Both the position numbers and the translations under genes were made by a program. Of a stretch of 63,315 bases of DNA, positions 1 to 63,315 are shown one piece after another (position 1 is the first letter of the stretch; every line of letters begins with the position of its first letter). This DNA comes from Bacteroidaceae bacterium (GTDB taxonomy: Bacteria; Bacteroidota; Bacteroidia; Bacteroidales; Bacteroidaceae). The stretch covers positions 1-63,315 of the forward strand of contig JAKSLJ010000017.1 of NCBI GenBank assembly GCA_024401275.1. The letters run 5' to 3'. The notes below the pieces were generated by a model, which saw only the letters and a program-made list of their open reading frames with translations, did not search any database and was not told where the DNA came from.

Positions 1-70
1 CATCGATACCCTTGAGAACGTCTTTCACGTCAGCGGCTGCGTATTTATGTTCTTCTATGATGATTCTCAT
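1..70 (-). CDS. McrC-like restriction subunit, N-terminal fragment (cut by window edge)
   Basis: Only the first 23 codons are present; the protein begins MRIIIEEHKYAAADVKDVLK and runs off the left edge. Its ATG (68-70) overlaps the TGA stop of the McrB-like gene (67-69) as ATGA, a translational-coupling arrangement. Position directly after a McrB-like gene suggests the McrC/LlaJI R2 nuclease partner. The identity rests on gene order, because 23 residues are too few to show the nuclease motif. Confidence 0.6.
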   Translation of the reverse strand, partial: MRIIIEEHKYAAADVKDVLKGID

Positions 71-2376
71 TCTCTATGGAACTTTAATCCGAGGTTATAT
101 CGATTTGAAATCTTCTCAAGGAATGGCTGCATTATCTTGCTGCCCATTTGTCTGACGACATAATACTCACCAATAGTTTCATATTTAAGAGTAGGATGAT
201 TAAGAATCGGTTCTTCTTGAGTTTTAGTCACAAATGCACATTTGAGGATAAAAGGCTTTGTTTTTGCAACTTCATAAGCTTTTTCTAAGCCAATTTTTTT
301 GAGAACATCAATATATTCATCACATGTCTGGATTCTTATAACCTTCCCGTCATCAAATGTCACATGTAGTCTATTGCCAGAATCCCTGGTTCTACCATCT
401 TGCTGATAATCTGACTCATACCCGCCCTGATTATCTTCATTTTGAACATCTTCAATTAAGTCCTCTTCTGTGATATCCTCTTCAGTGTAATCTGTTACTA
501 TCTCAACCCCAAGGTTATTCAAGAACAGCTCCACCTTATCCTTCTGCACGATGGCTTTACCTTTCATGTCGGACTTGTAGAACTTGCCGAAAGAAAGTTC
601 AGTGCCATCAACATCCTTGAAGATAGGACCTTCAAAGCCGTTGTTCTTGAATACGTCGTTCCATAGGTAGAAGATAACCTTGCCGACGAACTTCTCTGCA
701 GAGATTTCTCCATCGGTAGCCTTGCAGAAGAAGAAACCGAGCTTCTTGTCTTCCGACTGAGTAGCTTCGCCAACTTCTGCATTGATCTTTTGAAGGAACG
801 ACCACCAGTCGTACTTCTTGGTTGCTCCCTCGATAGCCCACTTGATCTGACGGCCATTTGCTTCATAGCCCTGACCAATAGGCATATATTGCCATTCCCA
901 GCGACGCTTGAAAGCAGAGTCGATAGGGAAAAGACTTTGGTCGGAGGTGTTCATCGTAGCCCAAATGTAGAGGTTGTTTGGCAACAAGAGTATTTCGCCT
1001 GAGAATACCTTGTACGCCACGTCTTCATCGCCTTTATACATCAGGTTGATGCGCTCCTTGTCTTCATCCTGAAGGAATATCTGCTTGTCAGGTTCGTCGG
1101 TTCTGGCAAATGCTTTCTTCAGGAACTTCTGCATATCCTTGTCAGCATTGATTGGATAATCAGAGAATCCGTAATCGTTGCGGTCAAGGAGTTGGAAGAG
1201 GTCACCGAAAATCTGGGCACAGTTGCCTCGGTTTATCTCTTCTATCACAAGATACTGCTTCTTTCCCTCGTGGAACACAAAGTTCTTCCACGCCTTAACG
1301 TATGCTTGAAGGAAAGCCTGTTCTACAAATTCATATACAATCTGCTCTTTATGCAACATCGTACTACCAATCTTCATTGGCTGTCCAAGCTCATCGCATA
1401 TAGGCAACAATCCCATTGTTGGCTTGTAAGCACCAACAAAGGTTGAGTAGTCGCTATCTGGATGGAAGGTTGTACGTATTACGCTTTCGCCTTCCGTCAT
1501 TTCATTGATAGTGTGCGACTTACCTGTGCCAGGAGCACCGTAATAGATTTGTTGGTAATTGTTTGCTCCATTCTTCTTTTCAGGCTTTTCGGAATAAGGA
1601 GTAAATTCAACTACACTGTATGGGGTATTAGCAGTATTCATATAACTGATGTATTCTAAAGTTGACAAATTGAAATCATTAACATTTGAAGGATACCAAA
1701 ATTTATTGTATTGCAGCAACTCGTCTATGTATTCTTTGTCTGAGTTGTAATCTTCATGACTTTTGGAAAAATGGAGAATCCCTTTTGAAAAAGAAAAACA
1801 GTTAGATGTATAAGTAAGAACATTTATGAGTTCTCTTGCTTGTCTTCCATATTGATTCCATTCCAATATGTTTGATACTGTGCCCTCATAATCTATCCCC
1901 TTTTCTCTTGAATCTAAGATTTGCAAAGCTATTCCCTCATAATCAACAGAAGGATTACTGTAAACCTGTGGATTACAAAATACGAAATAAAGAATCTCCG
2001 TCATGCTCAAAGCACTATTAGAACTCTCAGATATTCTTGAAAGAGAATCAAGAATAGATACTACAGAGCGATATGGTGCCAGGAGCAGACGTTCAGAGAT
2101 TGTGTTTTGCAAAGATTCTGGTGTTCTTGTATTAGGAAACTGAAACTTGAGAACAAAATTTCTGATTGCAATTATTGGATCAATTGCAGCAAGTTCACAA
2201 GTTTTAGTTCCACTATGCAAATTATAGTAGAACTTTAAAGTCGTTGCATTATTATTATCAGACTTATCTGCTATTTCTGATAAGTTATGCCCTGAGTTTA
2301 TGAATTCTGCAACCCACTTTATTCTTTCCGGTAAGACCGATATTCTTTGGTCCGATGTAAAGAGGTATTTAGGCAT
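67..2376 (-). CDS. McrB-like AAA+ NTPase of a LlaJI-type restriction system (R1)
   Basis: 769 residues. The AAA+ motor lies in the C-terminal half: Walker A GAPGTGKSH at about residues 280-288, a Walker B region with EEINRGNCAQIFGD near 380, and MNTSDQSLFPIDSAFKRRW near 475, which matches the McrB MNTxD signature and arginine-finger region. The first 270 residues contain no motif I recognise and should be the target-recognition part. In the McrBC family this subunit hydrolyses GTP to move DNA and activates the McrC nuclease. It overlaps the upstream methyltransferase by 8 bases and the downstream McrC-like gene by 4. Two cognate m5C methyltransferases in the operon argue for a LlaJI-like protective system rather than a solitary methyl-dependent McrBC. 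Confidence 0.85.
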   Translation of the reverse strand: MPKYLFTSDQRISVLPERIKWVAEFINSGHNLSEIADKSDNNNATTLKFYYNLHSGTKTCELAAIDPIIAIRNFVLKFQFPNTRTPESLQNTISERLLLAPYRSVVSILDSLSRISESSNSALSMTEILYFVFCNPQVYSNPSVDYEGIALQILDSREKGIDYEGTVSNILEWNQYGRQARELINVLTYTSNCFSFSKGILHFSKSHEDYNSDKEYIDELLQYNKFWYPSNVNDFNLSTLEYISYMNTANTPYSVVEFTPYSEKPEKKNGANNYQQIYYGAPGTGKSHTINEMTEGESVIRTTFHPDSDYSTFVGAYKPTMGLLPICDELGQPMKIGSTMLHKEQIVYEFVEQAFLQAYVKAWKNFVFHEGKKQYLVIEEINRGNCAQIFGDLFQLLDRNDYGFSDYPINADKDMQKFLKKAFARTDEPDKQIFLQDEDKERINLMYKGDEDVAYKVFSGEILLLPNNLYIWATMNTSDQSLFPIDSAFKRRWEWQYMPIGQGYEANGRQIKWAIEGATKKYDWWSFLQKINAEVGEATQSEDKKLGFFFCKATDGEISAEKFVGKVIFYLWNDVFKNNGFEGPIFKDVDGTELSFGKFYKSDMKGKAIVQKDKVELFLNNLGVEIVTDYTEEDITEEDLIEDVQNEDNQGGYESDYQQDGRTRDSGNRLHVTFDDGKVIRIQTCDEYIDVLKKIGLEKAYEVAKTKPFILKCAFVTKTQEEPILNHPTLKYETIGEYYVVRQMGSKIMQPFLEKISNRYNLGLKFHRE

Positions 2377-3628
2377 ACTTTTCTGGTTTATATTTTTTCA
2401 AAAGTTCAACAACAGATTCAGCTAATGCTTTTGCCAATTGAGGAGGTACTGCATTTCCAATCATTTCATATACATTGCCTCTTGCTCCAAGGAATTCGAA
2501 ATCTTTATCAAAACTTTGTAATAATCCTGCTTCTCTAGGAGTTATGCTTCGGGCTTGTTTAGAATCATAGTGAATGAATCTATTGCCATCTTTGTAGAGG
2601 TGAGCAATGATTGTGGTGCTAGGTTGATCAGGATCCAAAACATGATAACGATGTATTGGAGATTTAGAGCCTACCTTTTGCTCGTAAAGCTCAGAAATCT
2701 TTTTACTGTCAAATTCCCTTTTTCCTGATTCAATATCTTCTGCAAGAATACGGAATGTATCCATATCTCTTGTATTGTTATAACGAGGCTCATGCCATGT
2801 CAGTTCACATTGTGGAGTTGAATGGGATATTCTTTTACTATGATGCTCATCATCCCAATAAGCTTCAAGCTTAGGCATGTTCCCTATGGCTTCACGTACG
2901 GTGATGACTTTCCCCTTGTGAGAAGGAAGTATGTTGACATAGAAGTCATTTAACATGGCTTGAATGTCAATACCTTCAAAAGCCACTTTATTAATACCTA
3001 CCATTATTACACGCTTGCGATTTTGGGGAACATTGTACTCGGCTGCGTTCACTATAGCACTTGAAAGATTGGAAATGATTTCATAACCTTTCTTGGCAAA
3101 TTCTTTAGGTATAATTTCTGAAACTTTTTTCCCATGAGGAGCTGCACTCAGTATTCCTGGCACATTCTCAAAGATAAACAAGTCAGGACGATACCTGTCA
3201 ACGATAGAAAGATAATGCTCAAACAGGAAGTTGCGATAATCATCTTCCATACCATGCTCGTCCCTAACTCTGCCGGCAATAGAATAAGCTTGACAAGGAG
3301 GACCACCAATAATAATGTCAATTCCTGAAGATTTATTTACAAAATAATCTAAACCTTTACTGCTTCCAAAATCAGGATCATCTGTCCAGCCTCCAAAAAG
3401 CTCTTCTTCTCTTTGGATGTCAAAATGGAGTACACTTTCGTTAGCATCAGCTTTTTCCCACTTTGTTTTTAGACGATTGCGAAGGGTGCGGACTTGTGGC
3501 TCTTTCCATTCTACAGCTGCTATATCATTAAAGCAGCCTGTTTGCATAAAGCCGTCAGTGAGACCGCCACACCCAGCAAAGAGGTCTAGCATTTTGATTT
3601 TGTGATTTATTTTAGGTTTACTTGTCAT
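2369..3628 (-). CDS. DNA (cytosine-5-)-methyltransferase, second of a pair
   Basis: 419 residues with the ordered m5C methyltransferase motifs: motif I LDLFAGCGGLTDGF (about 14-27, AdoMet binding), motif IV GGPPCQAYSIAGR with catalytic Cys112, motif VI ENV at 154-156, motif VIII QNRKR, and motif X GNAVPPQLAKAL near the C-terminus. It transfers a methyl group from AdoMet to C5 of cytosine in a target site. It starts inside the end of the upstream methyltransferase (11-base overlap) and ends inside the start of the McrB-like gene, so the three genes are tightly coupled. It is clearly diverged from its neighbour, not a recent duplicate. A pair of m5C enzymes is what an asymmetric recognition site needs, one per strand. 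The target sequence cannot be read from the protein. Confidence 0.93.
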   Translation of the reverse strand: MTSKPKINHKIKMLDLFAGCGGLTDGFMQTGCFNDIAAVEWKEPQVRTLRNRLKTKWEKADANESVLHFDIQREEELFGGWTDDPDFGSSKGLDYFVNKSSGIDIIIGGPPCQAYSIAGRVRDEHGMEDDYRNFLFEHYLSIVDRYRPDLFIFENVPGILSAAPHGKKVSEIIPKEFAKKGYEIISNLSSAIVNAAEYNVPQNRKRVIMVGINKVAFEGIDIQAMLNDFYVNILPSHKGKVITVREAIGNMPKLEAYWDDEHHSKRISHSTPQCELTWHEPRYNNTRDMDTFRILAEDIESGKREFDSKKISELYEQKVGSKSPIHRYHVLDPDQPSTTIIAHLYKDGNRFIHYDSKQARSITPREAGLLQSFDKDFEFLGARGNVYEMIGNAVPPQLAKALAESVVELLKKYKPEKYA

Positions 3629-4703
3629 TATTTCTTAGCCATTTTAGAATCTCGGTAGCAACAGCCTTTCCTAACATAGGAGGTACTGCATTACCGACTT
3701 GTCTATATTGCTGTGTTTTGTTACCGTAGAATATGAATTTGTCATCAAAAGATTGAAGTCTCGCACTTTCTCTGACAGTAGGAATTCTATTCCATTTGTA
3801 ATGAAAATGAGAGCGATGCCCAGTGTTAATTGTAGGCGAAGGCTTTTGACTATGGTAGCGTGTTAAAGCTTCGTGATATTTGTAAATGCCATCGTATTCT
3901 GGAGGTAACGACTTGTAGTTCTTTCCTTCCGGAACCATTGCAATGAATTTCTTTGTCTTTGGGTCATGAATGGTTCCTTCGTGATTGTGAATCGCATCCG
4001 AATCTTTTCGCATCATTTCTTGGTATGGTGATTGAGGTTCACAAGGGTATTCCTGTATTTTATCACCAACGATATCAATCAATGGCGGAAGGTCCCCGAT
4101 AGCTTGCTGACAAGTAACATAGTTTTCTGGTTTACATGTTGGCTTAGGATATTCAAATTCTGTCTCTGATTCCAAAAGTCCAACGAAAACAACACGTTTT
4201 CTTATCTGTGGTATGCCATAATCAGGAGCATAGAGAATTTTCGGCTCGCCCATCTTGTAACCGAGTTTTGTGAAATCGTCAATAATCTTTTCCTTCACAA
4301 GACCTCCATGCAATTGAATCATTCCCGGAACATTCTCTAATACAACAGCTCTTGGGCGAAGTATACGAGCGGTTTTAACCATTGCACGGTATAAGACATT
4401 TCTTGAATCGTCCACTTGACGAGGACCTGCCAAAGAGAAACCTTGACAAGGAGGACCTCCTACAAGAACATCAAGAGCATAGTTGTTTTCGTCGAAGAAT
4501 TCTTTTATCTTGTCTACATTGTCTAAATCAAATAGATCTAATTTCTTTGCAACAGCTCCTTCGTGATTGGCAGCAAATGTTTTTAGTGCCATATCGTCAA
4601 AGTCAACACCGAGTTTAACAGAAAAACCAGCGTCTATAAATCCTCTTGACAAGCCTCCTGCTCCACAGAATAAATCTAAAACATTGTATTTTTTCTTTGC
4701 CAC
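3618..4703 (-). CDS. DNA (cytosine-5-)-methyltransferase, first gene of the restriction operon
   Basis: 361 residues, a usual length for a single-domain m5C methyltransferase. Motif I LDLFCGAGGLSRGF is at 9-22, motif IV GGPPCQGFSLAG at 82-93 with catalytic Cys86, motif VI ENVPG at 123-127, motif VIII QIRKR at 166-170, and motif X GNAVPPMLGKAV near the end. It would protect the host site against the McrBC-like nuclease encoded downstream. It is the promoter-proximal gene, so methylation is made before restriction. A long structured non-coding region precedes it (4704-5456), possibly its leader. I saw no C-protein-type controller gene. Confidence 0.94.
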   Translation of the reverse strand: MAKKKYNVLDLFCGAGGLSRGFIDAGFSVKLGVDFDDMALKTFAANHEGAVAKKLDLFDLDNVDKIKEFFDENNYALDVLVGGPPCQGFSLAGPRQVDDSRNVLYRAMVKTARILRPRAVVLENVPGMIQLHGGLVKEKIIDDFTKLGYKMGEPKILYAPDYGIPQIRKRVVFVGLLESETEFEYPKPTCKPENYVTCQQAIGDLPPLIDIVGDKIQEYPCEPQSPYQEMMRKDSDAIHNHEGTIHDPKTKKFIAMVPEGKNYKSLPPEYDGIYKYHEALTRYHSQKPSPTINTGHRSHFHYKWNRIPTVRESARLQSFDDKFIFYGNKTQQYRQVGNAVPPMLGKAVATEILKWLRNNDK

Positions 4704-4740
4704 GCTATATAAAAATAGAGCGTAGAGGCTAAAGCAAAAA

Positions 4741-4871
4741 GCTGCTTAGGTTCTGGGAAACCCTCGTGAGCAAATGCAATAGACCTCCACGCTGTGATTA
4801 ATAGTTTTTTTCACAACGGGGACGTCGATGCATCAGCTTCTCACGAGTTTGATTTCCCAGATCTAAGCAGC
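4741..4871. repeat. 131-base element with about 30-base imperfect terminal inverted repeats
   Basis: GCTGCTTAG (4741-4749) pairs with CTAAGCAGC (4863-4871), TCTGGGAAA (4752-4760) with TTTCCCAGA (4853-4861), and CTCGTGAG (4763-4770) with CTCACGAG (4840-4847). The enclosed 69 bases contain a further GTGA/TCAC hairpin. This could be a folded RNA or a MITE-like element. No clear target-site duplication flanks it. Confidence 0.6.
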
Positions 4872-5142
4872 GAAGAATGATGTCTTACTCTCAGTCGAGC
4901 TTGCAGTTTATAGGAACTGCGGCCTTATCTTATCTTGTAGATTCTTGTTTTACGAAGTTCCTTGCTATCAGACGCAAAGTCCACTCCCCAACAGTAGTTG
5001 CTGGAGCGTTCCGATGCCTTGCTCCATGTCTGGAGAGGAACTCTTCTGGTTTCTATGCTGTATAGCATATCGTTTTTTTGTGTCTGCCGATACCCAGAAG
5101 CAAACGTTTTGTTTTGGTGATGTGGTAATAGGGATAAAAAAA

Positions 5143-5223
5143 CGTAGGTATCTTATTTCTGCTCGCTATGTGAATCGAGGCTTTCCACGGCCTTACTTGC
5201 TTAACGAACAGAAGATACCTACG
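5143..5223. repeat. Long-range hairpin
   Basis: CGTAGGTATCTT (5143-5154) is the exact reverse complement of AAGATACCTACG (5212-5223). A nested CTCG/CGAG hairpin (5162-5179) sits in the loop. Confidence 0.6.
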
Positions 5224-5246
5224 ATAGGATATAATATACCCAAAAG

Positions 5247-5281
5247 GTGTGCACTGAGGGCAAAGTTAGCCCTCGGCACAC
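5247..5281. terminator. GC-rich bulged hairpin, possible terminator or leader element
   Basis: GTGTGC (5247-5252) and GAGGGC (5256-5261) pair with GCACAC (5276-5281) and GCCCTC (5269-5274), leaving an asymmetric bulge and a 7-base loop. The loop overlaps a minus-strand TAACTTTG box. No U-tract follows on either strand, so a terminator role is uncertain. Confidence 0.4.
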
Positions 5282-5304
5282 ACTGCTGGGAATTAAATCC
5301 AAGC

Positions 5305-5447
5305 GCAGCATCTACTTCTGCTTTGTCTTCGGCAAGTAATCTGATAGTGGAAATTTCGATTCACCAAAAACAAGCGTCCATAAACGCTTTTTCTTTAATC
5401 TGTATTTCCTTGCCCGCCGGCAAGAGGCAACGGATGAGCGCTGCCCT
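5305..5447. repeat. Island spacer repeat, copy A
   Basis: Shares GCAGCATCTACTTC with copy D and the core AACAAGCGTCCATAAACGCT with copies C and D. Its second part, through TATTTCCTTGCCCGCCGGCA, matches copy B almost base for base. AAGCGT/ACGCTT (5372-5389) forms a hairpin followed by a T-run. It lies just beyond the 3' end of the toxin gene. Confidence 0.75.
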
Positions 5448-5456
5448 TAGTTATTT

Positions 5457-5732
5457 TTATTTATCATCATAATGCTCCTCGGCTTGCACAATCAAAACCA
5501 TGATTTGATCATCATATATATCGTAGATGATACGATCGTGAGCAGTTATATGACGAGAGTATGTAATGTCCTTTCCACCTACCAAGGCTTCTGGATGACC
5601 GATTCCTTCTCTTGGATGTTGCATAATATCCATGAGAATCTTGGTTGCCTTTTTGAACAAAGCAGGATTAGACCTTTTCCATTTCTTCAAAGTCTTGTCA
5701 GCCTGCTTGGAATATTCTACGGAGTATATCAT
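5457..5732 (-). CDS. yoeB: YoeB/Txe-family toxin (RelE superfamily mRNA interferase)
   Basis: 91 residues. The C-terminal half has the Txe/YoeB pattern: GIGHPEAL, then TYSRHITAHDRIIYDIYDD and a terminal EEHYDD in place of the usual RYHY-like end. Family members cleave ribosome-bound mRNA in the A site and are held inactive by an antitoxin encoded upstream. Its ATG overlaps the antitoxin stop codon as ATGA (5729-5732). The conserved active-site region keeps Glu, Arg and His residues, so it could be functional. A copy of the island spacer repeat follows it closely. Confidence 0.87.
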   Translation of the reverse strand: MIYSVEYSKQADKTLKKWKRSNPALFKKATKILMDIMQHPREGIGHPEALVGGKDITYSRHITAHDRIIYDIYDDQIMVLIVQAEEHYDDK

Positions 5733-5980
5733 AGACTGTCAAAATATTTTTGCATTTCCTCTGGTGTCTGACAGCTTATGGTATCCCCTTTGCTATATTC
5801 CTGGCGAGCTTTCCTGATTTGTTTTGCAATAGCAGGTGTAATCATGTTCTTTGCAGAAGCAGCGTCTTCTGCCAACCGAATAGAAAGGGCTTCCTTTACT
5901 TTCTTCGGCTGAGCTTGAATGACTGCCCAAAGAGCATCTATAATATTGATTGTAGTGGGTTTCAGTGAGATTGTTTCCAT
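5729..5980 (-). CDS. Antitoxin of the YoeB-type toxin-antitoxin pair
   Basis: 83 residues, beginning METISLKPTTINIIDALWAV. It lies immediately upstream of and overlaps the YoeB-like toxin, the usual order for type II pairs, and is of antitoxin length. The C-terminal segment (about 55-83, ARQEYSKGDTISCQTPEEMQKYFDSL when shortened to its QTPEEM core) resembles the toxin-wrapping tail of Bacteroidetes antitoxins. The N-terminal fold (Phd-like or other) is not clear by eye. Antitoxins of this kind commonly repress their own promoter, which would lie in spacer copy B. Confidence 0.8.
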   Translation of the reverse strand: METISLKPTTINIIDALWAVIQAQPKKVKEALSIRLAEDAASAKNMITPAIAKQIRKARQEYSKGDTISCQTPEEMQKYFDSL

Positions 5981-6002
5981 AATATATTGAAAATTTAAAA
6001 GT

Positions 6003-6163
6003 CGTCCATAAACGCTTTTTCTTTAATATGTATTTCCTTGCCCGCCGGCAAGAGGTCACATTATGCGGCCTTTCGGTAATGCTCAATCAGTTTAAAGCCA
6101 TAATGAGTGTTGGACTTTATCTTTATATATAACGGACGAACCGTCGTTTTATTATATTACAAT
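6003..6163. repeat. Island spacer repeat, copy B
   Basis: Bases 6003-6055 match copy A with about one difference. The following part (GCTCAATCAG, CCATAATGAG, then TATATATAACGGACGAA) matches copy C. It precedes the antitoxin gene and follows the DUF1016 remnant. AACGG/CCGT(C)GTT near 6131-6150 is a small terminator-like hairpin. Confidence 0.75.
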
Positions 6164-6181
6164 TTTACCATTAGTATTTTA

Positions 6182-6690
6182 CTAGTCATTGGCCGAAAGT
6201 AACTTCTCCAGTTCTTCCTTTGGAGGTAGGAGTTTCTTCAACCTGTCATCCATATCTGCTGATGTCTTATAGCTAGCGACTCCCATTGGTCGGTCATAAT
6301 CTTGAATAACGTATTCAACAAACTTCTTGTTGGCACTCTTGCAGAGAATTATGCCTATGCCAATTCGTTCGTTGCAACGAACGAATTACCATCAATCATC
6401 CGCCATTCCTCATAAAACGAGCGCATCTTCTTAAGGCTTGCTTCGGAAAACCCTCTTAGCCCTGGCAATTCGCGCCTCAACATCTCGCTTATGCTTTTGA
6501 TGGCACCTTGTCCCCAGAACCCTTTTCTGGAATTCAAGGACACGTATCTGCCTATGCCATAATACAGAGCCAATTGTTCCTGATTGATGGCTTTTACGGC
6601 TCTCATTTGGCTTTGTAGTATAGCTGACTTAATGACTTGAACAGCCGTTTTTATGTCTTGTGAGGTTGTATTTATTCTTTGCATACGCAC
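6182..6690 (-). pseudogene. DUF1016 (YhcG-type PD-(D/E)XK nuclease) gene with internal deletion
   Basis: The upstream part (from ATG 6684 or GTG 6690) encodes a DUF1016 N-terminal domain with YYGIGRYVS and a GFSEASLKKMRSFYEEW segment. It stops after NSFVATNELA at 6355. Continuing in a different frame (6360 down to TAG at 6182) the DNA encodes GIGIILCKSANKKFVEYVIQ and PMGVASYKTS, the typical C-terminal end of this family. About 150 residues, including the nuclease core, are missing, and the frames no longer match. A 26-base perfect palindrome sits at the junction. An intact homologue would be about 330-380 residues. The N-terminal fragment could still be translated as 109-111 residues. Confidence 0.8.
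6362..6387. repeat. 26-base perfect palindrome at the DUF1016 deletion junction
   Basis: The left half AATTCGTTCGTTG is followed directly by its exact reverse complement. It codes for NSFVATNEL in the truncated gene and abuts the point where homology to the family C-terminus resumes. Confidence 0.85.
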
Positions 6691-6940
6691 ATAGAGTCAG
6701 ACACAGACACTTAACTCATTCTTCCGACTTGTCTTTAACAGTTAATTCTGAAAGTGGTAGTTTCGAATCTCCAAAAACAAGCGTCCATAAACGCTTTTAT
6801 TATTTCCAAATGTCTGCTCAATCAGTTTTGCGCCATGATGAGCATCGGGCTAGGCCTCTTCCTCCGCCCTCCCCCAAAGGGAGGGAACTATTGAGGGGAC
6901 CTCAATATATATAACGGACGAAGTGCCGTTTTATTGTATT
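6681..6940. repeat. Island spacer repeat, copy C, carrying an inserted G-rich palindrome
   Basis: Shares GCATACGCAC, CGACTTGTCTTTAAC, TCTGAAAGTGGTAGTTTCGA, AAGCGTCCATAAACGCTTTT and ATGATGAGCATCGGGCT with copy D. The 3' part TATATATAACGGACGAA matches copy B. Relative to B and D it has about 55 extra bases (about 6852-6905) that look like the G-rich repeat described elsewhere. AACGG/CCGTT near 6913-6930 plus TTTT forms a terminator-like hairpin. Confidence 0.78.
6852..6905. repeat. G-rich palindromic repeat nested in spacer copy C
   Basis: CCCTCCC/GGGAGGG arms around CCAAA, followed by GGAACTATTGAGGGGACC, resemble the AAGTTCCC-type repeats at 11304, 14583 and 59820. It is absent from the aligned positions of spacer copies B and D. 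Confidence 0.6.
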
Positions 6941-6984
6941 AAATTGGGTAGTATTGCCCAACTCCAATCTGGAGTTTGTTCAAT

Positions 6985-8520
6985 CTATTCAAGGATTACC
7001 TCCCAGAAGCCGGACTTATCGGAACCCACTCTGCGGATGAGTTTATCGCGCATTACCTCAAGGTTGTTCTTTACCGCAGTACTACTGATGCCTATGGTCT
7101 GAGCCATTTCTATTGTAGTTATTGTCGGGTTTTCAAGAATCATTCTGAGAATCTCAAGACGATTTACAGTCAAGTTTACAGTCAACCTTTCTGCTCTTAC
7201 AGTCAACTTTTTGAGTTTTACAACCAACTTTTCGTCGTTATTACCAACCTTTACAGTCAACTTTTTGCCATTTACAACCAACTTTACAGTCAAGTCTTCC
7301 TTATTTACAACCAACTTTTGGTCATTTATTACCAACCCGGAGTTATTTACAGCCAACCCATCTGCGGCTTTTTCTGTTCTCCATACGACAGCCCTGAATT
7401 GTCCACCAACACATTCAAAGTCAATCTTTACATTTTCTTTCAATGCGCGACGGATGCCACTGCCAAGACCTCTGTATATCATCGTCTTTGCACAGAAATC
7501 TGCCAACAGGGGATTGCGTTGTTTGGATATGCCCATCAGCATCTCGTCTATGGTTAGACCTCCGTACAGTCCTCCTGGGTTTATGATTTCTACTCGATTG
7601 TCAAAAACGAGGATTCTAATGTATGCTGGTACCAGAAGGTCTATATGCACAAGGGCGTTTTGCAATAGTTCCTCTAATACAACCTCTGGTATCTCCAGTA
7701 TGCCTGGACGGTTGAAGTTCTGTCCATTCTGAAGGTGGTGTAGGTTTGCTTTGAGAAATGACATTCCATCACGAAACATCTGTGGTATTGTGCCTGTAAT
7801 GTCGCGACTGTCTCTGTATTCGCTACCGCTTATCTCATTGCCAACGAAGCTCACTGCTTTTATCACGAATGTATGTTCGTATTGCTGAGGCTTCTGGCCA
7901 AAGAACAGAAGTCCTGCACGAGTAACGTTTTCATTGTCACCAAGTATGCTTAGGCTTTGCAGGATACTTGCAACAGGTTTGCCGAAACTTTCTTTTGTCT
8001 GACCATACTGACGCTCAAAGAAGTCATTGATATATGCCATTTCAAGGTCTTTGATGCCTGTGTTCGGAATTGTTTCATTGTCTGCTTTGTAAGCACCTAC
8101 TCCTTGGAACAGTGACAAGATCTCTGCATTGTCTGTAATTCTTCGTTTATCCTGTCCTTGCTTCACCCATATAGAGCCATCATTGGTTTTATATGGTTTT
8201 CCCTTACCCTCTTTAATCTGACAAACGAGGAAGCGCTTTTCTTCAACTTTTACGACTTCCGTCTCGATGTAGATGGCTGGCTTTACCTGCTCGTTAGCAG
8301 TATTACCAAGTTCCAAACCTGTGTCTTGCAGTTGCTTAAAGGTAAGACCAAGCATCTCACCTGTCTTGTCTTGTACACCAAAAAGGATGACTCCGCCATG
8401 CGTATTGGCGAAAGCCACCATCTCCTGTGCTATCTTGGTCTGAGTGGTGAAACACTCCTTGTATTGTACTGTAGTTGTCTCACCGCATTTGCAGAGTTCA
8501 ACAAATTCGTCGCTTGTCAT
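6985..8520 (-). CDS. AlbA_2 (Schlafen-type) / HATPase_c_4 transcriptional regulator
   Basis: 511 residues. The N-terminal AlbA_2 domain (about 10-140) shows EFVELCKCGETTTVQYKE, FANTHGGVILFGVQD and GKPYKTNDGSIWVKQGQDKR. The middle has the GHKL-like HATPase_c_4 region with VLEELLQNALVHIDL, VEIINPGGLYGG and YRGLGSGIRRAL. A low-complexity linker (about 390-455) of L-x-V-N/K heptad-like units follows (LVINDQK, LVVNKED, LVVNGKK). The last 60 residues form a winged-helix segment with TTIEMAQTIGISSTAVKNNL. Such proteins occur widely in accessory DNA of Bacteroidetes, and their ligand and targets are mostly unknown. In this gene the usual His of the R/HRDY box reads ALVHIDLL. Spacer repeats flank it. 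Confidence 0.85.
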   Translation of the reverse strand: MTSDEFVELCKCGETTTVQYKECFTTQTKIAQEMVAFANTHGGVILFGVQDKTGEMLGLTFKQLQDTGLELGNTANEQVKPAIYIETEVVKVEEKRFLVCQIKEGKGKPYKTNDGSIWVKQGQDKRRITDNAEILSLFQGVGAYKADNETIPNTGIKDLEMAYINDFFERQYGQTKESFGKPVASILQSLSILGDNENVTRAGLLFFGQKPQQYEHTFVIKAVSFVGNEISGSEYRDSRDITGTIPQMFRDGMSFLKANLHHLQNGQNFNRPGILEIPEVVLEELLQNALVHIDLLVPAYIRILVFDNRVEIINPGGLYGGLTIDEMLMGISKQRNPLLADFCAKTMIYRGLGSGIRRALKENVKIDFECVGGQFRAVVWRTEKAADGLAVNNSGLVINDQKLVVNKEDLTVKLVVNGKKLTVKVGNNDEKLVVKLKKLTVRAERLTVNLTVNRLEILRMILENPTITTIEMAQTIGISSTAVKNNLEVMRDKLIRRVGSDKSGFWEVILE

Positions 8521-8570
8521 TGTTTTGCTATTTTATACCGAAAGACTCTTTTGTAGAATGTGATTTTCTT

Positions 8571-8750
8571 TGCATACGCACGCATATTGGGTATCGCATA
8601 GCAGCATCTACTTCCGACTTGTCTTTAACTGTTAATTCTGAAAGTGGTAGTTTCGAATCGTCAAAAACAAGCGTCCATAAACGCTTTTTTATTTCCAAAT
8701 GTCTGCTCAAACAGTTTTACGCAATGATGAGCATCGGGCTTTTATATATA
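8571..8750. repeat. Island spacer repeat, copy D
   Basis: The fullest copy: GCATACGCAC, GCAGCATCTACTTC (shared with A), CGACTTGTCTTTAAC, the AAGCGT/ACGCTT hairpin (about 8671-8688) followed by TTTT, and ATGATGAGCATCGGGCT. It precedes the AlbA_2 gene. A separate GATGTAAC/GTTACATC hairpin (8754-8778) lies between it and ino1. Confidence 0.78.
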
Positions 8751-8819
8751 AAGGATGTAACTCCGTACATGTTACATCACGCAACAAGAATCACTCCACA
8801 GAGGATACTATTGCTTATT

Positions 8820-10124
8820 CTAATCCAACTCCTGGTCCGGCTCGTAGCCTCCCATCTCGCGAATGGCATTCTTGAGCATAGCGTGCTGCTGATAGAGGTG
8901 GTTGACAGCCTCCTCGCCCTTCGTGTAGTCGTGCATAGGCGACTTCAGGAAGAATGAGAGGAACTTCTGATTGCCATAGCGACCGTCACGCGCAGCAAGG
9001 TCTGAGAGGAGGCAGAGGTCAAGACAGACTGGCGCTGCAAGGATTGAGTCGCGACAGAGGAAGTTTATCTTTATCTGCATAGGATAACCCATCCAACCAA
9101 CGATGTCGATGTTATCCCAGCTCTCCTTGTTGTCATTGCGAGGAGGATAATAGTTTATGCGAACCTTGTGGTAATAGTCTGTGTAGAGATCCGGCTGGTC
9201 TTCTGCCTTGAGAATTGTTTCGAGAGTGGAAAGCTTTGAGACTTCCTTTGTGCGGAAATTGGCTGGTTCGTCGAGTACGAGTCCATCACGATTGCCAAGA
9301 ATATTCGTTGAGAACCAACCGTCAAGACCAAGGCAACGAGTGCCGATGATAGGTGCAAAGCCAGACTTGACGAGTGTCTGACCTGTCTTGAAGTCCTTTC
9401 CGCAGATAGGCATCTTGGTCTTCTCAGCGAGTTCCCACATGGCAGGAATATCGACTGTTGTGTTTGGAGCGCCCATGATGAAAGGAGCTCCCTCCATGAG
9501 TGCCGCATAGGCATAGCACATGGATGGCGCAATATGCTCGCGGTCGTCAGCCTTCATTGCAGTTTCGAGAGCGTCAAGAGTGTAGTGGGTATTCTCGTCA
9601 ACAGGTACATAAATCTCTGTCGATGCAGCCCAAAGCACAACGATGCGGGCGCAGCCATTGTCTGCCTTGAACTTGCGGATGTCCTCGCGTAGCTGCTCAA
9701 CCATATCCCAACGATCCTTGCAGTTCTTCACATTGTCGCCGTCGAGACGCTTTGCAAAGTTCTTGTCGAAAGCTGCTGGCATAGGCTTGATGGCCTCAAG
9801 TTCCTCGCGTACAGGGAGTATGTCCCTCTCCTTGAGCACCTCGGCATACATGGCTGCCTGGAAAGCATTCTGAGGATAAACATCCCAACTACCGAAAACA
9901 ATATCGCAGAGTTCTGCTATAGGGGCTATTTCACGATAGCTTAGATACTTCTTCTCATCGCCTTTTCCCACGCGAACCTTGTCGTACTGCGTCATGGAAC
10001 CTACAAGCTTCGTAAGTCCCTTGCGTGCCATAAGCACACCAGTCATGAAGGTTGTAGCAACTGCACCACAGCCAACAACCATTATTCCGAGTTTTCCCTC
10101 TGCAGGTTTAGGAGCCATTATCAT
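8820..10124 (-). CDS. ino1: Inositol-3-phosphate synthase (myo-inositol-1-phosphate synthase)
   Basis: 434 residues. It converts glucose-6-phosphate to inositol-3-phosphate using bound NAD. The N-terminal Rossmann segment GIMVVGCGAVATTFMTGVL fits the family, as do the MAPNTTVDIPA-type core (here MGAPNTTVDIPAMWE), GKDFKTGQTLVKSG and the late NYYPPRNDNKESWDNIDI region. In Bacteroidetes inositol phosphate feeds phosphatidylinositol and inositol sphingolipid synthesis; no lipid-head-group transferase is adjacent, so the partner genes must lie elsewhere. Either ATG 10124 or ATG 10118 could be the start; conserved sequence begins near residue 10. The gene marks the return from the accessory island to conserved chromosome. 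Confidence 0.92.
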   Translation of the reverse strand: MIMAPKPAEGKLGIMVVGCGAVATTFMTGVLMARKGLTKLVGSMTQYDKVRVGKGDEKKYLSYREIAPIAELCDIVFGSWDVYPQNAFQAAMYAEVLKERDILPVREELEAIKPMPAAFDKNFAKRLDGDNVKNCKDRWDMVEQLREDIRKFKADNGCARIVVLWAASTEIYVPVDENTHYTLDALETAMKADDREHIAPSMCYAYAALMEGAPFIMGAPNTTVDIPAMWELAEKTKMPICGKDFKTGQTLVKSGFAPIIGTRCLGLDGWFSTNILGNRDGLVLDEPANFRTKEVSKLSTLETILKAEDQPDLYTDYYHKVRINYYPPRNDNKESWDNIDIVGWMGYPMQIKINFLCRDSILAAPVCLDLCLLSDLAARDGRYGNQKFLSFFLKSPMHDYTKGEEAVNHLYQQHAMLKNAIREMGGYEPDQELD

Positions 10125-10349
10125 TTACAGATTTACAGATTTACGTATTTACAATTTACAGATTAGTTTAATTTTTATTGCTTACGCAAGAAATCTTAGC
10201 TTCGCAGAAATCTTAAGGCTAACGCCAGAAGGTTTAGCTCGACGGCCGAAGGGAAAGTCAAATATTTCCTCCTAAGATTTCCACAGTCAGATTTCTAGCC
10301 GATAGGCTATAATCATTTTCAATTATCAGTTTTCAATTATCAATTTGTT
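10125..10349. other. Spacer with AT-rich tandem and palindromic repeats
   Basis: Contains tandem TTTACAGA heptamer-like units (10131-10165), a hairpin-prone GC stretch (10200-10260) and TTTTCAATTATCA repeats (10314-10343). Similar TTTACnnATTTAC and TTTTCAATTATCAATT tracts recur at 12760-12915. No gene or clear promoter was found. Confidence 0.5.
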
Positions 10350-11276
10350 CTAGCCACGCTGGTCTAGTCCCCAAAGCATCTTGTCGCGAAGGACATTGAA
10401 GTACTTGCGTGAATGGCGCTTAACGATCATGGTCTTGTAGGCAGCCTTCTTTATAGTGAGACGAACCTCATCGTTGAGCGACTCTGAGCGCCCGTCAACA
10501 GCCACAAGATAATTGTGCGAGCGACTTTCTACGGAGAGTTCCACTACGGAGGTGTCGTTGATGACTATCGGCCTGGTATTCAACGAGTGAGGTGCCACAG
10601 GAGTAAGGCACAGCACATTTGTGGTAGGCACGATAATCGGTCCGCCGTTGGAGAGAGAATATGCCGTAGAACCGGTTGGCGTAGAGATAACCAATCCGTC
10701 TGCCTGATAGGTCATGAGATACTCGCCATCGATATAGCAACGGATGGAAATCATGGAAGCGGTATCGCGTTTCAGCACTGCAATATCATTGAGCGCGTAA
10801 GGTGAAGAGAGTGGCGAAGGCGTTGAAACCTTTATCACGGCATGCTCTTCCACGGCATATTTTCCGTTGTAGAGGTCGTCAATGACGGACTCCATCTCTG
10901 CCGGTGACACATCTGCGAGGAAACCAAGACGGCCGAAATTAACACCGACGATAGGCGTCTGATTGGCTCCGACCATCTCTGCAACACGAAGCAGCGTACC
11001 GTCGCCACCAAGTGAGAAGGCAAAGTCGGCATCGAAGTCGTTGCCTGTGAAAGTGCGATTGACAGTTATATCCAGCTTTTGGCCTTCTGTAAGAAACTTA
11101 TAAAAGTCTTCCTCCATGACGACCTCCGCATTATGCTGCTGCAGACACGCCAGGAGTTTCTGAATGCTTACCGACTTCTTAGCCTGATGAACATTACCGA
11201 ATATTGCGAAACGCTTCTTCAACCCCCCATCCCCCGAAGGGGGTGTTTTTATATGTTTTTGAGGACTGGTAATCAT
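10350..11276 (-). CDS. nadK: NAD kinase
   Basis: 308 residues. It phosphorylates NAD to NADP using ATP. The hallmark GGDGT motif appears in FSLGGDGTLLRVAE, followed by GVNFGRLGFLADV and the NE/D and TGSTAYSLSNGGPI region of the second domain. The first 18 residues (MITSPQKHIKTPPSGDGG) come from a G-rich palindromic repeat and look unlike the family. The conserved protein starts at KKRFAIFGN, so a TTG at 11222 is an alternative start. Only 83 bases, including another copy of the repeat, separate it from rseP upstream. Confidence 0.93.
   Translation of the reverse strand: MITSPQKHIKTPPSGDGGLKKRFAIFGNVHQAKKSVSIQKLLACLQQHNAEVVMEEDFYKFLTEGQKLDITVNRTFTGNDFDADFAFSLGGDGTLLRVAEMVGANQTPIVGVNFGRLGFLADVSPAEMESVIDDLYNGKYAVEEHAVIKVSTPSPLSSPYALNDIAVLKRDTASMISIRCYIDGEYLMTYQADGLVISTPTGSTAYSLSNGGPIIVPTTNVLCLTPVAPHSLNTRPIVINDTSVVELSVESRSHNYLVAVDGRSESLNDEVRLTIKKAAYKTMIVKRHSRKYFNVLRDKMLWGLDQRG
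11221..11243. repeat. G-rich palindrome at the 5' end of nadK
   Basis: CCCCC(GAA)GGGGG arms with flanking C/G runs, related to the other G-rich repeats. It supplies the atypical first codons of the annotated nadK frame. Confidence 0.55.
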
Positions 11277-11303
11277 ATTGGTTATTTACTGATTTAGAAT
11301 TTA

Positions 11304-11359
11304 CATCTCCCCCCAAAAAAGAACTATTAAAAGTTCCCCCTTGGGGGGCTAGGGGGTCA
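11304..11359. repeat. G-rich palindromic intergenic repeat between rseP and nadK
   Basis: AACTATTAAAAGTTCCCCC followed by TTGGGGGGCTAGGGGG. The same CTATTAAAAGTTCCCCC and GGGGGCTAGGGGG blocks recur at 14583-14692 and 59820-59856. Confidence 0.8.
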
Positions 11360-12757
11360 TTACATAATTCCGAACGCACGAAGGATATCAGCGAAGTTTG
11401 CCCATATCATCAAGGCAAAGACAAGACCGAAACCTATATATTCAGCCCAAATAAGGAACTTCTCTGAAGGCTCCTTGCCTGTAACCATCTCATAGATGAG
11501 GAAGAGTACATGACCACCGTCGAGAGCTGGAATTGGAAGGATGTTCATGAAGGCAAGCACGATGCTAAGGAATGCCGTCATCATCCAGAAACGATACCAG
11601 TCCCAAACATCTGGGAAGAGATTGCCAAGAGTACCAAAACCGCCAATAGACTTTGCACCGTCAGCAGAGGCAAGATACTGCATATCAGAGATATAGCCAC
11701 CGAGTGTGTTCAGTCCGTAGCTTATGCCGGCAGGGAAACTTTCAAGGAAAGTATATTCAACGGATGTCGGCTCATAGAGTGCCTGATATGGCTTGTAGGT
11801 AACTCCCATCTTCATGTCGGAAGTGAGAACCATGTTGAGCGTATCAAGAGCCTCCCCCGCCCCATCCACAGAGAGGGATGATGCTGCGTGCTGGACAACC
11901 ATTGTTACTGTGCGAGCCTTGAGACTATCAGCAGAAGTAACGGCTGTCTCAAGGATGTCAGCACGAATGCCAAGTGCGTTCAAAACATCGTTGAAAGTAT
12001 TAGTTTCCTTGCCATCAACAGCAAGGATCTTATCGCCAGCAAGCATTCCTGCCTTTGCTGCAGGACAATCAGCAGGCACACTGTCAACGACATTCGGAAG
12101 GACTGGTTCCATGTATTTTGGAGTTTCCTTCAGCATGGTAAGGAGCGAAGTCTCTGGCTTACTGACTGTTATTTCCTTGCCATTGCGGAGAACAGTTACC
12201 GAAGTGGCTGGAGCTACAGCACGATAGACATCAACATCAAAACGCTCGAAGGTCTCGCCGTCAGCACCGATAATGATATCGCCATTCTTGAAGCCGTGCT
12301 TCTTAGCCTCTTCATTGAACTGCATTCCCTGCTTCATATCCTTGGCAGCAATATATTTGTCGCCCCAAGAGTACATCACCATGGAATAGATGAAGAGTGC
12401 CGTGATGAAGTTTACAAGCACACCGCCAATCATAACGAAGAGTCGCTGCCACGCTGGCTTTGCGCGGAACTCCCAGTCTTGTGCCGGCTGCTTAAGTTGC
12501 TCAGTATCAAACGATTCATCGACCATGCCAGCAATCTTGCAGTAGCCACCAAGTGGAATCCAACCAACACCAAACTCGGTATCGGAATTCTTTGGTTTGA
12601 ACTTGAAGAGAGAAAATTTCCAGTCAAAAAAGAGATAGAACTTCTCCACTCGGATGCCAAAAACACGAGCGAAGAAGAAATGTCCGCCCTCATGAAGAAC
12701 AACGAGGAGCGAAATCGAAATAATAAGCTGTATTGCTTTTATTAATATTACTGCCAT
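11360..12757 (-). CDS. rseP: RIP site-2 metalloprotease RseP
   Basis: 465 residues. The zinc-binding HEGGH is at 22-26 in the first membrane helix, the PDZ region is at about 125-245, and the second metal ligand motif is in NILPIPALDGGHVLF near residue 405, followed by two membrane helices. The family cuts anti-sigma factors and signal peptides within the inner membrane. The stretch at residues about 292-304 (SSLSVDGAGEALD) is encoded by a C/G-rich sequence resembling the G-rich palindromic repeat, perhaps an in-frame insertion. It is followed by nadK and preceded by dxr, a common Bacteroidetes neighbourhood. Confidence 0.94.
   Translation of the reverse strand: MAVILIKAIQLIISISLLVVLHEGGHFFFARVFGIRVEKFYLFFDWKFSLFKFKPKNSDTEFGVGWIPLGGYCKIAGMVDESFDTEQLKQPAQDWEFRAKPAWQRLFVMIGGVLVNFITALFIYSMVMYSWGDKYIAAKDMKQGMQFNEEAKKHGFKNGDIIIGADGETFERFDVDVYRAVAPATSVTVLRNGKEITVSKPETSLLTMLKETPKYMEPVLPNVVDSVPADCPAAKAGMLAGDKILAVDGKETNTFNDVLNALGIRADILETAVTSADSLKARTVTMVVQHAASSLSVDGAGEALDTLNMVLTSDMKMGVTYKPYQALYEPTSVEYTFLESFPAGISYGLNTLGGYISDMQYLASADGAKSIGGFGTLGNLFPDVWDWYRFWMMTAFLSIVLAFMNILPIPALDGGHVLFLIYEMVTGKEPSEKFLIWAEYIGFGLVFALMIWANFADILRAFGIM
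11846..11882. repeat. Possible G-rich repeat inside rseP
   Basis: CCTCCCCCGCCCCATCC followed by AGAGAGGGATG resembles a degenerate copy of the G-rich repeat, in frame and with no stop. The resemblance is weaker than for the copies in the flavoprotein and TonB receptor genes. Confidence 0.35.
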
Positions 12758-12915
12758 TGAGATTTACTAATTTACTAATTTACGGATTTCTTGCGCTCCG
12801 TAGGTGCTCAGGCGAGCAAGCTCGGAGTCCAATTTACAGATTTTCGATGGTTCGAATTATTGATGATTCGATTGTTCGGGTTTTCAATTTTCAATTATCA
12901 ATTATCAATTTTCAA
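12758..12915. other. Spacer with repetitive AT-rich tracts
   Basis: Tandem TTTACTAA units, a GC hairpin region (TTGCGCTCC...GAGCAAGC), a GATTCGATTGTTCGG-like tract and four TTTTCAATTATCAATT-type units. No gene seen. Confidence 0.5.
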
Positions 12916-14064
12916 TTAAAGTAAGCTCGCTGCTATCTGACGTGCTTCTTTGTCTGAATTAAAGTATTGTTCAAGTGTTGGTTTTTGAATGAATGTGGCT
13001 GTCTGCATAGTTTTCTCGATAATCTCTGCTATCTTTGGGAATGAGCAGCGGTCTTCGAGGAATGCACGATTGACGATTTCGTTTGCGGCATTCATTACGC
13101 AGCAGGCATTTCCACCCAGCTTTATTGCCTCAAAAGCGAGGGCAAGACAGCGGAACTTCTCCAAATCAGGCTCGAAGAACTCTAGTGTCTGCTTAAACGG
13201 ATCGAGTCGTTCGCCATTGAGGTAAATGCGGTCAGGATAGGTGAAGGCATACTGGATAGGCATTCGCATATCTGGCACACCAAGCTGCGCCTTAATGGAA
13301 CCGTCAACAAACTGCACTGCACTGTGAACGATAGACTGCGGATGAACAAGAACCTGGATGCGATCTGCTGGTATGCCGAAGAGCCATTTTGCCTCGATTA
13401 CCTCAAAGCCTTTGTTCATCATCGTAGCAGAATCGATGGTAATCTTCGCTCCCATGTCCCAAGTAGGATGGCGGAGTGCATCTGCCTTCGTAACATTCTG
13501 AATCTCAGCCATTGACATCTTGCGGAATGGACCGCCGGAAGCAGTGAGCAGGATCTTCTCTACGCCGTTATCGCCTTCTCCTGCAAGCGACTGGAAGATG
13601 GCAGAATGCTCGCTATCAACAGGGATGATTGGAGTATGATATTCGTTTGCCAACTGGCAGATAAGTTCACCTGCTACGACGAGCGTTTCCTTGTTGGCAA
13701 GTGCAATCTTCTTATGCGCCTTGATGGCATGAATAGTTGGCGAGAGTCCTGCAAAGCCTACCATTGCAGTAAGCACAATGTCTATCGGCGATGCTTCTAC
13801 AACATCGTCAAGTGCCTTTGCACCGGCATAGACCTTGATGTCTGGACAGTCCGCAAGGAGTTCTTTCAGTCGGTCGTAGTGTGCCTCATTGGCAATGACT
13901 ACGGCGTCTGGATTGTATTTATGTGCTTGCTCGGCAAGGAGTTCCACTTGATTGTTTGCAGTGAGGCAGTAAACCTCAAAGAGGTCGGGATGTTGCGAGA
14001 TGACATCCAGCGCCTGAGTGCCTATGGAACCGGTAGAACCGAGTATGGCGATTTGCTTTTTCAT
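12916..14064 (-). CDS. dxr: 1-deoxy-D-xylulose 5-phosphate reductoisomerase
   Basis: 382 residues, the usual family length. It converts DXP to MEP with NADPH, the committed step of non-mevalonate isoprenoid synthesis. It begins KKQIAILGSTGSIGTQALDV (NADPH site). ALANKETLVVAGE, PVDSEHSAIFQSL (metal and substrate ligands), TASGGPF and TMMNKGFEVIEAKWLFG are all intact. It lies 5 bases downstream of rimM and is probably cotranscribed with it. Confidence 0.96.
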   Translation of the reverse strand: MKKQIAILGSTGSIGTQALDVISQHPDLFEVYCLTANNQVELLAEQAHKYNPDAVVIANEAHYDRLKELLADCPDIKVYAGAKALDDVVEASPIDIVLTAMVGFAGLSPTIHAIKAHKKIALANKETLVVAGELICQLANEYHTPIIPVDSEHSAIFQSLAGEGDNGVEKILLTASGGPFRKMSMAEIQNVTKADALRHPTWDMGAKITIDSATMMNKGFEVIEAKWLFGIPADRIQVLVHPQSIVHSAVQFVDGSIKAQLGVPDMRMPIQYAFTYPDRIYLNGERLDPFKQTLEFFEPDLEKFRCLALAFEAIKLGGNACCVMNAANEIVNRAFLEDRCSFPKIAEIIEKTMQTATFIQKPTLEQYFNSDKEARQIAASLL

Positions 14065-14069
14065 TCGAA

Positions 14070-14555
14070 TTATAAGAGTCCTTCTGGAAGGTTCATTTTT
14101 ATTATTCTGTTATCGTGGTCGATATCTTCAATCCATTCGTCAGCGACTGGAATGAGAAGTTCACCTATCTCAAAGAGGTAATTCTCGGTTGAAGTATCGA
14201 CATTGTCTATGGCACCAAGATTCTTCTCGCCTGCGAGAATAGAATATCCGACAAGCATATCCCAAGAATAATGGTTGTTCTCTTCGGCTGCCTGGCGTGG
14301 AAAATAGACTTCGCAGTTGGTTATTGCCTGTGCCTGTTCCTTGGAGTTTACATCTTCGAACTTCACGAGAGCCGTCTCTTCCGTACGGAAACGATACTCC
14401 TCAAAGAAGAATGGCACAAGGAGTCCGTCGATGTTCAGCATGAGATGGTCTGCCTCCATCTGGTCGAAGACATCATCGGAGAACATGAACACAACCTCAC
14501 CGTTTATGCCATGAGGCTTGCCTATCTTACCTATTTTATAGAAATCGGCTAACAT
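14070..14555 (-). CDS. rimM: Ribosome maturation factor RimM
   Basis: 161 residues. The N-terminal RimM barrel begins with FYKIGKIGKPHGINGEVVF, which carries the conserved GKxxKPHGxxGEV motif. The C-terminal PRC-barrel part contains ENYLFEIGELLIPVADEWI and ends NLPEGLL, the typical end. It binds the 30S head (S19) and assists 16S processing. It sits between murA and dxr, and the 131-base spacer to murA holds a composite G-rich repeat. Confidence 0.94.
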   Translation of the reverse strand: MLADFYKIGKIGKPHGINGEVVFMFSDDVFDQMEADHLMLNIDGLLVPFFFEEYRFRTEETALVKFEDVNSKEQAQAITNCEVYFPRQAAEENNHYSWDMLVGYSILAGEKNLGAIDNVDTSTENYLFEIGELLIPVADEWIEDIDHDNRIIKMNLPEGLL

Positions 14556-14582
14556 TTACAGATTTAGATTTTATTATCTACA

Positions 14583-14692
14583 TAGCTATTAAAAGTTCCC
14601 CCTTGTGCTGCGCATCCTTTCGGACTCGCTATCGCTCGCGACTGGCCTTCGGCAAGTTCGGGGGCTAGGGGGCTTTTAGTGGGGCTTTAATC
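14583..14692. repeat. Composite G-rich palindromic repeat between murA and rimM
   Basis: Two halves of the repeat, TATTAAAAGTTCCCCCTTG (about 14588-14606) and GGGGGCTAGGGGG, then TAGTGGGGCTTT, are split by about 50 bases (14607-14659) of a different GC-rich sequence with self-complementary parts. The right end runs to the murA stop codon. Confidence 0.75.
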
Positions 14693-16006
14693 CGTTACGC
14701 GAGTGATTCTTGCTCCGAGAGCGTTCAATCTGCCTTCGATATTCTCATAGCCACGGTCTATCTGCGCAATGTTTGCAATGGTTGATGTACCTTCTGCACT
14801 AAGAGCAGCAATGAGCAGAGCAATACCGGCACGAATATCTGGCGATGTCATACGCTGTGCACGAAGTCGCTTCTGATGGTCATGACCGACAACGACGGCA
14901 CGATGAGGATCGCAAAGGATAATCTGCGCGCCCATGTCGATGAGCTTATCCACGAAGAACAGGCGACTTTCGAACATCTTCTGATGGAAGAGAACGGAAC
15001 CGCGAGCCTGAGTGGCAACGACGAGGAGTACGGAGATGAGGTCTGGAGTGAGTCCCGGCCAAGGGGCATCAGCAATCGTCATGATGGTGCCATCAATAAA
15101 CGACTCGACGAGATAATAGTGCTGCTCAGGAACGAAGAGGTCATCTTCAACTTCCTCAATACGAACGCCCAATCTGCGGAACGAATCAACGATGATGCCA
15201 AGATTCTCCACAGAGCAGCCTTCAATCTTTATTCCCTTGCCTACCATTGCCGCCATACCGATGAACGAGCCGACCTCAATCATATCAGGCAGAACGGTGT
15301 GCTCTGTGCCATGAAGTTTCTCAACACCTTCTATCGTGATAAGGTTTGACGCAATGCCGGAGATCTTTGCTCCCATGGCATTGAGCATACGGCAAAGCTG
15401 CTGGATATATGGCTCACAGGCAGCGTTATAGATAGTAGTCTTCCCCTCTGCAAGCACAGCTGCCATGATGACATTTCCGGTACCTGTTACCGAAGCCTCA
15501 TCAAGAAGCATGTAGGTTCCCTTCAGACGACCGTTCTCTGTAGAATGAATTTCGAAGGTGTCATTCTCGTCATTATGTGAGAACGAAGCACCGAGATTCT
15601 TAAAGCCGAGGAAATGGGTATCCAAACGACGACGACCAATCTTGTCGCCACCTGGCTTTGCCACGACTGCCTTGCCGAAACGGGTAAGCAGAGGTCCAAT
15701 CATAAGAACACTACCACGGAGAGCGGAACACTTCTTGACAAACTCTGGGCTGGAGAGATAGTCTATATTAATATTCTTTGCACAGAAGCGATACTTGTTT
15801 GGCTCGAGCTTCTCTGCCTCAACACCCATGTCACGAAGAAGATTAATAAGGTTATTGATGTCCAAGATATTTGGGACATTGTTTACAATAACTGGTTCCT
15901 CCGTAAGTAATGTAGCACAGATAATCTGCAGAGCCTCATTCTTTGCGCCCTGTGGTCTGATAGTACCTTGCAGCGGATGACCGCCTTCAATTATAAATGA
16001 TTGCAT
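14687..16006 (-). CDS. murA: UDP-N-acetylglucosamine 1-carboxyvinyltransferase with Asp at the fosfomycin-target position
   Basis: 439 residues. It transfers enolpyruvate from PEP to UDP-GlcNAc, the first committed step of peptidoglycan synthesis. Conserved AKNEAL (Lys22) and the loop AVVAKPGGDKIGRRRLDTHF are present. Codon 121 (15644-15646, GAC) gives Asp where most bacterial MurA proteins have the Cys alkylated by fosfomycin (Cys115 in E. coli). Asp at this site is active and fosfomycin-insensitive in other bacteria. It heads a murA-rimM-dxr-rseP-nadK run with DUF4290 just upstream (10-base gap). Confidence 0.96.
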   Translation of the reverse strand: MQSFIIEGGHPLQGTIRPQGAKNEALQIICATLLTEEPVIVNNVPNILDINNLINLLRDMGVEAEKLEPNKYRFCAKNINIDYLSSPEFVKKCSALRGSVLMIGPLLTRFGKAVVAKPGGDKIGRRRLDTHFLGFKNLGASFSHNDENDTFEIHSTENGRLKGTYMLLDEASVTGTGNVIMAAVLAEGKTTIYNAACEPYIQQLCRMLNAMGAKISGIASNLITIEGVEKLHGTEHTVLPDMIEVGSFIGMAAMVGKGIKIEGCSVENLGIIVDSFRRLGVRIEEVEDDLFVPEQHYYLVESFIDGTIMTIADAPWPGLTPDLISVLLVVATQARGSVLFHQKMFESRLFFVDKLIDMGAQIILCDPHRAVVVGHDHQKRLRAQRMTSPDIRAGIALLIAALSAEGTSTIANIAQIDRGYENIEGRLNALGARITRVTD

Positions 16007-16016
16007 TTCTTAAGAC

Positions 16017-16622
16017 TTACTTCTTTTTTTTCTTCTTTTTCTTTGTTGACTGCTTCTCCATCTGGATTACAGTCTTATCAAAACGGAAGGTTACTGGATT
16101 CAGCTTTACTTTTCCGTCTGTAAACTTCTCAATATCATGGAACACGCTTTCCTCACGAGCGTTGGAATGACCATATTCAAGGAGCATTCTGCGCATCTGG
16201 TTTGCAGTGCTTCTGGCAAGTTCGTCCAATTCATTGCCAGGCTCCATTGTTGCCATTATCTCGCAAGTGTCATAAATCAGTTTGCCATAGTGCCTTACCG
16301 GAACCTTTGATTTTGGATATGGCAATGGCTTTGGCTTCGTCTGAATGGCGCGAGCTTCCTCAACATCGTAAGGATAGTCAATGTCAAGCTTGAAGTCGCT
16401 CATCAATGCCAAATGGTTCCAAAGCTTATGATGAAAGTCTGGACTGTTCTTGTCGTCATTGGACTTTATAGCCATTGTCCGTATTATCTTTTCTGCCGCA
16501 GCCTGGCGTGCCCCACGATCTTCCAGCGAGAGCGCATGCTGCACCATCTCCTGGACAACTCGACCGTATTCTGGCATTTCCAGATGCGAGCGTTGTGTAT
16601 TATAGTCTAACCCTGTTAGCAT
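16017..16622 (-). CDS. DUF4290 family protein
   Basis: 201 residues. It begins MLTGLDYNTQRSHLEMPEYG, the conserved opening of this Bacteroidetes-specific family, and continues with RVVQEMVQHALSLEDRGARQ. It contains a proline/lysine-rich middle (KPKPLPYPKSKVP) and ends in a run of lysines. It is predicted cytoplasmic, with no signal or membrane segment. It immediately precedes murA (10-base spacing), an association that suggests an envelope or ribosome-linked housekeeping role, but the function is unknown. Confidence 0.88.
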   Translation of the reverse strand: MLTGLDYNTQRSHLEMPEYGRVVQEMVQHALSLEDRGARQAAAEKIIRTMAIKSNDDKNSPDFHHKLWNHLALMSDFKLDIDYPYDVEEARAIQTKPKPLPYPKSKVPVRHYGKLIYDTCEIMATMEPGNELDELARSTANQMRRMLLEYGHSNAREESVFHDIEKFTDGKVKLNPVTFRFDKTVIQMEKQSTKKKKKKKK

Positions 16623-16664
16623 ATTATCATTTGACGATTTGTCGATTTAATGATTTCTTCATTC

Positions 16665-17360
16665 TTAATTACGCATTTTCTTTGGCTTTCCTGCCACGAA
16701 GTCCTTCAAATAGAACGGCACGAAATAAGCCACATCCTCAGTCAGATTCTTCCTGAGTCTCATTTCAGCAAGCGGTGCCATATACCTTGCCATAGGTTCG
16801 ATATTGTCAAGGAATATTGCATTTGGATGATTGATTACATCCTTGCACTTCGCACTTCCGCCACCAAAGAAGCAAACTGGTCCTTTATCGAGGAACTCCT
16901 TATAGGTCTCAGCATCAACAATATCGGGCTGTGTCTGACGGACAACTTTCAGTGAACGATCATAGATTTCGGCATATACCTCCATTCTGCGCGCATCTAT
17001 CATTGAGCAGAAAAGGGCATCTTCAGGAATTTCCTCATGATAAAGCAACGGTGCCACTGCTTGAAGTTGCAGAGTAGGAACACTTATAAGCGGAATATCA
17101 CTGCCGTAGGCTATGCCTTTAGCCATAGACACACCGATGCGAAGTCCCGTATATGAACCAGGACCGCTACTTACAGCCACACAATCGGGCTTGAGGTCGC
17201 GCTGTTCCATATATGTGAAGGCATCATCAACGAATGTTCCGAGGTGCTCAGCATGATTCGGACCGCTGCGATCTACCTTCTCCAATACACACTCCCCATC
17301 GCGAGTAACGGCGACAGAGCAGATGTTTGTACTGGTTTCAATACTTAGTATTAATGACAT
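16665..17360 (-). CDS. tsaB: tRNA threonylcarbamoyladenosine biosynthesis protein TsaB
   Basis: 231 residues. It begins MSLILSIETSTNICSVAV, and SSGPGSYTGLRIGVSMAKGI is the diagnostic ASKHA-fold motif of TsaB. It forms the TsaB-TsaD-TsaE complex that places t6A at position 37 of ANN-decoding tRNAs. The C-terminal half (ALFCSMIDARRMEVY) is also typical. TAACTTTG at 17397-17390 is a likely -7 box, giving a leader of about 25 bases. Confidence 0.93.
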   Translation of the reverse strand: MSLILSIETSTNICSVAVTRDGECVLEKVDRSGPNHAEHLGTFVDDAFTYMEQRDLKPDCVAVSSGPGSYTGLRIGVSMAKGIAYGSDIPLISVPTLQLQAVAPLLYHEEIPEDALFCSMIDARRMEVYAEIYDRSLKVVRQTQPDIVDAETYKEFLDKGPVCFFGGGSAKCKDVINHPNAIFLDNIEPMARYMAPLAEMRLRKNLTEDVAYFVPFYLKDFVAGKPKKMRN

Positions 17361-17389
17361 TAAAAAAATAAAATTGCAATTTATGCGTG

Positions 17390-17397
17390 CAAAGTTA
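17390..17397 (-). promoter_or_regulatory. -7 box of the tsaB promoter
   Basis: TAACTTTG on the minus strand matches the Bacteroidales TAnnTTTG consensus, 30 bases before the tsaB ATG. No strong TTTG at -33. Confidence 0.55.
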
Positions 17398-17435
17398 CGA
17401 TTTTTATTTATAAATAAACTTTACAAACAAAAAAA

Positions 17436-17466
17436 TTCTTGCAAGAAACGAGCATTCTTGCAAGAA
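17436..17466. terminator. Twin palindromes, likely terminator after trpS
   Basis: TTCTTGCAAGAA occurs twice (17436-17447 and 17455-17466), 19 bases apart. Each is a perfect palindrome and together they can form a longer stem. The stem is followed on the minus strand by TTTTTTT, consistent with intrinsic termination of trpS transcripts; a U-run on the other side could make it bidirectional. Confidence 0.6.
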
Positions 17467-17537
17467 TTATGTTTTTTTAAGAAAATATTTCGTAAAATAT
17501 ATCGTAATTACTGCGTAATTATCAAGTAAAGTTACGC

Positions 17538-18623
17538 TTATTTCTTATACTTCTCAATATGCTGCTGAATGAGTTCTGCATCGTCGAAGTAGTTAATCTT
17601 CATCGCAGCACGAACCTCATCCATAGTCTGCATTGCAACCTTGCGTGCTTCTTTAGATCCCTTCTTAAGGATATCATAAACGGCAGGAATGTTCTGCTCA
17701 AGCTCATGACGACGCTGGCGGATTGGTTCAAGACGCTTGTTGAGAACCTTGATGAGGAACTTCTTGCACTTCATGTCGCCAAGACCACCTCGAGTGTAGT
17801 GGTCCTTCACTTCCTGAAGATTCTTGTATTCTGGCCAGAACTCCTCAAAATCAGAGTCTTCGCAGAATGCATCAAGATAAGTGAACACGCAGTTGCCTTC
17901 CACATGACCTGGATCGTCAATATTTATGTGAGTAGGGTCTGTGTACATTGACTTGACCTTCTTCTCCATCTCCTTTGGATCGTCAGAAAGGTAGATGCAG
18001 TTGCCAAGACTCTTTGACATCTTCGCCTTACCATCTGTACCAGGAAGACGCTTGCAACTGTCGTTCTCAGGAAGCATAATCTGTGGCTCTACGAGGACTT
18101 CGCCGTAAGTGTTGTTGAAGCGGTTTACGAGTTCGTTTGTCTGCTCAAGCATTGGACGCTGATCTTCACCAACTGGCACCACATTTGCCTTGAACAAAGT
18201 GATGTCAGCAGCCTGAGAGATTGGATAGCAGAAGAAACCTACTGGAATAGAAGCCTCAAAGTTACGCATCGCAATCTCGGTCTTCACAGTCGGGTTACGC
18301 TGCAAACGGCTCACAGTCACGAGGTTAGAGAGATACTGAGTAAGCTCTGCAAGCTCCGGAATCTGGCTCTGAATGAAGATTGTAACTTTCTCCGGATCAA
18401 GACCACAAGAAAGGTAGTCAAGAGCAACTTCTATGATATTCTGTCGAATCTTCTCTGGATTGTCTGCATTATCTGTAAGTGCCTGCACATCAGCAATAAA
18501 CACAAACATTCTGTCGTAGTTGCCTTCGTTCTGAAGTTCTACGCGGCGACGGAGAGAACCGACATAATGACCAAGGTGGAGTTTGCCGGTAGGACGGTCG
18601 CCTGTAAGTATTATTTTAGACAT
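17538..18623 (-). CDS. trpS: Tryptophanyl-tRNA synthetase
   Basis: 361 residues from the ATG at 18623, which opens [20 protein letters not shown]. The HIGH-class motif is HLGH, and the KMSKS loop is in [34 protein letters not shown] is the usual tryptophan/ATP-site segment. It charges tRNA-Trp. An upstream in-frame ATG at 18683 would add 20 residues encoded by a GATTTGACGATTTG repeat, so it is rejected as the start. Confidence 0.95.
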
Positions 18624-18702
18624 AGTTTCATTTGTTGATTTGACGATTTGCAGATTTGACGATTTAATCAGAAAATCACCCAATCATCCAATCGTCTAAT
18701 GT

Positions 18703-20682
18703 TTATGCGTCGATGTTAGCGTAAGTTGCGTTTGCTTCAATGAATGCGCGGCGTGGCTCTACATCATCGCCCATGAGCATTGAGAAGATTTCGTCGGCAG
18801 CTGCTGCATCTTCAATAGTTACCTGCTTGAGCACACGGCTTGCAGGGTCCATCGTAGTCTCCCAAAGCTGCTCAGCATTCATTTCACCAAGACCTTTGTA
18901 GCGCTGAGTGTGAAGAGCCTTATCGTCTTCGCCAGTTGCATACTTCTGGATGAATTCAAGACGAGCCTGCTCTGTATAGCAATATTCCTTGACCTTATTC
19001 TTCCAAGAACAGAGGTAGAGAGGTGGTGTTGCTATGTAAAGGTGACCTTCACGAATAAGCTCCGGCATATAACGGAAGAAGAGTGTCATGATGAGCGTTG
19101 CGATATGAGAACCATCGACATCGGCATCGGTCATGATGATGATCTTGTCGTAACGGAGTTTCTCAATGTTTGCTGCCTGTCCGTCTTCCTCGTCAACGCC
19201 GAAACGAACGCCGATACTTTGGATGATGTTCATAACAGACTCTGATTCGAACACCTTATGACGCATTACCTTCTCCACATTAAGAATCTTACCACGGAGA
19301 GGAAGGATAGCCTGAGTGTAGCGGTCGCGGCCCTGCTTTGCAGAACCACCCGCAGAATCACCCTCGACGATGAAGATCTCGCAGTTCTTTGGGTCCTTGT
19401 TTGAGCAGTCAGCAAGTTTGCCTGGCAGACCAACGCTTGTAAACGCACTCTGACGCTGAACACTCTTGCGAGCACGTTCTGCAGCCTGACGTGCAGCTGC
19501 AGCAAGAATAAACTTGTCGCAGATAGCTTCAGCCTGTGTAGGATGCTCTTCAAGATAATATGCAAGTGACTCTGCTACAGCCTGATAGACTGCTGGACGG
19601 ACCTCTGAGTTTCCGAGCTTTGTCTTTGTCTGACCTTCAAACTGAGGCTCAGCAACCTTGATTGAGATGATGGCAGTAAGACCTTCGCGGAAGTCATCTA
19701 TCTTGATTTCCACCTTAGCCTTTTCCATCTTCTTGGCAATCTTCTGATTGTTCTCAGCATACTTCTTCAAAGTATTGCAAAGAGCATTACGGAAACCTAC
19801 GAGGTGAGTACCACCTTCGTAAGTATTGATATTGTTTACGTAAGAGTGAATATGCTCTGAATAATCGCGATTGTAAGTGAAAGCCACGTCAACAGGAATA
19901 CCCTGACTCTCTGTCTTTATGCAGATAGTCTCAAAATCCTCTGTAAGTTTCTGACGATGCTTGTCAACATAAGCCACAAACTCCTTGAGGCCATCCTTTG
20001 CATGGAAAGTCTGCTCGCGTGTCTTACCTTCCTCGTCAGGACGCATATCCTTGAGGTTGATGGTAATACCTGCATTAAGGAAAGCGAGCTCACGCATACG
20101 GTTTGCTACGATGTCCCACTTGTATGTTGTTGTAGTGAAGATCTCTGGATCTGGCCAGAACTGCTGACGAGTACCGCGCTTATCGGTCTTACCAACAACT
20201 TCAACAGCATAGAGCGGCTTGCCCTTCTCATATTCCTGCTGATAAATGCGACCGTCACGGAACACCTGCGACTTCATATGGTATGAAAGAGCGTTTACAC
20301 AACTAACGCCCACACCATGAAGACCTCCGGAAACCTTATAAGAGCCCTTGTCAAACTTACCACCGGCATGCAGCACAGTCATTACGACTTCAAGAGCCGA
20401 CTTATGGAGCTTTGGATGTTCATCTACTGGAATACCACGTCCGTTATCCTCAACAGTGATGGAATTGTCTTCATTGATTGTTACATCTATGCTGGTACAA
20501 TAACCCGCCATAGCCTCATCAATAGAGTTATCTACCGTCTCGTTTACGAGATGGTGAAGACCCTTCTCGGAAATGTCACCGATATACATGGCTGGACGTT
20601 TGCGCACAGCCTCAAGACCCTCGAGCACCTGAATGCTCGCGCCAGTATAGTTTTTTGCTTCTGGATTTTGGTTTTCTGCCAT
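18703..20682 (-). CDS. gyrB: DNA gyrase subunit B
   Basis: 659 residues. The GHKL ATPase domain has NETVDNSIDEAMAG, VEDNGRGIPVDEHP and GGLHGVGVSCVNAL. The TOPRIM domain has EGDSAGGSAKQGRDR and MTDADVDGSHI. The C-terminal PLRGKILNVEK and QRYKGLGEMN segments are intact. It supplies ATP hydrolysis and strand passage for negative supercoiling with GyrA. The QTKTKLGNSEVR segment is the GyrB/ParE QTK loop. TAAATTTG at 20755-20748 is a probable -7 box. Confidence 0.96.
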   Translation of the reverse strand: MAENQNPEAKNYTGASIQVLEGLEAVRKRPAMYIGDISEKGLHHLVNETVDNSIDEAMAGYCTSIDVTINEDNSITVEDNGRGIPVDEHPKLHKSALEVVMTVLHAGGKFDKGSYKVSGGLHGVGVSCVNALSYHMKSQVFRDGRIYQQEYEKGKPLYAVEVVGKTDKRGTRQQFWPDPEIFTTTTYKWDIVANRMRELAFLNAGITINLKDMRPDEEGKTREQTFHAKDGLKEFVAYVDKHRQKLTEDFETICIKTESQGIPVDVAFTYNRDYSEHIHSYVNNINTYEGGTHLVGFRNALCNTLKKYAENNQKIAKKMEKAKVEIKIDDFREGLTAIISIKVAEPQFEGQTKTKLGNSEVRPAVYQAVAESLAYYLEEHPTQAEAICDKFILAAAARQAAERARKSVQRQSAFTSVGLPGKLADCSNKDPKNCEIFIVEGDSAGGSAKQGRDRYTQAILPLRGKILNVEKVMRHKVFESESVMNIIQSIGVRFGVDEEDGQAANIEKLRYDKIIIMTDADVDGSHIATLIMTLFFRYMPELIREGHLYIATPPLYLCSWKNKVKEYCYTEQARLEFIQKYATGEDDKALHTQRYKGLGEMNAEQLWETTMDPASRVLKQVTIEDAAAADEIFSMLMGDDVEPRRAFIEANATYANIDA

Positions 20683-20747
20683 TATATTGTCTTATTTTTT
20701 AATCTTTGATTAAAGAGTAAGGCGCAGAACATGCGCTAAAAACGTTG

Positions 20748-20755
20748 CAAATTTA
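20748..20755 (-). promoter_or_regulatory. -7 box of the gyrB promoter
   Basis: TAAATTTG (minus strand) fits TAnnTTTG, 66 bases upstream of the gyrB ATG and just downstream of the terminator of the preceding operon. Confidence 0.5.
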
Positions 20756-20781
20756 GTAAATAAATCACAAAAAAAAGAAAA

Positions 20782-20812
20782 AAGGCAAAATTATTTCGAA
20801 TAATCTTGCCTT
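20782..20812 (-). terminator. Intrinsic terminator after the TetR-family gene
   Basis: AAGGCAAGATTATT pairs with AATAATTTTGCCTT around a CGAA loop, followed on the minus strand by TTTTTTC. It ends the pyrH-holB-ricT-gldH-TetR run. Confidence 0.85.
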
Positions 20813-20874
20813 ATATATATTAATGTGTAGTCTTTCTTAAGCACATTGCCCGATTTGCGGCCGCAGAAGCATTT

Positions 20875-21480
20875 TTAGACCTTAAGGTACAAGTCAAGTT
20901 CCTTACGACCTTTTTCGGTCAAAATACCCCTCAAAAACAGTCCTATGAAGGTAAGGAAAATTTCCTGCAAAGACCACTTTTCATAAGCCTTTTCCTTCAG
21001 GAGATTATCTACTGCCGCACGATTCATTATTGATATCAAGTCAATATTCAACCCCGGCACGATCAGCCCCTCGTCTATCGCTCTACAGAAAAAGGCTTTT
21101 TTCATTTCCGCTTCCTGCTCATTTTTGCTATCTAGAAATTCACGAACTGACCGATATTTCATCACCTCAACGAAGAACTGCGCATTATACTTGCTGAATT
21201 CCTCAAGGGCATTCTTCAAGAAGAAGCAAAGTATCGCCATGACATTGTCAGAACCTTCCATGAAGGCAGCATATTTTTCTCTTTGAATATCAGCATTGAG
21301 TTTCACGCATTCCAAGAGCAAGTCTTCCTTGTCGTTAAATTTCTCATAAAGAGTTCGTTTGGAGATTTTCAATTCCTTCGACACATCCTCCATACGCACG
21401 CCTTTTATGCCGCGCATTTTAAACATTTCCAAGGCATGACGAACGATAGCGTCATGATTGTCACTCTTACTATTTTGCAT
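20875..21480 (-). CDS. TetR/AcrR-family transcriptional regulator
   Basis: 201 residues. The N-terminal TetR helix-turn-helix spans about 8-55: IVRHALEMFKMRGIKGVRMEDVSKELKIS is broken by the turn before KRTLYEKFNDKEDLLLECV. The C-terminal ligand domain has no obvious assignment. It follows gldH by 20 bases and ends at a strong terminator, so it is probably the last gene of the pyrH operon. No adjacent efflux pump indicates its target; a role in envelope homeostasis is possible but not shown. Confidence 0.9.
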   Translation of the reverse strand: MQNSKSDNHDAIVRHALEMFKMRGIKGVRMEDVSKELKISKRTLYEKFNDKEDLLLECVKLNADIQREKYAAFMEGSDNVMAILCFFLKNALEEFSKYNAQFFVEVMKYRSVREFLDSKNEQEAEMKKAFFCRAIDEGLIVPGLNIDLISIMNRAAVDNLLKEKAYEKWSLQEIFLTFIGLFLRGILTEKGRKELDLYLKV

Positions 21481-21500
21481 AACAATATCAATTAAAAATC

Positions 21501-21971
21501 CTACCGTTTTCTCTCTATTGTCAAGCCGACATCAACCACTCCTGGCAAAGTTTCGATTGCCATCTGATGATAAATCTTAGCCACAATGGAGTCACCTCGC
21601 TCAACAACAAAGTTTCTCAATGCAGTTTCATGCAGTTTAAGCGCTACACCTTCGCCTGTGGCAGAACCGTCTTCTGCAGCTATGGAGCAAGTGACTCGCT
21701 CCAACTTATGAAGAACCACAAGACTGTCCCGATATACGGTTCGTTCCACCATCATAACAAGATCACGATACGGAAAAGCGCGCCGCGTCCTGACACCGCA
21801 GGTAAAGCCGTAGCATCCTCCTTCTCTCAGCGTATCAGTGTTGAACTCTATCGTATCAGAAAGAGCCCATCCACCAGAGTCAACCGGCTTATACATACTA
21901 TATTTCACATCAAGTGAGCATCCGGTCACGCAGAGTGCAGCAAACAATATGCTTAGCAAGTATCTTGTCAT
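21501..21971 (-). CDS. gldH: GldH-like lipoprotein
   Basis: 156 residues. The signal peptide ends in lipobox LCVTGC with Cys18. The mature part matches the Bacteroidetes GldH family pattern, with WALSDTIEFN, a central YPYRDL-like AFPYRDLVMMVE and a C-terminal GVVDVGLTIER. In gliding Flavobacteria GldH is needed for motility; non-gliding Bacteroidales keep the gene beside ricT and holB, as here. Its start overlaps the ricT stop by 4 bases (ATGA). Confidence 0.85.
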   Translation of the reverse strand: MTRYLLSILFAALCVTGCSLDVKYSMYKPVDSGGWALSDTIEFNTDTLREGGCYGFTCGVRTRRAFPYRDLVMMVERTVYRDSLVVLHKLERVTCSIAAEDGSATGEGVALKLHETALRNFVVERGDSIVAKIYHQMAIETLPGVVDVGLTIERKR

Positions 21972-23242
21972 TCAGACTGTTTTGGAGCCTTCTTCTCGTG
22001 ATGTCTTCTATTGCGGTCATGAGATCTTCTGCCCTCTGTCTGCGGCTTATTCTCATTGGCAGGTTCATTGGCAGCATTGGTCTCTTGTGACTTTTCTACT
22101 GCAGGTTTCTTTTCATTTCCCGATTTCTTGTTGCCTTCTTGCTGATGCTTGCCTTTATTTTTCTTATTCTTCTTCGGCTTGTCAAAACGGGTAACATCAC
22201 CTTCAAAGATATCAACAGGCTTCTTCTCCTCAACACGATCGCCGTCAGCAAGCAGACTTTCAGGTTTCTCTCCACGCTTGTTCATCTCTATAATGTCCAA
22301 AGCGCGAGCAGCGGTTATCTCCTGAAGGTTTGCAGCCATTCGCTTATCGGTGCTATAGACCACCTTTCCGGCAAGGATATCCTGCTTGAACAAATAGTAG
22401 TCAGAATCCAATGTCTGGAGAACTGCCTCTCTTGGTGGCATTTTCTTGCCTGCCTCCATATAGTTGTCAACCTCATAGTTAAGGCAGCATTTCAGCTTGG
22501 CACACATGCCGGCAAGTTTCTGAGGATTCATTGAAAGATCCTGGAAACGGGCAGAAACGGTGCTCACAGAAGAGAAGTTTTTCATCCATGTAGCACAGCA
22601 AAGTTCACGACCGCAAGGACCAGTACCTCCAATACGACCGGCTTCCTGACGAGCGCCAATCTGCTTCATCTCTATGCGGACATGGAAGGTATCAGCAAGA
22701 ACCTTTATGAGCTGACGGAAATCCACACGCTCGTCAGCAATATAGTAGAAGATAGCCTTATTGCCGTCGCCCTGATACTCCACATCGCCGATTTTCATTT
22801 TCAAGTCCAAGTCTTTCGCAATCTGTCGGCTCTGTATCATGGTGCCATGCTCACGACTCTTTGCCTCCTCCCATCTGTCCAGGTCACCCTCTGTAGCATG
22901 ACGATATATTCGCTTTATGTCATCTGGTGACTTGAAATGCACCTTTGCCACTTGAAGTTCCACGAGTTTGCCTGTCAGAGTAACAACACCGATGTCATGA
23001 CCAGGAGATGCTTCTACGGCAACATAATCGCCTTTCTTCAGGTCAAGGTTGTTTATATTATGGTAATATCCCTTGCGAGTATTCTTGAACTGAACCTCTA
23101 CGAGGTCAGTCAGCTGATTATTGCCAGGAACATCTGCAAGATAGTCAAAGGTATTGAGCTGATGATCTGAACGCCCTACTCCATATCGGCAGAGCGACAG
23201 TTCGCAACCTCCTCCCACTTTATATTTCAATTTCTGATCCAT
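21968..23242 (-). CDS. ricT: RicT/PSP1-domain protein
   Basis: 424 residues. The PSP1 domain shows GDYVAVEASPGHDIGVVTLTG, then the Cys motifs GGTGPCGRELCCATW and CAKLKCCLNYE, which in the Bacillus RicT homologue contribute to Fe-S binding in the Ric (Y) complex for RNA processing. After about residue 330 comes a Lys/Glu/Asn-rich disordered tail (KKNKKNKGKHQQEGNKK), typical of Bacteroidetes members. It lies 3 bases after holB and overlaps gldH. The role here is inferred from the family. Confidence 0.9.
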   Translation of the reverse strand: MDQKLKYKVGGGCELSLCRYGVGRSDHQLNTFDYLADVPGNNQLTDLVEVQFKNTRKGYYHNINNLDLKKGDYVAVEASPGHDIGVVTLTGKLVELQVAKVHFKSPDDIKRIYRHATEGDLDRWEEAKSREHGTMIQSRQIAKDLDLKMKIGDVEYQGDGNKAIFYYIADERVDFRQLIKVLADTFHVRIEMKQIGARQEAGRIGGTGPCGRELCCATWMKNFSSVSTVSARFQDLSMNPQKLAGMCAKLKCCLNYEVDNYMEAGKKMPPREAVLQTLDSDYYLFKQDILAGKVVYSTDKRMAANLQEITAARALDIIEMNKRGEKPESLLADGDRVEEKKPVDIFEGDVTRFDKPKKNKKNKGKHQQEGNKKSGNEKKPAVEKSQETNAANEPANENKPQTEGRRSHDRNRRHHEKKAPKQSE

Positions 23243-23245
23243 TTA

Positions 23246-24361
23246 TTATCTTCTTATGAGTATTATGACTTTCAATGCGAGGTCATAAAACACAATTTTT
23301 CCGTTGGCATTTCGCATTATATCGCGTATAGCCGTATTATATATATTGTTGAATTCTATTATGTTGCGCTCGTTTATGAAGGCAGCGAACTTGCTAGCAA
23401 AAGCCTCTTCGTTCGGTGTCATATAACAAAGCGAAGATTCATGGAAGTTGAACATGAAGTTCTCTCGCGTCATCAGCAAGCAATATTCCAAGAAACGCTT
23501 CTGCTTCTCTCTGTTCCAGCCGCCCACGCCATCGCACCAATGCTTCATTTCCATAACATCCTTTGCATATGCCTGACGCATCAGCATCTTGAACACGTCA
23601 TGGAATTCGTCACGTTCTCCACTGCCGCTTATGATATTCTGTGCCTGGAGCCAACTGCCGTTGGAAGCTCTTGCAACTCGTCTTGCAGCATCTTCATCAA
23701 TGCTGCGCTTCTCCACTAACGCCTTGGCTATTTTCTCATCCTTTATAGGCTTAAAGTTTATGATTTGCGTTCTCGAGCGTATTGTTTCGAGTACAAGTTC
23801 CGGATGTTCAGAGGTTAGGATAAAGATGGTTTGTGCAGGTGGTTCTTCTATAATCTTCAGAAGTTTATTGGCGGCATCAATGTTCATTTTCTCCGCCTGC
23901 CAGATAATGCAAACCTTATATCCACCTTGGCTTGATTTCAAAGACAATTTTCTGATTATCGCATTGCTCTCGCCTACCGAGATTATAGCCTGCTTATTGT
24001 CGGAAGCATGTTTCTGCAGCCATGTCTCGCTGCTGAAATACGGACCGTCTTGTAGCATCTCTATCCATTCAGTCTTGAAATCGTCGCTTTCAGCTGGTCT
24101 GTCAAGTCCAGTTGGTCTCACTACAGGAAAAGAGAATATCAGGTCTGGATGTGAGCCTCTGTCCACCATTGTTTCTGCATTTCCAAACGGATCGTGCTTC
24201 ATGAGCAAGTGCTTGGCAAACTCTATGGCAACAGCCAATTTGCCAACACCTTGCGGTCCGACAAAAAGCATTGCATGAGGAATTCGCTCTTCTCTATCCA
24301 AAAGCAGAAGGCGTTCTACGACCTCACGTTGTCCGATAATATTCCTATTCTCAGCGTCCAA
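23246..24361 (-). CDS. holB: DNA polymerase III delta-prime subunit
   Basis: 371 residues. The AAA+ clamp-loader N-terminus has IIGQREVVERLLLL and Walker A GPQGVGKLA. A segment KVCIIWQAEKMNIDAANKLL precedes EEPPAQTIFILTSEHPELVL and the SRTQ sensor (IRSRTQIINF). It works with HolA and DnaX to load the sliding clamp. The zinc-module cysteines of enterobacterial delta-prime are not evident in the HLLMKHDPFGNAET segment. It starts 24 bases after pyrH. Confidence 0.9.
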   Translation of the reverse strand: MDAENRNIIGQREVVERLLLLDREERIPHAMLFVGPQGVGKLAVAIEFAKHLLMKHDPFGNAETMVDRGSHPDLIFSFPVVRPTGLDRPAESDDFKTEWIEMLQDGPYFSSETWLQKHASDNKQAIISVGESNAIIRKLSLKSSQGGYKVCIIWQAEKMNIDAANKLLKIIEEPPAQTIFILTSEHPELVLETIRSRTQIINFKPIKDEKIAKALVEKRSIDEDAARRVARASNGSWLQAQNIISGSGERDEFHDVFKMLMRQAYAKDVMEMKHWCDGVGGWNREKQKRFLEYCLLMTRENFMFNFHESSLCYMTPNEEAFASKFAAFINERNIIEFNNIYNTAIRDIMRNANGKIVFYDLALKVIILIRR

Positions 24362-24385
24362 CCTATTGTCTATTTCCGCAACTTA

Positions 24386-25090
24386 TTAATTGTGTACAAG
24401 AGTACCTATCTGTTCGCCTTCCATCACCTTCTTCAAGTTACCTACGATGTCCATGTTGAACACATAGATTGGAAGGTTGTTCTGCATACACATAGCAGTA
24501 GCTGTCACATCCATTACCTTCAAGTTCTTTGCAATGACATCCTGATATGTGATATCATCAAACTTCGTAGCTGTAGGGTCTTTCTCAGGATCAGCAGTAT
24601 AGATGCCATCTACACGAGTGCCCTTAAGCATCACATCAGCTTCGATCTCTATGCCACGGAGCGAAGAACCAGTATCTGTTGTAAAGTAAGGAGAACCTGT
24701 TCCGGCTGAGAAGATGCAAACTTTGCCTTCTTCCATAGCCTCAATAGCCTTCCATTTTGTATAGAACTCACCTATTGGTTCCATGCGGATGGCTGTGAGA
24801 ACCTTGTTCTTCACTCCAGCAGCATCAAGCGCAGAGCTGAGTGCAAGCGAATTTATCACTGTTGCACACATTCCCATCTGGTCGCCTTTCACGCGATCAA
24901 AACCTTTACCAGCACCTGTAAGGCCGCGGAAGATATTGCCACCACCAATTACAATGCCTATCTGTACACCCATTTCGTGTACCTCTTTTATCTGACGTGC
25001 ATAGTCGTTCAAACGTTCTATGTCTATGCCGTAACCTTGCTTGCCCATAAGGCTCTCACCAGAGAGCTTCAGCAGTATTCTTTTATACAT
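24386..25090 (-). CDS. pyrH: Uridylate kinase
   Basis: 234 residues from the ATG at 25090 (MYKRILLKLSGESLMG). An upstream in-frame ATG at 25120 falls in or after the promoter and is not used. The amino-acid kinase fold shows KLSGESL, GGGNIFRG, the UMP-binding TGSPYFTTDTGSSLRGIEI region and DVTATAMCMQNNLPIYVFN. It phosphorylates UMP to UDP. It is the first gene of the pyrH-holB-ricT-gldH-TetR operon. Confidence 0.95.
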   Translation of the reverse strand: MYKRILLKLSGESLMGKQGYGIDIERLNDYARQIKEVHEMGVQIGIVIGGGNIFRGLTGAGKGFDRVKGDQMGMCATVINSLALSSALDAAGVKNKVLTAIRMEPIGEFYTKWKAIEAMEEGKVCIFSAGTGSPYFTTDTGSSLRGIEIEADVMLKGTRVDGIYTADPEKDPTATKFDDITYQDVIAKNLKVMDVTATAMCMQNNLPIYVFNMDIVGNLKKVMEGEQIGTLVHN

Positions 25091-25117
25091 ATTTATATAT
25101 AGTAATTTTAACCGCTG

Positions 25118-25125
25118 CAAAGTTA
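25118..25125 (-). promoter_or_regulatory. -7 box of the pyrH operon
   Basis: TAACTTTG on the minus strand, 28 bases upstream of the pyrH ATG; fits TAnnTTTG. No clear TTTG at -33. Confidence 0.55.
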
Positions 25126-25209
25126 CAATTATTTTTTTAACTATTGGGCATTTAAGCTTTGATAATTGTCAAAAAAAGGCACTGTGTGCGCAAACAGCCC
25201 TATTTTTTC

Positions 25210-25240
25210 TTTGCCATTTTGCCAAAAGAGCATACCTTTG
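25210..25240 (+). promoter_or_regulatory. Bacteroidales promoter of the small secreted protein gene
   Basis: TTTG at 25210-25213 and TACCTTTG at 25233-25240, spaced 19 bases, match the -33/-7 consensus. The leader is about 120 bases. Confidence 0.75.
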
Positions 25241-25366
25241 CACCGTCAAAACACAACAAACTGACACAGATTGATCTTCAATTTAAAGGTAAACACATTC
25301 AGAAAAAGAACGGCGAATGCTCGAGACGAGCACACAAAGTTCATTAACTTAATTAAATTTTAAGGT

Positions 25367-25723
25367 ATGAAAAGATTGTTTTTAATGGTAGCACTCATGC
25401 TAGGCATGGCTGCTACAGTGAATGCAGAAAACGAGAATGCTAACACAACAGACATCTACACTGTCAGCACAAACATCAAGAGCCTCGCAAAGTATCTTGG
25501 TCTCAACACACAGCAAACTCTCGACGTGAACGATATTCACACATCATTCTGCAACGACCTCAAAGAAGCTGCTACCGCTGAAGGTGCAGAAAGAGACATG
25601 ATCATCAAGCTCGCACTCAAGAAAAACTGCATGTACATGCACATGGTTCTTGACAAGGAGCAGTACAGCAAGTACCTTCGAGTACTCAATGCAACAATGA
25701 ACAACAGAGGTCTTAACAAGTAA
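25367..25723 (+). CDS. Small secreted protein of unknown function
   Basis: 118 residues. The signal peptide MKRLFLMVALMLGMAATVNA (cleavage after residue 20) is followed by an acidic, helix-prone mature domain with LAKYLGLNTQQTLDVNDIH and LDKEQYSKYLRVLNATMNNR. I recognise no named domain. The final part is reminiscent of small Prevotella/Bacteroides periplasmic proteins that end in KYLxxLNxTLxNR. It has its own promoter and a strong terminator, hence monocistronic. Codon use looks biased towards frequent codons, suggesting good expression. Confidence 0.8.
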   Translation: MKRLFLMVALMLGMAATVNAENENANTTDIYTVSTNIKSLAKYLGLNTQQTLDVNDIHTSFCNDLKEAATAEGAERDMIIKLALKKNCMYMHMVLDKEQYSKYLRVLNATMNNRGLNK

Positions 25724-25750
25724 GAAACATCACACTTACAACATGTCTTT

Positions 25751-25783
25751 GGCTGGTACTCACACCGAGTTCCAGCCTTTTTT
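25751..25783 (+). terminator. Intrinsic terminator of the small secreted protein gene
   Basis: GGCTGGTACTC pairs with GAGTTCCAGCC (one T-T mismatch), followed by TTTTTT. Confidence 0.85.
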
Positions 25784-25865
25784 ATTGTCCAAAACGCAAA
25801 TATTACGCCTTTTATTCGTATATTTTGCCGATTCTTCATACATTTGCAGCACAAAAAAGCTCATT

Positions 25866-27458
25866 ATGATAAAGGAACTGCAACTAAGAATACTTCCTAA
25901 AACTGCTGCAGAAAGCTCTCTTCTGCGCAGCTATATCGCCGATGAATTCGCAATACGACGAGACAGCATCAAGGGTGTCCGCATACTAAAACGCTCTATA
26001 GATGCACGCCAACGACAAGTCTTCGTCAACTTGAAAGTTCGCGTTTACATAAACGAGGAACCTGCTGACGATGAGTTCATAAGCATCGACTACAAGCCGG
26101 TTTCTGGAAACAAGCAAGCCATTGTCGTTGGTGCAGGACCTGCCGGACTGTTCGCAGCACTTCGTCTCATTGAGCACGACATAAAACCTATCGTCATTGA
26201 ACGCGGAAAGAACGTACGCGACCGCAAAAAGGACATCGCAAACATCTCTCGTGAAGGCTATGTTGACCCGGAGAGCAACTATTCTTTCGGCGAAGGAGGT
26301 GCTGGAGCATACAGCGACGGAAAGCTTTATACCCGTTCCAAGAAGCGCGGCTCTGTTGATCGCATCTTGAACATATTCTGCCAGCATGGCGCTTCAACTG
26401 CCATTCTTGCAGACGCTCATCCGCATATTGGCACAGACCGTCTGCCTCGCGTCATTGAGAACATGCGCAACCAGATTATCCGTTGTGGCGGCGAAGTGCA
26501 TTTCCAGACCAAGATGCTTTCGCTGATAAGCGAGGGGCAGGTCCGCGGCATTATAGCCCAAGACCTGACCACAGGCGAAGAAAAGGAATTCCTTGGTCCT
26601 GTGATTCTTGCCACAGGACACTCTGCCCGCGATGTATATCGCTATCTTCATTCTGCCAACATCTTCATTGAGCCGAAGTCACTTGCCGTTGGCGTCAGGC
26701 TTGAACACCCGTCTCATATCATAGACCAGATTCAATATCACTCTCGTGATGGTCGCGGCAAGTACCTTCCTGCTGCAGAATACAGTTTTGTCACACAGGT
26801 AGAGGGTCGCGGCGTATATAGTTTCTGTATGTGTCCAGGAGGCTTTGTTGTTCCTGCTGCCAGCGGACCTGAGCAACTTGTAGTCAATGGCATGAGTCCT
26901 TCATCTCGCGGAGGCAAATGGAGCAACAGCGGAATGGTGGTGGAAGTAACACCAGAATCAGTTGCAAGTTCCCTCCCTTCAAGGGAGGGGCAGGATGGAT
27001 TTGCTCTCATCATGCTTGAATATCAGGAGAAGCTTGAGCGCCTTTGCTATAACAACAAGGGCGAAAAGCTTGCCGCACCGTCACAACGAATGGCAGATTT
27101 CGTAAACAACCGCATCTCGGCCGATCTTCCTGCCACATCTTATTCCCCAGGCATCATCTCTTCCCCACTCCATTTCTGGATGCCAAAAGACATCAGAACC
27201 CGTTTGCAACAAGGTTTCAAGGAGTTCGGTCGCAAGAGTCACGGATTCTTGACAAATGAAGCCATTCTCATTGCCATGGAGACTCGCACTTCTGCTCCAG
27301 TCAGAATAGTCCGAGACAACGAGACATTGCAACACATTGAGGTTAGCGGACTTTATCCGGCGGGTGAAGGTGCCGGTTATGCAGGCGGAATAGTATCTGC
27401 CGCCATTGATGGCGAACGCTGCGCAGATGCCTTGGCAGAACAGAACGGACAATCATGA
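25866..27458 (+). CDS. COG2509-type FAD-dependent dehydrogenase
   Basis: 530 residues from the ATG at 25866 (MIKELQLRILPKTAAESSLL). An upstream frame to 25743 lies over the preceding terminator and is not coding. The dinucleotide-binding motif VVGAGPAGLFAAL lies near residues 87-99, FGEGGAGAYSDGKL near 140, and the C-terminal FAD segment GLYPAGEGAGYAGGIVSAA near 500. The family resembles HI0933/YgaT-like flavoproteins and has no settled substrate. Residues about 367-376 (SSLPSREGQD) are encoded by a G-rich palindrome and look like an in-frame insertion. TACATTTG at 25839-25846 is a plausible -7 box. Confidence 0.88.
   Translation: MIKELQLRILPKTAAESSLLRSYIADEFAIRRDSIKGVRILKRSIDARQRQVFVNLKVRVYINEEPADDEFISIDYKPVSGNKQAIVVGAGPAGLFAALRLIEHDIKPIVIERGKNVRDRKKDIANISREGYVDPESNYSFGEGGAGAYSDGKLYTRSKKRGSVDRILNIFCQHGASTAILADAHPHIGTDRLPRVIENMRNQIIRCGGEVHFQTKMLSLISEGQVRGIIAQDLTTGEEKEFLGPVILATGHSARDVYRYLHSANIFIEPKSLAVGVRLEHPSHIIDQIQYHSRDGRGKYLPAAEYSFVTQVEGRGVYSFCMCPGGFVVPAASGPEQLVVNGMSPSSRGGKWSNSGMVVEVTPESVASSLPSREGQDGFALIMLEYQEKLERLCYNNKGEKLAAPSQRMADFVNNRISADLPATSYSPGIISSPLHFWMPKDIRTRLQQGFKEFGRKSHGFLTNEAILIAMETRTSAPVRIVRDNETLQHIEVSGLYPAGEGAGYAGGIVSAAIDGERCADALAEQNGQS
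26964..26992. repeat. G-rich palindrome inside the flavoprotein coding sequence
   Basis: AAGTTCCCTCCC, then TTCAAGGGAGGGGCAGG. The CCCTCCCTT/AAGGGAGGG arms are perfectly complementary and the AAGTTCCC lead-in matches the intergenic copies. The frame stays open. Confidence 0.65.
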
Positions 27459-27519
27459 TGCAATTAGCATCTTGTAATCCTTAGCGTCAAGTAAGTGAAC
27501 TGTATTATTATATAATGTT

Positions 27520-28239
27520 ATGACTATGCGAAAAAACTATATTCTCTTATTACTCTTATCATGTTTCTTGGTTGCTAATGCGCAGCAAGTTACACCCGAA
27601 ACAGTGAAGAAATGGCGCAACGCAGCAGAACGTGGTGTTGCAGCTGCTCAGTACAATCTTGCTTTAAGCTACAGCAAGGGAAATGGCGTAGAACAGAATC
27701 ATGTCGAAGCTGTCAAATGGTATATAAAAGCTGCCGAGCAAGGTCATTTGTCTGCCCAGCACTATCTGGCTTACTGCTATTTACAAGGCAAAGGCACGAA
27801 ACAGAGTTACGAAGAAGCGGTGAAATGGTTCATGAAGGCTGCAGAGCAAGGTGATGTTGATTCGCAGTTTTATGTCGGTGTGGCATATATCAGCGGAATG
27901 GGAATAGAGAAGAACCCTGAAGAGGCGGTGAAATGGTTTCGCAAAGCTGCTGAAAAGGGAGATGCTCGTGCCGAATGCAATATGGGATTCTGCTACGGCG
28001 GAGGCAACGGTGTTCAAAAAGACGACAAGATATCGGCTGACTGGTTTCTCAAGGCTGCCCAACATGGCAACGCTACTGCCCAGTTCAACATTGCGGAATG
28101 TTACCGCTCAGGCATCGGAATAGAGCAAAACATGGAAGAAGCAAAAAAATGGTACATGAAAGCTGCAGAAGGTGGTAATGAGAATGCAAAAGCCTTAATT
28201 GAATCACTCTCAAAGAAGAGTAAATTAGACAGAAAATAA
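27520..28239 (+). CDS. Sel1-repeat secreted protein
   Basis: 239 residues. The signal peptide MRKNYILLLLLSCFLVANAQ (from the second ATG, 27526) is followed by about six Sel1 (SLR) repeats of 36 residues. Each carries the A-x-x-xLG/Y...G-x-G pattern and ends AxKWxxKAAEQG: AVKWYIKAAEQGHLSAQHYL, AVKWFMKAAEQGD, AVKWFRKAAEKGD and AKKWYMKAAEGGN. These alpha-solenoid repeats mediate protein contacts. The usual Prevotella context gives no specific partner. A non-coding region with a promoter separates it from the DUF2975 gene. Confidence 0.9.
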   Translation: MTMRKNYILLLLLSCFLVANAQQVTPETVKKWRNAAERGVAAAQYNLALSYSKGNGVEQNHVEAVKWYIKAAEQGHLSAQHYLAYCYLQGKGTKQSYEEAVKWFMKAAEQGDVDSQFYVGVAYISGMGIEKNPEEAVKWFRKAAEKGDARAECNMGFCYGGGNGVQKDDKISADWFLKAAQHGNATAQFNIAECYRSGIGIEQNMEEAKKWYMKAAEGGNENAKALIESLSKKSKLDRK

Positions 28240-28332
28240 GAGGAAAAATCGTTAACAATCGTTAATAACGGTTAAAAATATACTTAAAACGAAAGAAATT
28301 TATCGTTTTTCGGTAATTTTCTTCCGTTTTTA

Positions 28333-28363
28333 TTTGGTAGTTTCACAAATAATCTTACCTTTG
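28333..28363 (+). promoter_or_regulatory. Promoter of the DUF2975/HTH pair
   Basis: TTTG at 28333-28336 and TACCTTTG at 28356-28363, spaced 19 bases. The ATG at 28439 is about 70 bases beyond the expected start site. The preceding 28240-28330 is AT-rich, with repeated CGTTAA motifs. Confidence 0.8.
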
Positions 28364-28438
28364 CACCAGAAAAATTTATCGTTTAACAATAAAAGTTTCG
28401 CGAATACAAGAAACTTTCACCAACAAAACAACACTGAA

Positions 28439-29104
28439 ATGAAGGTAAAATTCAACATTCTGTGCATCATTATCGTGCTGCTTTCCGTTTGGGGAATGAC
28501 CAGTCCAATGATAATGTCATCTACGACTAACATGTATGGCGAAGGAAAAACCGAGAAGGACTTTTTCGAAAGAATGCAATCTCTCAACCTAAGTGGTCCA
28601 ACAGAAATACTACAGCTTTGGCCAAAAGACGCTGACCACTGGTTCGCCGACAGTATCTATAACAAGAAATCGGGCAAGATAGAGCCTATGCAAATATTCA
28701 GTGCGCAAGTTCATTCTTCGGTTGTCAAGAACACAGATTCAAATGATGGATTCTACGCTATGCTCCGCGGCTTCTCACTCGGTTTGATAATGATGGTTTT
28801 CACAGTATTGTTCATAAGCATCATCATTTCCGTGAACAGAGGAAAAATCTTCACAAGGAGTCTTGAAAATCGACTGAGCATTTGCGGTTGTCTTCTGATT
28901 GCAGAATACTTGCTAAGACATATCTACGCATATTACCAGGCAGGAAAACTCGCAGAGCTCTATGAATTTGAGAACTATAGCCTCTCGAATTATTCTGATC
29001 CGATGATCACATTCTTCGCTATCGGCGGTGTCGGACTGTTGCTCATTGCGCAGATCTTTGCCATTGCTCGTAGAATGAAGGAAGAGCAAGACCTCACAAT
29101 ATAA
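28439..29104 (+). CDS. DUF2975 membrane protein
   Basis: 221 residues from ATG 28439 (MKVKFNILCIIIVLLSVWG); the frame upstream covers the promoter. It has four predicted membrane segments: about 5-22, a second around GFSLGLIMMVFTVLFISIII, a third in LSICGCLLIAEYLL, and a last in TFFAIGGVGLLLIAQIFAIA. The ending RRMKEEQDLTI before a short HTH gene is the usual DUF2975 arrangement. Function is unknown; the family pairs with YozG-like regulators across many bacteria. Confidence 0.85.
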   Translation: MKVKFNILCIIIVLLSVWGMTSPMIMSSTTNMYGEGKTEKDFFERMQSLNLSGPTEILQLWPKDADHWFADSIYNKKSGKIEPMQIFSAQVHSSVVKNTDSNDGFYAMLRGFSLGLIMMVFTVLFISIIISVNRGKIFTRSLENRLSICGCLLIAEYLLRHIYAYYQAGKLAELYEFENYSLSNYSDPMITFFAIGGVGLLLIAQIFAIARRMKEEQDLTI

Positions 29105-29138
29105 CTCCTTTTTTATAACGACAAAAAAATAATACAAT

Positions 29139-29345
29139 ATGGCTATAATAGTAAATGTAGATGTGATGCTGGCAAAGCGCAAGATGCAATCTGGCGAATT
29201 AGCTGAGCGCATCGGTATCACAGCAGCAAACCTCTCCGTACTGAAGACGGGAAAGGCAAAAGCCATCCGCTTCACGACGCTCGATGCTATCTGCAAGGCT
29301 CTCGACTGCCAACCGGGAGATGTCCTTGAATTCCGTAACGATTAA
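29139..29345 (+). CDS. Short Cro/C1-type HTH regulator (YozG-like)
   Basis: 68 residues. A single helix-turn-helix: VMLAKRKMQSGELAERIG, then ITAANLSVLKTGKAKAIRF and LDAICKALDCQPGDVLEF. It follows the DUF2975 gene by 34 bases and is almost certainly cotranscribed; the pair probably forms an autoregulated membrane-sensor/regulator module, though neither ligand nor regulon is visible. Confidence 0.9.
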   Translation: MAIIVNVDVMLAKRKMQSGELAERIGITAANLSVLKTGKAKAIRFTTLDAICKALDCQPGDVLEFRND

Positions 29346-29437
29346 ACACATAATTACCTTTTCATTACACAAACCATATCATCAGCATTAACCTCATTGG
29401 GGCGCAGATATGCGCCTCCACCAACAAAACATTCATT

Positions 29438-32356
29438 ATGAAACAACTCTTAACATTCCTATTTATCACATTTATTTCACTCTCAGCCGTTGCACAGCCA
29501 GGCATGAGAAACCAAGAGCCTATAGAAGTTACAGGTAAGGTCGTTGACGCTAAGACTGGCGAAGGACTCATGGGCGCAATCATTAAGGCGACATCTTCTG
29601 ACGGTGGTAGCGGTACATTCGCCGTTGCAGACTCTGTCGGTGCATTCACACTTAAATTCGATCAGCGCGGACGCTACGAAATAGAATACACTTGCATCGG
29701 CTACAAGTCAAAGACTACCAGCCAGCAGTGGATTTTCCGCAATGGCGAGAAACTCAAGGATGTAAAGCTCAAGGAAGACAACACTGTACTTAAGGAAGTT
29801 ACCGTTACAGGTTTGGCTAACCGTGCTACTGTAAAGGGCGACACTCTCGTCTATAGCGCAGACGCATTCAAGGTTCTCGACGGTGCTTCTGCAGCAGAAC
29901 TCGTAAACAAGATGCCAGGCATCACCGTTGACCGTGAAGGTGTTAAGGCTCAGGGCGAGAAGGTGCAGAAACTCACTGTCGATGGCAAGGAGTTCTTTGA
30001 GTACGATCCACAGCTTGCTCTCAACACATTGCCAGCAGAGGTAGTAAGAGACGTTCAGGTTTACGACCGCAAGAGCGACAAGGCTGAGATGACCGGCTTT
30101 GACGATGGTGCTCGCATGAAAGCCATGAACCTCAATACAAAGGCTTACAAGCGCAATGGCGTTTTCGGTAAAATCTACGGCGGTGGCGGTCTCGCTTTCG
30201 GCTCAAGCAACCCTCTTCTCGGCAGCCTTGGCGATGGCGGTCTCTACAAAGGCGGTTTCAACCTTAACATCTTCTCTGACACTCGCCGCATCTCTCTCCT
30301 CGGTCTCACAAACAATGTTGACCAGACATTCTTCGATTTCGGCGACCTCAACGACGCTAAGGCAAACGACTCTTATGGCGTTGCTGTTCACGAGAATGGT
30401 GTAGCTCGTGCAAATGCCTTCGGACTCAACTTCAACGATGAATATCTTGGTGGCAAACTGAAGGTTTCTTCAAGCTATTTCACAAACATCACTCGCCACG
30501 AATCTGCCGATTCAACCGAGATGAACCGCACTGATATGTCTCTCGCTAGCATTGGCAAGAGCACTGGTCTTATCCATAACAACAAGCACATCTTCAACTC
30601 TCGCATCACATTCGACATCGACAAGAACAACACCCTTCTCTTCATTCCAAAACTCACTTACCTGAAGCGTGACACTGAAAGCAATTCCACTTCACGCTCT
30701 TGGCTCCACGACCTTGACTCTCTCAACATGAATCCAGCTCTCATGAGCGACATCCGTACTATTGAGAAGACTCATTCTACAGGCGATTCTGAGGAGTTCA
30801 CGGCATCTGCTTCACTTCGTTTCACTCACCGTTTCCCAGCCAAGATGGGACGTTCACTCAGTGCAGAAGTCAGCGGTAGCGTAGCAAACCGTTCGGCTAC
30901 AAGCATCGACGAAAGGGATGTCAACAGCATCATCAGCAGCAATGGCAACAAGAACCATTCAAACACAAGCAATCTCGGTGCAAATGTTTCCTTCACTGAA
31001 CCTCTCGCTGAGAAGCACCTTCTCGAACTTGGTGTAAGCACAAACTACAACCAGAGCCACGACTACAACAACTACTATAGCGGCACCACCGTTCCCGAAG
31101 ATTTTTCTTCGGTCAATCCTGACCCATTCAACTCATTCTCAAGCAATTCCCACAACTTCAACTACAGCGGCTACGCTAACTACAACTGGCGTTTTGGCGA
31201 CTTCACGCTCATCCCTTCAATCTCTTACAACCACAAGCGTGACTACAGCTCTCGCACATACGACTATTGGGACACTACCCTTCCTGGAGCGTTCGCTTCA
31301 GGTTCCCAAGACCCATCGGAATCCCTCACTCGCTCTTATTCTTGGGTTAAGCCATCCATCCAGTTCAACTGGCGCAAGATGACATCTTTCGTTCGCGCAA
31401 GCTACTCTATGGACCAGAGCACTCCTAACATCAGCGATCTCTACACAAAGCTCGTCACTTCAAATCCTTACAGCTTCTTCGTAGGAAATCCTGATTTGCA
31501 GACAAGCCAGAGCCACCGCTTCAATGTGAACTTCTCTACTTCAAATCCAATGAAGGGTACAAACATCTATGCAATGATCAACTATTCTCACTCTGCCAAC
31601 GGCATCGGAACATCAAGCATCAACAACCTTTCAAAGGAATCCGTTCTCCTTTCTGATCTCCCTGGCTATGGCAACGACCCTCGCTTCGAAGGTTTCGCAG
31701 TACCAGTTTCAGGTAGCATAAGCACAAGAATCAACAACGGTAGCACAAACAACTTCATGACATACATGATGTACAGCGCTCCTATCAAGGCTCTCTCTTG
31801 CAACTACAGCATCCACTTCGACGCCTCTTACAGCTCTTCTCCACAGGAGATGACATACTACCTCGGCAAGAACTCTGACGGTTCAGCTAACCTTCGCAAG
31901 CTTAACGGTACTCACCAGCTGTTCAGACTAGCTCCAACAATTGGTATCACAAGCACAATGGAGAAGATTGACTTCTCTATAATGTACAACATGCCTTACT
32001 ACAAGGGTTGGTCTGACATCGAATCTTCACGCAATGTATCACAGCTTCAGCACAACCTCATCGCTTCCCTCAAATGGGAATTCCTTCCAAGCTTGGTCGC
32101 TCAGGTGGAAGACGAATGGGCGAACCTTGCAGATGCTCGCGACAACTCTCGCATCAACCAGAACATCACAAACATCTCTCTTGCAAAGAAGTTCGGCAAG
32201 AAGAACAGCTGCGAGATCAAGCTTGAGGTTCACGACCTCTTCAACCAGAACAAGGGCTATAACTCTATGGTAGCTTCCGGCATGGAATATTCTTCATGGA
32301 GCAAGCAGATGCCTCGCTATGCAATGGCGACTTTCACTTATCAGCTTAAAAAATAA
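29438..32356 (+). CDS. TonB-dependent receptor-like outer membrane beta-barrel protein
   Basis: 972 residues. Signal peptide MKQLLTFLFITFISLSAVA; a carboxypeptidase-D-like regulatory domain at about 30-115 (VTGKVVDAKTGEGLMGAIIK); a plug-like region with VLDGASAAELVNKMPGITVD and a VQVYDRKSDKAEMTGF segment; then a large beta-barrel ending in the aromatic-rich ATFTYQL. This matches the OMP_b-brl_3 family of Bacteroidetes, which carry a plug and barrel but often no SusD partner. No SusD gene is adjacent, so the substrate is unknown. A GGCGCA/TGCGCC hairpin lies in its leader (29400-29416). Codon use is strongly biased, suggesting high expression. Confidence 0.88.
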   Translation: MKQLLTFLFITFISLSAVAQPGMRNQEPIEVTGKVVDAKTGEGLMGAIIKATSSDGGSGTFAVADSVGAFTLKFDQRGRYEIEYTCIGYKSKTTSQQWIFRNGEKLKDVKLKEDNTVLKEVTVTGLANRATVKGDTLVYSADAFKVLDGASAAELVNKMPGITVDREGVKAQGEKVQKLTVDGKEFFEYDPQLALNTLPAEVVRDVQVYDRKSDKAEMTGFDDGARMKAMNLNTKAYKRNGVFGKIYGGGGLAFGSSNPLLGSLGDGGLYKGGFNLNIFSDTRRISLLGLTNNVDQTFFDFGDLNDAKANDSYGVAVHENGVARANAFGLNFNDEYLGGKLKVSSSYFTNITRHESADSTEMNRTDMSLASIGKSTGLIHNNKHIFNSRITFDIDKNNTLLFIPKLTYLKRDTESNSTSRSWLHDLDSLNMNPALMSDIRTIEKTHSTGDSEEFTASASLRFTHRFPAKMGRSLSAEVSGSVANRSATSIDERDVNSIISSNGNKNHSNTSNLGANVSFTEPLAEKHLLELGVSTNYNQSHDYNNYYSGTTVPEDFSSVNPDPFNSFSSNSHNFNYSGYANYNWRFGDFTLIPSISYNHKRDYSSRTYDYWDTTLPGAFASGSQDPSESLTRSYSWVKPSIQFNWRKMTSFVRASYSMDQSTPNISDLYTKLVTSNPYSFFVGNPDLQTSQSHRFNVNFSTSNPMKGTNIYAMINYSHSANGIGTSSINNLSKESVLLSDLPGYGNDPRFEGFAVPVSGSISTRINNGSTNNFMTYMMYSAPIKALSCNYSIHFDASYSSSPQEMTYYLGKNSDGSANLRKLNGTHQLFRLAPTIGITSTMEKIDFSIMYNMPYYKGWSDIESSRNVSQLQHNLIASLKWEFLPSLVAQVEDEWANLADARDNSRINQNITNISLAKKFGKKNSCEIKLEVHDLFNQNKGYNSMVASGMEYSSWSKQMPRYAMATFTYQLKK

Positions 32357-32440
32357 AATGCAGAATGCAGAATTATGAATGCAGAATTATATGAAGCGCA
32401 GCCAAATTCTGCATTCTGCATTCTAAATTCTGCATTAATT
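32357..32440. repeat. GCAGAAT-type tandem palindromic repeat
   Basis: Units of ATGCAGAATT and complementary TTCTGCATTCTGCATTC face each other, able to form a long stem after the outer membrane protein gene. The same 7-base unit recurs at 45852-45896 and 47152-47200. Confidence 0.7.
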
Positions 32441-32451
32441 TAACCCTTTTC

Positions 32452-32482
32452 TTTGATAATTGCAAAATAATCTTTAACTTTG
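32452..32482 (+). promoter_or_regulatory. Promoter of the nucleoside transporter gene
   Basis: TTTG at 32452-32455 and TAACTTTG at 32475-32482 with 19-base spacing; an ideal Bacteroidales promoter 65 bases upstream of the ATG. Confidence 0.85.
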
Positions 32483-32546
32483 CCGCGTGTTATGCACTCT
32501 CTATTCATAACTCTAATCTAGAGAACAAACTAATACCTCATAAAAA

Positions 32547-33806
32547 ATGAATACAAAATTCCGTTTAACGCTGATGAACTTCCTGCAGTTTGCCGTGTGG
32601 GGAGCTTATCTCACATCCATGGGCACCTATCTTGCAGGTGCAGGTTTCGGTTCTATCATCGGTTGGTTCTATGCTATCCAGGGAGTCGTGTCAATCTTCA
32701 TGCCTGGCATCATGGGCATCGTTGCCGACCGTTGGATTCCAGCACAGCGTCTTTTGGGACTTTGCCACGCCATGGCTGGTCTGCTCATGGTCAGCGCTGG
32801 TGTTTACGGACTGTCTGACAGCGCAAACATGTCTGTGCTCTTCTCGCTCTATGCTTGCAGCGTAGCCTTCTACATGCCTACACTCGCGCTCTCCAACAGC
32901 GTGGCATTCAACGCATTGACAAAGGCAGGACTCGACACCGTGAAGGACTTCCCTCCTATCCGCGTCTTCGGAACCGTCGGTTTCATCTGCACCATGTGGG
33001 TTGTTGACCTCTGCGGTTTCCAGCCTACGAGCAAGCAGTTCATCGTTTCCGGTGCCATCAGCCTTGTCCTCGCCCTCTACGCGCAGACACTTCCTGCATG
33101 TCCAGTCAAGTCAAAGGACAGTGGCGCTGCCGGTCAGCAGTCGCTCGTTCAGGCTCTCGGTCTCGATGCCTTCAAGCTATTCAAGGACTATCGCATGGCA
33201 GTCTTCTTCATCTTCTCTATGCTTCTCGGTGTCAGCCTTCAGATTACTAACGGCTACGCAAACCCATACATCACATCTTTCCAGGGCATAGCAGAGTTTG
33301 CCGACACTTTCGGTGCGCAGCATGCCAACATTCTCATCTCTCTCAGCCAAATCAGCGAGACTTGCTGCATCCTGCTTATCCCATTCTGCCTTAAGCGTTT
33401 CGGCATCAAGAATGTCATGCTCATTGCCATGACAGCCTGGGTATTCCGCTTCGGACTCTTCGGCACGGGTAATCCTGGTTCTGGAGTTTGGATGTTCGTT
33501 CTCTCTTGCATCGTCTATGGCGTTGCTTTCGACTTCTTCAACATCTCTGGCGCACTCTATGTTGACCAGAACACAAACGAGTCAATCCGCTCTTCGGCAC
33601 AGGGCTTGTTCATGATCATGACAAACGGTCTCGGTGCCACTGCCGGAACACTCGCTGCACAGGCAATCGTAAACAACTTCGTTTATGATCAGCCAGAAGC
33701 AATGCAACTTGAAGGCTGGCGCACATGCTGGTTCATCTTCGCCGGCTACGCTCTCGTCGTAGGCATCGCATTCCTCTTCCTCTTCAAGAATACAGCAAAG
33801 AAATAA
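32547..33806 (+). CDS. NupG-type nucleoside:H+ symporter (MFS)
   Basis: 419 residues with about twelve membrane helices. The N-terminal FRLTLMNFLQFAVWGAYLTS, GSIIGWFYAIQGVVSIFMPG and GIVADRWIPAQRLL segments are typical of the NupG/XapB nucleoside transporter family in Bacteroidetes. The late VAFDFFNISGALYVDQNT segment, which contains the family FNISGxLYVD signature, supports it. It imports nucleosides across the inner membrane for salvage. It has its own promoter and ends before a long convergent hairpin. Confidence 0.9.
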   Translation: MNTKFRLTLMNFLQFAVWGAYLTSMGTYLAGAGFGSIIGWFYAIQGVVSIFMPGIMGIVADRWIPAQRLLGLCHAMAGLLMVSAGVYGLSDSANMSVLFSLYACSVAFYMPTLALSNSVAFNALTKAGLDTVKDFPPIRVFGTVGFICTMWVVDLCGFQPTSKQFIVSGAISLVLALYAQTLPACPVKSKDSGAAGQQSLVQALGLDAFKLFKDYRMAVFFIFSMLLGVSLQITNGYANPYITSFQGIAEFADTFGAQHANILISLSQISETCCILLIPFCLKRFGIKNVMLIAMTAWVFRFGLFGTGNPGSGVWMFVLSCIVYGVAFDFFNISGALYVDQNTNESIRSSAQGLFMIMTNGLGATAGTLAAQAIVNNFVYDQPEAMQLEGWRTCWFIFAGYALVVGIAFLFLFKNTAKK

Positions 33807-33842
33807 TTAGGGAACAAGCTATTGCCCCTTGTGGAATGAAAC

Positions 33843-33911
33843 AGAAGCAAATCTGACAAAAATTCTTACAAGAAGAATATTCCTGTAAAGATTCCTGTCA
33901 GATTTGCTTCT
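33843..33911. terminator. Long hairpin between convergent genes, likely bidirectional terminator
   Basis: AGAAGCAAATCTGACA near 33843 is the reverse complement of TGTCAGATTTGCTTCT ending near 33911. Inner CTTACAAGAA and TTCCTGTAAAG arms also pair. Confidence 0.75.
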
Positions 33912-33930
33912 CTTTGTAATATTACGCTAA

Positions 33931-33951
33931 TTTTTTTTTTTTTGGGGGGGG
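33931..33951. other. Homopolymer junction T13-G8
   Basis: Thirteen T followed by eight G. No gene overlaps it. Its length is prone to slippage and to sequencing error. Confidence 0.8.
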
Positions 33952-34172
33952 TAAAACCTGCGAACTTGTATTTTCAATTAGGTTATTATATACAATTTGG
34001 CACAGAATAATTTATGATAAAATTTATGGGCAATTCATGGAAAATTCATGTAGCGCCGCAGGCTTTATATTTTTTTTAACACGAATGACCATAAATTATC
34101 CACGAATTTATTCATAAATTAAGATTTATGCCTAATAGTATATAGTTTCCTTCAATTATCCATTCTTAATTA

Positions 34173-34973
34173 TCAATTATAACAGAACCACTCCTCCTTC
34201 ATCTCTTTCAGAAACTCTGGGGTGATAGGATAGCCCGCAGCATCACCCAGTACAGCATCAGTGTCGCAGTATGGGCACCAAGCCGTTTCCTGGCCATCCA
34301 TCTCTTCTCTGAATGCCACCTCACTTGGGGCAAATGTCTTCAGGCAAGAGAAGCAGCCGCATTTCTCTGAGCGGAGGATGCTATCCTTGTTCTTGAACGA
34401 AGCTTTGTGAGCTGCCTTCAGATACCGATATTCAGGAGTGAAGGGACGGCAGATTATTTTCGCAGCCTCTTCGCACACATGGTGTCCGCCTGGAATCCCA
34501 TAGCATCCCCTTACGTCTTCTATAAACATATCAGCATAACGGTCACCCAACAGTTCATCGTCGTCAGCAAAATAACCCGTTATGAGGTAGCGCTCCTCGT
34601 CGCTAAAAGTCTTCAGCTGTGGCTCAAAGGCAGCGTAAGTGGCAATCATTTCCTTTGAAGGCGCAGGCAAACCGTTATGCGGGCCCAGTTTTGGAAGTTC
34701 CACAGAAGGCAAATAGCAAGGATTTATCACGATGCGCTCTATACCTGTTGTCAGCAATGTAAGGAAACCACCGAGTGATGAACCCACCACAAGGTCAATT
34801 CCCTCGCGCTCTATCGTCTCGCGTATCTCTCGCAGTGCCAAAGCACAGTCATCCTGCGTGTAGTCCATACCTATCACCTGCCACTCTTCCTGTGGCATAT
34901 ACTTGCGGAACAATCTACAGCTGCTGCCTTCCGGAGAGCCATTGTAGCCGTGTATGTAAAGCAGTTTCTTCAT
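34173..34973 (-). CDS. YqiA-like alpha/beta hydrolase with C-terminal zinc-ribbon-like domain
   Basis: 266 residues. The N-terminal part (1-190) is a YqiA/UPF0227-type esterase: KKLLYIHGYNGSPEGSS, then VVGSSLGGFLTLL with nucleophile Ser66 in GSSLGG, ADDDELLG supplying a likely Asp, and GGHHV supplying a His. The C-terminal 60 residues contain CGCFSC and, about 33 residues later, CPYC, spaced like a zinc ribbon, followed by TDAVLGDAAGYPITPEFL. The tail resembles free-standing cytoplasmic zinc-ribbon proteins of Bacteroidetes. No signal peptide is present. The substrate is unknown. Confidence 0.8.
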   Translation of the reverse strand: MKKLLYIHGYNGSPEGSSCRLFRKYMPQEEWQVIGMDYTQDDCALALREIRETIEREGIDLVVGSSLGGFLTLLTTGIERIVINPCYLPSVELPKLGPHNGLPAPSKEMIATYAAFEPQLKTFSDEERYLITGYFADDDELLGDRYADMFIEDVRGCYGIPGGHHVCEEAAKIICRPFTPEYRYLKAAHKASFKNKDSILRSEKCGCFSCLKTFAPSEVAFREEMDGQETAWCPYCDTDAVLGDAAGYPITPEFLKEMKEEWFCYN

Positions 34974-35077
34974 TTCGTTTATCTTTTGTATTATACAACG
35001 TTAATGATTATAAATGTTGCAGAGTTCTTGAGTTTGAGGCGATGAACTCATCCATTAGCTTAAAGATATGGTCAGGA

Positions 35078-36337
35078 TTAATACGGATTATTCTGCCACT
35101 TGTTGAAAGCCTTGACCTGTATGGTTCTACCATTGTACACGATAGTATCCTCTTTATCAAATGTAATCAACAAAAGATTGTCGCAATGCAATTCCCCTGC
35201 GCATTCCACCAATGCGGAGAGTTCGCGTTTTAAAGTACGCTCATTGATTATGTCGTATGACACCTGTATGAGCTGCTCTACATGAACACCTTTGCGCGTG
35301 ACGAAATCCACCTCCTTGTCATTACGTGAACGATAATAGAAAAGTGACTTCTCCTCGTCATAGCCTCGGCGACGCAGTTCCAGGAAGACATCGTTTTCAA
35401 GTAGGCGTCCGAGATTCTCGCTGAGATTGAATCCTACACTCAGAACAAAGCCATTGTCCACTACATACACTTTTCTCGGTGCCTTCATCATGACCTTCAG
35501 TTTGTTGTTGTATCGTGGCAGATAATAGAACAAGTATGGCTCGTGCAGGTAGCCACAGAACTTCTTGACCGTATTCTCGCTATTCATGCCGAGATCTTGG
35601 CTTAGTGACAAGGTGGTAAACGGATTGCAGAAGTTGGAAAGCAGGTAGTTGGCAAGGTTGAACAGTTCCGTCACTTTGCGAATCCTATGACGCTGAGCCA
35701 CATCCTTTGTGATGATAGATGTGAAGAGCGTTTGCAGATAGCTCCCCGTCATCTGACGAGCCTGCAGTGTCTCTGGATAACCTCCCAGTCGCAGGTACTC
35801 CTCATAAATGATTCTAGCCTTTGCCTCCTGCTCCGGCTGAATATCCTGAGCTGTGATTCCTGAATAACTGAGTGTTTCAGACAAGCCGAACGGCAGCATC
35901 TCAATCTCCACATATCGGCCTGTGAGCACCGTTGCCATTTCGCTGCTCAACATCTTGGCATTACTACCCGTCACAATCAGATTGATGCCTCTGCGATAAA
36001 GTTTTGATACCCACAAATCCCAGCCTTCAAGGTTCTGTACCTCATCGAGCAACAGGTACTGATAGGACGGATAAACACTGTCGAGAGCCGACATCACAAG
36101 GTCTTCATTCCAAAGAGAAAGCAGCTTTGGGTCATCAAAGTTAAGGTACGCAAAGCAGTGTCCTCTCAGCATCATGAGCGCAAAGATGGACTTGCCAGCT
36201 CGCCGAGGTCCAGTGATCAACTTGATCTGAGGATTCTGCAGGAGAAGTGAAATGTCATAGCGTGATTGCCTGCTAATGTAGGGTAAAGATAGAAGCTGTT
36301 CGCATTCCTGACGCTGCTGTTTTATAGTCGTGAGCAT
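35078..36337 (-). CDS. DUF4143-type AAA ATPase (AAA_14)
   Basis: 419 residues from ATG 36337 (MLTTIKQQRQECEQLL); the frame extends 13 codons further but that part overlaps likely promoter DNA. Walker A ITGPRRAGKSIFALMML, Walker B YLLLDEVQNLEGWD, and NLIVTGSNAKMLSSEMATVL with LTGRYVEIEMLPFG are typical. The C-terminal DUF4143 domain ends with EVDFVTRKGVHVEQLIQVSY, a PD-(D/E)XK-like pattern. These single-gene ATPases are abundant and mobile in anaerobes; the biological role is not established. Confidence 0.92.
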   Translation of the reverse strand: MLTTIKQQRQECEQLLSLPYISRQSRYDISLLLQNPQIKLITGPRRAGKSIFALMMLRGHCFAYLNFDDPKLLSLWNEDLVMSALDSVYPSYQYLLLDEVQNLEGWDLWVSKLYRRGINLIVTGSNAKMLSSEMATVLTGRYVEIEMLPFGLSETLSYSGITAQDIQPEQEAKARIIYEEYLRLGGYPETLQARQMTGSYLQTLFTSIITKDVAQRHRIRKVTELFNLANYLLSNFCNPFTTLSLSQDLGMNSENTVKKFCGYLHEPYLFYYLPRYNNKLKVMMKAPRKVYVVDNGFVLSVGFNLSENLGRLLENDVFLELRRRGYDEEKSLFYYRSRNDKEVDFVTRKGVHVEQLIQVSYDIINERTLKRELSALVECAGELHCDNLLLITFDKEDTIVYNGRTIQVKAFNKWQNNPY

Positions 36338-36543
36338 AATATGTATTGATATAAATAACGGTGCAAAAGTACACAATTATTCTCAATCCTGCAAGCATAC
36401 TGCGGAAAAAAGCACAAAATATCCGCAGTACAGCATTAATAATGCACATTTTCCTTTTGCATCCCCCACCAAATCATACATCAAAAAATATAAATGTGAC
36501 CATCTTTCAGAACGACAGCAAGTCCTTTATATAGTCAGCATCA

Positions 36544-36792
36544 TCACGCGCGAAAGCCACGGGCAACGATTTCTCGTCCGCCTCTGGTTTCAATGATTAT
36601 GTCTGCAAAGAGAATGTGCTTATCCACCTGAATGCTGGCAATGGCTCCAAAGCGGATCTGAGTTTCCTTACAACCAATGAGTTTCGGTTTGCGGTGAATC
36701 ACCACTTCTTCCTCGTCGTCGATGATTATTTCGTCTGGAAATACTGCGTTGCCGTCGCCTGACACGCGACTCGCTTCAAATTCGTAGATCAT
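36544..36792 (-). CDS. Small protein, possible PH-like fold, unknown function
   Basis: 82 residues beginning MIYEFEASRVSGDGNAVFPD. A pattern of short beta-strands (DEIIIDDEEEVVIHRKP, then FGAIASIQVDKHILFADIII) resembles small PH-like domain proteins of bacteria. No signal or membrane segment. It lies alone between a DUF4143 ATPase and another small unknown gene, with about 107 bases to the latter. Low-confidence assignment of fold; the reading frame itself looks real by composition. Confidence 0.6.
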   Translation of the reverse strand: MIYEFEASRVSGDGNAVFPDEIIIDDEEEVVIHRKPKLIGCKETQIRFGAIASIQVDKHILFADIIIETRGGREIVARGFRA

Positions 36793-36899
36793 ATATTTGT
36801 TTTGTAGTTAACGCCACTAATATAGTGAGATGTGAAGGAAATTTCAAAAAAGAGAGAGACCAAGTTGGTCAATCGCTACTTTGTGTGTCATAAATACCA

Positions 36900-37244
36900 T
36901 TACCAAGTGACGGAATTAGTGTCCAGGTCTGTAACTTTTGCTTCCTTGAACCATACATCCTCATCTAAGCAATAGGCATCATATTCTATCACTTCGAAGA
37001 GCCAACACGCAAGGTCTTGTGCATCCTTTATACCATGCTCATGTGGATAACCCACCAGAAATTCCTCACTCATAACAAGTTCTGCCGTTTTAATCAATTC
37101 GTCACCGAGGTAGATATGAATGGTATATGGTCCATTTTCTCCATCCTCTATTTTGATGTTCTTACGTCCTTCTACTATCTTATTATCGGTATGTGTGTAT
37201 TTGAACCAATAACGGAATTTCTTTGTTTCTTCTAAAGTCATCAT
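36900..37244 (-). CDS. Hypothetical protein
   Basis: 114 residues. The start MMTLEETKKFRYWFKYTH offers two ATGs. The protein is acidic with alternating beta and alpha potential (YTIHIYLGDELIKTAELVMS, then ACWLFEVIEYDAYCLDEDVW). No signal peptide and no recognised domain. Size, acidity and isolation would suit an immunity-type or orphan accessory protein, but nothing shows this. It is about 100 bases downstream of the channel-like gene and may or may not belong to that operon. Confidence 0.65.
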   Translation of the reverse strand: MMTLEETKKFRYWFKYTHTDNKIVEGRKNIKIEDGENGPYTIHIYLGDELIKTAELVMSEEFLVGYPHEHGIKDAQDLACWLFEVIEYDAYCLDEDVWFKEAKVTDLDTNSVTW

Positions 37245-37346
37245 ATCTGCGAACTTGTTATCTGTTATTAATTACTCTGATCCGATTCATAAATTCAAAA
37301 CTTTTTTGAATTTTATGCCCTAATATAGTAAACAGAGTGAGAAATT

Positions 37347-38549
37347 TCAAATTCCGAGGTAACTTTTTATGTTCTCTGCTATAGTTTTTGCGATGGCAAT
37401 GTTGCGGTCATCCCAGGCTGTGACCTTGAAGGCTGTGCGGAGGGTGAAGGCATTGGTGTCCGTTCCGCCTCCTATGCGACGGGCAATATTCTTCTTGCCA
37501 GCACCAGTGTGGTAGCGGTGGCGGTCGCTCTCATAGCCGAATTCAGACTGCAACTGGGTTGTTAGTTGCTGATAGAAGGCATCGAAGCGCTGCGTGTCAC
37601 AGATTGTGAGGTTAGGATCTGTATATCCCTCGTCACCCTTTTTCGCTCCATATATAAGGTGGAAGTGCGTTGGGTAGGATGGCTCCTCTGCACCACTTGC
37701 GCTGATGAAGAATATCACCCACTTGTCCTTGCCACGAGACAGCGACTTCACATCGTCGATGAAACGCTTGCAGTTGCTTGCCTCGTCATCAGGATTCTCC
37801 ACTACATAGAAGCTGACAGGATTGTCCTCATCCACCTCCAACTCCTTGCTCACATAGTTGAAACCGCCCAACTCTGCCACATAGTAGGCAAAGTTGCCGA
37901 TACCAGCCTCGTGAACATTAGAAGTTCCCACTATCGTGATGTTCGACTGTCTGTCAATCTTACATCCGTATGGCACACCCTCCGTAACAGGGAAATGCTC
38001 AACCACGAGTCTGTCCTGTGGATGCTCACTTGCGTTCTGCGTAGTGGCAAGGTTGCGAAGACGATAGTTAGCACCATCATTCACTGCATCCATAATGTCT
38101 TTCAGATCTATATGCTGTTTTGCTTCAATATCCACCACTGATACATAGCGAGGTTCGGTGCGTTCCTTGGTATAGCGGCACTGGCGAGGACGGAAAGCCT
38201 TTTCTAGACGAGAGCGGATAAGAATCAGTTGCTTCTCTCGTTTCTCTTTGGCGAAAGCATCCTGAAAGCCCTTTGCCACAAGACCGGCAGGTATGGCGAA
38301 GATGGACATTTTCAACATAGAGATAATTATCCATAGCAATCGTCCTGTAATTGTTATAGGGTCAGCAGGAGCAAACTTGCCAGGATTGCCAAGATAACTC
38401 ATGAACGACCATAGGATAGAATCCCACAGGCTACTATAATTCTCTGGCTGCGCTGCATGTTCAACAACATACAACAATACCGACAACACCAAAGTAAGCA
38501 CAAGTAGCACCTGCAAGCTTACCCACATCTCGCGCTTTGCTGCCACCAA
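37347..38549 (-). CDS. Pore-loop (potassium channel-like) membrane protein with large cytoplasmic domain; in-frame stop near its natural start
   Basis: 400 residues from TTG 38549. Residues about 9-30 form an outer helix and SSLWDSILWSFMSYLG a pore helix. There is no canonical TVGYG filter: the sequence reads YLGNPGKFAPADPITITG. An inner helix LLWIIISMLKMSIFAIPAGL with the K+-channel-like end AIPAGLVAKGF follows. A cytoplasmic domain of about 290 residues ends IGGGTDTNAFTLRTAFKV and is of unknown fold. The frame upstream starts at ATG 38597 (MDIRETFKGFRYF) but hits TGA at 38556-38558; the intact gene probably read through. It is the last gene of a run with DUF4268 and two lipoproteins. It may be a point-mutation pseudogene or may be translated from the internal start. 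Confidence 0.7.
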   Translation of the reverse strand: MVAAKREMWVSLQVLLVLTLVLSVLLYVVEHAAQPENYSSLWDSILWSFMSYLGNPGKFAPADPITITGRLLWIIISMLKMSIFAIPAGLVAKGFQDAFAKEKREKQLILIRSRLEKAFRPRQCRYTKERTEPRYVSVVDIEAKQHIDLKDIMDAVNDGANYRLRNLATTQNASEHPQDRLVVEHFPVTEGVPYGCKIDRQSNITIVGTSNVHEAGIGNFAYYVAELGGFNYVSKELEVDEDNPVSFYVVENPDDEASNCKRFIDDVKSLSRGKDKWVIFFISASGAEEPSYPTHFHLIYGAKKGDEGYTDPNLTICDTQRFDAFYQQLTTQLQSEFGYESDRHRYHTGAGKKNIARRIGGGTDTNAFTLRTAFKVTAWDDRNIAIAKTIAENIKSYLGI

Positions 38550-38622
38550 TCCCTTTCAAAAGTAGCGGAAGCCCTTGAATGTTTCTCTTATGTCCATAGT
38601 AATAACACATTTTTCTACGAGT

Positions 38623-39510
38623 CTATATATTTATACTCAAGTCTTTGAATCGTTTGTAAAACTCTTCGATATTCTTAGCAAACCACTCAACAGATTCATC
38701 ATTGTATAAATCATCGAATGTAGAACAATCTCTTGTTACTTTCCAAGATATCCAATCCGCGTTTTTACGTCCCTGTTCTTCTTTTAGTCCAGCGGTAAAT
38801 TTTCTTATTTGCTTTGCACTTTCCTCTCCTGATGAAGTAACAAGTGAAACTGTTTGAACTAATGAACGCTTATGGAAATAGAAACTCAGCCAGCAGCCAC
38901 GTGCTTTGATACTCATTTCGAATCCTCGCCTGTAAGCGTTTTTAGGCTTCTTGTCTATAGAAAGCTTATTTATGACCTTGTCCCAAAAATCCCTATTGCG
39001 CTTAGCTTCTTCTACCTCTTGTTCTATCTCCTCTTCTTTTTCTTCTTCCGAAGGTTCAAGAATTAGATTGAGAGCGAAAAGTGGTTGATCGGAAACGATA
39101 AAAGCAGAACATTGTATAACGAAAAATTGATAATCCAAAGGAGTTATTTTGTTAAGCATCTCATACGTCTTTCTATGAGCTTCTTGAAGTTCTTCGCATA
39201 TTAATATACAGATTTTAGCTCCGAGATTAGACATATATGTTAGACACTTACCTATATGGTCATGATCGGATTTCCCGAACATGTTTTCTATTATTACCTT
39301 TTCGTGGGTTTTCTTTACTTCTGCCAGTATATCCACACGAAAATTAATAGCAGAAACTTCTTCTCCAAGTACATGGAGTTCAAATCCTACAACATCGGAA
39401 ATCTCCTTAATATTATTACTCACCCAAGGTGTGAAGTCAGAAGCTTCTGACTCCCATACCTTGCGAATTGGTTGCTTTGCTTTTATTATATTATAAGGAA
39501 TGTTGGTCAT
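38623..39510 (-). CDS. DUF4268 protein with PD-(D/E)XK-like N-terminal domain
   Basis: 295 residues. The N-terminal half has FTPWVSNNIKEISDVVGFEL, then FRVDILAEVKKTHEKVIIEN and KSDHDHIGKCLTYMSNLGAK, the nuclease-like arrangement seen before DUF4268, with Asp and Glu ligands (VDILAE, VIIEN). After a Glu-rich coiled linker (EPSEEEKEEEIEQEVEEAKR), the DUF4268 domain spans about 185-290. Members are often found in restriction or defence neighbourhoods and are thought to act on nucleic acids. It is AT-rich compared with core genes. It lies 25 bases upstream of the channel-like gene and 29 downstream of the membrane-anchored protein. Confidence 0.85.
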   Translation of the reverse strand: MTNIPYNIIKAKQPIRKVWESEASDFTPWVSNNIKEISDVVGFELHVLGEEVSAINFRVDILAEVKKTHEKVIIENMFGKSDHDHIGKCLTYMSNLGAKICILICEELQEAHRKTYEMLNKITPLDYQFFVIQCSAFIVSDQPLFALNLILEPSEEEKEEEIEQEVEEAKRNRDFWDKVINKLSIDKKPKNAYRRGFEMSIKARGCWLSFYFHKRSLVQTVSLVTSSGEESAKQIRKFTAGLKEEQGRKNADWISWKVTRDCSTFDDLYNDESVEWFAKNIEEFYKRFKDLSINI

Positions 39511-39539
39511 TATTTCCCCCTTTGATTTTATCTATAGCA

Positions 39540-40358
39540 TCATTTGAACGCTCCTAATTTCTCAGCATTCTCTATAATTTTTTGAACTTCATTTTTATCA
39601 TCATCAGTATACCACTGAACCTCACCCCAATCACTTAAATAGAGATTTTTCTTCATCATCATAAATGCCTCGTTAGCCAAATCCTTGTCTTTGTGTGTAA
39701 TAGCATACTCTACTATATAACGACAATGGGCGTTGTATCTCGCAATCTTTTTGGATATACCTGTTTCATCACGATAAGCACCTAATCTCGTATTTATGGC
39801 AGGCAGACCAAACGAACCTACTTTTCGAAGGATTGTCATAGCATCGGACTTATTACCTTCATCTAATAACCTTTGTATAGTCTCGTCATCCCATAGATTC
39901 CATTTTTTCACTATCTGTAATGTCAAATTATCATCATTTATTGACTTGGCAATACCCATAATCTGATTGTACAGCCATGATGCATTGTGCTCTTTTGCGA
40001 TAAAAGAGATACGGGTAAGACCATTGACACCTTCGGTTTCAAGAACATGGGTTGCTTCGTGAAGCACAACATACTTCTCTGCCTTAGGAGCTTCCCAAGG
40101 GTCGATTGTCTTGATTTGGTTTATGATCTTGTAAGCTTCTTCAAAGTCCTTTCCTTCACATGCTTCTATATAGTTATTTTTCAACTCTTCTACCCTAGCG
40201 ATGTCGCGATTCTTATTCCAGTCGTTCCACTCATCTTTGATGCTACCCCAATTAACAACTATCAGAAAAAGTATGAGCATGATAACACCCACAACAATTT
40301 TCCATATAGGAAATCCCAACACATTAGTTTGCTCTTTTTGATTTTCTCTTTTTTCCAT
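39540..40358 (-). CDS. Membrane-anchored protein of unknown function
   Basis: 272 residues. One membrane helix near the N-terminus (WKIVVGVIMLILFLIVVNW, about 19-38) follows a short cytoplasmic head. The rest is a helical, probably periplasmic, domain of TPR-like character: LKNNYIEACEGKDFEEAYKI, DNLTLQIVKKWNLWDDETIQ and MTILRKVGSFGLPAINTRLG. It also contains LHEATHVLETEG, which reads like a zinc-protease HExxH but lacks it (HEATH matches HExxH); a metalloprotease role cannot be excluded. It is in the lipoprotein operon, 28 bases downstream. Function is not recognised. Confidence 0.65.
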   Translation of the reverse strand: MEKRENQKEQTNVLGFPIWKIVVGVIMLILFLIVVNWGSIKDEWNDWNKNRDIARVEELKNNYIEACEGKDFEEAYKIINQIKTIDPWEAPKAEKYVVLHEATHVLETEGVNGLTRISFIAKEHNASWLYNQIMGIAKSINDDNLTLQIVKKWNLWDDETIQRLLDEGNKSDAMTILRKVGSFGLPAINTRLGAYRDETGISKKIARYNAHCRYIVEYAITHKDKDLANEAFMMMKKNLYLSDWGEVQWYTDDDKNEVQKIIENAEKLGAFK

Positions 40359-40386
40359 AATAATTATTTAATTAATTGTACAATTC

Positions 40387-41565
40387 TTAATCATTTTTCT
40401 TACCTTCCAACTTGTCGAACAATCTGTTTGCCAAGCCAAAGCTACCATCCCAAAGCTTACCCATTCCGAGGAAACCGCCAGTGTTGGCATTCTTTGCTTC
40501 CAGAGCTTTTGCCTGAGCGATACCAACGCTAGCATCAGCAGTGATCTGGGCGATGGTTGCCTGTGCCTCGTATGGAGCCTTGATTTTCTCTACCTGAAGT
40601 TCTTCCATCGCCAGCTGATGAGCCTTCTCGCGTTCGTCCTTCTTGACATCTGCAACATGGCTGAGGTAGTTGTCATAAAGCTGTTTAGCACGAGCATACG
40701 AACCGCTGCGTACGGGGATTACTTTCAAGTAAGCGCCAAGTTCTGGGTTGTAGTCCTCGCCAGCAGCAGCAATGGCACCTTCTAGTTCACCAAGCAGTTC
40801 AGCAGCCTTTTCCTCAAAGAACATATCGCTTACTTCCTTGTTGCGCTTTGCCGCGTATAAGTATGTTGCCGATGCTTGCTCAGGAACAGAAGAAAGAAGT
40901 GCCATGGCAAGAGCATAGTTGCGGTTGCCTACAGCCTCATCCACAACCTTCTGCACATTTGCAGTTGCACTATACCACTTGATAGCACGCTCACTGGCTG
41001 TCTGGAGCATTTTCTGCATGTCGGCCGTGTTCTTCAACTCGTTCATCGCCTTGCTTGCAGCATCCTCGAAGGTAGAACCCACACCAGTGATAGTCTGGGC
41101 AGAAGATGCGTAAATATCATTGGTAATGAAGTTGCCACAATACATCGTAACCTCATACTTCACGATAGCCTTCTGAGGTGCTGTGCCAGTGAGTTCACGC
41201 TGCACGCAATCCACTCGGCTCACCATGGCAAGCACAGGATTCTTACAGAGACCGCCGATACCGTTCTTGCTGGCAATCTGTATCATCTTCGTACCAAGTT
41301 TGTCGCTGGCAGCCTGTGGTATATTCTCACTGACGGCAGGAGGAAGTACGCTAAATGCCACCCCATGGTTGCTGAGGATGCTGTCGATGTTTATCTCCTG
41401 AGCCAACTCGTTGTGCTTCTGTGCTATAGCGTCATCACGCTCATCGTCGCTGAGCGAAGAGGTGCGTTCCTTCGCAGCAAACTTTACACCTGCGTTCTTA
41501 TCGCTACCCCCACATGCAGAGAGAGCTATCGCAGTGGCTATAATATATAAATATGTGTATTTCAT
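40387..41565 (-). CDS. Lipoprotein of unknown function
   Basis: 392 residues. The lipoprotein signal ends ALSACGG (Cys18). The mature part has a mixed domain containing NGIGGLCKNPVLAMVSRVDC and a segment on YEVTMYCGNFITNDIYASS. A helical C-terminal half follows (EKAHQLAMEELQVEKIKAPY), ending with a glycine-rich GGFLGMGKLWDGSFG. An N-terminal coiled region and the tail suggest a peripheral envelope protein. It follows the first lipoprotein by 3 bases, so the two are coexpressed. I do not recognise the family. Confidence 0.7.
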   Translation of the reverse strand: MKYTYLYIIATAIALSACGGSDKNAGVKFAAKERTSSLSDDERDDAIAQKHNELAQEINIDSILSNHGVAFSVLPPAVSENIPQAASDKLGTKMIQIASKNGIGGLCKNPVLAMVSRVDCVQRELTGTAPQKAIVKYEVTMYCGNFITNDIYASSAQTITGVGSTFEDAASKAMNELKNTADMQKMLQTASERAIKWYSATANVQKVVDEAVGNRNYALAMALLSSVPEQASATYLYAAKRNKEVSDMFFEEKAAELLGELEGAIAAAGEDYNPELGAYLKVIPVRSGSYARAKQLYDNYLSHVADVKKDEREKAHQLAMEELQVEKIKAPYEAQATIAQITADASVGIAQAKALEAKNANTGGFLGMGKLWDGSFGLANRLFDKLEGKKND

Positions 41566-41568
41566 TTC

Positions 41569-42591
41569 TTAGATGCCTTTAACCGTTAATATAACCTCGC
41601 CAAGTCCCTGAGAGTTGTTTGTGCTCTGAAGACCGAGGTTCTTGCGAAGATTCTTCTGAAGTTCGCGAGTGAAGTCATACACTCCGTACTGAGTACCATC
41701 GTCCTGAAGCAGAGGAATGCGTACATTAACGAAGTAGAGTTCATTGTTCGAGTTGCGTTGCATTTTGCAAGCACCCTTCACAGACTTAGCCTTGATGAAG
41801 TCCATAAACCAGTCGCTGTATGTATCGCCCTCTATACTCTGATCCTGAAGGTTTACATTGCTCTCGCCATCTACAACGATGCGTACAGTCACCTCACGAC
41901 CACGAGTAAGAATATCGGAGAAGTACTTCTGGATGTCGTTCATCAACGAAGGTAGTTTCTCCTTAAGGTCGTTCTGAATGGTTTCGGTAGTAGATTCACC
42001 CTTGATGTTGCTTGTAGTAACCGTTGCTATGCTCTTGTTGGTATAGGCATCGAGCGCAGTGAGAGTATAGCTCACGTTCTTGTTCTTATAGTCGTGGCTT
42101 GTGAGCGAAGACGACTTGTAGTAGTTCATCTCCAGAATAATGTCAGGCTGTGCAGTCTGCAAAAGTTGTGTCTTTGCATCCTGCCTCAAGCCATCAGCCA
42201 AGTCTGTAGCTGCTTGTGTCTCAAGTTGCTTGAGTGTCTGTTCGAAGTCGGTAAGTGGGTAATTCTGGTTGTTGAAAGCATCCTGGATAAATGATGCCAG
42301 ACGTGGGAAACTGTCGTCGGCAAGAAGATATTTCTTGTAGTCACGTACAATGAAATTCTTGCCATCTACTGTTGTCTCCTTCAATGCACTGAAGTTCTTG
42401 AGCGTCTGGTCGGCAGGAATTACCATAATCTGCGGACGTGCCTGTTCAATGGCATTCACATCGCCACCCTCGTAAGCTTCCATGTCACCACTTGCGCCTT
42501 CGGCAAGCGACTTGCCGTCACCATTGCCACCGCAAGAACAAAGCATCATAAAGGCAATAGCGGCAAAAATCGTGTTTTTTTTGATTTTCAT
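41569..42591 (-). CDS. DUF6175-like lipoprotein
   Basis: 340 residues. The lipoprotein signal MKIKKNTIFAAIAFMMLCSC has Cys20 followed by GGN. The mature domain begins with RPQIMVIPADQTLKNFSALK and contains PDIILEMNYYKSSSLTSHDY and YSDWFMDFIKAKSVKGACKM, resembling the DUF6175/FlgT-like Bacteroidetes lipoproteins. It is the first gene of a run of five closely spaced minus-strand genes. TACTTTTG at 42648-42641 is its likely -7 box, and the 22-base array lies immediately upstream. Confidence 0.72.
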   Translation of the reverse strand: MKIKKNTIFAAIAFMMLCSCGGNGDGKSLAEGASGDMEAYEGGDVNAIEQARPQIMVIPADQTLKNFSALKETTVDGKNFIVRDYKKYLLADDSFPRLASFIQDAFNNQNYPLTDFEQTLKQLETQAATDLADGLRQDAKTQLLQTAQPDIILEMNYYKSSSLTSHDYKNKNVSYTLTALDAYTNKSIATVTTSNIKGESTTETIQNDLKEKLPSLMNDIQKYFSDILTRGREVTVRIVVDGESNVNLQDQSIEGDTYSDWFMDFIKAKSVKGACKMQRNSNNELYFVNVRIPLLQDDGTQYGVYDFTRELQKNLRKNLGLQSTNNSQGLGEVILTVKGI

Positions 42592-42640
42592 ATTCAGGTA
42601 TAGTTTTATTATATTTTCTAATCACATCATTATTTTGCTG

Positions 42641-42648
42641 CAAAAGTA
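42641..42648 (-). promoter_or_regulatory. -7 box of the five-gene lipoprotein operon
   Basis: TACTTTTG (minus strand) fits TAnnTTTG; about 50 bases before the ATG at 42591. No good -33 box, so activation from the upstream array is plausible. Confidence 0.6.
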
Positions 42649-42718
42649 ATGAAATTTAATGATTTCCCTTTGGTTCCAATTGGTTCTTTTCGCATTTGAC
42701 CGCTTGAATCACAAAGCT

Positions 42719-42938
42719 GCTCCCCGACATACGACTTATTTCTCCCTGTCGGACGACAAATATCTCCCTGCGGGACGACCCATTTTCTTATAAGAAAAAT
42801 GTTTTTTTCTAGTAAGAAATCAAAAGTTTTCTTATAAGAAATTTTTCGGTTTCTTATAAGAAAATGATTACTCCCACCAAGGAATACATTTCGTCTTACC
42901 AAAGAAGAGGATTTGTCTTACAGCCTCACGCCATCTGT
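42719..42938. repeat. 22-base periodic operator-like array (about ten units)
   Basis: Units start at 42719, 42741, 42763, 42785, 42807, 42829, 42851, 42873, 42895 and 42917, exactly 22 bases apart. Units 1-3 read like CTCCCTGTCGGACGAC (42741 and 42763 differ by few bases). Units 4-7 contain TTCTTATAAGAAA, a palindrome with centres at 42790.5, 42812.5 (degenerate), 42834.5 and 42856.5. Units 9 and 10 share GTCTTAC at 42893 and 42915. Two turns of B-DNA would put all sites on one face. It lies 70 bases upstream of the operon promoter. Confidence 0.85.
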
Positions 42939-42980
42939 TCCCCCGAAAGAAATAAACATATAAAAACAATTCTATCAGAT

Positions 42981-43128
42981 GTCCTCAAAGATTTTCTTTT
43001 TGTTTTTTGCTCAAAGATTTAGAGCCCCTTGATAAGGGGCGGCTATAATGCAGGGATACGTCGCCAAGTTAGTTTCTTTTATTTCTTAGCCAGTTTCTTT
43101 GAGCTACATATTATTTGGGAGCTTCATT
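42981..43128. repeat. Direct repeat, copy 1 (148-base unit)
   Basis: Begins GTCCTCAAAGATTTTC and contains GAGCCCCTTGATAAGGGGC (a GCCCCTT/AAGGGGC hairpin), GGCTATAATGCAGGGATACG and TCGCCAAG, then an AT-rich tail with CAGTTTCTTTGAGCTACATA. Adjacent copy 2 follows directly. Confidence 0.85.
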
Positions 43129-43223
43129 GTCCTCAAAGATTTTCTTTTTGTTTTTTGCTCAAAGATTTAGAGCCCCTTGATAAGGGGCGGCTATAATGCA
43201 GGGATACGTCGCCAAGTAAGTTT
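43129..43223. repeat. Direct repeat, copy 2 (truncated)
   Basis: Matches copy 1 through TCGCCAAGT, then diverges at the promoter of the downstream gene. Confidence 0.85.
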
Positions 43224-43300
43224 CTTTTGTTTATTATCATCAAAAAGAAATATATTCTTTGGTTCAAATTGGTTCCTTTTGCGGTAAACAGTCAAAGTTG

Positions 43301-43332
43301 TTGTTTTTATTGGAAAAATATGCTTACCTTTG
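43301..43332 (+). promoter_or_regulatory. Promoter of the HTH-type gene, nearly leaderless
   Basis: TTG at 43301 and TACCTTTG at 43325-43332 (21-base gap). The expected start site falls within a base or two of the ATG at 43341. Confidence 0.65.
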
Positions 43333-43340
43333 CAGTCAAA

Positions 43341-43934
43341 ATGAAGAAAGATAAGCCTGAATACGAAGCAATCCGTCAGATGGTGGAAGATGTGACGGGT
43401 CAAAAAATACAAACGCCGAAAGACTTTGATCTCTTGGCGCTAAGAATTCATGACCGTACAAATATCTTGTTGAGCGTTTCAACCTTGAAGCGCTTTTGGG
43501 GATATGTGGCAAAGAACGACGAGACACGCGGCGAGATGCGAAAGTCCAGCCTAAACGCCCTTGCCATATATGTGGGATTTGCAGATTGGGAAGCATTCTG
43601 CAACCGTCAGGAAACGGACAACGCAAATGATGGCAGCAACTTCTTCTATGGACATAAGCAGACAACCACTGACCATATGCAACCTGGCGACACTCTGATT
43701 GTGATGTGGAAACCTAACCGCATGATTTCATTGCGATATTCGGGCAACGATGTATGGATGGTCACTGAGAGCAGAAACAGCAAACTCTCTGTTGGCGACA
43801 CTTTCAAGTGTCATGTCTTTGTAGAACACCAGCCTTTGGTGCTCGTTGATTTAGTGCACGACGGCTTGCCACCTTGTGGATATATCTGTGGCAAAAACGG
43901 TGGTATAACGTTCCAAACACCTAAGGGACAGTAG
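43341..43934 (+). CDS. Putative DNA-binding regulator, Bacteroidetes-specific
   Basis: 197 residues from ATG 43341 (MKKDKPEYEAIRQMVEDVTG); a longer frame to 43227 covers the promoter and is rejected. Residues about 1-85 follow the pattern of a Bacteroidetes N-terminal region often seen in regulators: TPKDFDLLALRIHDRTNILL, then SVSTLKRFWGYV, then LNALAIYVGFADWEAFC, suggestive of an HTH. The C-terminal half is a beta-rich domain (GDTLIVMWKPNRMISLRYSG). It sits between copies of the same direct repeat, upstream of the divergent lipoprotein operon. Its target may be that operon or itself; this is inferred from position. Confidence 0.75.
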   Translation: MKKDKPEYEAIRQMVEDVTGQKIQTPKDFDLLALRIHDRTNILLSVSTLKRFWGYVAKNDETRGEMRKSSLNALAIYVGFADWEAFCNRQETDNANDGSNFFYGHKQTTTDHMQPGDTLIVMWKPNRMISLRYSGNDVWMVTESRNSKLSVGDTFKCHVFVEHQPLVLVDLVHDGLPPCGYICGKNGGITFQTPKGQ

Positions 43935-43974
43935 CTATTTACGGATTTACTGATTTACAATTGCACAAAGAAAC

Positions 43975-44113
43975 TCTCTAAGATTTTTCTTTTTGTTTTT
44001 GCTCGAAGATTTAGAGCCCTTTGATAAGGGGCGGCTATAATGCAGGGTTACATCGCTAAGTTTGTTTCTTTTATTTCTTATTCAGTTTCTTTGAGCTACA
44101 TATAATCTTTGAG
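43975..44113. repeat. Direct repeat, copy 3
   Basis: Diverged copy of the 148-base unit with GAGCCCTTTGATAAGGGGC, GCGGCTATAATGCAGGG and CAGTTTCTTTGAGCTACATA in the same order. It is 3' of the HTH-type gene, so that gene is flanked by same-orientation copies. Confidence 0.8.
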
Positions 44114-44138
44114 TAGGCTCTTTACGATTTGTAAATCA

Positions 44139-45752
44139 CTAATCTTCCGTTACAGATAGAACGTTCCAACCTTCAGCCTTACGATAAGCATCAGCGGAAC
44201 CTTTCGGCACATGGAGGTTCACATCTGTCAGGTCCTGAAAAATATTTGTTATCTCAAGCGGTTCTTTCCATTCCACATAAACATCCCTGAGCGAGTCGCA
44301 ATGCCAGAAGGCGAAATCGCCGATGCGTTCTACACCAGCAGGAATACGAATGGTTTTCATGCTGAAACATGTCCAGAACACTCCGCGCTCAATGACACGA
44401 AGGCTGCGTGGTAGCGTTATGCTATCAATGGCAGAACCGCCGAAGGCATCGCGCCTCAGCGTTGTAACACCTTCTGGCAGATGCACCGAACGGAGTTTCC
44501 AACAACCGGTGAAGAAGTATGGCGGAACATACGTCATGGACGAAGGCATTCGCACGGAACGGAAACTCAGGCAGTTGCGGATGACTGAATCGCCCATCTC
44601 GCTGATATTATCTGGAAAAGAGAGCGTTGCGAGTTTGTTTGAACCCATAAACACATTGTTGCCAAGACTCTGAAGTGTCTGCGGCATAACTATTGCCACA
44701 AGGTCTTCACACTGTCTGAAGGTGTCATCGCCTATGCGGACAACAGTGTATTTCTTGCCATTGTGCAACACATGATCAGGTATTGTAATGTCACCGCTGT
44801 AAGATCCCATTGTGCCGTTGTAGGTCAGTTCAACGGTTCCGTCTTCTTCCGAAAGAATATTGTAGTAAAGACCATCTTCTTGGAAGCTATACTGCGTAAG
44901 TTTTACTGATTTTGCTATTGAATAGATACTGTCTATCCAATGGTAGCGAATGACCAAGAAAAACGCACAGAGCAAAAGAGCAACAAGAGCTGCTATCCAC
45001 ATCATCCTCTTTCTTTTGCCAAGGGACTCAATATCCTTACGCAGTTCTTCTACGGTTTGGTATCGCTCATCAATCGGCTTTTTGCAACGGTTGATGATGA
45101 CATTGTAATTATTGCCCAACTCCATGCGCTCCATAATGCAGCCAAGACTATAGATGTCATTGCGCGAGTCGCTTACAGACAATGACTTCTGCTCTGGAGA
45201 CATATAGGCTTCTGTGCCCGAAGGTTGCTTAAGGAAAGTATAAACCTCGCTATCTGACAAGCCAAAATCAATCAGTTTCACATGTCTGCCATCGTCTGTC
45301 AGCATGATATTGCTCGGTTTCAGATCGCGATGAACCACCTGTTTCTTATGAATATACTCAACAGCATCAATCAGTTCGCGCACAATCTGCAGTTTACTCT
45401 CCTTTGAAAAATCACTCTCAAGAACTTCGCGAAGATTTCTGCCATGGACATATTCTTGCACAATGCAAGTGCCCAAGCCTTCTACCTCTTCCAGCCTCTC
45501 TGCGGAAATGATATTCGGATGCTGCAATGACGACAGAATGTCATACTCCTTTCGCAAAGCTTTTACATAAACATCCAAGCGGCGGTATTCTGCCTTCAAG
45601 CCTTTCAACATCACCCATTTGCCGTTTCTGTTTGCCTTTGTCAAAAGGCTATAACCTGCACTGGGCACTTCCAGAAGGTCAGAAAACACCGTGTCTTGCA
45701 AGTCAATCTTTTCCGTGAAATCAAAATTTGATGTTGAAACAGTCTTTGCCAT
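44139..45752 (-). CDS. Ser/Thr protein kinase fused through a membrane helix to leucine-rich repeats
   Basis: 537 residues. The Hanks-type kinase domain occupies about 30-240: WVMLKGLK has the beta-3 Lys (K50), catalytic VHRDLKPSN is at 140-148, DFG at 162-164, and GTEAYMSPEQKSLS carries the APE-like motif. One membrane helix follows at about 254-276 (MMWIAALVALLLCAFFLVIR). The remaining 260 residues are BspA-type LRR_5 repeats (for example VRIGDDTFRQCEDLVAIVMP), predicted periplasmic. The layout is like a PASTA receptor kinase with LRRs in place of PASTA domains. The signal sensed and the substrates are unknown. It starts with MAKTVSTSN after a clear gap and has no partner phosphatase nearby. 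Confidence 0.92.
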   Translation of the reverse strand: MAKTVSTSNFDFTEKIDLQDTVFSDLLEVPSAGYSLLTKANRNGKWVMLKGLKAEYRRLDVYVKALRKEYDILSSLQHPNIISAERLEEVEGLGTCIVQEYVHGRNLREVLESDFSKESKLQIVRELIDAVEYIHKKQVVHRDLKPSNIMLTDDGRHVKLIDFGLSDSEVYTFLKQPSGTEAYMSPEQKSLSVSDSRNDIYSLGCIMERMELGNNYNVIINRCKKPIDERYQTVEELRKDIESLGKRKRMMWIAALVALLLCAFFLVIRYHWIDSIYSIAKSVKLTQYSFQEDGLYYNILSEEDGTVELTYNGTMGSYSGDITIPDHVLHNGKKYTVVRIGDDTFRQCEDLVAIVMPQTLQSLGNNVFMGSNKLATLSFPDNISEMGDSVIRNCLSFRSVRMPSSMTYVPPYFFTGCWKLRSVHLPEGVTTLRRDAFGGSAIDSITLPRSLRVIERGVFWTCFSMKTIRIPAGVERIGDFAFWHCDSLRDVYVEWKEPLEITNIFQDLTDVNLHVPKGSADAYRKAEGWNVLSVTED

Positions 45753-45851
45753 TTGTTCCTTCTAAGAATTCTGCAAAAGTCCTCACGAATCATTTTGACT
45801 CATGAGGACTTTTCTATTATTGTCGCAAGTACCCAAGCAGAGCACTTTTAA

Positions 45852-45896
45852 ATTCTGAATTCTGCATTCTGAATTCTGCATTCTGAATTCTGCATT
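45852..45896. repeat. Tandem 14-base palindromic repeat
   Basis: ATTCTGAATTCTGC repeated three times, then ATT. The same unit occurs upstream of argG (47152-47200) and, in the other orientation, at 32357-32440. Confidence 0.85.
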
Positions 45897-45901
45897 AAGG
45901 A

Positions 45902-47104
45902 CTATCTCTCCTCGTCTGGGTGAGCGAGATAGTAAGCGCGGAGGGCTGTTGAAGTGACCTTGATGAAGCCCTTTGCGTCTTCTGAAGTCCATGCCTTGGC
46001 TGTCTCGCCATACTCGCCGAGCTTGTTCTTTACGAGGTCGTTTGGTGAGTCAACACCTACGGTCTCGAAGCCGAGTGGACGGAGCTGGAGAGTAACCTCG
46101 CCTGTCACGTTGCGCTGTGAAGATGCGAGCATTGCCTCGATATCTGGCATTACTGGCTCAAGATACTGGCTCTCGTGGAGGAACATGCCGTACCAGTTGG
46201 CTACCTGATCCTTCCAATACTGCTGCCACTTGGAGAGTGTATATTTCTCAAGGAAGCGGTGTGCGCCGATGATGAGCATTGGTGCTGCTGCCTCAAAGCC
46301 TACACGGCCCTTGATACCGATGATTGTATCGCCTACGTGGCAGTCGCGACCGATAGCGTATGAAGCTCCGATTTCCTCTACTGCCTTGATAGCCTGAATC
46401 TTATCGTCGTACTTCTGACCGTTTACGCTAACGAGTTCACCCTTCTCGAAGCCGAGCTTGAGCTGCTCTGTGCCTTCCTTTGTTGGGTGCTTGAGGTAAG
46501 CTGTCTCTGGAAGTCCCTGCTTTGAGTCGAGGATTTCGCCACCACAGATTGATGTTCCCCAGATACCTACGTTGTATGAATACTTCAGCTTTGTGAAGTC
46601 AGCGAAGTAGCCGTTTGCGTTAAGATAGTCAACTTCCTCCTGACGAGAGAGGTTGCGGTCGCGAGTGAGTGTGATGATCTCCACGCCTGGAGCCATTACG
46701 AGGAATGTCATGTCGAAACGAATCTGGTCGTTGCCGGCACCTGTAGAACCGTGAGCGATGGCATCAGCTCCGATTTCCTTTGCGTAGCGTGCGATGGCGA
46801 GTGCCTGGAAGATACGCTCTGAAGAAACAGAGATTGGATAGCAGTTGTTGCGGAGGACATTTCCGAAGACCATGTACTTAAGTGACTTCTCGTAGTACTC
46901 CTGGGTAACGTCGAGTGTAACATACTTCACAGCACCGAGCTTGTAAGCGTTCTCCTCGTTAGCCTTCAGCTGCTCCTCAGAGAAACCACCTGTGTTTGCA
47001 CATGCTGCATATACCTCGTATCCCATCTCCTTTGTGAGATACATCACATTGTAACTTGTATCAAGACCGCCTGAAAAAGCGACTACGACTTTCTTCTTTG
47101 ACAT
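45902..47104 (-). CDS. argG: Argininosuccinate synthase
   Basis: 400 residues from ATG 47104 (MSKKKVVVAFSGGLDTSYNV). An in-frame extension to 47194 translates the GCAGAAT-type repeat and is rejected. AFSGGLDTS is the PP-loop ATP site; SGGEILDSKQGLPE-like GGEILDSKQGL, GSTGAGNDQIRFDM and the C-terminal CSP-like EYGETAKAWTSEDA region fit the family. It joins citrulline to aspartate in arginine synthesis. It follows a GNAT gene and argR, together forming an arginine operon; argC would be expected further downstream in other genomes but is absent here. Confidence 0.95.
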   Translation of the reverse strand: MSKKKVVVAFSGGLDTSYNVMYLTKEMGYEVYAACANTGGFSEEQLKANEENAYKLGAVKYVTLDVTQEYYEKSLKYMVFGNVLRNNCYPISVSSERIFQALAIARYAKEIGADAIAHGSTGAGNDQIRFDMTFLVMAPGVEIITLTRDRNLSRQEEVDYLNANGYFADFTKLKYSYNVGIWGTSICGGEILDSKQGLPETAYLKHPTKEGTEQLKLGFEKGELVSVNGQKYDDKIQAIKAVEEIGASYAIGRDCHVGDTIIGIKGRVGFEAAAPMLIIGAHRFLEKYTLSKWQQYWKDQVANWYGMFLHESQYLEPVMPDIEAMLASSQRNVTGEVTLQLRPLGFETVGVDSPNDLVKNKLGEYGETAKAWTSEDAKGFIKVTSTALRAYYLAHPDEER

Positions 47105-47200
47105 ATTATTATTTGTTGATTTGACGATTTGTTGATTTGACGATTTACTAATTCTGCATTCTGAATTCTGCATTCTGAATTCTGCATTCTGCATTCTAAA
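47105..47200. repeat. Spacer repeats between the GNAT gene and argG
   Basis: GTTGATTTGACGATTT-type units (47114-47146) followed by ATTCTGCATTCTGAATTCTG units (47152-47200). The first type also occurs before trpS (18630-18665). Confidence 0.75.
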
Positions 47201-47791
47201 TTAAGACTCCTTCAAGGACTCCATGGAGAACTTCAAGGTCTGTTCCTCGCCGTGCTGTTTGGCAGGGTCAAAGAGCATTGCGGTGCAAATGCAGTACTTT
47301 CTGCCTGTACGATGAAGCACATCTACATTGCAGCAGCCTTCGCAGCCACGCCAGAAAGCCTCGTCGTCGGTAAGGTCGGCGAAGGTTACAGGCAGATAGC
47401 CGAGCTGAGTGTTCATCTTCATCACGGCGGCACCGCTGGTGAGCGAGAATATCTTTGCGTTAGGCCAGCGCATGCGAGCAAGTGTGAAGGTCATGTCCTT
47501 GATGCGTTTTGCAAGACCAAGGCCACGGAAATCAGGATGGACAATCAAGCCGGATGTGGTAACATACTGCTTGTTGCCCCATGTCTCAATATACGAGAAA
47601 CCGGCAAACTGACCTTCCTTGGAGAGTGCGATGACAGCCTTGCCCTCGCGCATCTTTGTAGCAACATACTCGTGGGTACGCTGAGCAATACCCGTTCCGC
47701 GCACCTTTGCTGCCTCCGTAATGGTGTGGAGGATGGTATCTACGTATGTCTCGTGGCTTTCGTCAGCCACCATTACTTCTACTTCTTTCAA
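47201..47791 (-). CDS. GNAT acetyltransferase of the arginine operon
   Basis: 196 residues. A GNAT fold with SGLIVHPDFRGLGLAKRIKD carrying the acetyl-CoA loop (RGLGLAKR, R/QxxGxG/A-like). The N-terminal part (THEYVATKMREGKAVIALSK) and the Cys-rich CEGCCNVDVLHRTGRKYCIC end are shared by Bacteroidetes homologues between argR and argG. It may act as the missing N-acetylglutamate synthase-like or related enzyme; the position supports a role in arginine metabolism but the substrate is not shown. It starts 5 bases after argR. Confidence 0.87.
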   Translation of the reverse strand: MKEVEVMVADESHETYVDTILHTITEAAKVRGTGIAQRTHEYVATKMREGKAVIALSKEGQFAGFSYIETWGNKQYVTTSGLIVHPDFRGLGLAKRIKDMTFTLARMRWPNAKIFSLTSGAAVMKMNTQLGYLPVTFADLTDDEAFWRGCEGCCNVDVLHRTGRKYCICTAMLFDPAKQHGEEQTLKFSMESLKES

Positions 47792-47796
47792 TGGGT

Positions 47797-48318
47797 TTAT
47801 TGTTTGTTAAGTTGTATATTCAGTTTATGTATGAGTTCTACCGGCAGCGTGTCTTCGCGCATGACGCAGAAGATGGTGTCGTCGCCGGCTATCGTGCCGA
47901 GAATCTCGGGCAGATTACAGTCGTCAATGTGGTAAGCCACGCTTGAGGCATATCCCGGCAGAGTCTTTATGACAGCCATATTGCCGGAGAAAGCGATGGA
48001 CTGGAAGCCTGTTACATCCAGCGAACCGTAACCGGGCGTTTCCGTTTCTGCGGCTTCTTCATCGGCTGTTATTCCGAGTCGCTCCATGTTTGCCTTGGTA
48101 TGCTGTATTGAATAATAGCGCTTTCCGGAAGCTGTGCGACGCTTTATCACATGCATCTGCCGGAAATCGCGGCTCAGCGTTGCCTGTGTGCAAGAAAATC
48201 CCTGCTGCCTGAGCAGTTCAAGCAGTTCGCTCTGATTCTCAACACGCATGCTGTCGAGTATGAGGCGTATCTGATGGAGTCGAGCCTGGCGATTGAGTTC
48301 CTCTTTTGTTTCTTGCAT
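47797..48318 (-). CDS. argR: Arginine repressor ArgR
   Basis: 173 residues. The N-terminal winged helix (about 10-75) has LHQIRLILDSMRVENQSELL and CTQATLSRDFRQMHVIKR. The C-terminal oligomerisation/arginine-binding domain contains CNLPEILGTIAGDDTIFCVM, the conserved GTIAGDDT motif. It probably represses its own operon through the ATTCA-rich sites upstream. It is the first gene of argR-GNAT-argG. Confidence 0.95.
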   Translation of the reverse strand: MQETKEELNRQARLHQIRLILDSMRVENQSELLELLRQQGFSCTQATLSRDFRQMHVIKRRTASGKRYYSIQHTKANMERLGITADEEAAETETPGYGSLDVTGFQSIAFSGNMAVIKTLPGYASSVAYHIDDCNLPEILGTIAGDDTIFCVMREDTLPVELIHKLNIQLNKQ

Positions 48319-48330
48319 ATTTCAGGACGG

Positions 48331-48430
48331 TAAAAATATTCATTATTCAGCCCGAATATTCATGCAATTATGCACGAAATATTCAGAAAAGCGGTGCAAA
48401 ATTAAATATTTTACCGAATATTATGCAAGA
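48331..48430 (-). promoter_or_regulatory. argR promoter with ArgR-box-like inverted repeats
   Basis: -7 box TAATTTTG (48404-48397) with a TTGC at 48428-48425, 21-20 bases upstream. Overlapping the start region are GAATATT...AATATTC half-sites (48354-48384, GAATATTCATGCA mirrored by TGCACGAAATATTC), TATTCATTATTCA (48337-48349) and GAATATTATGC (48416-48426). These resemble TGAATnnnnATTCA ArgR boxes. Confidence 0.75.
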
Positions 48431-48472
48431 ATAGACGAATTTTCTCACATAAGTTTGACAAGAAACAATAAA

Positions 48473-48492
48473 GGCCGACCTTATGGTCAGCC
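48473..48492 (-). terminator. Intrinsic terminator of infC-rpmI-rplT
   Basis: GGCTGACC and GGTCGGCC arms around ATAA, one G-U pair, then TTTATTGTTT on the minus strand. Confidence 0.85.
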
Positions 48493-48522
48493 CTTAATAA
48501 GTTTTGCCTAAAGCGAAGTGTC

Positions 48523-48867
48523 TTACTTTACCTTGTCAACGATAGCCTTGAAAGCAGCTGGATTGTTGACAGCGAGGTCAGCGAGAACCTTGCGGTTGAT
48601 CTCGATACCTGCCTTGTGGAGAGCACCCATAAGAGTGCTGTAGCTCATACCCTCGAGACGAGCAGCAGCGTTGATACGCTGGATCCAGAGAGCGCGGAAG
48701 TTGCGCTTCTTGTTCTTGCGGTCACGATAAGCGTAAGTTAAACCTTTCTCCCATGTGTTCTTTGCTACTGTCCAAACGTTCTTGCGAGCGCCATAGTAAC
48801 CACGGGTAAGCTTGAGTATGTTCTTTCTTTTTGCTCTTGAAGCAACATGATTCACCGATCTTGGCAT
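48523..48867 (-). CDS. rplT: 50S ribosomal protein L20
   Basis: 114 residues. It opens [20 protein letters not shown] and shows the classic [21 protein letters not shown]-like core ([15 protein letters not shown]), then [20 protein letters not shown], diagnostic for L20. It binds 23S rRNA early in assembly. It is last in infC-rpmI-rplT, followed by the terminator. Confidence 0.98.
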
Positions 48868-48971
48868 AATTTCTTAATTTTAAAAGATTAAAAGATGTTT
48901 TGATTAAAAACGATAAAACTGCTCAGCTTTCGGTCTCAACAGACCTTCTGCCTCATAACGCAGCTTTGAAT

Positions 48972-49169
48972 TTAACGGAGGTTAAGAAGGTCGCGAACCT
49001 GCTTTGTGTTAGTACCGTCGAGAATAGTGTAACCTACGAGGTTGCGCTTCTGCTTCTTAGTCTTCTTAGTCAGGATGTGACTGTGGAAGGCGTGACGTCT
49101 CTTAATCTTACCAGTACCAGTGAACGAGAATCTTTTCTTCGCTCCTGAATTAGTTTTTACCTTTGGCAT
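48972..49169 (-). CDS. rpmI: 50S ribosomal protein L35
   Basis: 65 residues. It begins [20 protein letters not shown] and continues [20 protein letters not shown], characteristic of L35. It lies between infC and rplT as in most bacteria. The 102-base gap to rplT shows no gene. Confidence 0.98.
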
Positions 49170-49239
49170 TGTGTTAAAATTTTAATTAGTTATTTATTAA
49201 TGGTGGCAAAGTTTTTAGCGGACTTTACGCACCGAGATA

Positions 49240-49929
49240 TTACTCTTCGCCTGCCTGTTCCTTCAACTTGAGGAGAGCCTCAACGCCCTTTGCATTCTCA
49301 AGAAGACCACCATTCTTTGGTGCCTCGTTCTCGATTTCTGCTGCGCTTGCTGCCTCTGCTTCCTCACGGTCGCGCTTCTGCTGGCTCTTTTTCTGAACGC
49401 CCTGCTTCTTCGGACTCATGTAAAGGAACATCTTCTTGCCGTCAAGACGTGGGAGCTGATCAACCTTTCCGTATTCCTCAAGGTCGTTTGCAAAACGGAG
49501 AAGGAGAACTTCGCCCTGCTCTTTGAAGAGGATTGAACGGCCACGGAAGAACACGTACGCACGTACCTTATTACCTTCTTCAAGGAACTCCTTGGCATGC
49601 TTAAGCTTGAAGTTGTAGTCATGCTCGTCAGTCTGAGGTCCGAAACGGATTTCCTTGACTTCCTGCTTAACCTGCTTCTGCTTCATCTCCTTAGCACGCT
49701 TCTTCTGCTGATAGAGGAACTTGCTATAATCGATGATACGACATACTGGTGGTTCTGCATTAGGAGAGATTTCCACAAGGTCAACCTCTTGCTGTCTTGC
49801 CATGTCCAATGCCTGACGAGTAGGGATAACCATAGAGCCGTCTTCGCCTACAAGTCTTACCTCTTTAGCACGAATCTGTTCGTTTATTCTGTGCTGTGCC
49901 TGAGGTTTCTTTCTTTTGTCGTTTCTCAT
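49240..49929 (-). CDS. infC: Translation initiation factor IF-3
   Basis: 229 residues with an ATG start (not the AUU of enterobacteria). The N-domain has [20 protein letters not shown] and [20 protein letters not shown]. The C-domain has [20 protein letters not shown] and [19 protein letters not shown] tail of about 50 Gln/Glu/Ala-rich residues extends beyond the usual end, as in other Bacteroidetes. It discriminates start codons and dissociates 70S ribosomes. A good promoter lies 75-105 bases upstream. Confidence 0.97.
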
Positions 49930-50004
49930 TAAGGAGTTTTTACAGTTTTTATTCTAAGTTCCGTTTTGCGTCAGCATGTTCCAAATACACGCTTTTAGCG
50001 GCTG

Positions 50005-50035
50005 CAAAATTACACATTATTAGCAAATTACGCAA
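50005..50035 (-). promoter_or_regulatory. Promoter of infC-rpmI-rplT
   Basis: TAATTTTG (50012-50005) with TTG (50035-50033) 20 bases upstream on the minus strand, matching the Bacteroidales -7/-33 pattern. Confidence 0.75.
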
Positions 50036-50261
50036 CCTACAACGGTCATTTTATGCAAAACAATTGATTTTACACAATGCTTTTAGTATGATTGCCATGA
50101 ATATCAGCACTTTTACTGCCCTATTTGTGGTACAATATGCTTCGCGCAACTTTTGTAACATCCACTTTACAAGCAAAAAAATACGCTTTGACTATCATCA
50201 AAAAAAGATAAAAGCCAGTCATATTTCACTATAAATAAGGTCAATAGGTCGGAATTTTTTA

Positions 50262-50269
50262 TAATTTTG
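50262..50269 (+). promoter_or_regulatory. -7 box of the glycogen synthase promoter
   Basis: TAATTTTG followed by C; fits TAnnTTTG. No convincing TTTG 19-21 bases upstream. Confidence 0.5.
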
Positions 50270-50379
50270 CAGCCGATTATAATCATGGTGAATAAACAAA
50301 TGCTGCGTAGGTTCTCTGACAGAAGAGGCTGAGGCAGACAAAAAAGCAAAGCGCGGCTAAAAGGCCTGCATATTTTATT

Positions 50380-52053
50380 ATGGTAAAAGGATTGAAAAGC
50401 CCAGAGTACATTTTCGAGTCAAGCTGGGAAGTTTGCAACAAAGTTGGCGGTATTTATACCGTACTCTCTACTCGCGCAAAAACTCTTCAGGAAACACACA
50501 AGGACAAGGTTATTTTTATTGGTCCTGACTGCTGGGGAGAGAAGCCATGCCCTTATTTTAAGGAAGACAAGAAACTTTTGGCTGATTGGCGAAAGAAGGC
50601 TGACGATGAAGGCCTTCTCGTGAAGGTTGGTCGCTGGATGATTCCTGGCGAACCAATTGCCATTCTCGTTGATTTCCAACCTTATTTCGTCAAGAAGAAC
50701 GAGATCTACGGTTGGCTTTGGGAGAACTATAAGGTTGACTCCCTACACGCTTACGGCGACTACGACGAGGCATCAATGTTCTCTTACGCAGCAGCTCTCG
50801 TTGTGGAAAGCTTCTACAACTTCTGTCTTGACGATGACACACAGTGCATCTATCAGGCAAACGAATGGATGACTGGTCTTGGCGCTCTCTACATCAACAA
50901 GAAGCTCCCACAGATCGGTACAATCTTCACTACCCACGCAACTTCTATTGGTCGTTCAATAGCCGGTAACAACAAGCCTCTCTACGACTACCTCTTCGCT
51001 TACAACGGCGACCAGATGGCAGGAGAGCTCAATATGCAGAGCAAGCACTCTATCGAAAAGCAGACAGCAATGCACGTTGACTGCTTCACAACCGTTTCTG
51101 ACATCACTGCTCGCGAGTGCAAGGAGTTGATGGACAAGGAGGTTGACGTTGTTCTTCCTAACGGTTTCGAGGATGACTTCGTGCCACGCGGTGCTGCCTT
51201 CACTCGCAAGCGCAATGCTGCCCGCAAGCGCATCTTCGAGATTGCAAACGCTCTCACAGGCGAGACTTACGATAAGGACACTATCGTTGTATCTACTTCT
51301 GGTCGCTACGAGTTCCGCAACAAGGGTGTGGATGTTTTCATTGAGTCAATGAATCGCCTTCTCCGTGACCAGCGCATTGCCGACAAGAAGATTCTTGCCT
51401 TCATCGAAGTGCCAGGATGGGTTGGCGAACCTCGTCAGGATCTCCAGGAGCGTCTTAAACAGAAGAAGACTTTCGACACAGCTCTCGACTGTCCACTCAT
51501 CACTCACTGGCTCCACAACATGTCTCATGACAACGTGCTCGGACAGCTCAAGTACCTTGATATGTGGAACCGCAAGGAAGACCGTGTAAAGATCATCTTC
51601 CTCCCTTGCTACCTCACTGGTGATGACGGTATCGTTGACATGAAGTATTACGATGTGGTTCTCGGCAACGACCTCTGCATCTACCCTTCTTACTACGAGC
51701 CATGGGGCTACACTCCACTCGAGGCAGTAGCATTCAAGGTGCCTTGCATCACGACAGACCTCGCAGGTTTCGGTCTTTGGGCAAACACAGTCTTCGGTCA
51801 CTATGGCGAACTCAAGGACGGTGTAAAGGTTATCCACCGTACAGACTACAACTTCTCTGAGGTTGCAGACTATATTAAGGATACTGTCGTTGAATACGCT
51901 CTCATGACAGATGCCGACCGCAAGAAGTGTCGCGCTGCTGCCGAGAAGCTTTCAAAGAAGGCTCTCTGGAGCGAGTTCATCCAGTATTACCACAAGGCTT
52001 ACGACATCGCCCTCACTAAGGCTGATGCGAGAAAGAAGGTGCTCAAGAAATAA
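50380..52053 (+). CDS. Glycogen synthase, GT3-like
   Basis: 557 residues. The start MVKGLKSPEYIFESSWEVCN leads to KVGGIYTVLSTRA (21-33), the donor-binding KxGG region. The middle has FTTHATSIGRSIAGN and VLPNGFEDDF. The C-terminal part has YPSYYEPWGYTPLEAVAFKV with the catalytic EPWGxTPLE motif. The length and motif order match the fungal/animal-type (GT3) glycogen synthase common in Bacteroidetes, which elongates alpha-1,4-glucan from a nucleotide-glucose. The glucan phosphorylase gene follows, together making and mobilising glycogen. Codon use is strongly biased, implying high expression. Confidence 0.92.
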   Translation: MVKGLKSPEYIFESSWEVCNKVGGIYTVLSTRAKTLQETHKDKVIFIGPDCWGEKPCPYFKEDKKLLADWRKKADDEGLLVKVGRWMIPGEPIAILVDFQPYFVKKNEIYGWLWENYKVDSLHAYGDYDEASMFSYAAALVVESFYNFCLDDDTQCIYQANEWMTGLGALYINKKLPQIGTIFTTHATSIGRSIAGNNKPLYDYLFAYNGDQMAGELNMQSKHSIEKQTAMHVDCFTTVSDITARECKELMDKEVDVVLPNGFEDDFVPRGAAFTRKRNAARKRIFEIANALTGETYDKDTIVVSTSGRYEFRNKGVDVFIESMNRLLRDQRIADKKILAFIEVPGWVGEPRQDLQERLKQKKTFDTALDCPLITHWLHNMSHDNVLGQLKYLDMWNRKEDRVKIIFLPCYLTGDDGIVDMKYYDVVLGNDLCIYPSYYEPWGYTPLEAVAFKVPCITTDLAGFGLWANTVFGHYGELKDGVKVIHRTDYNFSEVADYIKDTVVEYALMTDADRKKCRAAAEKLSKKALWSEFIQYYHKAYDIALTKADARKKVLKK

Positions 52054-52391
52054 AAACAGACCTTCCCCCAGCAGCCCCACCCCCAGCCCCTCCCTTGGGA
52101 GTGGAGGAATTAGTAATAAGCGGGCTGAAAGCCCAATGAGCCACATAGCCCAATGGCAAGCGAAGCGACGCCTTGGGTTTGAAAACGGAATGATGATGGA
52201 ACGCCCTGAAAGGGCAAAAGCATAAACCGTAATATAACGCTGTTGCCCTTACAGGGCGCATTTTCCACCATCAAAACATCCCAGGGTGACGCTTCGCTCT
52301 GCCCTGGGCTATGGAGATTAAAGCCTTTCAGGCTAATCATTTCCATAAAACCAAAACATTCGCATATAACATTAATAAATATATAAACATT
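52054..52391. other. Palindrome-rich spacer between glycogen synthase and phosphorylase genes
   Basis: A G-rich repeat (52056-52110), then a row of short GC hairpins: CGGGCTGAAAGCCC (about 52120-52133), CGCCCTGAAAGGGC, TTGCCCTTACAGGGCG (about 52241-52258), CCCAGGG...CCCTGGG (52280-52311) and AAAGCCTTTCAGGCT (52320-52334). No coding frame or clear promoter. These are typical dispersed Bacteroidetes intergenic repeats and could terminate or stabilise mRNA. Confidence 0.65.
52056..52110. repeat. G-rich palindromic repeat after the glycogen synthase gene
   Basis: Runs CCCCCAGCAGCCCC, CCCCCAGCCCC and CTCCC(TT)GGGAG, related to the other copies. Confidence 0.6.
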
Positions 52392-54950
52392 ATGAAAATC
52401 AAAGCTAACTACGTTAACGCCTCTCAGTGGAAGGAGACTGCTGTAAAGTCTAATCTTCCTGAACCATTGAAGTGTCTCGACGAAATCGCTCACAACCTCT
52501 GGTGGGTTTGGAACTATGAAGCTCGTGACCTTTGGCGTGCTCTCGACGAAGACCTCTACGAAGAGGTTGAACACAACCCAGTACTCCTCCTTCAGCGCCT
52601 CTCTTACCAGCGTCTCGAGGAAATCACTCAGGACAAGAAGCTCATGAAGCAGGTTAACGACCTCTACAAGCTCTTCCGTGAGTATATGGATGTTAAGCCA
52701 GACGCAACTCGTCCTTCAGTAGCTTACCTCTGTATGGAGTACGGTATCTCACAGGTACTTAAGATCTACTCTGGTGGTCTCGGTATGCTTGCTGGTGACT
52801 ACCTCAAGGAGGCTTCTGACTCTAATGTTGATATGTGTGCTGTTGGTTTCCTCTATCGTTTCGGTTACTTCAAGCAGAGCCTCTCTATGGATGGCCAGCA
52901 GATTGCCGTTTACGATGCTCAGGACTTCAACACTCTCCCTATCGAGCGTCAGCTTGACCAGAACGGCAACCCACTCGTTGTTGACGTTCCTTACGTGAAC
53001 TACACTGTTCACGCTTACGTATGGCGTGCAAATGTAGGTCGTATCTCTCTCTACCTCCTCGATACAGACAACGAACTCAACTCTGAGTACGACCGTCCAA
53101 TCACTCACGCTCTCTACGGTGGTGACTGGGAGAACCGTCTCAAGCAGGAGATTCTCCTCGGTATCGGTGGTGTTCTTACTCTCAAGGCTCTCGGTATCAA
53201 GAAGGATATCTACCACTGTAACGAAGGTCACGCTGCTCTCGCTAACGTTCAGCGTCTCGTTGACTACATCAAGGAAGGTTACTCATTCAATGAGGCTATG
53301 GAACTCGTTCGTGTATCAGGTCTTTACACTTGCCACACTCCAGTTCCTGCTGGTCACGACTACTTCGACGAGGCTCTCTTCGGCAAGTACATGGGTGGCT
53401 ACGCTCAGCTCCTCGGCATCTCTTGGGATGAGTTCATCGGCATGGGTCGTACAAACCCAGACGACAAGGGCGAGAAGTTCTCTATGTCAACTTTCGCTAT
53501 CAACACTTGCCAGGGCGTAAACGGTGTATCTAAGCTCCACGGCTGGGTATCACAGAAGATGTTCGCTGGCATCTGGAACGGATACCTCCCAGAAGAGAAC
53601 TCTGTAGGTTATGTAACTAACGGTGTTCACTTCCCAACATGGTGTGCTACTGAAATGCGCAAGATCTACGCTAAGTATCTCGACGCTAACTACTATAATG
53701 ATCAGTCAAACGCTGAACTCTGGCAGGGCATCTACAACTGTCCAGACGAGGAACTTTGGGCTACTCGTATGGCTCTCAAGGTTAAGCTCGCTGACTACAT
53801 CAAGGTTAAGTTCCGTGAGACATGGCTCAAGAACCAGGGCGACCCTTCACGCGTTGTTTCTCTCCTCGAGAAGATCAACCCTAACGGTCTTACTATCGGT
53901 TTCTGCCGTCGTTTCGCTACTTACAAGCGTGCTCACCTCCTCTTCACAGACCTTGAGCGTCTTGCTAAGATCGTCAACAACCCACTCTATCCTGTTACAT
54001 TCCTCTTCGCAGGTAAGGCTCACCCAGCTGATGGTGCTGGTCAGGGCTTGATCAAGAAGATCTACGAGATTTCTCAGCGTCCTGAGTTCCTCGGCAAGAT
54101 TATCTTCCTTGAGGACTACGACCAGCGTCTCGCACGTCGTCTCGTTTCAGGTGTTGATATCTGGATGAACACTCCAACTCGTCCTCTCGAGGCTTCTGGT
54201 ACATCAGGCGAGAAGGCAGAGATGAACGGTGTTGTAAACCTCTCAGTTCTTGACGGTTGGTGGTACGAAGGTTACCGCGAAGGTGCTGGTTGGGCTCTCA
54301 CAGAGAAGCGTACTTACCAGAACCAGGGTTACCAGGATCAGCTCGACGCTGCTACTATCTACGGTCTCCTCGAGAACGAGATCATGCCTCTCTACTACAA
54401 CAAGAACAAGAAGGGCTACTCAGAGGGTTGGTTGAAGGTTATCAAGAACTCTATCGCTCAGATCGCTCCTCACTACACAATGAAGCGTCAGCTCGACGAC
54501 TACTACACTCGTTTCTACTGCCCACAGGCTGAGCGTGCTGCTAAGCTCATGGCTGACAACAACAAGGTAGCTAAGGAAATCGCTGCTTGGAAGGAACTCG
54601 TTGCAGAGCGTTGGGACAACATCAACGTTGTTGCTTCTACTACTGAGGTTCCTGCTACAGGCATGGAGACAGGTAAGAAGTACAAGATTTCGTACACTAT
54701 CGACGAGCAGGGTCTCAACGATGTTGTAGGTCTTGAGTTCGTTGCCATCAAGACTGACGCTAACGGCGAGGACAAGATTCTTGCTATCCACCCATTCGAG
54801 CTCGTTAAGCAGGAAGGCAATCTCTACACATTCGAGACTATTTGCCAGGCTGAGCACGCAGGTACATTCAAGACTGCTGTCCGCATGTACCCTAAGAACG
54901 ATCTCCTCCCACACCGTCAGGACTTCGCTTACGTGAAGTGGATCGGCTAA
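52392..54950 (+). CDS. glgP: Alpha-glucan (glycogen) phosphorylase, DUF3417 type
   Basis: 852 residues from ATG 52392 ([20 protein letters not shown]); the frame upstream to 52311 covers repeats and is rejected. The DUF3417 N-terminus has [20 protein letters not shown]. The GT35 core has [20 protein letters not shown], and the PLP-binding Lys608 is in [20 protein letters not shown]. The C-terminal part is a beta-rich addition (about 740-850). It releases glucose-1-phosphate from alpha-1,4-glucan. Codon choice is extremely uniform (CTC, GGT, CGT, AAG), the strongest bias in the window, so it is probably very highly expressed. Confidence 0.95.
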
Positions 54951-54972
54951 TTTTCGAAGAAATCATAATAGC

Positions 54973-55008
54973 AAAAGGAGCGGTATCGAAAGGTATCGCT
55001 CCTTTGTT
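54973..55008 (+). terminator. Intrinsic terminator after glgP
   Basis: AAAGGAGCG and CGCTCCTTT arms with inner GTATCGAAAGGTAT, followed by TTGTTGTT. Confidence 0.85.
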
Positions 55009-55091
55009 GTTATAAGGAAACACATTGGGTTGCAGCTGAACAATTTTGCGCCCAACATAATACCATAAAAGAAAAAAATCTCTCTTTTTGT

Positions 55092-55122
55092 TTTGTGGTT
55101 ATTTTATTTTTATGTAACTTTG
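55092..55122 (+). promoter_or_regulatory. Consensus promoter before the truncated AlbA_2 gene
   Basis: TTTG at 55092-55095, 19 bases, TAACTTTG at 55115-55122. Transcription would start near 55130. Confidence 0.8.
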
Positions 55123-55158
55123 CCGCCAGAATCATTCTGATAAGAGTCTTCATAAGCA

Positions 55159-55818
55159 GTGTACAGCGTGAGTTTGCCGAGGAGCGTCAGCTACTCTGCA
55201 AATATCTCCGTGAGACTTGAGGTTTGGAATCCAGGCATATTGCCTTATGGTTTGACTATACCGCAACTGGAAGAACCTCACAAATCGCAGCCACGCAATC
55301 CTCTCATTGCCGAACCGATGTTCTTGAAAGGCTACATTGAGAAAGCTGGTACAGGAACAGAAGACATCATCAGCAAGTGCGAGAACTATGGACTCGAAAG
55401 ACCCGTTTTCCGTCAAGATTCCGACTTCAAGGTCACAATATGGAGAAAGCAAGTGATAGAGAAAACGAATGAAGTGATACTGAAAACGGACGAAGTGGGC
55501 CAGAAAAACGGTGAAGTGATACTGAAAACCGATGAAGTGATACTGAAAACGGACGAAGTGACCCAGAAAAGAATAGAAGTGGACCACAAAATTGAGCAAC
55601 TGTCACAGAAAGCCGTGCAACTGTCACAGAAACTGTCACAGAAAACCATAGAGAGTGTTCTATATAGCATTTATAATGATGCGTATATATCAGCACCGAC
55701 AATGGCAAAGCTTGCAGGAACATCTATACCTACAGTTAAACGCTACCTCGGTTTCCTCACTAATAAAAAAATCAAAGATTATGAGAAATTTTGTAGTTAC
55801 ATTACTAATTATATTTAG
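55159..55818 (+). pseudogene. Truncated AlbA_2/HATPase_c_4 regulator (C-terminal half only)
   Basis: 219 residues. Homology to the family starts abruptly at about residue 16 with RLEVWNPGILPYGLTIPQLE and continues through NPLIAEPMFLKGYIEKAGTG and TEDIISKCENYGLE. The AlbA_2 domain and the first part of the ATPase fold are missing. After this come heptad units of 7 residues (VILKTDE, VGQKNGE, VTQKRIE, LSQKAVQ) and a winged-helix tail with PTMAKLAGTSIPTVKRYL. A complete promoter sits just before it, so the fragment is probably transcribed. Its last 38 bases overlap the next gene. It may be a deletion remnant or, less likely, a short functional regulator. Confidence 0.7.
55452..55645 (+). repeat. 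21-base tandem repeat encoding heptads
   Basis: Units such as GAAGTGATACTGAAAACGGA occur about eight times in varied form, coding for VILKTDE-like heptads. A looser version of the same idea is in the AlbA_2 gene at 7150-7345. Confidence 0.75.
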
Positions 55819-57559
55819 CATTGGGCTAAATGCACAGTCAATAATATATAGAAATATAATTATTGATGACATTTGTTATAATTTATATGATGATAATACA
55901 GGGGAAGTGTCTGTAAACTTTAACAAATGCTTTGAAGGTGATATGGTTATTCCTGAAACCATCGAATACGACGGTGAAACATATACAGTGACAAGAATTG
56001 GCTATTGCAGGGCTGATTATATAACAAATGTCTATATCCCCAAAACTGTCACATCGATAAACAAACAATCTTTTGAAGTATATAATGTTATATCAGAGAT
56101 TCTATCAAAAGAACCAGAATGTTATCTTGATAATTTCTATGTAGCAGAAGACAATCCTTCTTTCACCTCAGTAGATGGAGTTCTGTATAATAAGGAATTG
56201 ACAAGAATAATAAAATATCCACGTGGTCGAAAAGGTGCTTACCGAGTGTTAGATGGAACCAAATATAGTGCGGAAAGATGTTTTGAACAATGTATAAATC
56301 TTACAGAAATAACTCTACCTGCCTCATATCAAGGTCTTAAATCAGATGACGGATATAATCTAGTAGGAGAAAAAATTTTTAATGGGTGCAGAAAGTTGGA
56401 AAATATCTATTCTGATGCCTCGTTTAATGGCGTATATGGTTATGTGTCTGTAAATGGTGTATTATATTCATACGCTAATACATGGTATGGGTGGATAATG
56501 AAGGAAACGCCTGATCGAGTTGAAGAATTTAATAATTTTGTAGGAAGTGACATTTGGTATGTATGGGAATTGGATCAATATCCTCCAGGTCGTAAGAATG
56601 AAACATATAAGATTGAAGATGCTCCTGAAGGCTATAACGTAGTTAGTATTGGTTCACTTAATGGTTGTTCATATCTAAGAGAAATACAAATGCCTGACAT
56701 GCCAACGGTGATAGGACAATTAGCATTTGCGGAGTGCATGTCACTAGAAAAAATAGATTTATCTAAAGTGATGCATATTGATAGTGGTGCGTTTTCTGAT
56801 TGTATTGGACTTAAACTTATCAATCTATCTAATCCTCTTATTGAAGAATTACCAATAGGTGTATTTTCAGGTTGTAAATCACTAGAAGAAATAGAATTTC
56901 CAGAAAACTTGAGAATAATAAACAATCATGCACTATCTGAATGTTCATCGCTTAAAAGTTTTATCCTTCCAAAAAGCGTCACTCATTGTGGCGCAGAAAT
57001 AGTGAAAGGTTGCAGTGCGTTATCATCTCTTGCTGTTGATAAAGACAATCCTATTTATGATAGCCGTGAGAATTGTAATGCCATCATTGAGACTGCGACT
57101 AACAAAATGATTGTTGCTATGAAGAATACTTTTATTCCAGAAACAGTGACTTCCATAGGTGATTTTTCATTTTATAACTTAGCTATATCTCAACTGACAA
57201 TTCCTGCCAGTGTTGATAGTATTGGTGAGCTGGGACTTTTTTTCCATTCACCATCACCAGAAATTATATCATTAACGTGTCTAAGAAATACTCCTCCATC
57301 TTTGTCAAACTCATATTCGCTACCATTTTCTCATAGTTGCATCATACATGTTCTTCCTGGATGCAAAGCGGCGTATGAAAATGCAGAAATATGGAAGGAC
57401 TATACAATTATAGATGATGCAATAGCGAATATACGTCCAGTTTCATTTGAAAGGGAAACGTATATTTATGATCTGACAGGAAAAGTCGGCACTCAGTTGC
57501 AACAAGTTCCGCATATAATAATAAAGAACGGGAAGAAGTATATGGTGACGAAAAAGTAA
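55781..57559 (+). CDS. BspA-like leucine-rich repeat secreted protein
   Basis: 592 residues from ATG 55781 (MRNFVVTLLIIFSIGLNAQS). A signal peptide of about 18 residues is followed by LRR_5 units (YVTRIGYCRADYI-like TVTRIGYCRADYITNVYIP, FAECMSLEKIDLSKV, FSGCKSLEEIEFPENLRIIN). The C-terminal segment YIYDLTGKVGTQLQQVPHII, then IKNGKKYMV, looks like the Por/T9SS-type sorting domain of Prevotella surface proteins. Such proteins mediate adhesion. The gene is distinctly AT-rich compared with the neighbours. The upstream in-frame extension to 55655 is rejected because it lies inside the AlbA_2 remnant. Confidence 0.88.
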   Translation: MRNFVVTLLIIFSIGLNAQSIIYRNIIIDDICYNLYDDNTGEVSVNFNKCFEGDMVIPETIEYDGETYTVTRIGYCRADYITNVYIPKTVTSINKQSFEVYNVISEILSKEPECYLDNFYVAEDNPSFTSVDGVLYNKELTRIIKYPRGRKGAYRVLDGTKYSAERCFEQCINLTEITLPASYQGLKSDDGYNLVGEKIFNGCRKLENIYSDASFNGVYGYVSVNGVLYSYANTWYGWIMKETPDRVEEFNNFVGSDIWYVWELDQYPPGRKNETYKIEDAPEGYNVVSIGSLNGCSYLREIQMPDMPTVIGQLAFAECMSLEKIDLSKVMHIDSGAFSDCIGLKLINLSNPLIEELPIGVFSGCKSLEEIEFPENLRIINNHALSECSSLKSFILPKSVTHCGAEIVKGCSALSSLAVDKDNPIYDSRENCNAIIETATNKMIVAMKNTFIPETVTSIGDFSFYNLAISQLTIPASVDSIGELGLFFHSPSPEIISLTCLRNTPPSLSNSYSLPFSHSCIIHVLPGCKAAYENAEIWKDYTIIDDAIANIRPVSFERETYIYDLTGKVGTQLQQVPHIIIKNGKKYMVTKK

Positions 57560-57816
57560 TATTATACCCTCTCGTGACATAACCATAAACGAAAGGACAG
57601 GGAATAGGTCACTGTACCTCAAAATGTGACAAGGGGCGGTTAACCTTCATAAAAAACAACACAATGTAGGTCACAAATCGATGCAATTATAAGCAATTAT
57701 TGTTAATAAAACGAAATAAATGTTCCGAAAGTATTAGATATTTGAATAAAAATTGTAACTTTGCGCTCAAATGAGCGCGATAACGAAACGGAGTCGCCAA
57801 ACACCCAAACCTCAAG
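57560..57816. other. Spacer before the AAA/PDDEXK gene
   Basis: AT-rich. TAACTTTG at 57756-57763 is a likely -7 box for the next gene (ATG 57817), but there is no good -33. GTGACA and GGTCAC motifs recur at 57572, 57609, 57626 and 57669 without a clear pattern. Confidence 0.5.
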
Positions 57817-59424
57817 ATGAGCAAATTCAAATATCCTGTAGATACTGACCAGTTCCAGAGAATAAGGGAAGATGGTATGTTGTATGTTGACAAGACAGAC
57901 ATGATGTACGACCTTGTCAACAAATACCGTTATGTATTCCTTGCCCGCCCACGTCGTTTCGGAAAAACCCTTCTTTGCAACACCTTCAAGGCATATTTCC
58001 AAGGACAAAAGGAGCTGTTTGAAGGACTGAAAGTGATGGAACTCGAAAAGGAATGGAAGACATACCCTGTGCTGCACTTTGACATGAGTGCTATGCGTAA
58101 CTGCGCCACGCTGAAGGACATGAGTGATGTGCTTGATGCTATGCTCGAAAAATATGAGACTCTCTATGGAACATCAAAGCGAATAAATCAGTTTGGTTCG
58201 CGTTTCGACCAGCTCATTCGTCATATACATGACACTCAAGGCAAGAAGGTTGTCGTAATCATTGATGAATACGACACACCAATGATGCGCAATCTATATA
58301 ATGAAGAGATTCTTGACGGTTTGCGTACGATGCTGCGTGGCTTTTACCAAACAGTAAAGTTTGATGGCGCATACCTCAAGTTTGTTTTTTTTACTGGTGT
58401 GACAAAATTCTCTCAATTGAGCATTTTCTCCGAGCTGAACAATCTGAATCAGATTTCCATGGACGACGAGTATTCGGGCTTATGTGGAATCACGCAAGAC
58501 GAACTTGACACCGTGCTTCATCCATGTGTTGAGGAATATGCCGATAGACTTGGAATATCTGTTGATGAAGCCTACGCATTGCTCAAGAAGAATTACGATG
58601 GTTATCATTTTTCCAGAAACAGCAAGGATGTATATGCACCATTCAGTTTGCTGAGAGCTCTAAGCAAGGGAACAACCGATCACTACTGGTTCGAATCAGG
58701 CACCACTACCTCACTGATAGAGCATCTCAAACATCATCCAAAGTTCAACCCTCTTGATTTTGACGGAGTGGAACTGTCGCTTACGGACTTTAACACTCCA
58801 TGTGAGAGCGCAAGCACACCGATACCGCTACTTTACCAAAGCGGCTATCTCACCATTGCTTCATACGACCGAGAGTATGACTGCTATACGCTTCATTTTC
58901 CGAACTATGAAGTCCGTCAAGGTATGGTCAGCTGTATGGCAAACTATCTGATGGATACTGACGACTTGGAGCAAAACGCTACAATCCTTGCAATGGCTCG
59001 TGCTTTGAGAGGCGGTGACCTGTCTGGTGCCCTCACCCATCTCCGTTCCTACATAGCAGGAATTCCTTACGATATAATCACCAAAAAGGAATGGATGGCG
59101 AGGAAGAAGCGCGAGGCGTTCTACAAATTGCTCCTATACGTTGTATTCTCACTGCTCAACAGCAAGGTCGATACCGAAGTGAAGAGCATCCTCGGTCGTG
59201 CAGATGTAGTCATCAAGACCAAAACCGACATCTATGTTCTTGAACTGAAGGTAGATGATACGGTAGAGAATGCCCTTGCCCAGATTGACGATAAGGGATA
59301 TACCATTCAGTACGAAGCAGACGGCAGAAAAGTAACAAAGTGCGGTGTCTCGATTTCTTCTGAAGAGCGTAATATAACCCATTGGCGAATCGTTGATGCA
59401 GACGGCAACATTATTAGTGTGTGA
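57817..59424 (+). CDS. AAA-ATPase-like protein with C-terminal PD-(D/E)XK domain (DUF1703)
   Basis: 535 residues. The start MSKFKYPVDTDQFQRIREDG leads to LARPRRFGKTLLCNTFKAYF (Walker A variant, Lys50) and VVVIIDEYDTPMMRNL (Walker B). The C-terminal nuclease-like domain has KSILGRADVVIKTKTDIYVL followed by ELK, which fits the PD-(D/E)XK_9 pattern. Proteins of this type are very abundant, multicopy and horizontally mobile in Bacteroidetes and anaerobes; their function is unsettled. It has its own -7 box and stands alone. Confidence 0.92.
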   Translation: MSKFKYPVDTDQFQRIREDGMLYVDKTDMMYDLVNKYRYVFLARPRRFGKTLLCNTFKAYFQGQKELFEGLKVMELEKEWKTYPVLHFDMSAMRNCATLKDMSDVLDAMLEKYETLYGTSKRINQFGSRFDQLIRHIHDTQGKKVVVIIDEYDTPMMRNLYNEEILDGLRTMLRGFYQTVKFDGAYLKFVFFTGVTKFSQLSIFSELNNLNQISMDDEYSGLCGITQDELDTVLHPCVEEYADRLGISVDEAYALLKKNYDGYHFSRNSKDVYAPFSLLRALSKGTTDHYWFESGTTTSLIEHLKHHPKFNPLDFDGVELSLTDFNTPCESASTPIPLLYQSGYLTIASYDREYDCYTLHFPNYEVRQGMVSCMANYLMDTDDLEQNATILAMARALRGGDLSGALTHLRSYIAGIPYDIITKKEWMARKKREAFYKLLLYVVFSLLNSKVDTEVKSILGRADVVIKTKTDIYVLELKVDDTVENALAQIDDKGYTIQYEADGRKVTKCGVSISSEERNITHWRIVDADGNIISV

Positions 59425-59500
59425 CAAGGGAGTTTATGATGTGTCATCCTTAGGAAGAAAAATCTTATATTTTTGCAATATACATCTACAAAATATCCGA

Positions 59501-59785
59501 TTACTTCTTCTCTATCTCGTAACCAATCTTCTTGAAGGCAGCTACAAAGTCTTCGTAGGTTGCCTTGTTGTTATTGTAGATGATAGTCACGGTCTGATCA
59601 GGGACGGAAGTAGTGATCTTCTTTGTACCTTTTACGAAACGGATGTTAGACTTGATTTTGTTCTCGCAACCTTCGCAGTGCATTACTGGTGTTGTTGTCA
59701 CTACGAGAGTATCGACAGTCTTGTCGGCAGCACTGACAGTGAGTGTACCGAGTGCCATAATGGCAAGGAAAAGGAGTTTTTTCAT
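59501..59785 (-). CDS. Periplasmic heavy-metal-associated (HMA) domain protein
   Basis: 94 residues. The signal peptide MKKLLFLAIMALGTLTVSA is followed by one HMA domain with the metal-binding CxxC at MHCEGCENKIK (Cys37, Cys40) and a ferredoxin-like beta-alpha-beta pattern ending FVAAFKKIGYEIEKK. It probably binds Cu(I) or another soft metal in the periplasm. It lies 68 bases after a TonB receptor gene and is likely its cotranscribed partner. Confidence 0.9.
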   Translation of the reverse strand: MKKLLFLAIMALGTLTVSAADKTVDTLVVTTTPVMHCEGCENKIKSNIRFVKGTKKITTSVPDQTVTIIYNNNKATYEDFVAAFKKIGYEIEKK

Positions 59786-59819
59786 ATTAAATAATAAATA
59801 AATTCTTACCGAAGGAGTC

Positions 59820-59856
59820 TATTAAAAGTTCCCCCCTCGGGGGCTAGGGGGCTTTA
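59820..59856. repeat. G-rich palindromic repeat between the TonB receptor and HMA genes
   Basis: CTATTAAAAGTTCCCCCC, TCGGGGGCTAGGGGGC, then TTTAG. It matches the copy at 11304-11359 closely. Confidence 0.8.
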
Positions 59857-61962
59857 GAGTGTTATTCTTATACCGACATAAGCCATGGCCCCTTCAATAG
59901 GTCCCCAGACTTGAGTTGCGTCAAATGTAGATTGCCACGGATTGTCAGCACCAATGATAGGATTCTTTATCTTGTAGTTTGTAAGATTCTCGCCACCGAC
60001 ATATATGCTGAAATGGCGGAACTCGCGTGTCACTTGTGCCTGAAGCTGGAAATAGGCAGGAGTTTTCTCGTTGTTGTACAGACGCTGTTCGCCGTTCAGC
60101 TGTCCGGTAACATCAAACTGCCAAAGTTCCATCGGGGTCTTGTACGACAGCGTGAGAAGTCCTTTATACTTAGGTGTCAGAGGTCGTTCGCGCAGAACGC
60201 CATCGTAAGTGGTGCGTGCGTCATTATAGCGGAAAGCACCAGTTGCCGTGAATCCTTCGAAGAAAGGATAGGTGGCATCTATCTGCAGAGTGTGGCTGTA
60301 GCTCTTGCCATGAAGCTGTTCAAAGAAGAAGTTTTGCTCACAGCAGTTTACCCGCTTACTGTCAACATTCACCACAAGTTGCTTCAGGAAGTCTGTGTAG
60401 TAGTATTCCGCATTCAGTTCAAGAGTCTTTTCGCCAACAGGTATATTGAAATTGGCTGATATTCCGTAGTTCCATGCTTCCTCGCGGAAGAATCCAAATC
60501 CGCTCTTTGTCTCTTTTTCGCCGCAGAACAGTCTGCCACTTGCCATCAACGGTACGTTCTCTGCCCAGGCATTTGCCGTACGATAGCCTTTGCCAGCAGA
60601 TGCTCGAAGGGTAATGACGCTTGAAGGAGAATATTTCAGATGAAGTCGTGGAGTGACGAAGCTTCCCCAAAGATTACTGTAGTCGTAGCGCAAGCCAGCC
60701 ATTGCCGTAAACTTCTCACCGAGTTTGTAGGTATATTGCGCGTAAACTCCAGATACGGTTTCTGAAGACTCTCTCTTATCTCCCTTGAAGGGGGAGTAAA
60801 CCATCTGGAGGGAATAGTCTCCATCTAAGGGAGATGTAGTGGGGCTTTCGTTATAGCGATCATAATTCATTGATGCTCCCGTAGCGAGGTTATGGTACTT
60901 CCCCAAATCGGTTTCGTACATTAGTTGGGCATAGCCGTTGGTCTGCTTAAGATCATAGTCACGCTTTCCGAAACGGTTCTTTGCGTCATGAATGGAACCG
61001 TGGAGCATAAGTGCGACACTCTCGTTGCGGTCGGCATTCAGTGTAATACCGTTCTTCCACTGCAACTCATATCGCTTCACGTCAACATTTGCCATCCAAG
61101 GTTCAAGGCTACTGTGGGAATGCTTCTGGCTGTTGCCACTGACGCGCTCATCCTTCATCAGTTTGATTGAAAGTTGGCTTATCCATCCTGGTGAGACATA
61201 TGCCCAGCGATGCATGAGATTGTATTGGCGAATCTTCGGCATATCCATGAATCCGTCGCCGTTGCCGTCGTGATCTGTCTGGCTGTCTTCATAGTGAAGG
61301 AGGATGCTTGTGGAAAGTTTGTCGGTAAGATGAATGCTTGCATCAGCATTGCCCTCAAACTTCAAGTTTGAGTCGAAATAGGCATTTCCGCGCACGCCGT
61401 CGGTACCTTGAGGCTTGGAGAACTCTATGTTTATCTGTCCCGTGGTACTCTCATAGCCATTCTTCACGCTCGAAGCGCCCTTGCTCACCTGAATGCTCTG
61501 CATCCAAGTGCCGGGAATATAGCCGAGAGAGTAAGGAATGGCAGCACCTCGCAGGTTCGGAACATTCTCCGTAAGCATCTGAACGTATGTGCCGCTGAGT
61601 CCGAGAAGCTTAATCTGCTTGGCACCTGTGGCGGCATCAGAATAGCTAACATCAACGGAAGGGTTGTTGACGAACGACTCGCCGAGGTTGCAGCAGGCAG
61701 CACGGAACAGCTCAGCCTTACCGATGAGTTCCATATTCTGCGTACTGTAGCCTGCTTTGCCGTTCTTTGCCTTCACCACGACTTCCTTCATCTGACGGAC
61801 ACTGTCAGCGAAGTTGTTAGTTTGGCTGTTTGAAGGTTGATTGTTTGCTTGTTGGGTATTTGCCGGCTGAGTGTTTTGCGCACCTACAGCCGTTGTACAT
61901 GCCAAGAAGACAAGCACAGACACCAGTAACTTTAAGTCGTTGTAATACTTATTGATTTTCAT
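59854..61962 (-). CDS. TonB-dependent receptor, probably for a metal complex
   Basis: 702 residues. The signal peptide ends at about 28 (TTAVGAQ), followed by a Gln/Asn/Thr-rich spacer. The plug has VRQMKEVVVKAKNGKAGYST and GKAELFRAACCNLGESFVNN, then VQMLTENVPNLRGAAIPYSL. The 22-strand barrel ends in AMAYVGIRITL. CysCys in the plug and the adjacent HMA protein suggest copper or another soft metal as cargo, which is an inference. Residues about 371-396 (SPLDGDYSLQMVYSPFKGDK core) derive from a G-rich repeat inserted in frame. A strong promoter is present. Confidence 0.93.
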   Translation of the reverse strand: MKINKYYNDLKLLVSVLVFLACTTAVGAQNTQPANTQQANNQPSNSQTNNFADSVRQMKEVVVKAKNGKAGYSTQNMELIGKAELFRAACCNLGESFVNNPSVDVSYSDAATGAKQIKLLGLSGTYVQMLTENVPNLRGAAIPYSLGYIPGTWMQSIQVSKGASSVKNGYESTTGQINIEFSKPQGTDGVRGNAYFDSNLKFEGNADASIHLTDKLSTSILLHYEDSQTDHDGNGDGFMDMPKIRQYNLMHRWAYVSPGWISQLSIKLMKDERVSGNSQKHSHSSLEPWMANVDVKRYELQWKNGITLNADRNESVALMLHGSIHDAKNRFGKRDYDLKQTNGYAQLMYETDLGKYHNLATGASMNYDRYNESPTTSPLDGDYSLQMVYSPFKGDKRESSETVSGVYAQYTYKLGEKFTAMAGLRYDYSNLWGSFVTPRLHLKYSPSSVITLRASAGKGYRTANAWAENVPLMASGRLFCGEKETKSGFGFFREEAWNYGISANFNIPVGEKTLELNAEYYYTDFLKQLVVNVDSKRVNCCEQNFFFEQLHGKSYSHTLQIDATYPFFEGFTATGAFRYNDARTTYDGVLRERPLTPKYKGLLTLSYKTPMELWQFDVTGQLNGEQRLYNNEKTPAYFQLQAQVTREFRHFSIYVGGENLTNYKIKNPIIGADNPWQSTFDATQVWGPIEGAMAYVGIRITL
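60775..60850. repeat. G-rich palindromic repeat inserted in frame in the TonB receptor gene
   Basis: Includes CTCCCTTGAAGGGGGAG, CTCCATCTAAGGGAGAT and TAGTGGGGCTTT; the last 12 bases are identical to part of the murA-rimM spacer repeat. No stop is introduced. Confidence 0.75.
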
Positions 61963-61981
61963 TTATAGCGTTTATCGGCTG

Positions 61982-62013
61982 CAAAGTTAGCAACTATTTA
62001 CTGAATTTGCAAA
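61982..62013 (-). promoter_or_regulatory. Promoter of the TonB receptor-HMA operon
   Basis: TAACTTTG (61989-61982) with TTTG (62013-62010) 20 bases upstream on the minus strand. The leader would be short, under 20 bases. Confidence 0.85.
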
Positions 62014-62065
62014 TATTAGCCATAAAAAGATTCTTGATGAATATTGATGGCGAAACAACAAAAAA

Positions 62066-62086
62066 GGTCAGAAATTAATTCTGACC
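62066..62086 (-). terminator. Intrinsic terminator overlapping the end of the guanylyltransferase gene
   Basis: GGTCAGAA and TTTCTGACC arms around TTAA, then TTTTTTGTTGTTT on the minus strand. The stop codon of the gene lies in the stem. Confidence 0.9.
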
Positions 62087-63136
62087 TGTATATTGCTTAA
62101 TAAGTTGTTCGTCTGCAAGCTTGCAAATAAGCAGGCTGCCGTCGTTCTCCGCCACGATGTAGCCGTCAAGTCCTTGAACGACAACCTTTTTCTCTTCGGT
62201 AGCATGGATGATGCAATTCTTTGTATCGAAGACAGAAATGCCGTCGCCGATGATGGAATTGCCGTAAAGGTCCTTCTTAGTCTGCTGAAGGAGAGAACCC
62301 CATGTGCCAAGGTCGCTCCAGCCGAAGTCGGCAGGACAGACGAAGATTTCCTCTGCCTTCTCCATGATAGCATAGTCGATAGAGATGCTCTCACACTCTG
62401 GGAAGACGCGGTCTATTTCCTCTTGCTCCTTCTCAGAACCGTAAACAGCAAGGAGATCTTCGAAGATGCCGTTGATGGCAGGTGCATACACACGAAGGGC
62501 ATTGACAATTGTCTCAACGCGCCAGATGAAGATGCCCGCATTCCAGAAATAAGAAGCGCTCTTTATGTACTTCTGAGCAGTCTCAAGATCAGGCTTCTCC
62601 TTGAAGGCATCAACACGGAAAATTTCCTTGTTGCGACTTGAGCTGAACGACAAATCTGCCTGGATATAGCCATAACCTGTCTCAGGGCGTGTTGGCTTCA
62701 TTCCGAGAGTTACGATGGCGTCTGTCTCAGCAGTAAACTGCATACACTGCTTGATAACGCGCTGGAACTCCTGAGTATTGAGCACGACATGGTCTGATGG
62801 AGCTACAACAACATTTGCGTTCTTGTCGAGAGACTTTATCTTCCAGCTTACATAAGCTATGCAAGGCGCTGTATTGCGGCGGCAAGGCTCAAGGAGAATG
62901 TTACCCTCAGGCACTTCCGGAAGCTGTTCGCGAACGATGTCTGCATAGTTCTTGTTAGTAACAATCCAGATGTTCTCAGGAGGAACGATACCGGCGAAGC
63001 GGTCGCAAGTGAGCTGTATCAGCGTACGACCAACGCCCAAAACGTCGATAAACTGTTTTGGGCGTTCTGTTGTACTCATAGGCCAGAAGCGACTTCCGAC
63101 GCCTCCAGCCATTATAACGAGATGATTATGATTCAT
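62075..63136 (-). CDS. manC: Mannose-1-phosphate guanylyltransferase
   Basis: 353 residues. The nucleotide-binding signature is IMAGGVGSRFWPMSTTERPK; PSDHVVLN and FKEKPDLETAQKYIKSASYF with WNAGIFIWR follow, as in the family. It makes GDP-mannose from mannose-1-phosphate and GTP. The isomerase domain of bifunctional ManC/AlgA is absent, so this is the short form. It starts 4 bases after pgk, with probable cotranscription. Confidence 0.93.
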   Translation of the reverse strand: MNHNHLVIMAGGVGSRFWPMSTTERPKQFIDVLGVGRTLIQLTCDRFAGIVPPENIWIVTNKNYADIVREQLPEVPEGNILLEPCRRNTAPCIAYVSWKIKSLDKNANVVVAPSDHVVLNTQEFQRVIKQCMQFTAETDAIVTLGMKPTRPETGYGYIQADLSFSSSRNKEIFRVDAFKEKPDLETAQKYIKSASYFWNAGIFIWRVETIVNALRVYAPAINGIFEDLLAVYGSEKEQEEIDRVFPECESISIDYAIMEKAEEIFVCPADFGWSDLGTWGSLLQQTKKDLYGNSIIGDGISVFDTKNCIIHATEEKKVVVQGLDGYIVAENDGSLLICKLADEQLIKQYTGQN

Positions 63137-63140
63137 TTAT

Positions 63141-63315
63141 TAAGCGTTGATAGCTGCAACACCTGGGAGCACCTTACCCTCGATAGCCTCAAGGAGAGCA
63201 CCACCACCAGTAGAGATATAAGATACCTTGTCTGCAAGACCGAACTTGTTTACACAAGCAACAGAGTCACCACCACCGATGAGAGAGAATGCACCGTTAG
63301 CAGTTGCCTCAGCAA
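63141..63315 (-). CDS. pgk: Phosphoglycerate kinase, C-terminal end (cut by window edge)
   Basis: The last 58 residues are present: [20 protein letters not shown], then [20 protein letters not shown] and [17 protein letters not shown]. GGGDSVAxV and STGGGALLE are diagnostic for the PGK nucleotide-binding end. It transfers phosphate between 1,3-bisphosphoglycerate and ADP in glycolysis. The gene runs off the right edge. Confidence 0.95.

Follow-up and report, generated by a model that had tools for sequence, protein, structure and literature searches.

A drift-free array of 22-bp units in a Bacteroidaceae chromosome is one copy of an interspersed intergenic element and may be a multi-site platform for a DNA-binding protein

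The window, by which we mean the whole 63,315-nucleotide stretch of DNA that was analyzed, carries between two divergent genes an array of ten 22-bp units that keep register with zero drift over positions 42714-42933. The gene to its left encodes a DUF6175 protein and is the first of five minus-strand ORFs, which extend to position 37347. The array consists of four core units, each centered on a 14-bp dyad, with less regular flank units on either side. The features of the locus are as follows.

41569..42591, minus strand: left neighbor gene, DUF6175 protein (PF19672, E = 1.2e-63)
42714..42779, no strand: left flank, three 22-bp units of the CTCCCTGTCGGACGAC kind (CTCCC type) starting at 42714, 42736, and 42758
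42784..42797, no strand: core unit 1 (unit start 42780), type A, TTTCTTATAAGAAA, a perfect palindrome
42806..42819, plus strand: core unit 2 (unit start 42802), type B, TTTCTAGTAAGAAA, asymmetric, sets the polarity of the array
42828..42841, no strand: core unit 3 (unit start 42824), type A, TTTCTTATAAGAAA
42850..42863, no strand: core unit 4 (unit start 42846), type A, TTTCTTATAAGAAA
42868..42933, no strand: right flank, weaker units at 42868 (CCAAGG) and 42890 (CCAAAG) and a decayed unit at 42912
43320..43934, plus strand: right neighbor ORF, no Pfam match, alternative TTG start at 43227

Other repeats are present in the window. A perfect 73-bp direct duplication (42980-43052 and 43128-43200, 148 bp apart) lies right beside the array and contains a GCCCCTTGATAAGGGGC near-palindrome, and tandem 7/14-bp repeats of the AATTCTGC type recur at 32357-32436, 45851-45896, and 47150-47197. 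A single ORF at 44139-45752 fuses a protein kinase domain to BspA-type leucine-rich repeats.

Positions 42719-42938 had an autocorrelation of 0.576 at lag 22; at lag 44 the value was 0.472. Shuffling the same stretch with its dinucleotides preserved gave 0.265 ± 0.031 at lag 22, and none of 2,000 shuffles was as high as the observed value; nor did any of 500 shuffles attain that value at a lag between 10 and 59. The array is also the sole place in the window with 50 of 88 matches at lag 22. Chance periodicity is ruled out by the shuffles together with this window-wide scan. Tandem Repeats Finder, run with a minimum score of 30, did not report the array. An earlier note on this DNA, which had described about ten 22-base units in a strict two-turn register without drift and had proposed comparing their autocorrelation with that of shuffled controls, is borne out on these points. 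The right-flank units are 73% identical at a spacing of 22. The letters of the left-flank units are local, since a pattern search with CTGTCGGACGAC gave one exact match and eight matches with at most one mismatch, fewer than the 18 obtained with the reversed control.

The core units recur across the genome from which the window was taken. TTTCTTATAAGAAA is found there in 97 copies, whereas among 397 other genomes of the same genus it is present at all in 12, with no more than two copies in each (the set of 398 is an even sample of a larger group). The 3.2-Mb draft genome also contains 62 exact copies of TTTCTAGTAAGAAA and 100 forward matches to TTCTTATAAGAAA. The type B unit, which had earlier been read as a degenerate palindrome, is thus a second standard unit and shows no decay. 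We read 48 arrays, including that of the window; because every one of the 62 B cores falls within them, together with 89 of the 97 A cores, the genome holds roughly 50 arrays. When up to two mismatches are allowed, four core units are present in 31 of the 48 and three in 13, the rest having 1, 1, 2, and 5. The step between core units is 22 bp in 106 of 124 cases and 23 bp in 15. On both sides of the cores, and in the same register, lie looser CCTWGG flank dyads, whose consensus in this genome is near TCGTAT.CCCwAGG.TTACGA (the left-flank consensus comes from 44 oriented arrays); the left-flank units in the window are a local version of this dyad. Flank units are often duplicated locally with locus-specific letters, as in the arrays L012, L013, and L055, where the units are near-identical. 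The two motif classes that the earlier note had seen in one register are therefore the core and the flank of one recurrent element.

The arrays lie between genes. By crude ORF calls, which were used for gene orientation and ORF counts in place of the annotation, a frame of at least 150 codons crosses 1 of the 48 cores (L016), and that frame overlaps a longer ORF; frames of 80 to 109 codons touch four further cores. The 91 ORFs that flank the arrays match 110 Pfam families, each of them in at most two proteins, and no Rep family is found among the 25 listed of these 110. With the arrays of this genome and of relatives (see below) pooled, divergent genes bound 16 of 94, where 26% would be expected from length (P = 0.06), and convergent genes bound 22 of 94, where 15% would be expected (P = 0.04). 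The convergent excess comes from the window's genome alone (15 of 45, compared with 7 of 49 in relatives), and so we give it no weight.

These placements bear on the array's relation to the adjacent operon, of which it had been taken to be a local feature. A site for a cooperative regulator dedicated to the operon beginning at 42591 would fit the strict register and the position between divergent genes. About 50 arrays of the same kind adjoin unrelated genes, however, and a preference for promoter regions is absent. Association with one regulon or with promoters was found neither in the Pfam families of the flanking ORFs nor in the placement of the arrays, and we reject a gene-specific operator as extremely improbable. 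The suggestion of cooperative protein binding survives in part: the register suits proteins bound side by side, but to describe the array as the regulator site of a single operon is too restrictive.

The letters of the core units are conserved in an uneven pattern. Over 166 core units, selected by at most two mismatches to a 12-mer, positions 5 to 9 and 14 to 18 are 97 to 100% conserved. This selection flatters positions 6 to 17; positions 5 and 18 lie outside the 12-mer and are conserved at 98% and 97%. Conservation is 75% at positions 4 and 19 and mostly 37 to 48% in the remaining spacer, while the four central bases are either TATA (type A) or those of the B form. The A+T content of internal spacers is 88%, compared with 62 to 63% beyond the outer units. 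B and its reverse complement occur together in none of the 48 arrays, 22 of which contain at least two B units. When arrays are read in the B orientation, 42 of 44 begin with an A unit, and they end with A in 23 cases and with B in 21. The arrays therefore have polarity, given that the B orientation is never mixed and that the first unit is nearly always A. At about 50 places, then, this genome keeps the dyads to the letter and lets the spacers vary.

The same layout is found in relatives with other letters. We scanned for it without reference to any motif, taking 66-bp segments with at least 41 matches at the best lag of 12 to 44 and removing low complexity; the thresholds were fixed after the arrays of the window's genome had been inspected. 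Stretches of 16 other genomes of the genus, 1.16 Mb in all, gave 51 matches at lag 22, whereas the 21 other lags from 14 to 35 gave 6 in all. At least one lag-22 match was found in 14 of the 16, with none in the 40 kb scanned of each of G153 and G201, and three of the 51 lie less than 500 bp from another. The 190 kb of one P. nigrescens record yielded nine lag-22 matches versus two. Other families of the order, represented by stretches of sixteen genomes (261 kb), gave one lag-22 match, at L124:11585-11709 in G034. None of the 51 matches within the genus lies more than half inside a called ORF of at least 150 amino acids, and such ORFs make up 81% of the scanned DNA. Compared with column-permuted controls, dyad symmetry is significant at P ≤ 0.05 in 30 of the 51 and at P ≤ 0.01 in 26; the other 21 do not show significant dyad symmetry. 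The scan of 400 kb of the window's genome lying away from known cores gave four lag-22 matches that look like the flank type and have no TTTCTTATAAGAAA core (L259:6334-6506; L269:446-660, with starts at 446 and 537; and L269:18119-18288) against 16 matches at the 21 other lags together, a noisier background than in the relatives.

The core letters are, for example, AAAATAGCCTATTTT and GTTATTAAC in G044, TTTTCATGAAAA in G162 and G326, and CTTGCGTCAA in G016; a slightly altered GTTATTAAC also occurs in G060, where the core letters include TTACCAG....TGGTAA. The layout is thus common to the genus, and the letters differ between species and between array families. In G044 and G060, one and the same gene (64% identical) has arrays with different letters at its 3' end (L077 and L078), where it is possible that the letters were replaced in place; this is a single case, found since both arrays were already in hand. 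At the other loci of that gene that were fetched, including one from G043 (63%), a clear array is absent from this position, and L090 and L092 reach 46 of 66 and 38 of 66 lag matches at other places. G148 and G326 share an interspersed family of about 340 bp, the copies of which (L197:3884-4205, L197:9815-10152, L198:7571-7910, and L211:1541-1923) are 77 to 81% alike and have a 22-bp array in mid-element.

One published repeat appears to belong to the same class. According to PMC4755523, PINSR is a 188-bp intergenic repeat without known function that occurs in P. intermedia, P. nigrescens, and two related species, two strains having 177 and 184 copies of it; it lacks terminal inverted repeats, is not a MITE, and is also found downstream of tnaA. 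A family of about 190 bp in G100, for which 40 of 296 first-look candidates were scored, has ten places in the P. nigrescens record NZ_CP082843.1, the best of them 82% identical over 69% of the query. One of its copies stands some 230 bp beyond the 3' end of a Beta_elim_lyase frame of 459 codons, which we take to be tnaA; four of five lyase loci have a copy nearby, so that this proximity is weak alone. On the strength of the P. nigrescens match, the length, and the copy beside tnaA, it is very probable that the G100 family is PINSR. Thirty aligned copies share a strict four-unit 22-bp core with looser flanks, in which unit 4 closely resembles unit 2 or 3 in inverted form, and they are alike along about 190 bp.

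The window's family resembles PINSR in being intergenic, in its many copies, in the absence of terminal inverted repeats, and in its four-unit 22-bp core, but its letters are different and it does not share the 188-bp sequence: positions 42700-42940 gave no match to the 30 G100 copies at E ≤ 0.01 by blastn or blastn-short. Where PINSR is described in the cited portions of PMC4755523, it is a 188-bp unit of one clade, and 22-bp units, dyads, and relatives across the genus are unmentioned. The array accordingly belongs to a class of interspersed intergenic repeats with PINSR as the one published member identified, and its own family stands outside PINSR by sequence. The remark in the earlier note that it recognized no described element here holds in part, since PINSR appears to belong to the class.

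PINSR also makes the case for an element without function, a mobile or amplified non-coding repeat kept by copying, in which the 22-bp pattern would come from slippage. Its high copy number without known function suits such an origin, as do the local expansion of flank units and the common family of G148 and G326; the likeness of PINSR copies along about 190 bp fits amplification as well and counts against a binding platform, as does, within the window's genome, the resemblance of L014 to L030 and of L044 to L050 described below. In the window's genome, by contrast, the spacers and most of the flanks vary between copies and the dyads do not, so that copying alone is insufficient, and the 22-bp step is constant across families with unrelated letters. 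We regard this explanation as rather unlikely. The ends of a MITE were sought by all-against-all blastn of the 48 core-masked loci and rejected: no side stretch matched more than 11 of the 47 others, and neither common ends nor left-right complementarity, as of inverted ends, was found in these 48 loci.

Since the units are palindromic, we considered that the arrays might be transcribed, as a structured RNA or an array of hairpins acting as a terminator or an RNA processing signal. The near-inverted unit 4 of PINSR is suggestive in this respect, and the model of the plant microRNA precursor MIR2606 matched the window's array with an E value of 0.0023, at 34.8 bits against a gathering score of 139.7; a palindromic array can cause such a subthreshold match. 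Complementarity between left and right flanks is no greater inside a locus than across loci (3,445 of 5,000 permutations over 48 loci reach the observed mean), and at one variable position of the PINSR stem the bases pair in 12 of the 28 copies that were parsed (2 of 30 being unparsed; Fisher P = 1). Array polarity is independent of the strand of tandem neighbor genes (7 same, 14 opposite, P = 0.19), and no Rfam family reached its gathering score on any array in the seven sources searched. An RNA or cruciform hairpin fits badly with the flank complementarity, the stem pairing, and the Rfam result, and we consider it very improbable.

The letters of REP elements differ by species, as do those of the arrays, and a selfish REP-like repeat could be spread by an HUH (IS200-like, Y1) transposase that recognizes the array in the manner of a RAYT. 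Y1 genes of the Y..Q.EHH kind correspond to subclass 1.2 in the classification given in the cited part of PMC6006769. Genes of this kind lie within about 1.1 kb of arrays in G016, which are of the family common in that genome (L182, L183, and L188; three gene copies, one of them broken), two Y1 genes lie equally close to arrays in G138 (L185 and L186, the array at one of them being of the family common there), and the window's genome has one Y1 candidate, at G000:C21:3159-3611, with an array 1.4 kb away. The association looked convincing from G016 and G138 but was weakened by counts from the wider set. Array density is alike in the 10 genomes without PF01797 (21 in 480 kb) and the 6 with it (30 in 681 kb). 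A profile of 23 Y1 proteins matched 3 of 17 genomes at E ≤ 0.1, one match being a fragment, and 9 of 15 array-bearing genomes are without a Y1 gene of that kind. Arrays lie within about 1.5 kb at 7 of 43 Y1 loci, compared with about 5.8 expected at the background threshold. On these counts we consider such a partnership unlikely.

Other known systems resemble the arrays in part. REPs act as paired hairpins with a transposase; the arrays are like REP and BIME elements in being dispersed intergenic palindromes with species-specific letters, but their dyads stand in a direct 22-bp lattice, and the transposase kind that was tested is missing from the array-bearing genomes just counted. Plasmid iterons are direct repeats about two helical turns apart on which an initiator binds side by side; iterons are found at a replication origin, however, and the arrays at about 50 intergenic places on the chromosome. 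The earlier contention that the array is unlike a CRISPR or an ordinary tandem duplication is supported, the repeat-spacer format of the former being absent: the arrays have 14-bp dyads, 8-bp spacers of mostly A+T, and mostly three to four units, at about 50 places. BrickBuilt of Porphyromonas gingivalis is likewise an interspersed intergenic element of short imperfect direct repeats in the Bacteroidales, with 23-nt repeats (1 to 22.8 per element) inside an element that its authors class as a MITE and that has leader and tail segments; the two-motif 22-bp dyad register has no counterpart in the description of BrickBuilt given in the cited part of PMC4596501. Among the titles and abstract openings listed by searches of the open-access literature, there was no description of 22-bp dyad arrays in the Bacteroidales. 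There was no match of the exact two-unit patterns to viral contigs, of the window's array to plasmids, of the G100 element to phages, or of the G326 and G148 families to plasmids; among genome contigs, the two-unit pattern gave one match, in Clostridium, which we take as chance.

The reading that we prefer, with a probability of about 0.5, sees in the array a single copy of an intergenic element that is interspersed in the genome and serves as a multi-site protein-binding platform. Dyads two helical turns apart, conserved half-sites, free spacers, and weaker sites at the sides argue for DNA that is read by a protein, and from these sites we infer the existence of the protein. Such a putative protein would be a sequence-specific dimer that occupies neighboring core dyads along a single face of the helix; the existence of units A and B would be accounted for by two types of half-site, TTTCTTA and TTTCTAG. 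From the core it may extend into the weaker flank sites. Iterons and partition sites are multi-site binding platforms, and the array may work in an analogous way. Against a platform stand the 21 of 51 matches in relatives that lack significant dyad symmetry and the three that lie close to another match.

If the element is such a platform, it would act chromosome-wide, in the organization, insulation, or partition of DNA, and not on one operon. The spacing of the arrays hints at a role on the scale of the chromosome. The smallest gap between arrays along contigs is 13.8 kb, larger than expected for random placement (P = 0.007 for 27 arrays with 11 gaps, on contigs C1 to C19, for which the list of A cores is complete; P = 0.0009 for all 48 arrays with 16 gaps), and the mean log gap likewise indicates even spacing (P = 0.013 and 0.004, respectively). 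The spacing test was picked after the gaps had been seen, and it rests on 11 to 16 gaps in a draft assembly and counts only arrays with exact cores. Even spacing was also sought in PINSR and is absent there, with four copies lying within about 14 kb.

A bolder reading, which we hold to be less likely than not, is that chromosomes of Prevotella (the genus itself being inferred) carry a lattice code, composed of four-dyad 22-bp arrays with spreading zones, set at intervals between genes, and a dimeric reader that forms a lattice, whose letters change from species to species. The recognition letters of the protein would change between species, and the sites would follow. If this is true, the lattice code would be a fast-evolving system, centromere-like or chromosome-organizing. 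We know of no bacterial counterpart to such a chromosome-wide lattice system.

The results tie PINSR, an unexplained repeat of oral Prevotella, to a genus-wide class, members of which can be found, despite unrelated letters, by the simple rule of a 22-bp dyad lattice with about four core units. Should a protein read the arrays, its specificity would have changed repeatedly while the geometry stayed constant, and DNA-protein coevolution on whole chromosomes would become testable; the arrays would also offer a mapped set of sites for the study of chromosome organization in the Bacteroidota.

Some arrays of the window's genome have further features in their surroundings. A second dispersed repeat, GATGTAGGGCGAGGATTTCCGAG-like and accompanied by its inverse, lies near the arrays L013, L016, L025, and L026, and the members of two pairs of loci, L014 and L030 and L044 and L050, look like copies of each other.
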